Source: a virus. Taken from it: a stretch of DNA of 38,450 nt. The notes under the pieces were generated by a model, which was given only the letters and a program-made list of their open reading frames with translations, had not been told where the DNA came from and did not search any database. Positions 1-38,450 of the stretch are shown piece by piece; position 1 is the stretch's first letter, and each line of letters begins with the position of its first letter. A program made the position numbers and the translations under genes. The stretch is from positions 1 through 38,450 of IMG/VR virus record IMGVR_UViG_3300031565_000146; one strand, given 5' to 3'.

Positions 1-1
1 C

Positions 2-145
2 GCCATGGCCGAGCGCGACATCGAGTACCACACCAGGAGCCGCGCCGAGGCGACCGAGCGCACCCAGGGTCGCCGCGATTGGATCACCGCCTTGGCGGAC
101 AGTCTCGGGGTCGGGATCGAGGACGACGTGGTGGTGCCCGCATGA
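2..145 (+). CDS. Hypothetical protein, possibly truncated by the window edge
   Basis: An open frame enters from the left edge and ends at TGA 143-145. The first in-window ATG is at position 5 and would give 46 residues, but the frame is open upstream, so the true start may lie outside. The visible product is charged and ends with an acidic stretch (GIEDDVVVPA). The stop overlaps the next start as ATGA (142-145), the tight coupling seen all through this phage. I do not recognise the family. It reads as the tail end of an operon of small unknown genes that enters from the left. Confidence 0.6.
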   Translation, partial: AMAERDIEYHTRSRAEATERTQGRRDWITALADSLGVGIEDDVVVPA

Positions 146-573
146 GCGCCGTGGATGAACCACTGCCGGAGATCACGAAGATCACGGTGGTGGTGGAGAA
201 CTCCGCTGGCGACCGCGCCGTGTTGCGCGCCAGCAACGAACGGCCCCTCACCACCCTCAAGATGCAGATGAAGGACGCTCGGAGTCCCGAGGAGGATGAC
301 TTCCGGCTCGGTTCGCTCAACATGGTGCGCCAGGCCCTCTCCACGGTGGGAGTGTCGTTCTCCACTACGGGCGAGTTCACCCTGCAGCACATCGACGGCC
401 ACGACACCCTCATCGATCCCGAGGCGGGCGATGCGGCGGAGTCGGTCGTGCGGGCCTGGGAGTGCTTCACCAACGCCAAGGACCCGCTGGCTCAGGCCCA
501 CCACCTCATCAACCTCGCCGAGCACATGAGCGACTTGGCATCTTGGGTCCCTCCCGAGGAGTACGAGGAGTGA
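142..573 (+). CDS. Hypothetical protein (143 aa)
   Basis: This 143-residue protein starts with MSAVDEPLPEITKITVVVEN. The ATG at 142 is chosen because it forms an ATGA overlap with the preceding stop; the longer upstream extension is arginine-rich out-of-character sequence. The N-terminal part (about residues 10-40) reads as beta strand (ITKITVVVEN, DRAVLRASN). The C-terminal half is helical and acidic. There is no signal peptide, membrane segment or cysteine cluster. Its stop overlaps the GTG start of the next gene (GTGA, 570-573). I do not recognise the function. Confidence 0.75.
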   Translation: MSAVDEPLPEITKITVVVENSAGDRAVLRASNERPLTTLKMQMKDARSPEEDDFRLGSLNMVRQALSTVGVSFSTTGEFTLQHIDGHDTLIDPEAGDAAESVVRAWECFTNAKDPLAQAHHLINLAEHMSDLASWVPPEEYEE

Positions 574-1001
574 AGCACGACGAGTTGACCCAGATGATCA
601 AGTGGGCGCTGGCGACCGGGGTTATGAGGGGCGAGGATGTCCCCGAGAACGCCACCGAGTTGGCCACCACCCTCTCGGACTACATCCATGACGCCCACCC
701 CGAGTGGTTCTCCGACCTGGCCGCGGCGCCCATGCAGGCCGACCTCGATCGCTCCCATGACATTCTGACCGCCGCTGGCATCCCCGAGCCTGACACCCTG
801 TGTTTGTCTGACCGCACCATGTTGCTGGCCGACACGCACAGGGATCTCATGAAGGTCGGCAGGGATGTCGTCCGGGCCTCCAATTGCGATCATGAGGATC
901 GCCTTGGTTGCGAGTGCCCTTCTTGGGCTAGGTCCATGAGCACCCTGGCGGGCTTCGCATTCAGGCACGACGAGGAGGACGAGTTCGATGAGGACGCTTG
1001 A
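570..1001 (+). CDS. Hypothetical protein (143 aa)
   Basis: This gene starts at GTG 570, overlapping the previous stop (GTGA). Reading begins MKHDELTQMIKWALATGVMR. The protein is mainly helical, with four cysteines near residues 113-127 (NCDHEDRLGCECPSW), which could bind a metal. The C-terminus is very acidic (DEEDEFDEDA). The last 14 nt overlap the start of the nucleotidase gene at 988, whose ribosome binding site lies inside this reading frame, so the two genes are probably translationally coupled. No family is recognised. Confidence 0.75.
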   Translation: MKHDELTQMIKWALATGVMRGEDVPENATELATTLSDYIHDAHPEWFSDLAAAPMQADLDRSHDILTAAGIPEPDTLCLSDRTMLLADTHRDLMKVGRDVVRASNCDHEDRLGCECPSWARSMSTLAGFAFRHDEEDEFDEDA

Positions 1002-1584
1002 CATCGGCATGGATCTGGACGGCGTGTGCTACGACTTCACTGAGTCGCTGCGCCACTACCTCGTCACCCACGAGGGCTACGACCCCGCTGACCTTCCAGG
1101 CGGGGGAGCGGATGATCCGAACACCACCTGGGAGTTCTACCGGGACTGTTGGGGGATGACGACCGAGGACTTCCTGGCCGCCTGCGCCAACGGCGTGGAT
1201 GCCGGAGTGGTGTTCGGCCACGGCGAACCCTTCGAGGGCACCGTGGAGACGTTGCAGAAGTTCCGCGACGACGGCCACCGCATCCACATCATCACCAATC
1301 GATCCTTCGGCACCCGGAGCCACCACAACACCTCGGAGTGGTTGGAGGAGCACCGCGTCCCGTTCGACTCGCTGGTGTTCTCGGCCCACAAGACGATCAT
1401 CCGGCCCGACCTGATGGTGGACGACTACGAGGACAACTTCCGAGCCTTCCTCGATGTCGGCGTCCCGTGCTTCCTCTACGACCGGCCATGGAACCGCGGG
1501 GTGCTCGATCAGGGCTTCCGGGTCCACGGGTGGGGCGAAGTCGCCAAGGTCGTGGGTCAGTTCGCTGACCGCAGCCTTCGGTAG
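988..1584 (+). CDS. HAD-superfamily phosphatase, 5'(3')-deoxyribonucleotidase-like
   Basis: This 198-residue protein has the HAD fold signatures in order. Motif I is D9-L-D11-G-V with the nucleophile Asp9. Motif II is the Thr/Asn in IHIITNRS. A lysine follows in SAHKTII, and motif IV is the acidic pair in MVDDYEDN. The spacing and the helical cap between motifs I and II match the 5'(3')-deoxyribonucleotidase (NT5C) group, which removes phosphate from (deoxy)nucleoside monophosphates. In a phage this could adjust the dNTP pool or remove an unwanted nucleotide while a modified DNA is made; that role is inference. A good ribosome binding site (GAGGAGG) lies inside the upstream gene. The stop codon TAG shares its G with the next promoter. 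Confidence 0.82.
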   Translation: MRTLDIGMDLDGVCYDFTESLRHYLVTHEGYDPADLPGGGADDPNTTWEFYRDCWGMTTEDFLAACANGVDAGVVFGHGEPFEGTVETLQKFRDDGHRIHIITNRSFGTRSHHNTSEWLEEHRVPFDSLVFSAHKTIIRPDLMVDDYEDNFRAFLDVGVPCFLYDRPWNRGVLDQGFRVHGWGEVAKVVGQFADRSLR

Positions 1585-1606
1585 TGTCACACCCCTCTGG
1601 TACTGT
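1584..1606 (+). promoter_or_regulatory. GTCAC-box promoter P1 (leaderless)
   Basis: GTGTCAC at 1584-1590, ten bases, then the -10 hexamer TACTGT at 1601-1606. The ATG of the next gene starts six bases further on, so transcription would begin at or next to the A of ATG. No ribosome binding site is present, as expected for a leaderless actinobacterial gene. The same box and spacing recur eight more times in the window. Confidence 0.7.
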
Positions 1607-1612
1607 GCCCCA

Positions 1613-2164
1613 ATGAGCGACGACAACTACATCCCGGTGGGCCAGCGCCTCGACTCCATCATGGAGCGCGTCCAGGCCGAGCGCGAGGCGTGGCCGATCT
1701 GGAAGAAGGCGTACATGCAGTTCCGCTGGAAGATCGCGCAGCCCGTGCGGCGGTTCCCTCGTGAGGTCCGGTGGTTCGTCCAGCGCGGTCGGCGCGGCTG
1801 GTCTGACTACGACCTGTGGGGCATGGACGGGCACATCGCTCGCGTCAACATTGAGATGCTCGCCGAGTTGCGCCGCGTCGCTCACGGCTACCCCACGGGA
1901 CTGACCCGTGGAGACGAGGAGGCGTGGCTCACCGACGACGATCGCGCCAGGCGTTGGCCTGAGATCCAGGCGATCGACGCCCAGATCGGTTTCGAGGGCG
2001 GCCCCAACGACGGCTTCGAGCGCTGGTGCGCCATGCTGGCCTACTTCGAGGAGGGCTGGCGCGGGGCGCTCAGCGAGATCGAGGACTTCGATGAGAGCGG
2101 GCGCGAACACTTCAAGGCCATGCTGCCCCTCTACGGCGAGTGGTTCGGCGGCCTCTGGGACTGA
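1613..2164 (+). CDS. Conserved phage protein of unknown function (183 aa)
   Basis: This 183-residue protein starts MSDDNYIPVGQRLDSIMERV. It is rich in tryptophan and basic residues in the first half (KKAYMQFRWKIAQPVRRFPR, then WFVQRGRRGWSDYDLWGMD). The RGRRGWSDYDLW block resembles a recurring unknown family of phage proteins in which RGxRGxSDxDxW precedes a helical region ending in a W/F-rich tail; here the tail is LYGEWFGGLWD. The start at 1613 is set by the -10 element only six bases upstream; longer in-frame starts overlap the nucleotidase gene. No enzymatic motif is visible. A role in nucleic acid or phage DNA metabolism is only suggested by position. Confidence 0.8.
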   Translation: MSDDNYIPVGQRLDSIMERVQAEREAWPIWKKAYMQFRWKIAQPVRRFPREVRWFVQRGRRGWSDYDLWGMDGHIARVNIEMLAELRRVAHGYPTGLTRGDEEAWLTDDDRARRWPEIQAIDAQIGFEGGPNDGFERWCAMLAYFEEGWRGALSEIEDFDESGREHFKAMLPLYGEWFGGLWD

Positions 2165-2177
2165 TCAGCCAGGAAGG

Positions 2178-2200
2178 GTGTCACACCCCCCTGGTACACT
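2178..2200 (+). promoter_or_regulatory. GTCAC-box promoter P2
   Basis: GTGTCAC (2178-2184), ten bases, TACACT (2195-2200). From the box to the hexamer it is almost identical to P1 (ACCC..CTGG spacer). The predicted start of transcription is near 2207, leaving a leader of about 20 nt with an AAGGAG ribosome binding site at 2217-2222 before ATG 2228. Confidence 0.7.
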
Positions 2201-2227
2201 GTTTACCTAACTCGACAAGGAGTGATC

Positions 2228-3172
2228 ATGGAGATCAAGAGCGAGGTACGGACCATCACTCCGCAAGAGGCCGAGGCCATCCTGCGGACCAACACCAACA
2301 ACCGCAAGGTGCGGAACGCGGTGGTGGACAAGTACGTCCGAGACATGGAGGGCGGCTCGTGGGTGGTCAACGGCGAAGCCATCAAGATCAGTGCCACGGG
2401 GGACCTGCTCGATGGACAGCATCGCCTGCTCGCCTGCATCCAGGCCGGGATGCCCTTCGACACCATCGTGACCAGCGGCCTTCTGTCTGAGACGCAGATC
2501 GCCATGGACACCGGAGCGCGGCGGACCTTCTCCGACATCCTCCGCTGGCGTGGCGAGGTGTCCGTCTCCTCGCTCGCATCTGCTTGCGAAACGGGCCTGT
2601 GCTGGGACACCGCTGGCACTCCCGCTCATCGCGGCAAGCAGCACTCCAACGCCGAGCGGCTCGTGTGGCTGGAAGCCAACCCCGACATCCGCGACGCCAT
2701 CAAGGGGTGGCAGCCCGTCGCCTCCAAGCCCCTTCGGCTCCCCATTTCGGTTGGTGGTCCGTTCCTCATGCGTATCCGTCGGATCAGTCCGATCGATGCG
2801 GCTGAGTTCATCCAGCACGTCAAGAGCGGCGCCAATCTCGCTGAGGATGATCCGATCAACGTGCTTCGGCGCTGGCTCCTCAACGCTTCCTCATCGAAGG
2901 GCAAGCGCGGCCGCGAGGAGTACGCGGCGGTCGCCGTCAAGGCGTGGAACGCGTGGATCAAGGGGCGCCCGGTTCGCAACCTGACCTGGCGGACCGGCGG
3001 CGCCAACCGCGAGGAGTTCCCGTTCATGATGACCCCCGACGGTCAGGTCTACGAGGAGATCATCACCGACCCTGGCTACACGCCACCTGGGCATGTGGCT
3101 GTTGAGCGCATGGGCTTCACCCGACAGGCCAAGCCTGAGGGGCTGTCCCAGCCACAGGCGGTGGGGGGGTAA
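2228..3172 (+). CDS. DGQHR / ParB-like domain protein
   Basis: This 314-residue protein has the core DLLDGQHRLLACIQAGMPF around residues 60-80. It is preceded by VRDMEGGSWVVNGEAIKI, which describes a position on a strand and helix before a ParB/Srx-like nucleotide-binding loop. The DGQHR motif also occurs in DndB-type regulators and in a family of actinophage proteins whose function is not established. It is followed by a helical domain with MDTGARRTFSDIL. The C-terminus (TDPGYTPPGHVAVERMG) may contact nucleic acid or a partner. ATG 2228 is preferred over the in-frame GTG 2222 because AAGGAG lies five bases before it. It is transcribed from P2, and its stop codon sits in the loop of a strong hairpin. 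Confidence 0.75.
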   Translation: MEIKSEVRTITPQEAEAILRTNTNNRKVRNAVVDKYVRDMEGGSWVVNGEAIKISATGDLLDGQHRLLACIQAGMPFDTIVTSGLLSETQIAMDTGARRTFSDILRWRGEVSVSSLASACETGLCWDTAGTPAHRGKQHSNAERLVWLEANPDIRDAIKGWQPVASKPLRLPISVGGPFLMRIRRISPIDAAEFIQHVKSGANLAEDDPINVLRRWLLNASSSKGKRGREEYAAVAVKAWNAWIKGRPVRNLTWRTGGANREEFPFMMTPDGQVYEEIITDPGYTPPGHVAVERMGFTRQAKPEGLSQPQAVGG

Positions 3173-3186
3173 CTCCCCCCACTGCC
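3157..3186 (+). terminator. Strong GC hairpin spanning the stop codon, possible attenuator
   Basis: GGCGGTGGGGGG (3157-3168) pairs with CCCCCCACTGCC (3175-3186) as a 12-bp stem with one G-U pair and a six-base loop that contains the TAA stop of the DGQHR gene. No T-tract follows; the ribosome binding site GGGAG of the next gene lies five bases after the stem. It could terminate, stabilise the 3' end, or regulate entry into the downstream gene. Confidence 0.55.
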
Positions 3187-3200
3187 ACCAGGGAGTGACC

Positions 3201-3437
3201 ATGACTGCCATCGAGCCAGACATCCGCACTAGCGACCCCGAGATGGAGGAGGGCGACCACGATCGTTTCGCCCACTACGTCCGCAAGGACGACCAGGCTC
3301 GCGCCTACATCGAGGGCGTCCCGATCCAAGCGCTGTGCGGGAAGGTGTGGGTTCCGAACCGGGACCCGAGTCGCTATCCCATCTGCCCCGAGTGCATCGA
3401 CATCATGAAGCGGGTCAAGGGAAGCGGAGCCAACTGA
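3201..3437 (+). CDS. DUF3039 family protein
   Basis: This 78-residue protein has the hallmarks of DUF3039: a DHDRFAHYVRKDDQ stretch near residue 20, then ALCGKVWVPNRDPSRYPICP and a final CxxC (PECIDI). The two cysteine pairs (C-G-K and C-P-E-C) probably bind zinc. The family is almost entirely actinobacterial and frequent in actinophages; its function is unknown. It is good evidence for an actinobacterial host. ATG 3201 follows GGGAG at 3191-3195. The stop overlaps the next start by one base (TGATG). Confidence 0.88.
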   Translation: MTAIEPDIRTSDPEMEEGDHDRFAHYVRKDDQARAYIEGVPIQALCGKVWVPNRDPSRYPICPECIDIMKRVKGSGAN

Positions 3438-3907
3438 TGGCTCGGCGCCGGACCGACATCTTGGAGGACATCGTGGCGGCCAATCGTCGCCTGGTGGCCT
3501 ACCTGGCGGAGAACGACCCTGAGCGTCTCGCCCTGGCTGGGAATCAGAACATCAAGACCTTGCTGGAAGAACTCAGCGAGGCCGCCAGGACCAGCGACCC
3601 GATGCCGGACCACGACGGCGATACCTATGAGGAGCCGTTCGACAAGTCGCGCCTCAACGGTCAGATGCTTGCCGTGTACGAAGCCATGGTGGAGTGGCGT
3701 CCCAATGAGTGGTTCACCTTGTCGGAACTCACCCAGGCGGTTCGGAACCTCACGGGAGGCGGGGACACTGAGGCGGCGGTGTCCGCCCGGATCAGGGATC
3801 TCCGCAAGAGCAAGTTCGGCTCCTTCTCGGTTGAGTCGGAGCGGCTCGAAGGTGGCCTCTGGCGCTACCGGGTGAAGCGAGCGGCGAGCGTCCCGCTCCC
3901 CGGATAG
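3437..3907 (+). CDS. Winged-helix DNA-binding protein
   Basis: This 156-residue protein has an N-terminal helical, possibly coiled-coil part (residues 1-60, IVAANRRLVAYLAENDPERL). Its C-terminal winged helix-turn-helix runs over residues about 75-150. In order this has a first helix (LNGQMLAVYEAMVE), the turn WRPNEWFTLSELTQAV, a recognition helix (DTEAAVSARIRDLRKSKFG) and the wing ending GGLWRYRV. The block A-x-SARIRDLRK...GLWRYR is common in actinophage wHTH proteins that probably regulate transcription. ATG 3437 overlaps the preceding stop (TGATG). It lies directly upstream of the endolysin promoter, so a regulatory role in lysis timing is possible but only inferred from position. Confidence 0.78.
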   Translation: MARRRTDILEDIVAANRRLVAYLAENDPERLALAGNQNIKTLLEELSEAARTSDPMPDHDGDTYEEPFDKSRLNGQMLAVYEAMVEWRPNEWFTLSELTQAVRNLTGGGDTEAAVSARIRDLRKSKFGSFSVESERLEGGLWRYRVKRAASVPLPG

Positions 3908-3917
3908 GTGTCGATCC

Positions 3918-3946
3918 TAGACGGCAGCGATCGGGTGGGGTACTCT
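3918..3946 (+). promoter_or_regulatory. Promoter of the endolysin gene
   Basis: A -35 element TAGACG (3918-3923, four of six matches to TTGACA), a 17-bp spacer and -10 TACTCT (3941-3946). No GTCAC box is present. A ribosome binding site GGAG follows at 3971-3974, eight bases before ATG 3983. Confidence 0.5.
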
Positions 3947-3982
3947 GTTCCTCATTCGCAAGACCCTCTTGGAGAGTGACCT

Positions 3983-5143
3983 ATGGGTTGGCTGCCTGGC
4001 TATGAACGAGTCGAGATCCTCGGCTGTACCGGACCTGGGACCTACGTCGGCGGAACGCCGTGGCGCTGGGTCGGACACACCACCGAGTCGAACCCTGGCT
4101 CGATCAACGGCGTGATCTCCTTGTTCCAGGGTCGTCCGTGCTCCACCCCGCACTTCTGCATCGACCCGGCCAACGGGCGCAAGGTGCAGTTCATCCCGAC
4201 GGATTGGTCCTCGGCCGCTCTCAAGAACATGAGCGGCGGTGTCGAGACGAACCGCGCTCATGCCATCCAGACCGAAATCTGCGGCCGTGCCGCGGAGACG
4301 CCGAATTGGCCCGACGAGTGGCTCCGGTTCATCGGCGAGCACATCGCTGACGTGCAGCGTGAACTCAGCGCCCTCAACCTCGACAACCATCCGGCCACCG
4401 TCGGACCCGAGGACGGCTTCATCGCTCGGCCCAACGCTCCCCAGCGTCTCTCCTACGGCGCATGGAACGGCTTCGACGGCGCCTGCTGGCACCAGCACGT
4501 TCCCGAGAACGACCATTGGGATGGCGGCAAGATCAACATGGGCCGCGTCATCGAGCACGCCAAGGCGAGCCTCGGTGGTGCTCCCCCAACGCCCCCTCCT
4601 CCCGGTCCTCCCCCCGCTCCTCCTTCTGCCCGCGTGCTCGGCAAGGGCGACATCGGTCAGGACGTTCACGATTGGCAGGCGCGCCTCGCTGGGCGTGGCT
4701 ACTGGATCGCAGCGGACGGCGACTTCGGCTCACTGACCGACGGGATCACCCGTTGGTTCCAGCAGGGTCGCGGCCTCTTGGTTGACGGCCTCGTCGGCCC
4801 AGCAACTCTCAGTTCGATGAGCGCCGCCGAGCGCGAGAACTGGAAGCCCAGCCTCGGAGGCTCCGGCGGTGGCCCCGCTCCCACCCCGACGCCACGTCCG
4901 CCAGCGGCTCCGGCTTGGCCCGGTCGCTACCTGATGGTGCAGTCGCCCATCATGAACGGCGCCGACGTTCGTCAGTGGCAGCAGCAGATGAAGAACCGCG
5001 GCTGGCCCATCGACGTGGATGGCTACTTCGGCGAGCAGAGCCGAGGCGTGTGCCTCAAGTTCCAGCAGGAGAAGCGTCTGGCTGTTGACGGCATCGTCGG
5101 CCCCACGACGTGGACCAAGGCTTGGACGGCGCAGGTCACTTGA
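3983..5143 (+). CDS. Endolysin: N-acetylmuramoyl-L-alanine amidase with two peptidoglycan-binding domains
   Basis: This 386-residue protein would cut the amide bond between N-acetylmuramic acid and L-alanine of host peptidoglycan at the end of infection. The amidase-2/PGRP domain covers about residues 1-190. Zinc ligands are likely His32 in GHTTES and a histidine in the late block CWHQHVPENDHWD, whose final acidic residue completes the site. A proline-rich linker (about 195-215) leads to a first PG_binding_1 repeat (GKGDIGQDVHDWQARLAGRGY, ending VDGLVGPATL). A second linker rich in P/G/T leads to a second repeat (NGADVRQWQQQMKNRGW, ending VDGIVGPTTW). There is no signal peptide, so release depends on a holin; the candidate is 15 kb away on the other strand. 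The gene has its own promoter and a strong terminator 3', so it is a single-gene unit. Confidence 0.93.
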   Translation: MGWLPGYERVEILGCTGPGTYVGGTPWRWVGHTTESNPGSINGVISLFQGRPCSTPHFCIDPANGRKVQFIPTDWSSAALKNMSGGVETNRAHAIQTEICGRAAETPNWPDEWLRFIGEHIADVQRELSALNLDNHPATVGPEDGFIARPNAPQRLSYGAWNGFDGACWHQHVPENDHWDGGKINMGRVIEHAKASLGGAPPTPPPPGPPPAPPSARVLGKGDIGQDVHDWQARLAGRGYWIAADGDFGSLTDGITRWFQQGRGLLVDGLVGPATLSSMSAAERENWKPSLGGSGGGPAPTPTPRPPAAPAWPGRYLMVQSPIMNGADVRQWQQQMKNRGWPIDVDGYFGEQSRGVCLKFQQEKRLAVDGIVGPTTWTKAWTAQVT

Positions 5144-5177
5144 TCTGAGTGCGGCGGCACTCGGGGGGAACGAGATG

Positions 5178-5203
5178 GGCCGGGGTTCGCCCCGGCCTTT
5201 CTC
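5178..5203 (+). terminator. Rho-independent terminator after endolysin
   Basis: A perfect 8-bp stem GGCCGGGG (5178-5185) / CCCCGGCC (5190-5197) with a stable TTCG loop, followed by TTTCTC. It ends the endolysin transcript and insulates the next promoter. Confidence 0.85.
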
Positions 5204-5223
5204 GCGGGGCGCCACATAATAGA

Positions 5224-5246
5224 GTGTCACGGTGATCGAGTAGGAT
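5224..5246 (+). promoter_or_regulatory. GTCAC-box promoter P3 (leaderless)
   Basis: GTGTCAC (5224-5230), ten bases, TAGGAT (5241-5246), six bases, ATG 5253. There is no ribosome binding site, so the message should be leaderless. A second -10-like CATAAT lies at 5215-5220. Confidence 0.65.
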
Positions 5247-5252
5247 GCCCCC

Positions 5253-5468
5253 ATGGGAGATCGCTGGCTTGGGCCTCGTCACGCCATCCGCGTGAAGAAG
5301 AACCCGCTTCACTACACCACCAAGATCGAGGACTGCATCGAGTGCATCCGCTGTGAGCGGCCCCTGCACAAGATGGCCTTCGTCCTCCCGAATGGGATCT
5401 ACACCGGGGTGTGCAAGGAGTGCCGCGAGGAGTTGGCGCACAAGCGCCCCTCGGGTGGATTGCCCTAG
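5253..5468 (+). CDS. Small zinc-ribbon-like protein (71 aa)
   Basis: This 71-residue protein has two cysteine pairs: CIECIRCERPL near residue 28 and CKECREEL near residue 54. The spacing fits a treble-clef or zinc-ribbon fold of the kind that recruits nucleic acid or protein partners. The N-terminus is basic (RHAIRVKKN). It is a single-gene unit between a terminator and a convergent operon. Its TAG stop shares the palindrome CTAG with the TAG stop of the terminase on the other strand, so the two genes overlap by four bases tail to tail. Function unknown; a small early phage protein is a reasonable guess given its promoter class. Confidence 0.75.
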   Translation: MGDRWLGPRHAIRVKKNPLHYTTKIEDCIECIRCERPLHKMAFVLPNGIYTGVCKECREELAHKRPSGGLP

Positions 5469-7084
5469 TTGTAGGAGCCGATCGAGGGGGCGTTGGCGAT
5501 GCCCATGCCTTGCCCGAGGTACTTCTTGGACGAGGACCTCACCTTGGCCTTGCGGCGGTGAAGCGGTCCAGCCAAGTAGGCCCACGACCAATAGGCGGCG
5601 TCCACGAGGTCGAAGGGCTTGACCTTCGGGAAGCGGCGCAAGGACAACTCCAAGGCGTGGTGGGTGCCCTCGACGTGCACGAACAAGCCGCGCTCGTAGT
5701 CCACCAGCATGCGCTCCGCTCGGGTGATCTTCGAGCCGAGATCAGCCGTCGCCTTCTCCTGGCGGTAGCGAGGCATCTTCATGTGGAGATCGCCGCGCTC
5801 GCGCCGGATGTCCTCGCATGCCTGGTCGTACACCACGCGCCACAGGTCACCACCCTGGTTCGTCTCGACCCCCACGGTTTCGGCTCCGTACTCAAGCGCC
5901 TTCTCGATGGCGAGGGCGATGGCCCGGTACGGCGTGGAGCGGTTCTCCCACGAGAACAGGCGGTAAATCTTGTCGTCCACCCCGAGGCCATCTACCTGAA
6001 TGCCCATCGAGTCCGAGGCGTCGGTGGTGGTGACGGCGGGGTCAACCCACACGACGGCGCGACGCAGGGCGGGGACCTCATCATGGCTGACGTGAGCGAA
6101 GGTGAGGTGGGTGAAGATGTCGCCCTCGGCGGGCCTCGTCTCGTGCTGGCACTCCGCAAGGAAGGCTGACAAGCCGATGTCATTCATCAGCAGTTGGCAG
6201 GAATCGACAGGGAAGCCCTCGGGCCACGATGGAGTGCCGCCCGTGATGACGAACTTGGCGTCGCGCTCCTCATACTCAAGATCCCAGATGGCCGGGATCG
6301 GCCCGCTCACGATGCGGTCGCGCAGGAAATCGGCACGCCCGTCGGCGAGGCGAGCGAAGATCGAGTTGTCGTGCACGAGGTTCTGGACCATCAAGATGGC
6401 GCAGTCCTGGGCACCGGCCGGGAGCAACTTGCGCGTGATCGTCTTGACCTTCTTCTCGACGCGCTCATCGGTATCCAACTCACCGTCGATGTCGTCAAAG
6501 ACCATGAAGTCGGGGCGCTGGTCCTCCAACTTGACACCACGAGCGGCTGAGTCGAGGCCCATGGCGTCGAGGGTGAACCCCGTCTTGGTGCGGATGCGGT
6601 TGCGCCTCCAACCCTTGGAGGTTCCGAACTTGCCCATGAGGCGCTCGCCGAGGTCGGGATAGGCCATCTCGATCGAGTCGGCTTCCAGCATGGCGGCGAC
6701 GTTGGCAACATGGTCATCGGCTTGGTCCTGCGTCTCAGAGACGTAGATCCCGTAGCGGCGCTTGCGGCGGGCGGCGAGCACGACCACGGCCAACTCCGAT
6801 GAGGTGGACTTGCCGTGGCCACGAGGCCAGATCGACACCCAAGGCTTCGGACGCTTGCCCGGTTCGACTTCCCAGACCCACTCCCAGAACTTCTGATGGC
6901 CCTCGGAGAACGGCCGGTCGGCCGTCGATGGGAACAGCATCCTGATCCACGGCTCCCACTCATCGGCCTCGATGACGTGGCCGAGGAGGTACTGGAAGTA
7001 CGCCTCGCGCTCCTCAGGGCTGGCCTTGTCCAGCAGGTCAGGTGGGATGACTACGAAGTCTGACTCGCCCTCAGTCCCGCTCAT
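5465..7084 (-). CDS. terL: Terminase large subunit
   Basis: This 539-residue packaging motor has an N-terminal ATPase domain and a C-terminal nuclease domain. The Walker A motif is WPRGHGKST at about residues 86-94. Walker B is FMVFDDID near 195-202. The C-terminal RNase H/RuvC-like nuclease shows VVWVDPAVTT, GVETNQGGDLW and a final DAAYWSW, which carry the metal-binding acids. Start ATG 7084 is chosen because the upstream extension is the 3' part of the overlapping 52-residue gene in another frame. It would cut concatemeric DNA and drive it into the prohead. Its 3' end abuts + strand genes, so no portal gene follows it, which is unusual. Confidence 0.95.
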   Translation of the reverse strand: MSGTEGESDFVVIPPDLLDKASPEEREAYFQYLLGHVIEADEWEPWIRMLFPSTADRPFSEGHQKFWEWVWEVEPGKRPKPWVSIWPRGHGKSTSSELAVVVLAARRKRRYGIYVSETQDQADDHVANVAAMLEADSIEMAYPDLGERLMGKFGTSKGWRRNRIRTKTGFTLDAMGLDSAARGVKLEDQRPDFMVFDDIDGELDTDERVEKKVKTITRKLLPAGAQDCAILMVQNLVHDNSIFARLADGRADFLRDRIVSGPIPAIWDLEYEERDAKFVITGGTPSWPEGFPVDSCQLLMNDIGLSAFLAECQHETRPAEGDIFTHLTFAHVSHDEVPALRRAVVWVDPAVTTTDASDSMGIQVDGLGVDDKIYRLFSWENRSTPYRAIALAIEKALEYGAETVGVETNQGGDLWRVVYDQACEDIRRERGDLHMKMPRYRQEKATADLGSKITRAERMLVDYERGLFVHVEGTHHALELSLRRFPKVKPFDLVDAAYWSWAYLAGPLHRRKAKVRSSSKKYLGQGMGIANAPSIGSYN

Positions 7085-7229
7085 GGGCCTGCACCTTCTT
7101 GGAGAAACGCCTCGATTGGCCAAGGCGGCGGCGTTCAGAAAACGAACGCCGTTCCTTGCTGTTGCCCGCGAACTTGTAGGGCTTGCACATCGGGCAAGAC
7201 CGCTTGGCCTTCCCCGCTCCGCCCGGCAT
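7071..7229 (-). CDS. Small basic CxxC protein between terminase subunits (52 aa)
   Basis: This short frame runs from ATG 7229 to TGA 7071. The product is lysine/arginine-rich, starts MPGGAGKAKRSCPMCKPYKF, and continues with SERRRLGQSRRFSKK. It has a single CxxC pair near residues 12-15, enough for half a zinc site or a zinc-bridged dimer. Its start overlaps the terminase small subunit stop by one base (TGATG) and its 3' end overlaps the large subunit start by 14 nt, so the three genes are coupled. The pattern resembles small conserved actinophage proteins with a CxxCKPxK motif beside packaging genes. A DNA-contacting packaging accessory is plausible but unproven. Confidence 0.72.
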   Translation of the reverse strand: MPGGAGKAKRSCPMCKPYKFAGNSKERRSFSERRRLGQSRRFSKKVQAHERD

Positions 7230-7813
7230 CAGGTTCGATCCTGCCACGGGTCGTCGTCACCCAGGTCGTCCAGCCCGGAGATGTCGTCAGGAACAGCGGT
7301 TGGCTCTCCTGACTCCAACTCGGTGCGGTACTCCTCGATGATCTGAGCCTCCTCGATCTCGCGCTCGTCCTCAGCATGGCGGCTGGCGAGACGCTGAGCA
7401 AGGGCAGTCATCGACGCGTTGTCCAACTCGATGCCAGCAACGACCTTGACAGGGCCGCCACCCTCGCCGACCAACTCGACGCGGTTGGTGTCCCGACGCC
7501 CCCACCGCTCGGGCCAGGAGCGCTCCAAGTACCAGGCGGCCGCCTGCCAGGCGCCCTCTCCGGCTGCCTTCTGGATCTTGGCCAGCGACGCCACCTCGGC
7601 GTCGGCTCGGGCCTTCTCCAAGGCTTCCTTGAACTCGACGTACTCGGGCGGAGCGCTGGGGTCGTCGGCCTTGAGAATCCAGCGACGCAGCGTGGGATAG
7701 GAGATGCCCGCGTAGCGTGCTGCCGTCTCCAAGTAGTTGCCGCCGCGCACGGCCTGCAACAACTTGTCGGCGCGGTCCTCGTTGAACTTGGAAGGTGCGC
7801 CACCGTTACTCAT
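7229..7813 (-). CDS. terS: Terminase small subunit
   Basis: This 194-residue protein has an N-terminal helix-turn-helix (residues about 10-50: FNEDRADKLLQAVRGGNYLETAARYAGISYPTLRRWI) that should bind the packaging site. It is followed by a helical oligomerisation region (EALEKARADAEVASLAKIQKAAGEGAWQAAAWYLERSWPERWGRR). This order, with W-x-AAAWYLER-x-x-PERWGRR, is typical of actinophage small terminases. The C-terminal third is acidic and probably flexible. The ATG at 7813 is six bases after a TAAGAT hexamer, so it is likely leaderless. It is first in the three-gene packaging operon. Confidence 0.88.
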   Translation of the reverse strand: MSNGGAPSKFNEDRADKLLQAVRGGNYLETAARYAGISYPTLRRWILKADDPSAPPEYVEFKEALEKARADAEVASLAKIQKAAGEGAWQAAAWYLERSWPERWGRRDTNRVELVGEGGGPVKVVAGIELDNASMTALAQRLASRHAEDEREIEEAQIIEEYRTELESGEPTAVPDDISGLDDLGDDDPWQDRT

Positions 7814-7819
7814 GCCGCC

Positions 7820-7825
7820 ATCTTA
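7820..7825 (-). promoter_or_regulatory. -10 element of the terminase operon (leaderless)
   Basis: TAAGAT on the - strand, six bases, then the ATG of the terminase small subunit. No GTCAC box is found at the usual position (ATATTGT is there instead), which sets this late promoter apart from the GTCAC-box class. Confidence 0.5.
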
Positions 7826-7843
7826 CCCCATGTGGACAATATG

Positions 7844-7876
7844 GCGTCATACCCACATGGTAGGGTCTACTGTAGA
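7844..7876 (+). promoter_or_regulatory. GTCAC-box promoter P4 with palindrome at the start site
   Basis: GCGTCAT (7844-7850), ten bases, TAGGGT (7861-7866). The perfect palindrome-like TCTAC-T-GTAGA (7866-7876) covers the predicted transcription start and could be an operator. A leader of about 35 nt contains GAAAGGGG before ATG 7909. It lies back to back with the terminase promoter. Confidence 0.6.
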
Positions 7877-7908
7877 ACAAGATAGACGCCGACGAAAGGG
7901 GCACCACC

Positions 7909-8361
7909 ATGACCAAGAGCCAGATCGACACAACCGTGAGGGTTCGCATCGCGCGAGTCCACTCCAACGCCGAACCCTACGACTCCTTCGAGTTGCACGT
8001 CTCCGACGAGAAGTCGGGCGTTCTGTTCCTCAGCGTGGAACTCACCCCCGAGCAGTACGCCACGGTCGTCTCGTGCGGCTCTGATGCCGCCGGGCTGATC
8101 CCGACGTTCCGCGGGATGGAGTACGTCGGGATGCGCCACGAGAACAAGACCATCGAGATCGTTCTCCCCCTGGACGACACCAATTGGGGCGACGCCTTCA
8201 TGGTCAAGGTTCGTGAAGCCGCTTCCGAGTTCGAGGTGGACGGCTGGGGATTCCGCGAGAGCGACCTCAAGCAGTTCAACGGGCACCGCCTCAAGCGAAG
8301 CAACGACGAGGGCGTCCAGCGCTACTCGCTGCACATGTTCCGGTTCGTGGAGGACGCCTAG
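7909..8361 (+). CDS. Conserved actinophage protein of unknown function (150 aa)
   Basis: This 150-residue protein starts MTKSQIDTTVRVRIARVHSN. The first half is beta-rich (VRVRIARVHSNAEPYDSFELHVSDEKSGVLFLSVELTPEQYATVVS). It is followed by a short segment with FRGMEYVGMRHENKTIEIVLP and then a helix-rich C-terminus. The pattern RVHS...PYD...D...F..V.LTPEQ resembles a widespread actinophage family of unknown function often found near replication genes. No catalytic residues are evident. It is the only + gene in a long - strand stretch and has a promoter of the early-type class, so it may act early in infection. Confidence 0.75.
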   Translation: MTKSQIDTTVRVRIARVHSNAEPYDSFELHVSDEKSGVLFLSVELTPEQYATVVSCGSDAAGLIPTFRGMEYVGMRHENKTIEIVLPLDDTNWGDAFMVKVREAASEFEVDGWGFRESDLKQFNGHRLKRSNDEGVQRYSLHMFRFVEDA

Positions 8362-8427
8362 TCCTTCTTCTGGGGGCGCGTGGGTCGGGGTTGCTTGTCA
8401 TGGCGGTTGTCATGACGATGCCCCGAT

Positions 8428-8444
8428 CTCCGCCCCTTGCGGAG
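8428..8444. other. Hairpin in the convergent intergenic gap
   Basis: CTCCGC (8428-8433) / GCGGAG (8439-8444) with a five-base loop, between two genes that converge (8361 and 8492). No T-tract follows on either strand. The rest of this 130-bp gap has two TTGTCATG copies 12 bp apart (8395 and 8407) and no gene. Confidence 0.3.
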
Positions 8445-8491
8445 ACTCTGGCCAGGAGCGCAGCATCGCCTGCGCCGTGGGGGCTTGCCCT

Positions 8492-8818
8492 TCACGGTTC
8501 CAGCGCTGCCGCCTGTCCGGCCCATTGGGCCAAGCACCGCGACGAGCAGAAGTGGACTACGGCCATCGATGGCTCGGAGTCGAACTCGATCTCGTCGTCC
8601 TCATCGTCCTCGAAGTCGGGCATCGAGTCCATCTCGACCATGCCCATCGGGGTCATGAACACCGAGTGCATCGACAAGATGGGCACCGGACCCATCGGAG
8701 CGCCAGGCTCCTCGATCCAATCGGCGCCGTAGCGCGTCAGGCGCCACCACGTCTTGAAGTCATCCTCATGCTCGGCCACAGCCTTGCCGCAGCCGTCACA
8801 CCTCAGGCATGCCGACAT
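8492..8818 (-). CDS. Small zinc-finger-like protein (108 aa)
   Basis: This 108-residue protein has cysteines near the N-terminus (MSACLRCDGCGKAV) and near the C-terminus (HFCSSRCLAQWAG). Together they look like a split zinc ribbon of the type CxxCxxC...HFCSxxC. The middle part is strongly acidic (MPDFEDDEDDEIEFDSEP), which may mimic nucleic acid or bind a basic partner. The N-terminal ATG is six bases after a TACGCT hexamer, so it should be leaderless. It is a single gene between the clamp and a convergent + gene. Function is unknown. Confidence 0.75.
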   Translation of the reverse strand: MSACLRCDGCGKAVAEHEDDFKTWWRLTRYGADWIEEPGAPMGPVPILSMHSVFMTPMGMVEMDSMPDFEDDEDDEIEFDSEPSMAVVHFCSSRCLAQWAGQAAALEP

Positions 8819-8824
8819 GTACCG

Positions 8825-8830
8825 AGCGTA
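8825..8830 (-). promoter_or_regulatory. -10 element, leaderless start of the 108-aa gene
   Basis: TACGCT on the - strand, six bases before ATG 8818. No GTCAC box at the usual spacing (AGACAGC is there). Confidence 0.4.
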
Positions 8831-8873
8831 GCGCTGGCGCGCTGTCTACGACTTGCGATGTCGAGCGCTCTCG

Positions 8874-9962
8874 TCAGGAGGTCCGCACCGGCATCAGCAG
8901 GCGCATCCGCTTGGCGCCGGAGCAGTAGTCGGCGGCCTCCTCCAAGCCCCAAGGCTTGAGGGAGTCCTGGCCGAACATCGAGTCCACGTTGGTGCCGGTG
9001 AAGAAGTCCGCGAGGTACTTCGGGTTGAAGCCGACGGTGTGGCCGATCTGGCCAAGGGCCTTGATCTCGATGACGTTCTCGTCGTTGGCGATCGTGAGCA
9101 CCACGCTGGTGGAATCCGCCTGAGTGATCTTGACGGGTGTCCCCCACTCCCACCCGTGCCCAACGGCAGTAGCCAGCCGGTGGATCTTGAGAGCGGCGTC
9201 GCGCAACTCCTCGGTGATCTTCGCTGCGCCGCGTCCTCCCTCTGGGATCAGTTGCTTGTAGCCGGGGAACTGCCCCTCGCGCAGCCTGGTCACCACCTGA
9301 GCATCACCGTGGTCCGCCCACATGTGGGTCTGGTCGGTCCAGGCGGTGAAGAACTTCGGGTCACCCAGGCGCCCCATCGCCTCGGCAGCGTTGCGTGGGA
9401 TCATGAACTCCCCATCCCAGGCGTGCTCGGGAACATCCACCACCGAGAGTCGGTAGGAGTCCGTGGAGACGTAGGAGCCACCGTCGTAGAACACGGTGTT
9501 GAGGACGGGGCGGCTCTCATCGCGAGATGAGAACCTCAGGGCTTCGGCCAAGGCCCCGCCATGCAGTTGGATCTGGACGGCACTTGCCCCCTTCATGGGG
9601 GTGGCGGGCATGCGATCGGCAGTGGACGGCTTGATGGTCACGACCGTCTTGCCCGAGGTCATGGTGACGTGGTTCTCGTCCACGTCGAACTCAACCGACT
9701 CGTCCTTCATGGCCCCCATCAGTCGCTTGAAGCGACCGAACGGGAGCACGACAGTGCCGACGGCGGCGACCTCTTGGCCTGGGACCCGGATGGACTCCCA
9801 GCGACCCTGGTAGGTGCCGCAGGTAGATAGCACCACCACGCTCTTGCCGCGAGCCTCGATCTGCACGCCGCCGTCATGCGGGAGCGCGTGACGGGCCGGA
9901 TCTCCGGGGCGGATGAGGTCGAGGGCCTTCTTGATGGCTGAGGCATCAGCGGTGAACTTCAT
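8874..9962 (-). CDS. dnaN: DNA polymerase sliding clamp (beta subunit homologue)
   Basis: This 362-residue protein, about the length of bacterial DnaN (365-380), starts MKFTADASAIKKALDLI. The middle domain has RPVLNTVFYDGGSYVSTDSYRLSVVDVP, the classic clamp strand-and-helix before FPGYKQLIP. The C-terminal block YCSGAKRMRLLMPVRTS matches the DnaN end (MPMR-L). It would encircle DNA and tether the replicative polymerase. The start is fixed by AGAAGGGA 13 nt upstream and by an ATGA overlap with the helicase stop (9959-9962). The long upstream extension overlaps the helicase and is not used. It is co-transcribed with the helicase. A polymerase gene is not in the window, so it may serve a phage polymerase outside it or the host's. 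Confidence 0.88.
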   Translation of the reverse strand: MKFTADASAIKKALDLIRPGDPARHALPHDGGVQIEARGKSVVVLSTCGTYQGRWESIRVPGQEVAAVGTVVLPFGRFKRLMGAMKDESVEFDVDENHVTMTSGKTVVTIKPSTADRMPATPMKGASAVQIQLHGGALAEALRFSSRDESRPVLNTVFYDGGSYVSTDSYRLSVVDVPEHAWDGEFMIPRNAAEAMGRLGDPKFFTAWTDQTHMWADHGDAQVVTRLREGQFPGYKQLIPEGGRGAAKITEELRDAALKIHRLATAVGHGWEWGTPVKITQADSTSVVLTIANDENVIEIKALGQIGHTVGFNPKYLADFFTGTNVDSMFGQDSLKPWGLEEAADYCSGAKRMRLLMPVRTS

Positions 9963-11728
9963 GACTTGCGTCCCTTCTTGGCAGCCCAAGCGGGCCGGTT
10001 GCGTGAGCGAGCCTTCTTGCCAGCGATGTGGGCGGACAGGGCGTCGCTCAACTCGCCCGCGGTCCACTCTGGGTCGATCTGCATGCGCCACTTCTCGGCG
10101 GCACCGATCTGCTTCTCAGTCGGCGGGCGCTGACGCCATGCGGCGTTGCGGTCCGTCAGGGCAGCGGCGCCGTTCTTGCGAACGAAGTCCTCACCCACGC
10201 CCTGAGCCATCTCAAGGTCCACGTTGGCGATGAGGGTGCGAAACCCCGACCCATCCGATCGGATCTCGATGCCGGACTCCTGGGGGACGTATCCGTCCTC
10301 CCACTGCAGGTAAACGCGGTGGTGGCGAGGGCCGGGATTCTCGTCGGCGAGATCGACCGGGATCGGCTCGATGACGACGTTGCCCTTCTCGCGGTCCCCC
10401 AGGCTGATCTGGTAGCAGGTCTGGGCCAGGGCGTTGTTGTAGGTGATCCACGCCATCGGGGACTCAAGGACCTTGCGGAACAGGTCGGCTTCGGCCGCCT
10501 TGAGTTCGCCCCGCTTGATCTCGTCCTCGACCTGCTCGTCCATGGCCGCGGTCACGGCCATCTCGCCCTTCTCGAAGGGGTTCTCCTTCTTGATGCCGAA
10601 CAAGGAGGGGACCGTCACGAGCGAGTGCTCGGCCGATGCTCCAACCACGTCCATGACGAGGCAATCAGTCTTGCCGGGGTGGCGGCGCGTGCCGCGCCCG
10701 ATCATCTGGGTGTAGAGCGCCCGACTGCGCGTCGGGCGAGCCACGACGATGCAGGAGGTGTCGGGATCATCGAACCCCTCGGTGAGCACGGCGCAGTTCG
10801 CTACCACGCGGATCTCGCCAGCGGCGTAGCGCGCCAGGATGTCGCGGCGCTCATCGAGTGGCGTCTCGCCGGACACCATGGCAGCGGCAACTCCACGCTT
10901 GACCATCTCGGCCTCGACCTCAAGAGCCGTTGCCACCGTCGGGGTGAACACCAGGGTCTTGCGGTCGCTGGCGTACTTGAGCCACGCGTCAGCAATCATC
11001 GCCGGGGCATCAGCATCGTGAAGCATCTGGCCGGACTGCCCGGAGTCGTAATCGCCCCGGACCTTCTTGACCTTGGAGAAGTCCGCGTTGAGGGTGACGC
11101 GCATCCCTCGCAGGTCCGACAGGTAGCCCGAGCGGATGCCCCAGAGCATGTCGTAGGTGAAGGTGATCTCATCGAACACCTCGTTCAGACCCTTACCGTC
11201 GCCGCGGTCCGGCGTGGCAGTCACTCCAACGAGGAGGGGGCCGTCCTCATCACCGGCACGCAGGTACTCGATGATGTTGAGGTAGGAGATGGCCTTGGCG
11301 TGATGTGCCTCATCGATGACCACGAGGCCGAACTTGTCGGTGGGCAACTGCTCTCGGCGAGAAGCCCGAGCGAGCGTCTGCACGGAGGCGACCACGACTT
11401 GGTGGTCCACCTCGTTGCGCTCAGCCTTGACCACGCCGATGTCGGCGCCGGGCCAGACCTGCAGCATCTTGTCGGCTGCCTGAGTGATCAACTCGTCGCG
11501 ATGAGCGAGCACCAGGGTCGGCCGGTCCGTGCGCTGGGCGAGGGACGAGAAGATGATCGTCTTGCCCAAGCCGGTCGCCGCCACGCCGAGTTGGCGCCTG
11601 ACGCCGCGGTTCGCGGCATCAGCGATGTTCGCCAGCGCCTCCTCCTGATAGGGGCGCAGGGCGATCTGTGGTGCAGCGGTCGCCGGGGGGGCGGTGTGTC
11701 GGTCGAATCCCATGGACATCTGGCTCAT
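9959..11728 (-). CDS. SF2 (DEAH) helicase
   Basis: This 589-residue helicase has motifs in order. There is a Q-like RPYQ (25-28), Walker A AATGLGKT (50-57), motif Ia VLAHRDEL, DEAH (139-142) and motif III TATPDRGDG. The second RecA domain carries FTPTVATALEVE, TEGFDDP and the arginine finger motif MIGRGTRRHPGKTDCLVMDVVG. It belongs to the RadD/UvsW-like SF2 group and could drive branch migration, replication restart or initiation. A long C-terminal extension (residues about 370-589) has no recognised domain and ends with a basic tail (ARSRNRPAWAAKKGRKS). Start ATG 11728 follows a near-perfect AAAGGAGG. It overlaps the clamp by four bases and is driven by two tandem GTCAC-box promoters. Confidence 0.92.
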   Translation of the reverse strand: MSQMSMGFDRHTAPPATAAPQIALRPYQEEALANIADAANRGVRRQLGVAATGLGKTIIFSSLAQRTDRPTLVLAHRDELITQAADKMLQVWPGADIGVVKAERNEVDHQVVVASVQTLARASRREQLPTDKFGLVVIDEAHHAKAISYLNIIEYLRAGDEDGPLLVGVTATPDRGDGKGLNEVFDEITFTYDMLWGIRSGYLSDLRGMRVTLNADFSKVKKVRGDYDSGQSGQMLHDADAPAMIADAWLKYASDRKTLVFTPTVATALEVEAEMVKRGVAAAMVSGETPLDERRDILARYAAGEIRVVANCAVLTEGFDDPDTSCIVVARPTRSRALYTQMIGRGTRRHPGKTDCLVMDVVGASAEHSLVTVPSLFGIKKENPFEKGEMAVTAAMDEQVEDEIKRGELKAAEADLFRKVLESPMAWITYNNALAQTCYQISLGDREKGNVVIEPIPVDLADENPGPRHHRVYLQWEDGYVPQESGIEIRSDGSGFRTLIANVDLEMAQGVGEDFVRKNGAAALTDRNAAWRQRPPTEKQIGAAEKWRMQIDPEWTAGELSDALSAHIAGKKARSRNRPAWAAKKGRKS

Positions 11729-11756
11729 TGGTGCACCTCCTTTCGCGTCTGAACGT

Positions 11757-11779
11757 ATAGTAGCACAACCCTGTGACGG
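11757..11779 (-). promoter_or_regulatory. GTCAC-box promoter P7 (helicase, proximal)
   Basis: On the - strand: CCGTCAC (11779-11773), ten bases, TACTAT (11762-11757). The start of transcription is expected near 11750, with an AAAGGAGG site before ATG 11728. Confidence 0.7.
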
Positions 11780-11797
11780 GAGTCGAGCATGTTCTAC

Positions 11798-11820
11798 ACG
11801 TTAGCCCAGGGGTGTGACGC
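11798..11820 (-). promoter_or_regulatory. GTCAC-box promoter P6 (helicase, distal)
   Basis: On the - strand: GCGTCAC (11820-11814), ten bases, TAACGT (11803-11798). It begins with the G of the TAG stop of the upstream gene and lies 41 bp upstream of P7, giving the helicase-clamp operon two tandem promoters of one class. Confidence 0.65.
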
Positions 11821-12296
11821 TATCCCTTGGAGGCTGACTTCCAGGCAAGAGCACACGGCCCGCAGGTGATGGGACCCAGGCACTCGCAGATCGGTTCGGC
11901 GCGCCCGCAACGCTGGCAGCAGACCCAACCGAAGGGGTGCTCCTCGTCCACTCCCTCGTCGGGCTGAACCCAGCAGTTGCAGTCGTCGGAGTCAGAACAC
12001 TCGATCTGCATGTGGAGCATCTGGGACATGCCGGGGATGGCCTTGCCGAACCGAACGCCGCTGATCTGCCATCCACGTTGGCAGTGGTGGCAGAAGCCTG
12101 TCTCTAGGTACTGCTCAGCGGAGCCGAACTCGCCGAAGCGAACGTGGTAGCCGTCCTCGTTGAGCGGGTCGATACGCTCCCATTCCGAGTTGAGGGCCTC
12201 GAAGGCATCCATGTCCCCCTTGAGAGCGGCCTCGATCACTCCCTCCATGATCTCGATGCGGTGAGCATCCTGGGGACTCAAGCCCTCCTCATCCAT
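11820..12296 (-). CDS. Cysteine-rich protein of unknown function (158 aa)
   Basis: This 158-residue protein has a helical, acidic N-terminal half (MDEEGLSPQDAHRIEIMEGV...MDAFEALNSEWERID). Its C-terminal half has many paired cysteines: FCHHCQRGW, IECSDSDDCNCW, WVCCQRCGRAEPICECLG and ITCGPCAL. They form at least two likely zinc sites of ribbon/knuckle type. It is a single gene with a leaderless promoter between the ParB gene and the helicase operon. It could be a nucleic-acid or protein adaptor. No enzyme motif is seen. Function is unknown. Confidence 0.78.
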   Translation of the reverse strand: MDEEGLSPQDAHRIEIMEGVIEAALKGDMDAFEALNSEWERIDPLNEDGYHVRFGEFGSAEQYLETGFCHHCQRGWQISGVRFGKAIPGMSQMLHMQIECSDSDDCNCWVQPDEGVDEEHPFGWVCCQRCGRAEPICECLGPITCGPCALAWKSASKG

Positions 12297-12302
12297 GGAC
12301 CC

Positions 12303-12325
12303 ATGTTACGGCACAGGCATGACAC
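12303..12325 (-). promoter_or_regulatory. GTCAC-box promoter P5 (leaderless)
   Basis: On the - strand: GTGTCAT (12325-12319), ten bases, TAACAT (12308-12303), six bases, ATG 12296. Its first G is also the last base of the ParB stop TAG, as in P1. Confidence 0.7.
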
Positions 12326-13119
12326 TAGAGCCAGCGTTCGGCCCCTTGGGCCACAGCGGGTTCCACCGAGTCCTCATCGACCCCGAGTTCGATGGCGGCA
12401 GCGATACCCGCGAGAGCGAGGTCGCCGGAGTGCTGCTTGAGCCATCCCTTGATGAACCGCTCGTAGGTTGGACGCGGGACCTTGGCGCGCAACTCGCCGA
12501 AGCGGAAGATCACGAACTCGACCGCCTCGATGCCAACAGTGTCGGTGGTGGGGGCCGGGGTTGAAGAATTGCTGGCCCCCTCGATGAGATCGTCGGACTC
12601 GTCCTCGATGTCGTCGTAGTCCTCGTCGGGAGGCATGATTCGGTCGAGCACCGCAGCAGTGAGACCGACACCTTCGCCCGAGTCCTCCTCGGGGATCTCG
12701 AAGTCGATGGCAGCGGCCAGAAGGTCGTCCACTTCGTCGGAGGTGTAGCCGGTGCCTTCGAGAAGCGCGTCGCTCTCGTCCAAGATGTCGGAAAGCAGGT
12801 CGGCCAGGAGTCGCTCGTCGTAGGTGCCGCGATCAGCGATCTTGTTGGCGGCGAGCAAGATGCGCTTCGCCTGGGTGTTGTCCACGTCGAGGTACACGAC
12901 ATCGATCTCGCCCCAGCCGAGTTCGCAGGCTGCTCGGTAGGTGTGGTTGCCCGAGATGATGTAGCCGGTGGACTGCTGCACCACGATCGGGGCGAACTGC
13001 TGGTTCTCGACCAGCGATTCCATGATGGCGGCCACGTCCCCGATGCGGGGGTTGCCGGGGAATGGCTCGATCAGGTCAACGCTGACCCTGGTGATGCGAT
13101 CAAGGAGTGAATCGGTCAT
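12325..13119 (-). CDS. ParB-like nuclease/DNA-binding domain protein 1
   Basis: This 264-residue protein has the ParB/Srx domain in its first half. It contains VDLIEPFPGNPRIGDVAAIMESL, IVVQQSTGYIISGNHTYRAACELGW and a following KIADRGTYDERLLADLL. The GNHTxRA box takes the place of the GERRxRA loop of partition ParB proteins, which holds a nucleotide. An acidic linker (EEDSGEG..DEDYDDIEDESDD) leads to a C-terminal block VEFVIFRFGELRAKVPRPTYERF seen in phage ParB-methylase clusters. Its ATG at 13119 overlaps the methyltransferase stop (ATGA). It probably acts with the methyltransferase in DNA modification rather than in segregation. It is a paralogue of the ParB gene at 14680-15438. Confidence 0.82.
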   Translation of the reverse strand: MTDSLLDRITRVSVDLIEPFPGNPRIGDVAAIMESLVENQQFAPIVVQQSTGYIISGNHTYRAACELGWGEIDVVYLDVDNTQAKRILLAANKIADRGTYDERLLADLLSDILDESDALLEGTGYTSDEVDDLLAAAIDFEIPEEDSGEGVGLTAAVLDRIMPPDEDYDDIEDESDDLIEGASNSSTPAPTTDTVGIEAVEFVIFRFGELRAKVPRPTYERFIKGWLKQHSGDLALAGIAAAIELGVDEDSVEPAVAQGAERWL

Positions 13120-14687
13120 TCGCCGGGTCCTTCTGATGAGTCCATCGCCATCACAGGGCCGCAAGCCCGAGTCGCCTTGCGCGGGTCGCCCTTCACAAAG
13201 ACGAGGAGGTTCTGGTGGGTCTTGCCCAACTTGCGCGTGGCGTCGAACTGACGCCCGGCGCGCAGCGGGAGGCTGGCGGCGTGAGTCACCAACACCGCTT
13301 CGTTGTAGAGGCGCAGCCCGGCTGCCTCCATGATCTTCACCGTGTCGGCGGGGAAGCCGTAGTAGAAGCCCTTCTTGTCACGGAAGTCCCCGACTACGAC
13401 CACGGCGAAGCGGTCGTCGGCGAGGCGCTTGGCTGAGTTGGCCATGATCTTGCCGAACGCCTCGATGAAGTCCGGGTACTCCATGGTGGAGAGATCGCGA
13501 GGATCGTCGGAGTAGACCTCCAAGTCGCCATAGGGCGGGCAGGTGAAGATCATGTCGGCCGTCTCGTCGGTGAGGTCCATCACGTCCATGCCGTCGCCCT
13601 CGATCCAGACGGGATCAGGGGCGATCACCGGCACGGCCGAGGGGCGGATGGCGCTGACCCACAAGAGGTCACCTTCACGGAGATAGGGCAGGCACTTCGC
13701 CTCGTAGTACGGGTCCAGCCCCACTCCATCGAGGTCGGTGCGAACGGCGGGGACGTGGTAGTCCGACTCCTCATCGACCAACTCCACCATGTCGCGCCAC
13801 TCCTCAGGTGCCCAGCGATCAAGGCGCTCCTCGGGGACGTGGCCGACACAGATGGCCGTGACCGGGATGTCGATGCCCTGCTCCTTGAGACCCCACAGGA
13901 TGCCAGCGAGGGTCATGCCGGACCCACACGCATTGACGAGGCGCTTGGCGTCCTCGGGGATGTTGACGACCTGAGGCTTGGTGTAGTCCACGGCCTCCTG
14001 AGACTCCATGCCGTAGGGCACCTCGATCCAGCCGCGCTCCTGGGCGTCCTCTCGGGCGCGAGCGATGATGACCGAGTTGTAGCCGTAGTCATGTTGGGTG
14101 ATGGCGGCGCCAGCGGCCCGAGCGGCGAGCAACTCCGGGGTCAGTGGACCGGACGGAACGTGGACGCGACACTTCACGCCCATCTCATACGCGATCTGCG
14201 CGACGAAGTTCACCTGTGGCGACAGGCGGCTACCGGCGGTCACGACTCCGACGCCCTTCTCCTTGGCCTGGGCGATGAAGTGCATGCAGGTACGAACCTT
14301 GGCGCCACGCACCCCGGCGTAGACGTACTTGTCCTCGCGCTTGAGCCAGACGCCGCGGTCCTCCAAGAACTCGACCGGCGTCACGTCGGGCATGGTGGCC
14401 TCAGGCACGTCGGGGATGATCCCCAACCCGTCGGTGAGGAGGCCCTTGGACTGCTGGTAGTTGGCCTCGATCTGATTGGCCCGCACGTCGATGCCGATGT
14501 AGCGGCGCCCCAACTTGGCGGCCACGATGCCGCGCACCGACCCCCCAGCGAAGGGGTCGAGCACGAGGCCCTTGGCTGGACAGAACCAGCGGTAGGCGAT
14601 CTCGCACAGCACGGGGTCGAAGATCGATGTGGCGCCGTCGCCGTAGAGGAGTTCAGAGTCGTTGGACTCGACCTCGGTGTCACTCAT
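13116..14687 (-). CDS. DNA methyltransferase with an inserted PLP-dependent enzyme domain
   Basis: This 523-residue protein combines two enzymes. An N6/N4 methyltransferase starts the chain with SIFDPVLCEIAYRWF, motif I VLDPFAGGS (42-50) and IGIDV (64-68). It resumes at residues about 360-515 with motif IV TCPPY (382-386), LEVYSDDPRDL, the DFRDKKGFYYGFP block and the end GKTHQNLLVFVKGD. Between them, residues about 104-345 form a fold-type II PLP enzyme of the ACC deaminase / D-cysteine desulfhydrase kind. That part has VWLKREDKY, the likely Schiff-base Lys130 in GAKVR, a SPQVNFVA substrate-binding loop (156-163), the phosphate loop GSGMTLAG (255-262) and LDPYYEAKCLPYLREGD near the end. The insertion lies where group alpha enzymes carry the target recognition domain. 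Start ATG 14687 overlaps ParB2 by 8 nt. The catalytic lysine, glycine loop and TCPPY motif all look intact, so both activities may be live. Substrate and product are unknown. Confidence 0.85.
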   Translation of the reverse strand: MSDTEVESNDSELLYGDGATSIFDPVLCEIAYRWFCPAKGLVLDPFAGGSVRGIVAAKLGRRYIGIDVRANQIEANYQQSKGLLTDGLGIIPDVPEATMPDVTPVEFLEDRGVWLKREDKYVYAGVRGAKVRTCMHFIAQAKEKGVGVVTAGSRLSPQVNFVAQIAYEMGVKCRVHVPSGPLTPELLAARAAGAAITQHDYGYNSVIIARAREDAQERGWIEVPYGMESQEAVDYTKPQVVNIPEDAKRLVNACGSGMTLAGILWGLKEQGIDIPVTAICVGHVPEERLDRWAPEEWRDMVELVDEESDYHVPAVRTDLDGVGLDPYYEAKCLPYLREGDLLWVSAIRPSAVPVIAPDPVWIEGDGMDVMDLTDETADMIFTCPPYGDLEVYSDDPRDLSTMEYPDFIEAFGKIMANSAKRLADDRFAVVVVGDFRDKKGFYYGFPADTVKIMEAAGLRLYNEAVLVTHAASLPLRAGRQFDATRKLGKTHQNLLVFVKGDPRKATRACGPVMAMDSSEGPGE

Positions 14688-15438
14688 CTTCGGCTCGCTT
14701 CCTCTCCTCGGCGGCGCCCTCGGCGACGAAGGGACGGTCAGGGTTGTGGTGACGCTGGGGAGCGGCGAGGTACCACGTCCGGGGCTTGTCATCGCGCCCC
14801 AACTCGCCTTCGAGGCCAAGGCCGATCCACGCGTTCTTGCGGTCCTGCCACCAACCCTCGCGAGCGTTGAGGACGGTGAACGGCGACACCATGAAGCGGT
14901 CCATCAGCGACAAGGTGGCTCGCCTGGGAGCGTCCTCCTTGCGCTTGAGGTCCGTCAAGGGGTTCTCCCCAGGACCCTCGTCGTCCTCGGAGCCTGCCTC
15001 CTCCAACTCGGTTGGAGCGGCCGTCTCACCCAAGAGGATTTCGAGATCCTCCATCGTGTAGGACGCGTCCTCAAGGAGCGCCTCGTCGGCTTCGAGCACG
15101 TCGGCGATCATCGCCGCCAGGGCGTCGTCGTCGTAGGTGCCCAACTCGGCGGTGCGGTTGTCAGCGAGGGCGAACGCCTTGGCGGTGGCCTCATCGTCGT
15201 CGGTCCACAACACGGCGATTTCGGTCCACCCCAACCGGCGCGCCGCCTGCAGGGTGTGGTTGCCCGCGATGACCTGCTTGCTGGACCGCTGGACGATGAT
15301 CGGCTTGCGTTGGCCGAAGCGGTTGAGAGACTTGGCCACGGCGTCGATGTCGCCCACGCGTGGGTTGCCCTCAAGCAACTGCGGCTCGCCGATCGGGGCG
15401 GCGAGGGGGAGGAGGGAGTCGGGGATCTTGTGACTCAC
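14680..15438 (-). CDS. ParB-like nuclease/DNA-binding domain protein 2
   Basis: This 252-residue protein starts at GTG 15438, overlapping the previous stop (GTGA). The ParB/Srx domain is at the N-terminus: QLLEGNPRVGDIDAVAKSL, then IIVQRSSKQVIAGNHTLQAARRLGW, then ADNRTAELGTYDDDALAAM. Its core is a close paralogue of ParB1. The C-terminal third carries a block MVSPFTVLNAREGWWQDRKN followed by AWIGLGLEGELGR. I recognise this as the conserved segment that sits just upstream of the methyltransferase fold in actinophage DNA methylases. So this gene probably holds the first part of the modification machine and the next gene the catalytic part. An 8-nt overlap couples them. The long upstream reading-frame extension belongs to another gene. 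Confidence 0.82.
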   Translation of the reverse strand: MSHKIPDSLLPLAAPIGEPQLLEGNPRVGDIDAVAKSLNRFGQRKPIIVQRSSKQVIAGNHTLQAARRLGWTEIAVLWTDDDEATAKAFALADNRTAELGTYDDDALAAMIADVLEADEALLEDASYTMEDLEILLGETAAPTELEEAGSEDDEGPGENPLTDLKRKEDAPRRATLSLMDRFMVSPFTVLNAREGWWQDRKNAWIGLGLEGELGRDDKPRTWYLAAPQRHHNPDRPFVAEGAAEERKRAEDE

Positions 15439-15896
15439 TGCTTGTTCCACTTCTTGAACTCGCCGGGGGGCCTGCCCGCCGCCTCCTGCTGCAGCCTGGT
15501 CACCGGGTCCACTTCCGGTTCTGCTTCCGGTTCCGGCGGATTGAACCCGAGGGGCGGCACCTCGGTCATCGGAGAGGTCACGAGGTCCCACCCAGCGCCC
15601 ACAGGAGGCGCCTCTGAGGCGTCCTCGGTGTCCTGGGACCCGGATTGCGCCACACGGCCATTCAGGGCGTCTGAGAGGCCCCGGCTCACATCACGGAACT
15701 CGGCAGCAGAACGCTCTGGGGTGGGACTGAGACTGCCGTTGCCAGAGAGGTCGATGTCGGTCAATTCACCGACATCAGGGTCCAGGCCCTCCTGCTTCGC
15801 CACGAGGGCGCGATTGCGTTCTCCGAGAGCGATGGCGCCCACCATGAAGGCCAGAAGCCCGAGCACGATGAACCCGAGGACGATGGCAACCAACAT
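15435..15896 (-). CDS. Membrane-anchored protein of unknown function (153 aa)
   Basis: The N-terminus is one hydrophobic helix (MLVAIVLGFIVLGLLAFMVG, then AIALGERNRALVAKQEGL) that should place the protein in the membrane with a soluble, proline- and acid-rich tail of about 125 residues (SLSPTPERSAAEFRDVSRGL; PPEPEAEPEVDP). The tail has no recognised fold. Two ATG codons are possible: 15905 and 15896. I chose 15896 because a TACGAT hexamer lies seven bases before it, which fits a leaderless start, whereas 15905 has no ribosome binding site. The 3' end overlaps ParB2 as GTGA, so the membrane protein leads the ParB-methyltransferase operon. A link between DNA modification and the membrane is speculative. 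Confidence 0.7.
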   Translation of the reverse strand: MLVAIVLGFIVLGLLAFMVGAIALGERNRALVAKQEGLDPDVGELTDIDLSGNGSLSPTPERSAAEFRDVSRGLSDALNGRVAQSGSQDTEDASEAPPVGAGWDLVTSPMTEVPPLGFNPPEPEAEPEVDPVTRLQQEAAGRPPGEFKKWNKQ

Positions 15897-15903
15897 GGCG
15901 CCC

Positions 15904-15929
15904 ATCGTATCTAACTGTCTCTACAGTAG
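15904..15929 (-). promoter_or_regulatory. -10 element and inverted repeat before the modification operon
   Basis: On the - strand, TACGAT (15909-15904) sits seven bases before ATG 15896. Just upstream, ACTGT-CTCT-ACAGT (15914-15927 on the + strand) is an inverted repeat. The - strand word CTACTGTAGA (15929-15920) also occurs at 7867-7876 in promoter P4. It is a candidate operator. No GTCAC box is present. Confidence 0.45.
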
Positions 15930-15935
15930 CCAGGA

Positions 15936-16145
15936 CTACCCGACGGGATCGCCCTCGTCGCTGAGTCGGGAGCCGCAGTCAACGCAGATCACCACGGTCA
16001 TGTTGCCGATGGGACGGCCGGAACCAGCGGCGTACACCTGCACGGGCCACCGGCACGCGGACGGCAACATGCAGTGGTTGCACCAGAGCGCGGTTTCGAT
16101 AGCCCCCTCGGGGGGTTCCCGGTCCGCTTCATCCATGACCGGCAT
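15936..16145 (-). CDS. Small CxxC protein (69 aa)
   Basis: This 69-residue protein has two cysteine pairs with an intervening beta-rich segment: WCNHCMLPSACRWP near residues 22-33 and VVICVDCGSRL near residues 52-61. It should bind one zinc ion. Start ATG 16145 lies three bases after the preceding stop; ATG 16136 (MDEADREPPE) is an alternative. No function is recognised. It is the last gene of the exonuclease operon. Confidence 0.68.
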   Translation of the reverse strand: MPVMDEADREPPEGAIETALWCNHCMLPSACRWPVQVYAAGSGRPIGNMTVVICVDCGSRLSDEGDPVG

Positions 16146-16148
16146 CGG

Positions 16149-16349
16149 TCAGTCCCCGTAGTCCTTCAACCCCGCTCGCACGATCAACTCGGCGTACCAC
16201 TCGGCGGTGTCCTCGCGTTCGTCCGGCGCCGCGGAGGGCATCGACCGACCAAACATGGTGCAGTGGCGCGACTCCAAGAAGGCCACCATCCGCTGCTTCC
16301 ACTCCTCTCGGGAGAGTTCGGGGGTGTGATCCGCTGACGCGGCCATCAC
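16149..16349 (-). CDS. Hypothetical protein (66 aa)
   Basis: A small mostly helical protein (ELSREEWKQRMVAFLESRHC, then EREDTAEWYAELIVRAGLKDYGD). It starts at GTG 16349 or the adjacent ATG 16346; the GTG overlaps the exonuclease stop (GTGA). It contains a single cysteine and no membrane segment. Unknown family. The coupling to the exonuclease suggests a co-expressed accessory, but nothing in the sequence says what. Confidence 0.65.
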   Translation of the reverse strand: MMAASADHTPELSREEWKQRMVAFLESRHCTMFGRSMPSAAPDEREDTAEWYAELIVRAGLKDYGD

Positions 16350-16942
16350 TCGCCGACCCTGGGGATCTCGTTGAACAGGTCGGAGTAGGCGCGGAACTCG
16401 TTGAGGTGGTCACGCACATCGGCCAACCCGCGGTGAGGCTTGCCATCCTTCGACTCGAAGGTCTGCCCGAACGCGTCGAGGTCGGATCGACCAGCGAAAG
16501 CGAAGGCCCGGCGGATGACGCCCACATCAAGGTTGGGGTATTGCAGCCAACCCTCGAACTCGGGCATCTGGGCATGCAGGAAGCGACGGTCGAAGTGGCC
16601 AACGCCTGAGCCTGCGAGCATGAAGTTGTGCTCGCGGCCGACGCCGGAGAGGACAACCACCATCTCGGCCTCGACCTTCTGGGCCGACTTGGCGCTTCCC
16701 CCGGCGATCTCAAGAAGCAGCCCATTGCGGGTGTGCATCTCGGTGACGTAGGAGTTCATGCTGGTGCGCCAATCGGGGAACCGGGCCGGGTTCGGATCGA
16801 TGGCCGCCTCGTAGAAGGCGAGTTCCTCGAAGGGAGGCTCTGCGGTGGTGACGACGAGGCCGACTTCGAGGATCGGGTCAACGCTCTCGTTGACGCCGGT
16901 TGTCTCAAGATCGACCCAAGCCAGATACTTGGCCTTGGCCAT
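16346..16942 (-). CDS. Oligoribonuclease-like DEDD 3'-5' exonuclease
   Basis: This 198-residue protein carries the three Exo motifs of the DEDD family. Exo I is WVDLETTG with Asp11 and Glu13. Exo II is in GSGVGHFDRRFL. Exo III is in HRGLADVRDHL. The surrounding text (EMHTRNGLL, then QMPEFEGWLQYPNLDV) matches oligoribonuclease more than the DnaQ proofreading subunit. Oligoribonuclease degrades short RNA (2-5 nt) to mononucleotides, so the protein may recycle host RNA for phage DNA or act on short signalling RNA; that use is inferred. AAAGGAA lies before ATG 16942. The length is typical for the family (about 180-210 residues). Confidence 0.83.
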   Translation of the reverse strand: MAKAKYLAWVDLETTGVNESVDPILEVGLVVTTAEPPFEELAFYEAAIDPNPARFPDWRTSMNSYVTEMHTRNGLLLEIAGGSAKSAQKVEAEMVVVLSGVGREHNFMLAGSGVGHFDRRFLHAQMPEFEGWLQYPNLDVGVIRRAFAFAGRSDLDAFGQTFESKDGKPHRGLADVRDHLNEFRAYSDLFNEIPRVGE

Positions 16943-16954
16943 GGTGTTCCTTTC

Positions 16955-17194
16955 TCAGCAGGGTTCGGTAGCGACGCTCAGCATTGCCTTCTGCCACATG
17001 AGCAGGGGGTCCTCACCGCGCTCCTCGGCAAGCGACTTCACCATCCGTGCACTCAACTTGGAGAGGGCGATCATCAGGTGGACGGCCTCATCCTGCCTCT
17101 GTGGCATCAAGGTCTTGCAGGCTGGGAGGTCATCCATCAGAGAGGCCGTCACGAGCGCCTTGGCGGTGTCGGTGGCGTCGGTAGCAAGGCTCAT
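16955..17194 (-). CDS. Hypothetical helical protein (79 aa)
   Basis: This 79-residue all-helical protein starts MSLATDATDTAKALVTASLM. The middle reads PQRQDEAVHLMIALSKLSARMVKSLAEERG and the end DPLLMWQKAMLSVATEPC. It resembles small actinophage proteins of unknown function. ATG 17194 is chosen because the in-frame GTG at 17206 overlaps the -10 hexamer. It is first in the exonuclease operon and is probably read from a very short leader of a few bases. Confidence 0.7.
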   Translation of the reverse strand: MSLATDATDTAKALVTASLMDDLPACKTLMPQRQDEAVHLMIALSKLSARMVKSLAEERGEDPLLMWQKAMLSVATEPC

Positions 17195-17204
17195 AGGAGA
17201 ACCC

Positions 17205-17227
17205 ACCCTAGCCGGTAGGTGTGACGG
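17205..17227 (-). promoter_or_regulatory. GTCAC-box promoter P8
   Basis: On the - strand: CCGTCAC (17227-17221), ten bases, TAGGGT (17210-17205). ATG 17194 lies ten bases after the hexamer, so the leader would be only a few nucleotides. Confidence 0.7.
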
Positions 17228-17241
17228 AGATCGGCTGCAGA

Positions 17242-17616
17242 CTAGAGCGGGACGGCATGCCCATTGTCAAGAAGCGCTTGGCTAAGTTCCTCTCCTGTAC
17301 GCACAACGTACACACGCCCAAGCCAGCGGCCGAAGGAGTCGCCCTTGGCGGTGGTCACGACGAAGGGCCACTCGTCGGCGGGGACCGCGTGGGCCATCGC
17401 TTCGTTGCACCACAAACTGACGAACGACTTGGCATCGCGAGCGCGCTGCTTGGACTCCTCGGTGCCGCCACGCAACTCGGGGGTGTCAACCCCCAGCAGG
17501 CGGACCGACACCTTGGCGGTCATGTGGAAGCCAAGATCGATCTGCATGACCAGGGTGTCGCCATCGATCACGCGGTCCACGCGCGCCCGATAGGTGAAGG
17601 GCTGGGGAGCCGTCAT
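17242..17616 (-). CDS. SNase-like (thermonuclease-fold) nuclease
   Basis: This 124-residue protein starts MTAPQPFTYRARVDRVIDGD. The order of motifs is that of staphylococcal nuclease: VIDGDTLVMQIDLGF, then VRLLGVDTPELRGG with the active-site Arg and the DTPE loop, then a helix (AKSFVSLWCNEAM). The final SFGRWLGRVYVVRTGEELSQ, then ALLDNGHAVPL, carries the second catalytic Arg. It has no signal peptide, so it should act inside the cell. The family hydrolyses DNA and RNA with Ca2+. ATG 17616 gives an ATGA overlap with the HNH gene; GTG 17625 is possible. It may help degrade host DNA; that use is inferred. Confidence 0.85.
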   Translation of the reverse strand: MTAPQPFTYRARVDRVIDGDTLVMQIDLGFHMTAKVSVRLLGVDTPELRGGTEESKQRARDAKSFVSLWCNEAMAHAVPADEWPFVVTTAKGDSFGRWLGRVYVVRTGEELSQALLDNGHAVPL

Positions 17617-17987
17617 GTTGACCACACTCTCTGCTGGACGAAGGTGACCGCATCATGGCACTGAGAGCACAGCGACTCAAGGTTGTCGAGATGGTGCCAG
17701 CACGATGGCTTGTAGCCCATCCCTCTCAGCGGGCGGATGTGATTCACCTCCACCTCGTCCCCGGAGTTGCACTTCACGCAACGGTGTCCGTCGCGGCGCA
17801 GGGTGAACTTGCGGGCGACGGGCCAATGGTGGTTGACCTTCCACTGGTGCTCACACCAATCCGAGCACCACCGGACCCGTCGCGGGCGAACGATCTTGCC
17901 GCACCAATCGCAACCGTCTGGCCACGACCCCGCGGCGAGTTCACACGCCTTCGGGATCGGGGTCGGGAAGTTCTGCTGGGTGCTCAT
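17613..17987 (-). CDS. HNH endonuclease
   Basis: This 124-residue protein starts MSTQQNFPTPIPKACELAAG. There are two zinc sites: CDWCGKIV...WCSDWC near the N-terminus, and the HNH site with CVKCNSGDEVEVNHIRPL, HHLDNLESLCSQCH at the C-terminus. The HNH catalytic histidine is in VNHIRP and the Asn in the following loop. Residues RRDGHRC mark the entry to the HNH fold. It could nick packaged or host DNA; in many actinophages such an enzyme lies beside terminase and aids packaging, but here it lies 10 kb away. ATG 17987 is fixed by local context, and it overlaps the small RHH gene by 47 nt in a different frame. Confidence 0.85.
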   Translation of the reverse strand: MSTQQNFPTPIPKACELAAGSWPDGCDWCGKIVRPRRVRWCSDWCEHQWKVNHHWPVARKFTLRRDGHRCVKCNSGDEVEVNHIRPLRGMGYKPSCWHHLDNLESLCSQCHDAVTFVQQRVWST

Positions 17988-18114
17988 CGGACCATTGGAT
18001 GATGACACGCCGGGCGATCTGGTGCAGACCAGCATCCTCGACCGCAGCGTGGGCCTCAAGGTTGTCGTAGACCTTCTCGGTGATGTCGAGCCGGAGGGTT
18101 CGTGAGCGAGCCAT
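17941..18114 (-). CDS. Ribbon-helix-helix-like small protein (57 aa)
   Basis: This 57-residue protein (MARSRTLRLDITEKVYDNLE, then AHAAVEDAGLHQIARRVIIQ) has a beta strand with alternating residues followed by two helices, the pattern of a ribbon-helix-helix DNA-binding dimer. The rest is an acidic C-terminus (SDEHPAELPDPDPEGV). The reading frame extends upstream, but the true start is the ATG at 18114, one base after the preceding TAA. It overlaps the HNH gene by 47 nt. It could be a small repressor; that remains a fold-based guess. Confidence 0.65.
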   Translation of the reverse strand: MARSRTLRLDITEKVYDNLEAHAAVEDAGLHQIARRVIIQWSDEHPAELPDPDPEGV

Positions 18115-18115
18115 G

Positions 18116-18478
18116 TTAGGTGCTTTCTGCGATGGGGTTGTCGATCCGACTGATGGCGCCGCCGAGGGTATGCTCGACCACCTTGCCATCCGCGTATTGA
18201 GCGGTGGCGCGCTTGAAGCGGCCATTGCGGTAGACGATCGAGATGGACTCCTCGACCGGACGCCCATCGATCCGCTTGGTGACGACCAGCACCTCTGAGA
18301 TGTTGTCGCCAGCGACCGTCTTGATGGCCTGGAAGTTGATCAGCCTGTCCACCAGCGAATGGCGCCCCTCGGCATCGAAGATGGCGCGCTGGATTCGCTT
18401 CATCGAGCGAGTGGGGACACCCAACTCAGAGGGGTGGCCGATGTAGCCAGCGAGAGCGATGCTGGCGGGCTGGTTCAT
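18116..18478 (-). CDS. Hypothetical protein (120 aa)
   Basis: This 120-residue protein is basic in the N-terminal half (TRSMKRIQRAIFDAEGRHSL). It has a beta-rich middle (ISEVLVVTKRIDGRPVEESI and SIVYRNGRFKRATAQ) and ends AISRIDNPIAEST. No catalytic or zinc-binding motif is visible. ATG 18478 overlaps the previous stop (ATGA) and the frame is uninterrupted. Its position in a run of small overlapping genes with nucleases suggests an accessory role. Family not recognised. Confidence 0.7.
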   Translation of the reverse strand: MNQPASIALAGYIGHPSELGVPTRSMKRIQRAIFDAEGRHSLVDRLINFQAIKTVAGDNISEVLVVTKRIDGRPVEESISIVYRNGRFKRATAQYADGKVVEHTLGGAISRIDNPIAEST

Positions 18479-18690
18479 GGTGCCCCTGTCGAGTCAAGGA
18501 TGGACAGTTGCCCCTCGCACTGCGAGTCGGGGTCGATCGGGGTGGTGGGCACCTGTTGGGTCAACATGTCGGCGGCAGTGCGCGTCGCCAAGGAAATGGC
18601 GCCGAACGAGAAGTTGCTGGGATGCTCGCTGATTGCCCTCAGCATCGTGATGGCAGCGCGAACATCTGGTTCTTCATCACCGATGTGCAT
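18475..18690 (-). CDS. Hypothetical protein (71 aa)
   Basis: This 71-residue protein starts MHIGDEEPDVRAAITMLRAI. A first helix is followed by a hydrophobic, helical middle (NFSFGAISLATRTAADMLTQ) and an end that may be unstructured (TTPIDPDSQCEGQLSILDST). Its 3' end overlaps the next gene by four bases, and its start overlaps the preceding gene by 14 nt. No function is recognised. Confidence 0.65.
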   Translation of the reverse strand: MHIGDEEPDVRAAITMLRAISEHPSNFSFGAISLATRTAADMLTQQVPTTPIDPDSQCEGQLSILDSTGAP

Positions 18691-19063
18691 GGTGGGACTC
18701 CTTGTCTTGCACGGCGATCATCAGGTTGGCTAGGTCTGCCCCGAGATGGGTGTTGCACCCAAAGGACCGGGCGCAGTCCTCTGCGCTTGTCGGCAGCATC
18801 CAGCGGTCGAAGGTGGCGGTCTTGAATCCGACGGGAGCCACCACGATCCTGTCCTGCAGGTCAGCCGGGGCGAAGAAGGTGATGGGGCACCGGCTCGATG
18901 CCATGAACACCACGGTGATGGGCTGCAGCGCCGCCGGATAGGTGACGGCCGCGGACCCATCGCGGATCAACGACTCGCGGACGAAGCGACCCATCCCGAT
19001 CAAGTCGGAATCGGGCACCTCGGCGCACTGGAACACCGGGGGGTGATAGCGCCCCTCAAGCAA
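18677..19063 (-). CDS. Hypothetical protein (about 128 aa, start uncertain)
   Basis: The frame is open from just after 19073 to 18677. The first usable start is TTG 19063 (MLEGRYHPPVFQC), followed by GTG 19036 and ATG 18994 (MGRFVRESLIRD); none has a clear ribosome binding site, so the start is unsure. The product has beta-rich text (AAVTYPAALQPITVVFMASS, RCPITFFAPADLQDR, IVVAPVGFKTATFDRW). Two cysteines (CARSFGC) lie near the C-terminus. The frame is uninterrupted and sits between two genes with clear overlap. Function unknown. Confidence 0.55.
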   Translation of the reverse strand: MLEGRYHPPVFQCAEVPDSDLIGMGRFVRESLIRDGSAAVTYPAALQPITVVFMASSRCPITFFAPADLQDRIVVAPVGFKTATFDRWMLPTSAEDCARSFGCNTHLGADLANLMIAVQDKESHHAHR

Positions 19064-19078
19064 GGTCGAACACCCCGA

Positions 19079-19558
19079 TCATGATGAGGCCCTTCGGATG
19101 TTGGCAGCGATCGTCTGGAAGGCGTTGAGGCGCGCCTCGATGGCGCGCATGGCGCGAGCCGACGAGTCTGCTGCGGCCTCGGTGGTCTTGTAGTCCTCGT
19201 ACAACTCATGACCGGGGCGCGTCGTGAGGGGATCGATCGAGTCGCGGGCCAGGGCCTCGCGGTAGTCGGCCGCGGTGCGCTCCTCGTTCTTCACCGTGTG
19301 CACGATCACGGTGTCCCGGTGGCGCTTCCACGATGACTCAGCCTTCGCGGCGGCGTCAGCAAGGTCCATGTGGATGGACGTGAGTTCGGCCAACTCGTCA
19401 TCGGCGCGCACGATGCGCTCCTCGACCTCGGCCATGGTGAGGGCCTGGGGGAGTCCATCGGGAGCAGAACGCTCGTACCTCTGGGGCCGTGGTGCTGCGG
19501 GACGCTGGCCCCGCCGAGGTCGCTGATCTGTCCTACGGAACCCAGGTTCGTCGCTCAC
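19079..19558 (-). CDS. Coiled-coil protein, actinophage-type (159 aa)
   Basis: This 159-residue protein has a disordered, basic N-terminus (RRTDQRPRRGQRPAAPRPQR). A long helix from about residue 40 on has heptad-like text (TMAEVEERIVRADDELAELT, DLADAAAKAESSWKRHRDTV) and ends AIEARLNAFQTIAANIRRAS. It reads as a dimeric coiled coil. The pattern M-x-EVEERI...R.L.A...L.A.R resembles a frequent actinophage protein of unknown function near recombination or replication genes. It starts at GTG 19558, seven bases after the TAGTCT hexamer, so it is probably leaderless. It leads the following run of small genes. Confidence 0.72.
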   Translation of the reverse strand: MSDEPGFRRTDQRPRRGQRPAAPRPQRYERSAPDGLPQALTMAEVEERIVRADDELAELTSIHMDLADAAAKAESSWKRHRDTVIVHTVKNEERTAADYREALARDSIDPLTTRPGHELYEDYKTTEAAADSSARAMRAIEARLNAFQTIAANIRRASS

Positions 19559-19565
19559 GGGGGAG

Positions 19566-19588
19566 AGACTACTCGCTAGGTGTGACGG
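19566..19588 (-). promoter_or_regulatory. GTCAC-box promoter P9 (leaderless)
   Basis: On the - strand: CCGTCAC (19588-19582), ten bases, TAGTCT (19571-19566), seven bases, GTG 19558. It sits immediately after the end of the tail/lysis operon and starts the small-gene and nuclease operon. Confidence 0.7.
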
Positions 19589-19590
19589 GG

Positions 19591-19785
19591 CTAGATGGCT
19601 ACAAGCCAGCCAGCATCGACCATGGGAGGGACTCCCGTTCCGGCGACCCAGAACTCGGAGTTGGCCTTGAGGCCCATGACCGTCACGGTGGCGCGCACGT
19701 TGATCGCAGGCTCACCGTCAGGCTCGCCGAGGATCAGAGGGCTGGACTGACTGTAGGTCTTGATCTTGTTGCAGCCACAGCCCAT
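19591..19785 (-). CDS. Small N-terminal cysteine motif protein (64 aa)
   Basis: This 64-residue protein has an N-terminal motif MGCGCNKIKTYSQSS followed by a beta-rich, hydrophobic segment (NVRATVTVMGLKANSEFWVA) and PPMVDAGWLVAI. Proteins starting M(C/G)xCNK are frequent in actinophage genomes; function unknown. Its start overlaps the preceding stop by one base (TGATG). It is the last gene of the tail/lysis operon and lies just upstream of the promoter P9 region. Confidence 0.65.
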   Translation of the reverse strand: MGCGCNKIKTYSQSSPLILGEPDGEPAINVRATVTVMGLKANSEFWVAGTGVPPMVDAGWLVAI

Positions 19786-20222
19786 CAGGCGCCCCTCGAA
19801 CGGCTGCCCTTGGAGCGAGAGGGCGACTTCTTGGTGGTGGACGTGCTCTTGGACGAGGGGGATCGCGACCCGCTGTAGGAAGGCTTGTCCTCCTCCTCGT
19901 CAAGTCCCTCAGGCTCGGTGGTGATCGAAGTGCTGACGGCCGCCTCGGCGACAGGGGCATCCTTCGCTTCTGCTGCGGCTTCGGCAGCGCGGCGACGGCT
20001 CTCCTCAAGGGCGGCCTTCACCGCATCGATCGAGTTCTCTGTTGGCACCTTCGCCTGGGTCCTGTCCTCCTCGAAGCGCTTGATGGCTTCCGCTGGGACA
20101 TCAACAGGGACAAGGTGGCCGTCGCGAACGAGGGCGGCAGTGCGTGGCGAGTCGTCGGGGAACTCGGCGACCTTGCCACGCTTGGCCTCGGGCATGTTGA
20201 GGGTGGCGCGATACTTGCCCAT
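19785..20222 (-). CDS. Low-complexity tailed protein (145 aa)
   Basis: This 145-residue protein starts MGKYRATLNMPEAKRGKVAE and has a globular first part (FPDDSPRTAALVRDGHLVPV). A helical section with alanine-rich text follows (VKAALEESRRRAAEAAAEAK). The C-terminal 35 residues are a serine/arginine/lysine tail (SGSRSPSSKSTSTTKKSPSR) typical of flexible, nucleic-acid- or wall-binding ends. Start ATG 20222 is at a clear boundary two bases after the preceding gene; the longer extension overlaps the holin gene. Unknown family; the compact first half looks like other actinophage proteins before the lysis cassette. Confidence 0.68.
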   Translation of the reverse strand: MGKYRATLNMPEAKRGKVAEFPDDSPRTAALVRDGHLVPVDVPAEAIKRFEEDRTQAKVPTENSIDAVKAALEESRRRAAEAAAEAKDAPVAEAAVSTSITTEPEGLDEEEDKPSYSGSRSPSSKSTSTTKKSPSRSKGSRSRGA

Positions 20223-20224
20223 GC

Positions 20225-20524
20225 TCAGGCTGGCTTGTTGTAGGTCGGCTGCTTGCGGCTGCCGAGCATGAAGCCAGCGTTGGGCCAACGCTGCTCAAGG
20301 ACGCGCGCCACGACGTACCAGGCCGAACCGACCACGGTCGTAGCGGCTGCAGTCACCTGGCTCTCATCGATGTCGAAGCCGTACTGAGCAGCCTTGGTGA
20401 CCGCCCAGCCAGCGAAGAAGGGCACCACGGTGCGGACCACTGCCGCTCCGAAGTCCTGGGGGAAGGCGCCGCCTGCGCCGTCCACGCCGGTCGCCGCGGG
20501 TTGGTTTGCACTTGGGTCAGTCAT
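20225..20524 (-). CDS. Holin-like membrane protein (99 aa)
   Basis: This 99-residue protein has an alanine-rich N-terminal stretch and two predicted membrane segments: AAVVRTVVPFFAGWAVTKAA (about residues 27-46) and VTAAATTVVGSAWYVVARVL (about 57-76). A polar, basic C-terminus follows (GSRKQPTYNKPA). Its size, two-helix topology and cytoplasmic-type tail fit a class II holin. Actinophage membrane proteins with the ending LLGSxKQPxY are common. It would let the amidase reach the cell wall. Its ATG overlaps the PAS protein stop (ATGA), so the two are made together. Membrane location is predicted from sequence only. Confidence 0.68.
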   Translation of the reverse strand: MTDPSANQPAATGVDGAGGAFPQDFGAAVVRTVVPFFAGWAVTKAAQYGFDIDESQVTAAATTVVGSAWYVVARVLEQRWPNAGFMLGSRKQPTYNKPA

Positions 20525-21330
20525 GAGTCCTCCACTGCTCCTGCAGTTTCGATCACACCAAGGCTAGCCGATGGGGTGATGGGGTCAATGGTACCCACCC
20601 AACCGACGACGTTCCTGTGGGCATCATGAAGGGGGGCGGCCGAACCGCGCACCTCAACTTCCCTGCCGGTCACCACGTTTCGGAACCGATAGATCGCCGT
20701 GAACTCAGCAGATTCCTCCACGGCCACGGCCCAAGTCTTGAACACACGGTCACGATCATTGGGGTGCAGGGAGGCAGCCCACCCTTCTCCCAGGGCCTCC
20801 TCGACGGAGAGGCCCGTCACCTTCGAGTAGGCCGGGTTGATGTAGGTGCACCACCCCTGAGCGTTCGTCTCGAACACCGGAGTTTCGAGTGCTCGGTACA
20901 ACTGCCGGATGCGCTCCTTGGCCCCGATCGCTTCGACCAACACCTCCTCGGCGTACTCCGTCAACTTCTCCATCCGCTGATGAGTGTCGGCGAAGCGGGT
21001 GTCGAGGCAGGAGTGGATGTTCTCCAAGGCTTGCTTGATGTCAAGCCGGTCGGCGCTGACCGAGGCCGTCAGCGCTTCTTGACCGTCGTTGAGAGCGTCA
21101 ACCCGGTCGCGCAGCGACGAGCCACCATTGTTCTGCGACACCTTGGCATCGACTACCCCACCAACGACCTTCTCGCTCCACTCGGTGACCGGCTTGCCGA
21201 CGAGTTGACCCCAGAGCCACCTGGCGGGCCTGGTGCGCGAGATCACCCCGAGCGCGGTGAGAACACCGGCCGTCCAGATGGTGGCTTCACCCCAGGTGTG
21301 CCAGAGAGAATGATCGGCCAGGATCAACAC
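20521..21330 (-). CDS. Membrane-anchored PAS-domain protein
   Basis: This 269-residue protein has one N-terminal membrane segment (ATIWTAGVLTALGVIS, residues about 16-31). A basic stop-transfer (RTRPARWLW) and a helical linker with the phage-type NGGSSLRDRVDAL block follow. The C-terminal part (about residues 145-255) is a complete PAS plus PAC domain: ETPVFETNAQGWCTYINPAY, TGLSVEEALGEGW, HPNDRDRVF, IYRFRNVVTGREVEVRGSAA, VVGWVGTIDPIT. PAS domains sense redox state, ligands or light; no cofactor residue is certain here. No kinase or output domain follows. Start is GTG 21330. The 3' end overlaps the holin-like gene, so a role in lysis control is the main hypothesis. Confidence 0.82.
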   Translation of the reverse strand: MLILADHSLWHTWGEATIWTAGVLTALGVISRTRPARWLWGQLVGKPVTEWSEKVVGGVVDAKVSQNNGGSSLRDRVDALNDGQEALTASVSADRLDIKQALENIHSCLDTRFADTHQRMEKLTEYAEEVLVEAIGAKERIRQLYRALETPVFETNAQGWCTYINPAYSKVTGLSVEEALGEGWAASLHPNDRDRVFKTWAVAVEESAEFTAIYRFRNVVTGREVEVRGSAAPLHDAHRNVVGWVGTIDPITPSASLGVIETAGAVEDS

Positions 21331-21333
21331 AAG

Positions 21334-21768
21334 TCATGGCCCCTCGATTGGCGCGACGATGAGATCGATCGACGCCTGGCTCAGCCGATAGTTCGCTCGC
21401 AGAGCGTCAGCCGCTCCGGGCGGCGCCTCGTAATCACCCTGGAACGGGGACGCGGGGACAGCCGGGACGATGGCTTCTGCCGTGGACGATGAGACTCCTG
21501 AGGCGACGAGATCGTCAACCTGTGCTTGGCGATCCGTCTCGATCTGAGCGATCTCAGCCGAAGCAAGCGCCTGAGCGGAGACCCAGGCGTCTCGGGCACC
21601 GACGTGCTGGGCGCGCAGGAGGTCGGCGAACTCAGCCTCGGTCAACTCGGTCGCCCCATTCGGCACCGGGTTGCACTCCGACTGCAGGTTGCCATCGTCA
21701 TCATGAATGCAATGGAAGGTGCCCAACTCCGAGCCGTCCTGCCACCACTTGATCACCTCGGTACTCAT
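21334..21768 (-). CDS. Hypothetical tail-associated protein (144 aa)
   Basis: This 144-residue protein starts MSTEVIKWWQDGSELGTFHC. A beta-rich N-terminal part (HDDDGNLQSECNPVPNGATE) leads to a helical section (LTEAEFADLLRAQHVGARDA, then SAQALASAEIAQIETDRQAQ) and a short C-terminal tail. The pattern V-x-N-G-A-x-x-L-T-x-x-E-F resembles tail fibre assembly or chaperone-type proteins that follow fibre genes, but only weakly. Its ATG overlaps the upstream fibre stop (TGATG). It lies between the fibre genes and the lysis genes. Confidence 0.6.
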   Translation of the reverse strand: MSTEVIKWWQDGSELGTFHCIHDDDGNLQSECNPVPNGATELTEAEFADLLRAQHVGARDAWVSAQALASAEIAQIETDRQAQVDDLVASGVSSSTAEAIVPAVPASPFQGDYEAPPGAADALRANYRLSQASIDLIVAPIEGP

Positions 21769-22664
21769 CAATCCACCGTCCATGCTTCGATGGTCACCGT
21801 GCAACCGAACCGCCACTGCACGGTGTTGCCGCCAACAGGGACAACGCCAGGTCCATTGGCAACCTGCAGGCTTCCGGCGATCTGAGCCGTCACCGTCTGA
21901 CCAGGAGCGAGGGGCAAGCCTCCCGCGCTGTAGACCCGAGGGTGGAAGTCGCCGCCAATCCCGACCCCGGCCCCAGGCGCCAGCGGCGACAGGGTGTGGT
22001 TGTATTCAACGAAGGGGGCCTCTTGGCTGAACCCGCCTGCCGGGTAGTTTCGGTTCTGGTAGACGCCGTGATAGATGTCCCAGCCGTTGCCAAGCCTGTA
22101 GCCAGGGATGCTGGCGTAGGTCAGCCGGAAGATCATGTTCCGACACGTCGTGTTGGTGTACGAGGCCGTAGCCCGCTGCTGCACCTCGATGCCCGGCGTC
22201 TGGTTGGCGGGGAAGCCCCCCGTGCCTCGGTACGCAGCGAAGAAGGCATCGATGTCCACGACCGTCGTGCTGAACCCAGCATCGCTGGCCCCCACGACCC
22301 CAGGGGCCGGTGACCCAGAGTTGGCAGAGACGTAGGCGGCCTGATGGTCGGCGGCGTAGAGGCCGCTGGCGGTGTGGCCGATGGCGTTGCATGCCGACGG
22401 GTTCAACTTGACGTAGAGGCCGTTGCCGTCGCAGTCGAGGCCACGGGCCGTGTCGTAGTCCAGGCCGAGGTCGAGTTGGTTGGCGCCGTTGATCACCGCG
22501 CTGATGCCACACCCGGCCCCACCAAGGTTGATGCCAACACCTTCGTTGGGGGTGCAGACCAGACCGCCATCGGGGTCCAAGATGACAGCACCCGTCAACT
22601 TGTTGTCTCCGGTGATCTCAAGATCAAGGGAGCACGAATCCTCAACGCATGGAACGGTAGCCAT
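21768..22664 (-). CDS. Tail fibre/minor tail protein (298 aa)
   Basis: This 298-residue protein starts MATVPCVEDSCSLDLEITGD. The first half has fibre-like strand repeats with LD, GLYV and Cys pairs (GGLVCTPNEGVGINLGGAGC, LDCDGNGLYVKLNPSACN, SGLYAADHQAAYVS). The second half looks like a compact jelly-roll-type head domain (NTTCRNMIFRLTYASIPGYR, NGWDIYHGVYQNRNYPAGGF, PLAPGQTVTAQIAGSLQVAN, VQWRFGCTVTIEAWTVD). It resembles the C-terminal part of the protein at 23041-24204, and both probably form distal fibre tips that contact the host. Start ATG 22664 overlaps the preceding stop (TGATG). Confidence 0.68.
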   Translation of the reverse strand: MATVPCVEDSCSLDLEITGDNKLTGAVILDPDGGLVCTPNEGVGINLGGAGCGISAVINGANQLDLGLDYDTARGLDCDGNGLYVKLNPSACNAIGHTASGLYAADHQAAYVSANSGSPAPGVVGASDAGFSTTVVDIDAFFAAYRGTGGFPANQTPGIEVQQRATASYTNTTCRNMIFRLTYASIPGYRLGNGWDIYHGVYQNRNYPAGGFSQEAPFVEYNHTLSPLAPGAGVGIGGDFHPRVYSAGGLPLAPGQTVTAQIAGSLQVANGPGVVPVGGNTVQWRFGCTVTIEAWTVD

Positions 22665-23044
22665 CAGGGGCCTCCCGGCGTCCAGGCAGCATCGATGGCA
22701 GCGATCCACTCCTGGGCGAGATCGGAGTGATGCTGCTGGGCGGCGGCGTCGATGTTCAGGGCATCCTGCACCTCGGGTGAAAGCGCGAGGTTGGCATCCG
22801 CCGTTGCCTTGGCAGCGACGTAGCCGTCCCTGACCGCCTGGACGTACTCGTCGGTCTTGGTCTGCAGGTCGGCCGGGGCCGTGCCCCCGCCAGCATCGAG
22901 AGCCGCCAGCATGGCCGTCGCTCCATCGAGAGCAGCCTGCTGTGGCTCGATCTTGATGTTGATGTCCTGAGCCAGCCGCTTGGTGATCTCGGCCATGACC
23001 CGAACGCAGTCCTGCTGGTAGTAGGCGTCGTCTGCGGTGCTCAT
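22664..23044 (-). CDS. Hypothetical helical protein between fibre genes (126 aa)
   Basis: This 126-residue protein is nearly all helix (DAYYQQDCVRVMAEITKRLA, AALDGATAMLAALDAGGGTA, DEYVQAVRDGYVAAKATADA, AQQHHSDLAQEWIAAIDAAW). It has no signal peptide, membrane span or cysteine pair. Both ends overlap fibre genes (ATGA at 23041-23044, TGATG at 22664), so it is made with them. A chaperone or structural connector for the fibres is a fair guess, but the sequence has no recognised family. Confidence 0.62.
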   Translation of the reverse strand: MSTADDAYYQQDCVRVMAEITKRLAQDINIKIEPQQAALDGATAMLAALDAGGGTAPADLQTKTDEYVQAVRDGYVAAKATADANLALSPEVQDALNIDAAAQQHHSDLAQEWIAAIDAAWTPGGP

Positions 23045-24204
23045 GGCAAGCCGATCCTCGTGGCCTGGAAGAAGGGGAGGCCACCATTGAAGGGGGACGG
23101 AACGAACGTACCGTACACCGGGCCGGTGTCGAGAGTCGCTCCTGGGAAGGCCCCGTTGTAGTCCTCAGCCACGAACTCAACACCGATCACATCGAGGTCG
23201 TTGAGCAAGATGGTGCGAGAGATGTGCAGGTACGGGGTGTTGAAGGCGACGGCGGAGGTGCTGTACCTGACGCCAGCACTCTGCCCGATGCCATCGCCGG
23301 GGCGTCCCGAGGTGTCGCCGCGAAACAGGCGAAGCCGGAGGATCATGTCACCAGCCGAGATGGGGTTCAGCGACCATCCTGGGTGCGTTGCCTGGATGAG
23401 ATAGACGCCAGCCCCTCCAACGGGAACTTCGATCGTGGTGTTGGCGTAAGCCCCGGTCGCTCCACAGAGGTGAGGAAGAAGGCCAATGGCCTCCTCCACC
23501 GCGTCGTAGTCGATGAGGGCGGAGGAAGGGGTGTTGATCGCCGCGGGGGGCAGGACGGTGGGACACACGCCGTTGTGAACGATGGTGGCTCGGTAGTCCA
23601 CCGCCGCCTGGGCGACGGCTGGAACGAAAGCCCCGCTCGGGCGACACTGCAGGGTGTTGCCAACGTCGCCCGAGACGATCAGGCTCGGGATCATCGGATC
23701 TCCGGCAGTCCCCTCGCCGTTCAACTCCACGCAGTCGGTATCGCCCGTGTAGAGCCGTGCCCGGAGTCCCACGTTGGGGTCGGGTGAAGCGACACACTCA
23801 AGCAAGTTCGAGGGATCAACCGAGACGACCGGAGTAGCCGTAACGGGGTCGCCCGCCGTGCCGATGCCGTCGAGATCGATGCAGTCCGTGTCGGCGACCA
23901 CGATCTCTGAGGGCGGGACATAGAGGCCGTCGATGTTGCACGCGAGGCGGTTGTCGGCAAGCGGATCGACCTCAACGCTGATCTCGGCGGGGACCACCGA
24001 GTCATCGACGGTGATGCAGTCGCCAGCGGCGGGAGGCTCGACCAGGAGTCCGTCGTCGCCGCAGACCGCCTGGTTGTTGGCCGCCGGATCGATGTCGAGG
24101 TTCACTCGGTAGGGCGCGCCGGGGTTCCCGTTGCCAACGATGGCGGTGCAGTCACCGTCAACGATGACGCAGTTGCATTCTGAGACACATCCACACCGCG
24201 CCAT
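23041..24204 (-). CDS. Tail fibre/minor tail protein with repeated strand units (387 aa)
   Basis: This 387-residue protein begins MARCGCVSECNCVIVDGDCT, so it is cysteine-rich at the start. Three to four units of about 40-45 residues then repeat: GDCITVDDSVVPAEISVEVD...NIDGLYVPP, TDCIDLDGIGTAGDPVTATP...VSVDPSN, and TDCVELNGEGTAGDPMIPSL...PSGAFVPA. This GxGTAGDP...GLYVP pattern is common in actinophage tail proteins and suggests a beta-helical or trimeric shaft. The C-terminal about 180 residues are a beta-rich head (AYANTTIEVPVGGAGVYLIQ, FRGDTSGRPGDGIGQSAG, SPFNGGLPFFQATRIGLP). It is probably a receptor-contacting fibre. Confidence 0.72.
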   Translation of the reverse strand: MARCGCVSECNCVIVDGDCTAIVGNGNPGAPYRVNLDIDPAANNQAVCGDDGLLVEPPAAGDCITVDDSVVPAEISVEVDPLADNRLACNIDGLYVPPSEIVVADTDCIDLDGIGTAGDPVTATPVVSVDPSNLLECVASPDPNVGLRARLYTGDTDCVELNGEGTAGDPMIPSLIVSGDVGNTLQCRPSGAFVPAVAQAAVDYRATIVHNGVCPTVLPPAAINTPSSALIDYDAVEEAIGLLPHLCGATGAYANTTIEVPVGGAGVYLIQATHPGWSLNPISAGDMILRLRLFRGDTSGRPGDGIGQSAGVRYSTSAVAFNTPYLHISRTILLNDLDVIGVEFVAEDYNGAFPGATLDTGPVYGTFVPSPFNGGLPFFQATRIGLP

Positions 24205-24246
24205 TCGGCGGTCCTCCTCGGGTCCTGACTCTCTAGTGTAGCCCGA

Positions 24247-24438
24247 CTACTTGGTGCCGATCTCAGGTCCCAGCGAACCTGTTGGGACGTAGAGGAAATG
24301 GAGTCCTCCGCTGACCTCTGCCATGATCCACCCAGGGTCGGGCGGGCAGCATCCTGGTTGCTCGACAGCACGAAGGCGCCGATCAAGTTCGGCGATGCGG
24401 GCATTGAGGCTGGTGATCTCGTTGGCGCGGTACGACAT
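24247..24438 (-). CDS. Small coiled-coil tail-region protein (63 aa)
   Basis: This 63-residue protein starts MSYRANEITSLNARIAELDR. A 25-residue amphipathic helix (heptads I-x-x-L-x-x-R-I-x-x-L) is followed by a cysteine pair (GCCPPDPGW) and a beta-rich end (GGLHFLYVPTGSLGPEIGTK). It looks like a trimer-forming clip or a fibre-attachment piece. A ribosome binding site AGGAGAG precedes ATG 24438. It sits between the minor tail and fibre genes, consistent with a structural role; I do not recognise a named family. Confidence 0.65.
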   Translation of the reverse strand: MSYRANEITSLNARIAELDRRLRAVEQPGCCPPDPGWIMAEVSGGLHFLYVPTGSLGPEIGTK

Positions 24439-24445
24439 TGCTCTC

Positions 24446-26005
24446 CTAGGTGATCACCACTGTGCTACCAGAGTCGTCCCCGGCGGTGTTGCCGAGCGGC
24501 TGTAGGTCGATAGCGACAGTACCATCGAAGTTGACCGTGACCTTCTGCAAGCGGAAATCGTTCACGACCTGGCGACAAGTGGCCTGGCTGTCAACTCGCA
24601 GACGCATGCCGGGGATCAACTGCTCCAAGGTGATCGGCGCAGTCGTCTTGAGTCCCGCTCCGCTGGGAGTCTCGATGAAGAAGGCATCCTTGAGCAGATC
24701 GACGCGGGTCTTGGCGGCCAACGCTGCCGTGGCCTCATCTTCGATGTCCGGCTCATCGAACACCCTGACGATGTGCCCGTAGTAGTCAAGGTAGGCCGCT
24801 TCCGCGTAGGCGGTTGCCTGGACCCCCTTGCCCTTGACCACCACGACGGTGGCCTGGTCGTTGCCGCGCTGGCGGATCTTCGGTGGGGTGGTCCAATGCT
24901 CATCGAGGAGCGTGACGTAGGGCTGGGCGTCTACTTCCTCTCCGCCGACAAGGACGTAGCGGCCGTAGGCGGTGTAGTCGATGCCGGTCTTGGCCAACTC
25001 ATCGATGGCGTCGGCGACGTACTGGTAGTTGTTCTTCGTGTACGAACGCGTCCCAGCCACCCCCGTCGGGCTGGTGACGAGTTGGATGTTGGGGGTCGGG
25101 TCAGGCGCCATGGCGGCGGCGTTCAAGCCGATGAGGATGTCGGTCAAGTCATCGCCAACGAAGGTCAGGTCGGGCACCACTCGGCGGTCCCACCACGAGG
25201 TGATGTCGTCGGCGTCCAACTTGATCGCGCCGTACTCGAACGCCACGTCGGTCACCGGACCACACCAGGCGTCGCGACCATCGCGGTAGACAAGGATCTC
25301 CGTCGCCCATGTTCGGATGTCGTCCCACCCCTCACAGCAGAGTTCACCGCCGCGCCCGGTGACGATGCCATCCATCGTCAACTCCGAGGTGCCATCGAGG
25401 ACGCGAGTGAACTGACCACTAGTGGGCTTCAACTCGGCGATCACCGTCCTCGCCCCCTTCGACACGAGCATCACCCTCAGGTCGTTGCCGTCACCAAGGA
25501 GGCCGCCGGGGCGACAAGAAGTGAATCCCTGGATGTCGAGGGGCACGGGGCAGAGCAACTCGCATTCGCAGTCCACCTGGATCGTGTTGATCAGGGTGCG
25601 AAGTCCCTCGGGGTCCTCGTACACCTCGATGGCCCACGCTTGCCCGCAAGGCAGTTGCATCACGATGCACTGCTGCTCGTCGGCTACGAGGTTCAGGATG
25701 GTCGATTCGGCCGTCTCGGGGTTGACGATCTCGACGGTGGCCGCCGCTCCGATAGCAGTCACGCAGATTTCGATGGTGGCGTTGCACCCAGCGTCGGCAC
25801 CAGCCTCGAACTCGACTTCGATGACCGGCTCAGGGGGCACATCGCCCTCGGCGGCCAACACCTCGATGACCGTCTGAGAGGCGCGAGCGTCGGCCGCTAC
25901 GCCAGAAGCGAGGACCTCGACGGCCTCCTGGGAGACGCGGGCGTCGGCTTCCGTGCCGGAAGCCAGCACCTCAAGGGCCTCCTGAGAGACGCGGGCGTCG
26001 GCCAT
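24446..26005 (-). CDS. Minor tail protein with baseplate-like Gp37 domain
   Basis: This 519-residue protein starts with three tandem 18-residue repeats (see the separate entry). A cysteine-containing beta domain follows (FEAGADAGCNATIEICVTAI, MQLPCGQAWAIEVYEDPEGL, VDCECELLCPVPLDIQGFTS). A long C-terminal region (about residues 180-515) resembles the ReqiPepy6 Gp37-like / phage baseplate hub type: FTRVLDGTSELTM, TEILVYRDGRDAWCGPVTDV, DDITSWWDRRVV, then LIPGMRLRVDSQ and a final strand pair. Such proteins join the tail tube to fibres. Start ATG 26005 lies three bases after the preceding TAA. It is the main hub candidate in this tail. Confidence 0.78.
   Translation of the reverse strand: MADARVSQEALEVLASGTEADARVSQEAVEVLASGVAADARASQTVIEVLAAEGDVPPEPVIEVEFEAGADAGCNATIEICVTAIGAAATVEIVNPETAESTILNLVADEQQCIVMQLPCGQAWAIEVYEDPEGLRTLINTIQVDCECELLCPVPLDIQGFTSCRPGGLLGDGNDLRVMLVSKGARTVIAELKPTSGQFTRVLDGTSELTMDGIVTGRGGELCCEGWDDIRTWATEILVYRDGRDAWCGPVTDVAFEYGAIKLDADDITSWWDRRVVPDLTFVGDDLTDILIGLNAAAMAPDPTPNIQLVTSPTGVAGTRSYTKNNYQYVADAIDELAKTGIDYTAYGRYVLVGGEEVDAQPYVTLLDEHWTTPPKIRQRGNDQATVVVVKGKGVQATAYAEAAYLDYYGHIVRVFDEPDIEDEATAALAAKTRVDLLKDAFFIETPSGAGLKTTAPITLEQLIPGMRLRVDSQATCRQVVNDFRLQKVTVNFDGTVAIDLQPLGNTAGDDSGSTVVIT
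25841..26002 (-). repeat. Three tandem 18-residue ARVSQ repeats
   Basis: Residues 2-55 of the hub protein are three 18-residue units: ADARVSQEALEVLASGTE, ADARVSQEAVEVLASGVA and ADARASQTVIEVLAAEGD. The first two are almost identical. ARVSQxxxEVL motifs occur singly in other actinophage tail proteins, but a tandem set is less usual and could vary in copy number. Confidence 0.85.
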
Positions 26006-26008
26006 GGC

Positions 26009-27049
26009 TTACGGCCTGACTTCGATACCGAACTCGGCTGCGTCAACCTCTGCCTCGGTCCACGCGACCCCCGTCGCCGGGGAAACGTCCAGAGGGTCCT
26101 CGTAGTAGGCGTACTGCTCGGCCAGATTGTGGTCCGGGTTCGGGTAGTCAGCCCCACCGATTCGCTGGAAGGTGCGCGAAGCGATTGGGTCCGTGTCGGT
26201 CTTGCGGGAGTATTGGACCACTTGCAATCCGAGAACCGTTTCGCCTGGATCGAGAGCGAGGGCCTGGAACCCGTAGGAGTCCTTCGTGCCCACCACCCCA
26301 TCCTCGACAAAGGAGGTGTCGCCGTCAGGATCAACCTCATCCACATAGGTGTAGTTATTGACGGAAGTGCTTGCGGTGTTGGTCCAATCGCTGTAGTTCC
26401 CGTCAGCGTCGGGGTGGCGCGCCAGAACGCGCGAGGGGCCAAGGAAGTCGTTGTTGGAGGCCCCGTCGGTGCTGCAGATGTAGATGTTGTCGAGATACTT
26501 GGTGGAGACCGATTGGTCGGCACTCTGGAACAACACGTTGTCGAGGACTGCGGTGCCACCGTTCTGCGTATCGCCCATGAAGGAAAGGTGCTCGACGCCA
26601 TCGACGTTCATGACGATCTCGCCACCCACGTCGGCGATCCGACACCTGAACTCAAGGTGATGCCACTCGGTGCGGTCGGCGAGCGCAAGCGTCCCGACGG
26701 CGACCACGGTGGACCCGCGACGGACCTCGAACACTGACAGCGCGAGGTCGAAGTGGACGCTGAGGTGGACGCGCGCTCCTTCCCTGAAATGGAGAAGCAG
26801 GTGATCGCCAGCAGTGCCGACGAGGTTCTCGAACTTGTTGTGGAAGCCCACCACGACCCCGGAGACGCCGAAGGTGTTCTTCGAGAACCTTGCCAGATGC
26901 CCCATGGAGAGGCCGTTGGGGCCATCCTTGGCGGCGGTCGGGCCAACGGTCAACCCGGTACCGAACGACACCGAGTCCCACTTGCTGGCGAACTCTGGCG
27001 GATTGGTACCGAGGTAGTGATCGAATGAATCAACGAACAAGAGCGACAT
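26009..27049 (-). CDS. LamG/concanavalin A-like tail protein (346 aa)
   Basis: This 346-residue protein starts MSLLFVDSFDHYLGTNPPEF. Its first about 200 residues form a concanavalin-like (LamG) beta sandwich: FDHY, KWDSVSFGTGLTVGPTAAKD, FSKNTFGVSGVVVGFHNKFE, TEWHHLEFRCRIADVGGEIV. The FDSFDHY and WHHLEF motifs are typical. The C-terminal part is a strand-rich domain (NNDFLGPSRVLARHPDADGN, KDSYGFQALALDPGETVLGL, QVVQYSRKTDTDPIASRTFQ). This architecture is usual for actinophage tail proteins that bind sugars on the host surface. ATG 27049 lies eight bases after the preceding stop. The ARVSQ repeats, often at the end of such proteins, here open the next gene instead. Confidence 0.82.
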   Translation of the reverse strand: MSLLFVDSFDHYLGTNPPEFASKWDSVSFGTGLTVGPTAAKDGPNGLSMGHLARFSKNTFGVSGVVVGFHNKFENLVGTAGDHLLLHFREGARVHLSVHFDLALSVFEVRRGSTVVAVGTLALADRTEWHHLEFRCRIADVGGEIVMNVDGVEHLSFMGDTQNGGTAVLDNVLFQSADQSVSTKYLDNIYICSTDGASNNDFLGPSRVLARHPDADGNYSDWTNTASTSVNNYTYVDEVDPDGDTSFVEDGVVGTKDSYGFQALALDPGETVLGLQVVQYSRKTDTDPIASRTFQRIGGADYPNPDHNLAEQYAYYEDPLDVSPATGVAWTEAEVDAAEFGIEVRP

Positions 27050-27057
27050 AGCAACCC

Positions 27058-30000
27058 CTACCACCCGGAAGCGACGTACCTGCCGACCGCTCCAACGCTC
27101 ACCATAGCATCTGCGGCCGTGTTCCTGCAGTCCGCCTGAGCCACGATGCAGAACGTGGAGCACTGACCGATGTCGAACCACCCGAAGGGCTTGCCGTCAC
27201 CGGAGAAGATGTACCGAAGCGCGTTGACGGTACGCCCGCTGGACAGAACCAACTGAGCGATGCGCTGCCGCGAGTCAATGATCAACTTGGAGTTCTTGGG
27301 CAACTGAGGCACCAGGATCGTGGCGCATGGGTCGCGGCAGTCCCAGAAGTCGTCGGCCGGATCGCACGGGCACGGGACCTTCTCGCCGAAGGGGTTGCGG
27401 TACGCCTCGATCTTGAGGTTCCGCATCTCCTCGGAGCCGGTCTGGACCTCGACGTAGGTCGTGGCCTCGTTCCAATCCGCCGGGTTGGTGAAGGTGCAGC
27501 ACACCCGTGCCTGCTCCCACGGCTCACAGAAGCACTCCCCCGCGGTGAACAGCGTGGGGGGAGGAGGCTGGACCGGGAACGGCCCACAGTCGGGGACGAA
27601 CTCGTCGTAGGGGACCTCAACCAACTGCTTGATCGGGCTGAGGTCTTGCTCGGCACCGTTGACCGTGGCGATGTAGAGCGTGCAGTTCTCTGGCGGGAAA
27701 ACACCCTCTGGGTCGTAGTCCCAACCGATCGGCTCCCAACTGCGGCTGTTGGGGAACCCGAAGGAGATCCCGTTGTCGTGCATCCACTGGATCTGCAGGT
27801 AGTTGGTGTCGGACTCCGGCACGTCAGCGAAGAAGGGGGGCAGCGACGGGACGAAGATCGGCACCACGAACGGCGGGCTTCCGGCGTTGCGGTAGAAGAA
27901 GGAGGCCATGGCCTGGCGCGAGGTGGGATCGGTCGGTCGGAAGGTGCCGTCGCCAAACCCGAACACGATTCCGTTGGCGGCACACCACTCGATCTGCAGG
28001 TAAAAGGGGTGGATCGGGGAGACATCCGTGAAGGTTTGGACGGCTGGGGGCACGAAGGGGGGGGCGCCGTTCTGGTTGTAGAACGCTACGGCCGCTGCCT
28101 GGCGGCTGAGGTCGGTGTCAGGAAGGAAATTGGGACCGGGGACCCCGGTCATGATGCCGACGGAGTTGACCCATTCGATCTCAAGGTACTGAGCATCAGT
28201 GAGGGGCACGTCGAGGAAGGTCGGCACGCCCGGCGGGATGAACGGGGGCGACCCGGCCTCGCGGTAGAAGGTGAGGGCGGCCGTGCGGCGCAACAAGTCG
28301 TTAGTGGGCTGGAACGTGCTATCCGCGTACCCAAAGAAGATCCCCTGGTCGTGGGACCACTCGATCTCGGTGAAGAAGGGGTATGTCGATGGGACATCGA
28401 CGAAGGTCGGGTACTCGTTCGCGTAGCGGTAGAAGGTGATGGCCGCAGCCCGACGAGTCAGGCAGTCGGTGGGGCGGAAGGTCCCGTCGGGGTACCCAAG
28501 GAAGATGCCCTCAGAGTGGCTCCACTCGATCTCCAAGTAGAAGCCATCTCCCGTTCCGACATCGGAGAACGACGGCGTGGCGGGAGGCACGAAGGCGGGA
28601 CTTCCGGCGTCGCGGTAGTAGGTGGTGGCGGCGACCTGGCGGGAGACAGGGGTCTCGGGGCGGAAGGTCCCGTCGGGGTAGCCGTTGAGCAGCCCCACTG
28701 AAAAGGCCCACTCGATCTCCAAGTAGAACTGGTTGGAGGTGAGCAGATCGGGGAACGACGGCGTGGCGGGAGGCACGAAAGGCGGCGACCCGTTGTAGCG
28801 GTAGAAGAAGGCCGCCCACGACTGACGCGTGGTGCACCTGGCGGGCAAGTAGTCCGTGTCGCAGACGATATTGATGGGGCACTGCGTCGGATCGGCCGGG
28901 CACGACCCCTCGTCAGCGATCACGCAGATTTCGGCGATCTCAACGCAGTCGCACTCAGGGAACGCCGGGAGGTCGCCGCTCCAACGGATCGGCTCCCAGG
29001 TGGTCGATCCGGTCCCCTCGTCGTAGATCACGCGGATCAAGCAGTTGTTGTTGTCGGAGACGCAACCCTCCTGGGTCACGTTGGTACTGACCGAGGACGC
29101 TCCTCCCGAAAGCGAAACGTCGAAACCAGCAGCGCTCGCCGGTTCGCCCAACACCCCCGTGAAGAAGGTGACGGTGTAGGGGGTCGTACCGCCGTCATCG
29201 CCAGGGCCGCCCGTGACCAAGACATCCCCAGGGTCGATGTTGGAGAGTCCCTCGATGGCGCCCTGCAGGGTGGCGGCTGACGCCGTGGCGTTCACGTTGA
29301 CGTTCTGGACCGACCCGTTCGCGTCCACGAAGATGGCCCATTGGCCGCCGGTCGCATCGACCGTGAACTCAACGATCTCATCCTGTGTCTCGGGGCACTC
29401 CCCGCAGGTCCCGCCGAACAGAACGACCAGATCACAGAACTTCGGAGGGAACCCGTCGCTCAACTCGAAGTTGAGGGGAATCCACGTCTTGTCGTCATAG
29501 AGGCCGATGATGCAGGGGTTGTCGTCAGTGGCACTACCCGTGCAGTCGGTGTTCTCGTCGGGGTCGTACTCCACCACCTCGTTGATGTCGAGGGAGCAAT
29601 CGATCGGCGGGCATCCATCCTCGGCGACATCCCACCCGACCGGGCACCAGGCGCCGTCGTGGAGAACGTCGATTGGGCACGTCGGGCGCGTCGTCTCGAC
29701 CTCAACGAACTTGGTGGCGTCCTCGGTCGAGCAGGAGTTGCACAACTTGCGGAGGTCGAGGCAGTAGCAGTTGTCGAGATCGAACGTCTGGTCCTGAATG
29801 CACCAGTCGATGTCGGAGAAGATGTAGGGGAACTCAGAGCACAGAGTGAACTGCACCTTGATGTTCACGCAGCCGCAGTCGTTCGAGCAGCACGTCCCCC
29901 TGCGCTCGATCACCTTGGGGCCGTCGGTGATCCCGACGCGGTGCATCAGGCGAACGTAGTCCTCGGGGTTGTAACCCGAGAGCGTCTCGAAGCAGCGAAC

Positions 30001-30966
30001 CTGAGTGGGTGAGGTCATCACGACCAAGGTGGCGGAGGGGTAGACGGCGAGGTACTCGGTGACCTGCTCGGTGAAGTTCAGAATGTCCCGAGCAACGTCG
30101 TCACACGACCCCTCGACATTGGTGTCCACCATGAAGGTGAGGCTGGCGCCGCTGCCCGAAGGTGCCGTGAAGTCGAGAGTGATGGCTTCTTGGGGGACAA
30201 GGAAAGTGAAGATGGCTCCGAGATCATCGGCGACGACGAAGCGGAACGAGTTGCCAGCCCCATAACACGAGGGGATGGGACCGTCCGTGTTGTTGGGCAC
30301 CCCGGCTGGATCGGAGATCAAGTTCGCCTGGTTCGAGTCATCGATCTCGAAGGTGTAGGTACCGTCCGCGTTGTCGGTGACGGTGAACCAGACGTTGAGA
30401 TCAGGAACCGTGTCGGTGACTCCCACCTCGTTGGTGTAGCAACTGTCCCCCTCGGGGGGGCAGCACTTGATCATGTAGAGGTCGCCGTAGGCGCAGTCCT
30501 CACAGAAATTGTTGCCCATGAGTGCTTCCTGCAGCCAGCGCAGTCCGTACTCCGCCCCGCAGCAGGTCTTGGCCATCAGCCAGCCCGTGACGGTCATGCA
30601 ACGACCGCCGAGACGCATGGGGCCAAGAGAGCCGCCCGAGATGGCACCCTCTGAGAAGTCGCGACGAATCGTAGAGTCAAAGCCCGTCAACTCGGTGACG
30701 AACAGCCCGGCGAAGTCCTCGGAGTCCGGCACGCCAGAGTCGAACCACGGGGCGTCATCGAGTCGCGGCGACGTGAAGGCGCCATCCTCTCCGGCTCCCT
30801 GGTCGCAGTAGAGGCAGATGGCGTCACAACCGCAGTCAGCGCTGACGACGGTGCTGGGGAGGGCCAACCCAGGGATGCCCGCAGCAGGGTCGCCCTTCAA
30901 GTACGCGACGACGCGCTGGTTGTTCCAGACCTCGGTTGAGTTGAAGTACGCGTAGCCGCCGTACAT
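27058..30966 (-). CDS. Minor tail protein with six SLH units
   Basis: This 1,302-residue protein starts MYGGYAYFNSTEVWNNQRVV. The N-terminal about 430 residues are the distal tail part, with APWFDSGVPDSEDFAGLFV, DGTYTFEID and many Cys pairs. Four copies of a small module follow: CPIDVLHDG..WCPVGW..PPIDC (about residue 430), CIIGLYDDKTWIPLNF..FPPKFC (about 485), CLIRVIYDEG..WEPIRW..PEC (about 640) and CPINIVCD...WEPIGW...FPPENC. A YTVTFFTGV-type beta domain lies between copies 2 and 3. Copy 4 is interrupted by a 360-residue block of six SLH units (714-1072). The C-terminal end returns to cysteine-rich structure. Start ATG 30966 overlaps the tape measure stop (TGATG). SLH domains normally bind cell wall polymers, so this is a strong receptor-binding candidate. 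Confidence 0.88.
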   Translation of the reverse strand: MYGGYAYFNSTEVWNNQRVVAYLKGDPAAGIPGLALPSTVVSADCGCDAICLYCDQGAGEDGAFTSPRLDDAPWFDSGVPDSEDFAGLFVTELTGFDSTIRRDFSEGAISGGSLGPMRLGGRCMTVTGWLMAKTCCGAEYGLRWLQEALMGNNFCEDCAYGDLYMIKCCPPEGDSCYTNEVGVTDTVPDLNVWFTVTDNADGTYTFEIDDSNQANLISDPAGVPNNTDGPIPSCYGAGNSFRFVVADDLGAIFTFLVPQEAITLDFTAPSGSGASLTFMVDTNVEGSCDDVARDILNFTEQVTEYLAVYPSATLVVMTSPTQVRCFETLSGYNPEDYVRLMHRVGITDGPKVIERRGTCCSNDCGCVNIKVQFTLCSEFPYIFSDIDWCIQDQTFDLDNCYCLDLRKLCNSCSTEDATKFVEVETTRPTCPIDVLHDGAWCPVGWDVAEDGCPPIDCSLDINEVVEYDPDENTDCTGSATDDNPCIIGLYDDKTWIPLNFELSDGFPPKFCDLVVLFGGTCGECPETQDEIVEFTVDATGGQWAIFVDANGSVQNVNVNATASAATLQGAIEGLSNIDPGDVLVTGGPGDDGGTTPYTVTFFTGVLGEPASAAGFDVSLSGGASSVSTNVTQEGCVSDNNNCLIRVIYDEGTGSTTWEPIRWSGDLPAFPECDCVEIAEICVIADEGSCPADPTQCPINIVCDTDYLPARCTTRQSWAAFFYRYNGSPPFVPPATPSFPDLLTSNQFYLEIEWAFSVGLLNGYPDGTFRPETPVSRQVAATTYYRDAGSPAFVPPATPSFSDVGTGDGFYLEIEWSHSEGIFLGYPDGTFRPTDCLTRRAAAITFYRYANEYPTFVDVPSTYPFFTEIEWSHDQGIFFGYADSTFQPTNDLLRRTAALTFYREAGSPPFIPPGVPTFLDVPLTDAQYLEIEWVNSVGIMTGVPGPNFLPDTDLSRQAAAVAFYNQNGAPPFVPPAVQTFTDVSPIHPFYLQIEWCAANGIVFGFGDGTFRPTDPTSRQAMASFFYRNAGSPPFVVPIFVPSLPPFFADVPESDTNYLQIQWMHDNGISFGFPNSRSWEPIGWDYDPEGVFPPENCTLYIATVNGAEQDLSPIKQLVEVPYDEFVPDCGPFPVQPPPPTLFTAGECFCEPWEQARVCCTFTNPADWNEATTYVEVQTGSEEMRNLKIEAYRNPFGEKVPCPCDPADDFWDCRDPCATILVPQLPKNSKLIIDSRQRIAQLVLSSGRTVNALRYIFSGDGKPFGWFDIGQCSTFCIVAQADCRNTAADAMVSVGAVGRYVASGW
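27751..28827 (-). repeat. SLH repeat block (six units)
   Basis: Units of about 55-62 residues: each has RQxxAxxFYRxxGSPPFVPP, a FxDV strand, YLEIEW and GYPDGTFRP. Unit 3 is shorter and unit 4 lacks the DGTF box; unit 6 ends early. DNA copies share runs of over 20 identical bases at a spacing of about 186 nt, which points to recent duplication. Confidence 0.85.
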
Positions 30967-33900
30967 CAGATGCGTCCCCGCATGGCTGCCTCATCTCGGG
31001 CACGGATTTCGGCCCTGACCTGTTCCATCGTAACGCCATGGATGTGGTAGGTATTGCCTGGTCCGCCGCCGAGGAAGCCTGCCTCGCCGGGAGCGGGGGA
31101 GGTGGTGGTCGGGACGTTGGTCTGCACGCCAGCGCCCGTCGGGTTCTGGGAGGCCGCCTGAGCGAGAATGGCGAACAGTCCAGACGAGCGAGCCAACTGC
31201 AGCGCTCGGATCGGATTGGTGAGCGGGAGCACGACTTCTGAGCCGCTCTCCCCGAGCAGCGCCACGATCGCGTCGTTGATGATGCCGCCCTTGGCGAGCG
31301 CCGCGTGAACGTGGTTGTGGTGCTGGGCCTCGACCCGAGAGCCATAGGGCTTGTCGCTGCGCCCGCCGGGACCGGAGTAGATCAACTCCTGCAGCGTCCC
31401 ATCGAGGAACGGCCAGAACGCCTGGTTGATCTTGAGCAGACCGGGGGAGTCGTAGTTGGAATCGTTGGGCGCCCCGAAGTCCACGGCCCGTGACGAGGCG
31501 TGATAGGAGGACCCACCAGGCCGGTAGGTCGAGTTGATCAGGTTCGGGATGCCAGCAGCGTTGAGGTACTGGATCAGGTACGGGTACGACCCCGGCCCCT
31601 TGTTCTCGGCGAACGTCTGCTTCCACCCGGCGATGTCGAAGCCCTCGGGGAGCACCCCGGCGGGGACCCCAGCGTTGGCGATCTGCTGGGCCATGTGATC
31701 GGCGAACGAATCCTCGCCGCCTCGAATCCATTGGAGCAGGTCGTCCTTGAACCCCTCGATGGTCCCGGCGACCATATCGACCACGAAGTTGCCAGGGAAC
31801 ATGCCGCGGAAGGTGTCGAGCAGTGGCTTGATCGTGTTGTTGTAGCCCGTCTCCAAGATGGAGGCAGCGACACCTCCGATGACCTCGCGTCCCTTGGCAA
31901 TGGCATCCCCCACGAACTCCTTGCCAGCCTCGAACGGGTTAGGAACCGAGAACCCGCCGATGTTGTATTGGTTGTCACCGAACACCTGCGTGTAGTCACC
32001 GCGCCTGAGCGAGTCCATCTGCTTGGGCGACAGGTTGGCAACGACCTCGGCGGGGATGACGGCTTCCCCCCGCTGCAGGAGAGCCAACTGCTCGTTGCTC
32101 ATCACCGAGTCGCCGATGCGGTGGGTGCGTGAAGCAGCCTCACCGACGATGCCGCCCGTGTGGAACTCCGGCACCGAGCCGATCCTCACCCCGGTGGGCA
32201 TCGGGTTGCCGAGGCCGAACTTGCTGGCGACCTCGTTGACGATTCCAGCGAAGGGGTCCCAGACGTGCTCAAGGACCCAATTGATCGGGCCGCGGAACAC
32301 GTCGGCGATGCCTCGGGCCACGCCCCCGATGGCTTCGGGGATGCCCACGATGAAGTCGATGACTCCCTGGAACACCCCGGTGATCTGGTCCTTCAACCAG
32401 TTGAAGGTCGTGGAGACGACGTTCCAGATCGTCTCGCCTGCAGTCGTGAGGGTGGAGGCGATGCGGCCGGGGAGTTCTGAGAAGAAGGTCCAGACCCCAT
32501 CCACGATGTCGGAGAAGCGGGCCTTCAACCAATCGAAGGTGGCAGAGATCCCGTTCCAGATCGTCTCGCCAGCGGTGGCCAAGAAGGACACCACGCGGCC
32601 GGGCAACTCTTGGAAGAAGGTCACCACACCATCAACGAGGTTCAAGAACTGATCCTTCAACCAGCCCCACGAAGTCTGGATTGCGTTCCAGATGAACTCG
32701 CCAGCGGTGCTGAGGAACCCGACAATCTGACCAGGCAACTCCTCGGCGAAGCCCACGACGGCCCAGAAGATGTCGTGAATCTGGTCCCGCAGCCACTCCC
32801 ACGAGGTCTTGACTGCCTCCCAGATGAACTCCCCAATGCCCGCCAGGAGTTCGACAATCTTGCCGGGCATCTCAGTGAAGAAGGTCCACAACCACTCCCA
32901 CACGGTGGGCCACGCCTCGGCGATGAAGTTGACCGCCGTCTGGAAGGCGGTCCAGATGAACTCGCCGAGTCCGGTCAGCAGATTCCAGATGGTTCCAGGG
33001 AGGCCGGTGAAGAAGTCCCACAGCCAGCCCCACAGGGTCGCGTAGAGGCCAGCCACGAACCGAACGGCCGCCTGGAAGGCATCCCACAACTTGGGACCGA
33101 GATCCTGCAACCAACCCCAGATCATGCCGGGCAAGTCCATAATGAACTTCGCAGAAGCGATGAACCCGTCAACGAAGGTGAGGATCACGAGGCGGGCAAC
33201 ACCGAAGAACCCTGCCAGCAGGGTTTCAGCGGTCGCGAGGAAGGCGTCCCACATCATGCCAGGGAGTGACTTCATGAAGTCCCAGATGGCGGGGACAGCG
33301 ATACTCAACCCCTGCAGGATCAGCCCAAGGATCGCCCCGCCAACCTCCCACAGCCCGCTGGCGATCGATCCAACGATATTGACCAACTGAACGGGGAGGC
33401 TGAGGAACAAGTCGAGCAGGCCGCCGAACTTGCCGTTGGCGGCGTCGATGATGAACCCGACGATGGCCTCACCGACCGCCCACACGGCATTCATGATGGT
33501 GCCGGGAAGGCCGGTGAAGAAGTCGATGACGCGGGGGCCGAACTCCACGAACGCTCCCACGAGGAGACCGGCGGCGTCCCCCATGAAGGACAGGATCTTG
33601 CCAGGCAACTCGGCGAACCAATTGAAGATCAGGGGGCCGTTGGTCGTCAGCCACTCGATGGCGCGCGGGATGAACTCGCCGATGGCGCTGACGATGCGGG
33701 GGATGACCTCAGTGATGATCAGGTAGGGGATGCCCACCAAGGCGGCGACGATGCCAATACCGATCCACTTGAGGGCGTTGAGCAACATCCCCGGACCGTT
33801 CTCCTTGAGCCAATCAAAGGCGGACCCAAGGGCATCGAGCAGCGCGGTCCCGATGCGAGGCACCCACTCGCTGAGGAACTCACCAATGCGGCCGAACGCA

Positions 33901-36900
33901 CCGCCGATCATCTCGGCCAGGCTGATAGCGATGCTGCCGATGAACTCCGGGGAGTTGGAGATCGCATCCGCGATGGAGGAGAAGATGGACGAGATGAGGT
34001 CGGGGAGGCGATCGAGGAACTCGGTCACCTTCGATGGCAGCGTGTCGAACACGAACCGGAAGATGTCCACGAACCGATCGATCAGCCACCCACCGACAGG
34101 GCCAACAAGGTCACCGATCAGGCTGACGGACTCAGTGATGACCGTCCACAGCAACTTGCCCATCTCGACAGCCAGGGTCCCGATGAACTGACCCAAGCCC
34201 ACGATCATGTTGAGCAGGCCCTCGATGATGGTGGGTCCGTACTCCAAGACGGCGTTGAAGATGGCGACGCCCGCCTGGGGCAGCCACTCGGTGAACAGCG
34301 TGTTGAGTCCTCCCAGCAACGCTCCGCCGATGGAGGCCAAGTTGCCAACGAGCCACTCGATGGCTCCGCTGATCGCGTTGAGCAGGAACTCGCCGATCTT
34401 CTGGATGAGGGACTGCTCGTCCTCCGGCCCCGGAGCGACGGCTTCGCCGATGGCGTTGCCCGCCCCCGACGCGGCCGCTCCCCCGCCACCCGTGATGGCA
34501 TCCCAGATGATGCTGGGGAGATCGCGCAGGAAGTCGAACCCAGCGACGATCCAGCCGCGCAGCGTCTCTCCGATGTCGGGCAACTGATCGCCCAGGTTGG
34601 AGAAGAAGTCTCCGATCGAAGGGAGCACCTGGCCGAACACGAAGTTCAGAGCGTCGCCGAGTGCGGTGGGGAGCGTCGAGGTGATGAAGTTCCAGATGGC
34701 GTCGCCGACAGCGCCAGCGGCGTTGGACAGCCATCCCCAAGCGGCGCCGAACGCGTCCGCCAGGATCGGCCCGAGGAAGGCTCCCAGGTCACCGAGCAGG
34801 CCGGGGATCTGCTGCAGCGCTCCCCAGATGGCGCTCCCAAGGGTGGAAAGCATCTCGGGCACGCTGGTTACGAAGTCGCGGATGCCGCTGCCGATGTCGC
34901 CGAGGGAGTTCTCGATCATCTCCCATGCGGCGCCGAAGGCTTCGGTGACGCGCCCCCAACCCTCGGAGATCATGTCCAGGTCGAGAGAGAAGATGCCCTT
35001 GAGGATGTCGAACAGACCGCCGAGCGCTCCCGTCAATCCGTTGACGATGCCCCGCAGGAGGTCAAAGACCGGCCCGATGATCGGGATGTTGCCGAAGGCT
35101 TCGAGGATGGTGTCCACGAAGGCGCCCAGCATCCGACTGACCTCGGCCGTCAGGCCAGAGACGCCGCCGAGGATTCCGGTGACCAGACCATCGAACACCT
35201 GCTGCAGTCCGCCAACGATCTGATCGCCGTCGAGGTGGAAGATGCCAGCGATGATGTTCCAAAGGCCCCTCAGCGTGTCCGCCACGCCCGAGAAGATTTC
35301 TTGGATGTTCTGCCAAGCCCCCTGCACGGCCTGGCGGAACTCCTCGGATCGCTCGTAGACCGTCTTGATGAGAACGCCGACGGCGATGACAGCGATGGCG
35401 ATGACCGCGGCGGTGGCCGCAACGCTGGTTCCGATGGCGGCGGCCACGCCAGCAAACCCACCACCAGCGGTGGTGAAGGCGGTAGACATGACGGTCCATG
35501 CTGCGATCATGGCATCGACGCCAGCGGCAGCATTGAACAGGGCGATAGCGGCCTTGTCGATGGCCACCCCAATGGCCGCCGCTCCCTTGACGTACAGGAA
35601 GGCGGCCCCCAGGCCATACAACACGGGGATCATGTTGTCGCTGATGAAGTCCGCCAAGGGGATCAGCGCGGGGAGCAGCAACTCGATCACATCGAGGAAC
35701 AGATCCGCTGCTTCCCATGCCACCTTGAACGCCGCGTAGAGGATCGTTCCGACGATCGGGGCAAGAGTCTTGGCGGTCTCGTAGAGACCCTGCAGGATCG
35801 GAACGCCAACGTCGCGGAGGAGGGCGAATAGGTCCGCCCCAACTCGGGCGAGTCCCTCCATCGCCGGAACGCCATACTGCTGGATCAGGCCGAATGCCCT
35901 CTCCGCGGCCGTGCCAATCGCGTCGAGGATCTCGTCAAGCCGACCGCTCTGCACGAAGTCGTTGATCCTGTCGGCGAGAGTCTGGATGATCGGGGCCAGG
36001 TTGTCGCCGATCTCCTTGAACAAGGAGTTGGCGTTGCCCTTGGTGTCGGCGAACCAGCCCTTCACTCGCTCCAAGACGGGACCGAGGGCGTCGCCGAAAG
36101 CCTCCACGAGTGAACTGATCGCCTCGCGCAGATCCTCCGACGATCGGTAGAGCAGCACGAAGAAGCCGACCGCTGCAGCCACGGCGGCTGCGATGGTCAG
36201 GAGGACCGGGTGGAACTCGGAGATGAACAGCAGTGCTCGGAAGGACTTGACCAGACCACCCAGGGTCTTGGTCATGATGCCCATGATCAGACTCACCGGC
36301 CCCATGGCCGCGAGGAGTGCTCCGAGAACGAACACGAACTTGAAGATTTCGGGGTTGGTGTCCGACATCTTCTTCACCCAATCGGCGATCTTGGATGCCA
36401 TGTCGGTGAAGAAGTCGAGGACGCCGGACTCACCGATGGAGATGGCGAGGTCGATGAGGGCGTTCTTGAGCATCAAGAACTGAATGGTGGCGCTCTCGCC
36501 GATCGTGTCGGCCATCCTCTGGGCTGAACCGCCAGCCAACTCCAACTCGGCGGTGAACTCGCGCAACTTGGCGGGGGTCTGACCCATGAGGCCCAAGAGG
36601 CCGGGACCAGCGCGCTGGCCGAACAACTTCATGATGTCGCCGGTACGGGCGCCCTTGACGCGCAACTCCTCGATCACGTCGGCGAGGGGGATCATGTTGC
36701 CGGTGGAGTCGAAGATTTGCAGGTCGAGGCGACCGTAGGTGTCCTTCAAGTCCTCCACCGACGACCCGGTGGCGGACAGCGCCTCGTTCATCTGCTGAGT
36801 CGTGATCTGTCCGGCATCCACCAGAGAGAGAAGTTCGCGACGCGTGTCCTCAAGACTCACGTCGTCAGCCTGAGCGAATGCCTCCTCCACCGAGAGGCCG

Positions 36901-37784
36901 AACTTGGTGAAGATTTCCTCGCTCCGCTGCGTCGGGATAGCCAGGCGGGTGATGATGCCTCGAAGGGCCGTGCCGCCCACGGTGGCGTCGAAGCCCGACT
37001 GAGCCAACAGGCCGAGGGCGGCCGCGGTCTCCTCGAAGGAGAGGCCAGCCTGAGAGGCGACGGGACCGGCGTAACGGAAGGCGTCGGTGAGGCCCGTGAT
37101 GTCGGTGGTGGTGAGGGCCGAGGTCTTGGCGATCACGTCGGTGAGACGCTCGAACTCGCCAGCCAGGCCGCCCATGTCGGACTTCATGCCGCCGAAGATC
37201 GACTCGCCTCCCTCACCCAGCGTTCCACCGAAGCCGGTGAACACCTGGATGAGTCGATCCGAAGCGTCGGCGAGAGAGATGCTCTCAGCCGTAGCCACGT
37301 TGATGACCGCGGGCATCGTGGCGATGATGGCCTGGACATCAAGACCGGCGCGGGCCAGGTCGGTGAAGCCCTGAGCGACCTCGATGGCCGAGAACTTGCC
37401 CTGTCGCCCGAACTCGCGAGCGGCGTCCGACAGGTCCTCGTAGAACTTGACGCCCTCGACCGTGTTGAGGTCGATCTCAGAGACGGCGGCGACCGTGCGA
37501 ACAGCCTCATCGAAGTCAGCCGCAGCGCCGATCGACGCCTGAGCCATGCGGATCAGGGGTCGGGTGACGCCGTAGGTCATCGCAAGACCCGTCTGGGTCA
37601 TGCGCGTTCCGGCTCGGGTGAGGTTGTCGCCCAGGGTGGTCAGTTGCGCGTTGAGTCCACCGAGGTTTCCCGTGGCGGCGCCAGCCTGGCCGCCAAGGCC
37701 ACGCAGTTGGCCCTGCAGGGTCGCCGCGAACCCCGACGTGTCGGGGATGATCCGAATAGTTGCAGAACCGACGACCTCAGGCAT
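30966..37784 (-). CDS. Tape measure protein with C-terminal M15-like peptidase
   Basis: This 2,272-residue protein sets tail length. It starts MPEVVGSATIRIIPDTSGFA and has the tail-tape-measure signature domain in the first about 400 residues (RMAQASIGAAADFDEAVRTV, AREFGRQGKFSAIEVAQGFT, SFEETAAALGLLAQSGFDAT, VGGTALRGIITRLAIPTQRS). A very long alpha-helical, hydrophobic centre follows, with regular W/F positions and an exact 44-residue repeat block (see repeat entry). Near the end, residues about 2065-2165 form an M15-like peptidase: YRPGGSSYHASSRAVDFGAP with the His and Asp ligands, then QHHNHVHAALAKGG. The peptidase could open the cell wall during DNA entry. ATG 37784 is the only start without large overlap. 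Confidence 0.93.
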   Translation of the reverse strand: MPEVVGSATIRIIPDTSGFAATLQGQLRGLGGQAGAATGNLGGLNAQLTTLGDNLTRAGTRMTQTGLAMTYGVTRPLIRMAQASIGAAADFDEAVRTVAAVSEIDLNTVEGVKFYEDLSDAAREFGRQGKFSAIEVAQGFTDLARAGLDVQAIIATMPAVINVATAESISLADASDRLIQVFTGFGGTLGEGGESIFGGMKSDMGGLAGEFERLTDVIAKTSALTTTDITGLTDAFRYAGPVASQAGLSFEETAAALGLLAQSGFDATVGGTALRGIITRLAIPTQRSEEIFTKFGLSVEEAFAQADDVSLEDTRRELLSLVDAGQITTQQMNEALSATGSSVEDLKDTYGRLDLQIFDSTGNMIPLADVIEELRVKGARTGDIMKLFGQRAGPGLLGLMGQTPAKLREFTAELELAGGSAQRMADTIGESATIQFLMLKNALIDLAISIGESGVLDFFTDMASKIADWVKKMSDTNPEIFKFVFVLGALLAAMGPVSLIMGIMTKTLGGLVKSFRALLFISEFHPVLLTIAAAVAAAVGFFVLLYRSSEDLREAISSLVEAFGDALGPVLERVKGWFADTKGNANSLFKEIGDNLAPIIQTLADRINDFVQSGRLDEILDAIGTAAERAFGLIQQYGVPAMEGLARVGADLFALLRDVGVPILQGLYETAKTLAPIVGTILYAAFKVAWEAADLFLDVIELLLPALIPLADFISDNMIPVLYGLGAAFLYVKGAAAIGVAIDKAAIALFNAAAGVDAMIAAWTVMSTAFTTAGGGFAGVAAAIGTSVAATAAVIAIAVIAVGVLIKTVYERSEEFRQAVQGAWQNIQEIFSGVADTLRGLWNIIAGIFHLDGDQIVGGLQQVFDGLVTGILGGVSGLTAEVSRMLGAFVDTILEAFGNIPIIGPVFDLLRGIVNGLTGALGGLFDILKGIFSLDLDMISEGWGRVTEAFGAAWEMIENSLGDIGSGIRDFVTSVPEMLSTLGSAIWGALQQIPGLLGDLGAFLGPILADAFGAAWGWLSNAAGAVGDAIWNFITSTLPTALGDALNFVFGQVLPSIGDFFSNLGDQLPDIGETLRGWIVAGFDFLRDLPSIIWDAITGGGGAAASGAGNAIGEAVAPGPEDEQSLIQKIGEFLLNAISGAIEWLVGNLASIGGALLGGLNTLFTEWLPQAGVAIFNAVLEYGPTIIEGLLNMIVGLGQFIGTLAVEMGKLLWTVITESVSLIGDLVGPVGGWLIDRFVDIFRFVFDTLPSKVTEFLDRLPDLISSIFSSIADAISNSPEFIGSIAISLAEMIGGAFGRIGEFLSEWVPRIGTALLDALGSAFDWLKENGPGMLLNALKWIGIGIVAALVGIPYLIITEVIPRIVSAIGEFIPRAIEWLTTNGPLIFNWFAELPGKILSFMGDAAGLLVGAFVEFGPRVIDFFTGLPGTIMNAVWAVGEAIVGFIIDAANGKFGGLLDLFLSLPVQLVNIVGSIASGLWEVGGAILGLILQGLSIAVPAIWDFMKSLPGMMWDAFLATAETLLAGFFGVARLVILTFVDGFIASAKFIMDLPGMIWGWLQDLGPKLWDAFQAAVRFVAGLYATLWGWLWDFFTGLPGTIWNLLTGLGEFIWTAFQTAVNFIAEAWPTVWEWLWTFFTEMPGKIVELLAGIGEFIWEAVKTSWEWLRDQIHDIFWAVVGFAEELPGQIVGFLSTAGEFIWNAIQTSWGWLKDQFLNLVDGVVTFFQELPGRVVSFLATAGETIWNGISATFDWLKARFSDIVDGVWTFFSELPGRIASTLTTAGETIWNVVSTTFNWLKDQITGVFQGVIDFIVGIPEAIGGVARGIADVFRGPINWVLEHVWDPFAGIVNEVASKFGLGNPMPTGVRIGSVPEFHTGGIVGEAASRTHRIGDSVMSNEQLALLQRGEAVIPAEVVANLSPKQMDSLRRGDYTQVFGDNQYNIGGFSVPNPFEAGKEFVGDAIAKGREVIGGVAASILETGYNNTIKPLLDTFRGMFPGNFVVDMVAGTIEGFKDDLLQWIRGGEDSFADHMAQQIANAGVPAGVLPEGFDIAGWKQTFAENKGPGSYPYLIQYLNAAGIPNLINSTYRPGGSSYHASSRAVDFGAPNDSNYDSPGLLKINQAFWPFLDGTLQELIYSGPGGRSDKPYGSRVEAQHHNHVHAALAKGGIINDAIVALLGESGSEVVLPLTNPIRALQLARSSGLFAILAQAASQNPTGAGVQTNVPTTTSPAPGEAGFLGGGPGNTYHIHGVTMEQVRAEIRARDEAAMRGRI
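32343..33398 (-). repeat. Eight 44-residue tape measure units
   Basis: Eight consecutive units of exactly 44 residues (132 nt) each begin with LP or MP plus G/V: LPVQLV, LPGMMW, LPGMIW, LPGTIW, MPGKIV, LPGQIV, LPGRVV, LPGRIA. Conserved W and F fall at fixed places (for example W17 and W24/W26). No unit has an insertion or deletion. Preceding LPG units are 37 and 33 residues long. Confidence 0.85.
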
Positions 37785-37817
37785 GGCGCCCCATCACGAA
37801 AACGAGAATCCCTTCCC

Positions 37818-37823
37818 AGAGTA
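37818..37823 (-). promoter_or_regulatory. Possible -10 element upstream of the tape measure gene
   Basis: TACTCT on the - strand within GGGGTACTACTCTG. The same TACTCTG follows GGGG at the endolysin promoter (3937-3947). No GTCAC box at the usual spacing and no clear -35. The 57-bp gap is the only break between chaperone and tape measure genes. Confidence 0.3.
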
Positions 37824-37841
37824 GTACCCCTGGGACCCCGT

Positions 37842-38174
37842 TTACCGCGTGACCACGTTGTTCAGTGTGTGCTGGTCGGCGAAGGGGTCCTCGTCGTCGT
37901 CCCACCATGACGGCGCCTCCATGCCCTGCATCGAGGCGGGCAAGGACGGATCATCGATGACGACTCCACCACCAGAGCCGATCTTACCCTCAAGGGCGGC
38001 GTTGACCTTCTTGCGTCCATCCTGATCGGCCCACGACAGCAGGTCCGCGTAGACGAAGTTCAGCAGTTCGAGGACGGATACTTGAGCAAGCCTGCGCCCG
38101 CTGTGGACGAACTTCCCGTCCACTTCATGCGCGTTAGCCAGCGTCCACAGCGCGAGGCCGAGGACTACTCGGTA
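37842..38174 (-). CDS. Tail assembly chaperone, frameshifted (T-like) part
   Basis: The -1 frame after the G-like chaperone reads YRVVLGLALWTLANAHEVDG, KFVHSGRRLAQVSVLELLNF, VYADLLSWADQDGRKKVNAA and ends WWDDDEDPFADQHTLNNVVTR. Only a GTG at 38123 could start it alone, yet clear coding text lies upstream of that codon, so it is most likely made by a -1 ribosomal frameshift as in phage lambda G-GT. The shift must occur between the -1 frame stop at 38205 and the G stop at 38165. A slip at CCT (38174-38176) to CCC would give GGRP-YRVVL. The coordinates start at the first codon after that slip. It lies directly before the tape measure gene, as expected. Confidence 0.75.
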   Translation of the reverse strand, partial: YRVVLGLALWTLANAHEVDGKFVHSGRRLAQVSVLELLNFVYADLLSWADQDGRKKVNAALEGKIGSGGGVVIDDPSLPASMQGMEAPSWWDDDEDPFADQHTLNNVVTR

Positions 38175-38450
38175 GGGCGGCCGCCCACCATCTCGATCAG
38201 ACCCTCAACGATCTTGTTCAACTCATCGATCTTGATGATCGGAGCCGCGGTGCGGAGCAGGCGCTCGAAGGCGGGCTGGTCCTCGGGGGTGATGGCGGCG
38301 TTGAGGAACTCGCGCACGGCCCTCAACTGCTCGGCCGGAGTGGCGGCCGGGTCGGCGGCGACACCGAGGTCCAGCAGCACGATGCCCGGCAGTTCGGCGA
38401 CGACGTGGAACGTCTGATCACGCACGGGGACGGTGCGCTCCGTCCCGTCC
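38165..38450 (-). CDS. Tail assembly chaperone G-like, 5' end beyond the window
   Basis: The frame is open at the right edge, so the N-terminus is missing. The visible end reads DGTERTVPVRDQTFHVVAEL, PGIVLLDLGVAADPAATPAE, LLRTAAPIIKIDELNKIVEG, LIEMVGGRPTE. The text, acidic-helical character and position upstream of the tape measure gene match G-type tail assembly chaperones of actinophages. It binds the tape measure protein during tail assembly and is made in excess over the frameshifted form. A GTG at 38425 exists in frame, but the coding sense continues to the edge. No canonical X-XXY-YYZ slippery heptamer is visible near its stop. Confidence 0.8.
   Translation of the reverse strand, partial: DGTERTVPVRDQTFHVVAELPGIVLLDLGVAADPAATPAEQLRAVREFLNAAITPEDQPAFERLLRTAAPIIKIDELNKIVEGLIEMVGGRPTE

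Follow-up and report, generated by a model that had tools for sequence, protein, structure and literature searches.

What does a PAS domain do in a virus, encoded beside a holin-like gene? The locus lies in a window that spans the full 38,450 bases of one IMG/VR record, a contig without host assignment, which leaves the "actinophage" label given to it in the first-pass annotation unproven. A PAS protein of 269 aa with a GTG start (20521..21330, minus strand) and a 99-aa two-TM holin-like protein (20225..20524, minus strand) share an ATGA stop/start overlap at 20521..20524. This arrangement, a 269-residue one-TM protein with a PAS domain joined by ATGA to a two-TM gene, had been noted in the first-pass annotation, and it was confirmed by the ORF calls, Pfam and the orthologous loci. 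The window's endolysin (386 aa, 3983..5143, plus strand) matched PHROG endolysin families with a best E of 4.5e-36 and lies about 15 kb from the pair, on the opposite strand. Elsewhere in the window, the ORFs at 12325-13164, 13116-14819 and 14680-15591 (minus strand) comprise a methylase-like ORF flanked by ParB-like ORFs.

Only one TM segment was predicted in the PAS protein, a weak one with a mean hydropathy of 1.11 (about aa 12-30, 21241..21297, minus strand), which falls within a helix at aa 8-32 of the AlphaFold2 model. Basic residues follow it, and from these an N-out/C-in topology is predicted. The motif NGGSSLRD at aa 68-75 (21106..21129, minus strand) is conserved in the family and present also in short PAS-less phage proteins. 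It runs into a single long helix modeled at aa 73-147 (20890..21114, minus strand), which would lead through the cytoplasm from the membrane part to the PAS domain at aa 148-252 (20575..20889, minus strand). Pfam PAS (PF00989) matched aa 139-251 with an E of 1.7e-15 and a score of 57.5 bits (cut-off 22.6), and AlphaFold2 gave a confident PAS fold over aa 150-250 (pLDDT 95-98). The closest structures to this domain model were LOV/PAS domains (Foldseek probability 1.00; VIA Z ~15 over 104 residues). The Pfam scan of the protein revealed no domain that could act as an output, such as a kinase, GGDEF or HTH domain. A structure search of BFVD with the PAS model also returned weaker matches that included T-type holins, from Proteus phage phiP4-3 (E 0.018) and Serratia phage PS2 (E 0.29).

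Light sensing of the LOV type was excluded, as the photoactive Cys of the NCRFLQ-type motif is absent. The sole Cys in aa 148-252, C161 within GWCTYIN, is off the LOV position in the sequence; it was the only pocket-side candidate residue noted and is present in 18 of the 29 aligned family members. No conserved cofactor-specific residue was found in the PAS domain across this 29-member alignment. Haem, flavin, a small ligand or thiol redox may be the input of the domain.

The 99-aa protein matched the phrog_10742 profile over aa 18-98 with an E of 5.1e-13, and it was modeled as a hairpin whose helices span aa 25-49 and aa 54-79, with modest confidence (mean pLDDT 68.9). Against Phage_holin_10 (Pam3 gp28) it scored 18.7 bits, under the Pfam cut-off of 27. 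Members of the same family in actinophages (Hiyaa gp31 and the reading frame after VWB gp52) resemble it in RT-V-P in the first TM segment and Y/R/E around the second, and often stand right after an endolysin. In Hiyaa, the endolysin gene precedes the family gene, as an endolysin-like gene does in VWB, and a hydrolase recognized by Pfam was located one or two places upstream of a two-TM relative in 8 of 10 further contigs, two of these matches being just below the curated cut-off (L206 Amidase_2 and L210 CHAP). A one-TM protein without PAS is encoded upstream of the two-TM relative in L220 and L221. Unlike the window pair, the relatives in cultured phages have no PAS neighbor, and their holin role is putative.

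The same gene pair with the same ATGA junction was present in L002, L013/L198, L017/L199 and L200, giving five loci with the window. These loci stem from three metagenomes and have similar flanking genes; the PAS protein of the window is 75% identical to that of L200. The dN/dS of the PAS gene was about 0.11-0.37 for whole-gene pairs with unsaturated synonymous sites, and purifying selection on the PAS sequence was about equal in strength to that on the rest of the protein. The helix at aa 73-147 was the best-conserved region among the window, L013, L017 and L200. Because orthologs retain the same junction and dN/dS is low, the pair is not a chance arrangement of ORFs. Downstream of the pair, a tiny conserved gene whose product carries MGCGCNK (19591-19785, minus strand) is found again in L017 and L200, and L002 has it in two similar forms.

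DNA-pattern scans of viral contigs yielded 27 distinct PAS-family members at 80% identity, counting the window. The stand-alone plan of TM, N[GH]GSSLRD, coil and PAS is common to the 26 others, all proteins of uncultured phages. A PAS-only DNA pattern found 36 stretches in viral contigs, and nearly all encode stand-alone proteins with an N-terminal TM. Within the motif, aa 68 is N in 28, aa 70 is G in 25 and aa 75 is D in 27 of the 29 aligned members. G183, W184, H189, D192 and W200 are near-invariant across very distant phages, with W184 and W200 in all 29, a conservation that the search partly demanded, the PAS-only pattern itself requiring these tryptophans. Neither the PAS protein nor a second family member retrieved a homolog from INPHARED, and close-relative scans with single sequences gave no match. 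Uncultured phages are also represented in UniProt by models of similar "PAS domain" proteins of 195-205 aa. In bacteria, 37 loci sharing the PAS domain were found. These sensors (PAS/PAS_3; histidine kinases and diguanylate cyclases) are alike in the PAS fold and the GxGW...HPxDR motif, but they are mostly large and multidomain, and the NGGSS motif occurs in 0 of the 37. Capture of the gene from a host, as suggested earlier, is therefore not supported: bacterial relatives share the PAS domain only, and the phage form is widespread.

The N-terminal part of the protein also exists alone. At least 120 stretches of viral contigs contained the NGGSS pattern; most of those listed encode one-TM proteins of 60-120 aa, and at least 113 ORFs, at least 36 of them distinct, carry no PAS domain. 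Profile alignment of the PAS-family N-terminal parts with the short NGGSS proteins gave a probability of 98.8% (96.8% for the window orthologs only); the short set was selected by motif, and the informative fact is that proteins selected by their PAS domain carry the motif too. Within two genes of the PAS-less proteins were CHAP (four times), Amidase_2 (twice), PG_binding_3 (twice), VanY, Peptidase_M15_4 and one r1t holin. Among control genes five to eight places away, no lysis family was found among the top 25 of 69 families. These neighbors suggest that the TM-NGGSS-coil part of the PAS protein is probably itself a lysis-cassette module.

Genes of the PAS-bearing proteins also occur beside lysis genes. 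In L039, the PAS gene overlaps a SAR-type endolysin gene by 8 nt and spanin-like genes then follow; in L020, the overlap is with the reading frame of a SAR-type endolysin, whose true start is uncertain, and a two-TM gene and a lipoprotein come next. Both endolysins have a Lys-rich cytoplasmic tail. An endolysin gene is located two genes upstream of the PAS gene in L034 and four genes upstream in L015. In L002, a two-TM gene is next to the PAS gene and an endolysin-like gene with a weak PHROG match (E 5e-4) is the fifth downstream, and L041 has a weak o-spanin match downstream. Other members had no lysis gene among the genes inspected, for example L006, L010, L028 and the marine T4-like L007, L024 and L035, in which the PAS gene adjoins ribonucleotide reductase and ATPase genes. 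The PHROG tally of neighbors was too thin to yield an enrichment. The association with lysis genes extends beyond this locus, because it recurs in other phages (directly in L020 and L039, within five genes in L034, L015 and L002) and because the two-TM relatives follow hydrolases. Thus, of the first-pass picture of a sensor next to a holin, the lysis-gene context stood; the PAS protein is probably more than a sensor, its own N-terminal part being a likely lysis-cassette module.

A pair of comparable design was reported by Pollenz et al. in 2026, in which the two-TM LysF1a and the one-TM, N-out/C-in LysF1b are joined by ATGA (PMC13056207). LysF1b is a putative holin; energy poisons trigger its lysis, and ~80% of M. 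smegmatis phages have LysF1b-like proteins (PMC13056207). LysF1b of the mycobacteriophages Girr, NBJ and Che8 (gp35) and the PAS protein resemble each other in one N-terminal TM followed by basic residues, in N-out/C-in topology (predicted for the PAS protein), in a helical cytoplasmic part, in an in-register N-x-x-x-[SN]-[LM]-R-D motif and in the ATGA overlap with a two-TM gene, which the PAS gene has in five loci. The PAS protein differs in the added PAS domain, a longer coil and a gene order reversed relative to LysF1a-LysF1b. Homology is visible only from profile to profile. HHalign of the PAS-family N-terminal module with ten LysF1b/DUF2746 proteins gave 82.7% and a score of 35.6, with an E of 9.6e-6 that is pairwise and not database-wide; column shuffles scored at most 11.7 and unrelated one-TM controls at most 15.3. 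The family minus the window orthologs reached 85.6%, and the window orthologs only 2.8%. Pfam DUF2746 (PF10874) had no match in the window PAS protein, six viral records or Hiyaa. Kinship of the PAS family with LysF1b is suggestive from these profiles, that of the window protein itself is unproven and the Pfam model has no match; hence, we describe the PAS protein as working like LysF1b, not as a member of its class. The two-TM protein was rejected as a LysF1a homolog, since it gave no alignment with Che8 LysF1a, a member of a different family (phrog_443 holin). Che8 gp35 itself (L223:5205-5579) falls in PHROG 404, labeled minor tail protein, which matches LysF1b with an E of 2e-45; this annotation of many mycobacteriophage LysF1b genes is probably wrong. 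T4 holin T is also alike in having one TM and a C-terminal globular regulatory domain, with the topology opposite and the domain outside (PMC13056207).

By analogy with LysF1b, we give an even chance to the PAS protein being a LysF1b-like lysis protein in which a cytoplasmic PAS domain tunes triggering and which acts with the two-TM protein. It would be a one-TM, N-out/C-in membrane protein of the lysis cassette with PAS fused at its cytoplasmic end, and the product of the overlapping gene would be its partner, the counterpart of the LysF1a/LysF1b pairing. Together, the one-TM module and the two-TM protein may form or regulate a membrane lesion. The long helix would connect the membrane part with PAS, as in many sensors, and a ligand, the redox state or the energy state of the dying cell could change oligomerization and so set or sharpen the triggering of lysis. 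This reading is weakened by the many members with no lysis gene among the nearby genes inspected and by the 15 kb that separate the window's pair from its endolysin. More tentatively, the family may be a widespread undescribed class in which a holin-type module carries a cytoplasmic PAS sensor, lysis is timed by an intracellular signal and, in some Gram-negative-type cassettes, the protein gates a SAR endolysin.

PAS domains commonly dimerize, and the domain might serve only dimerization or structure in a lysis protein that assembles a membrane lesion and senses nothing. The existence of the module as a complete protein without PAS and the lack of a conserved cofactor-specific residue in the alignment fit this explanation, which we consider unlikely. 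Purifying selection about as strong on PAS as on the rest argues against it, as does the near-invariance of W184, W200, G183, H189 and D192, which is partly search-imposed and would fit a structural role too. It is likewise improbable that the protein is tethered to the membrane as a sensor or decoy that targets host signaling, for instance by pairing with host PAS kinases, with proximity to lysis genes reflecting late expression. PAS domains do heterodimerize in known systems, and the many members with no lysis gene found nearby, including the marine T4-like ones beside ribonucleotide reductase and ATPase genes, would agree with such a role. However, the PAS gene repeatedly adjoins endolysin and spanin-like genes in unrelated phages, its PAS-less homologs sit in lysis cassettes too and its ATGA coupling to the holin-like gene is conserved. 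Very improbable is a releasin-like protein that frees SAR endolysins from the membrane, with PAS regulating that step: the next gene in L039 and L020 does encode a SAR-type endolysin whose cytoplasmic tail is Lys-rich, and the releasin Mu gp25 (DUF2730), which acts through basic residues of gp22, is alike in one TM, N-out/C-in topology and a lysis-region gene (PMC9239132), but Mu gp25 has no PAS domain and no sequence similarity to the PAS protein (HHalign probability 0.1%), and the window pair is not beside the window's endolysin.

Returning to the LysF1b-like reading, the novelty most likely lies in a PAS-bearing variant of a newly recognized class of one-TM lysis proteins. A search conducted mostly without subscription journals found no relevant literature on PAS-bearing lysis proteins, phage PAS domains or PAS with a holin. 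Accounts of lysis timing usually invoke the accumulation of holin and a collapse of membrane potential, to which T4 adds a signal from outside. A PAS domain within a lysis protein, if true, would be a direct sensor on the inside, and the input that a phage reads before lysis would be testable with the purified domain. For the NGGSS proteins, a common uncharacterized phage module, our results provide a pointer to function and a link to the new LysF1b class. Some phages may thus sense what condition the cell is in before they burst it.
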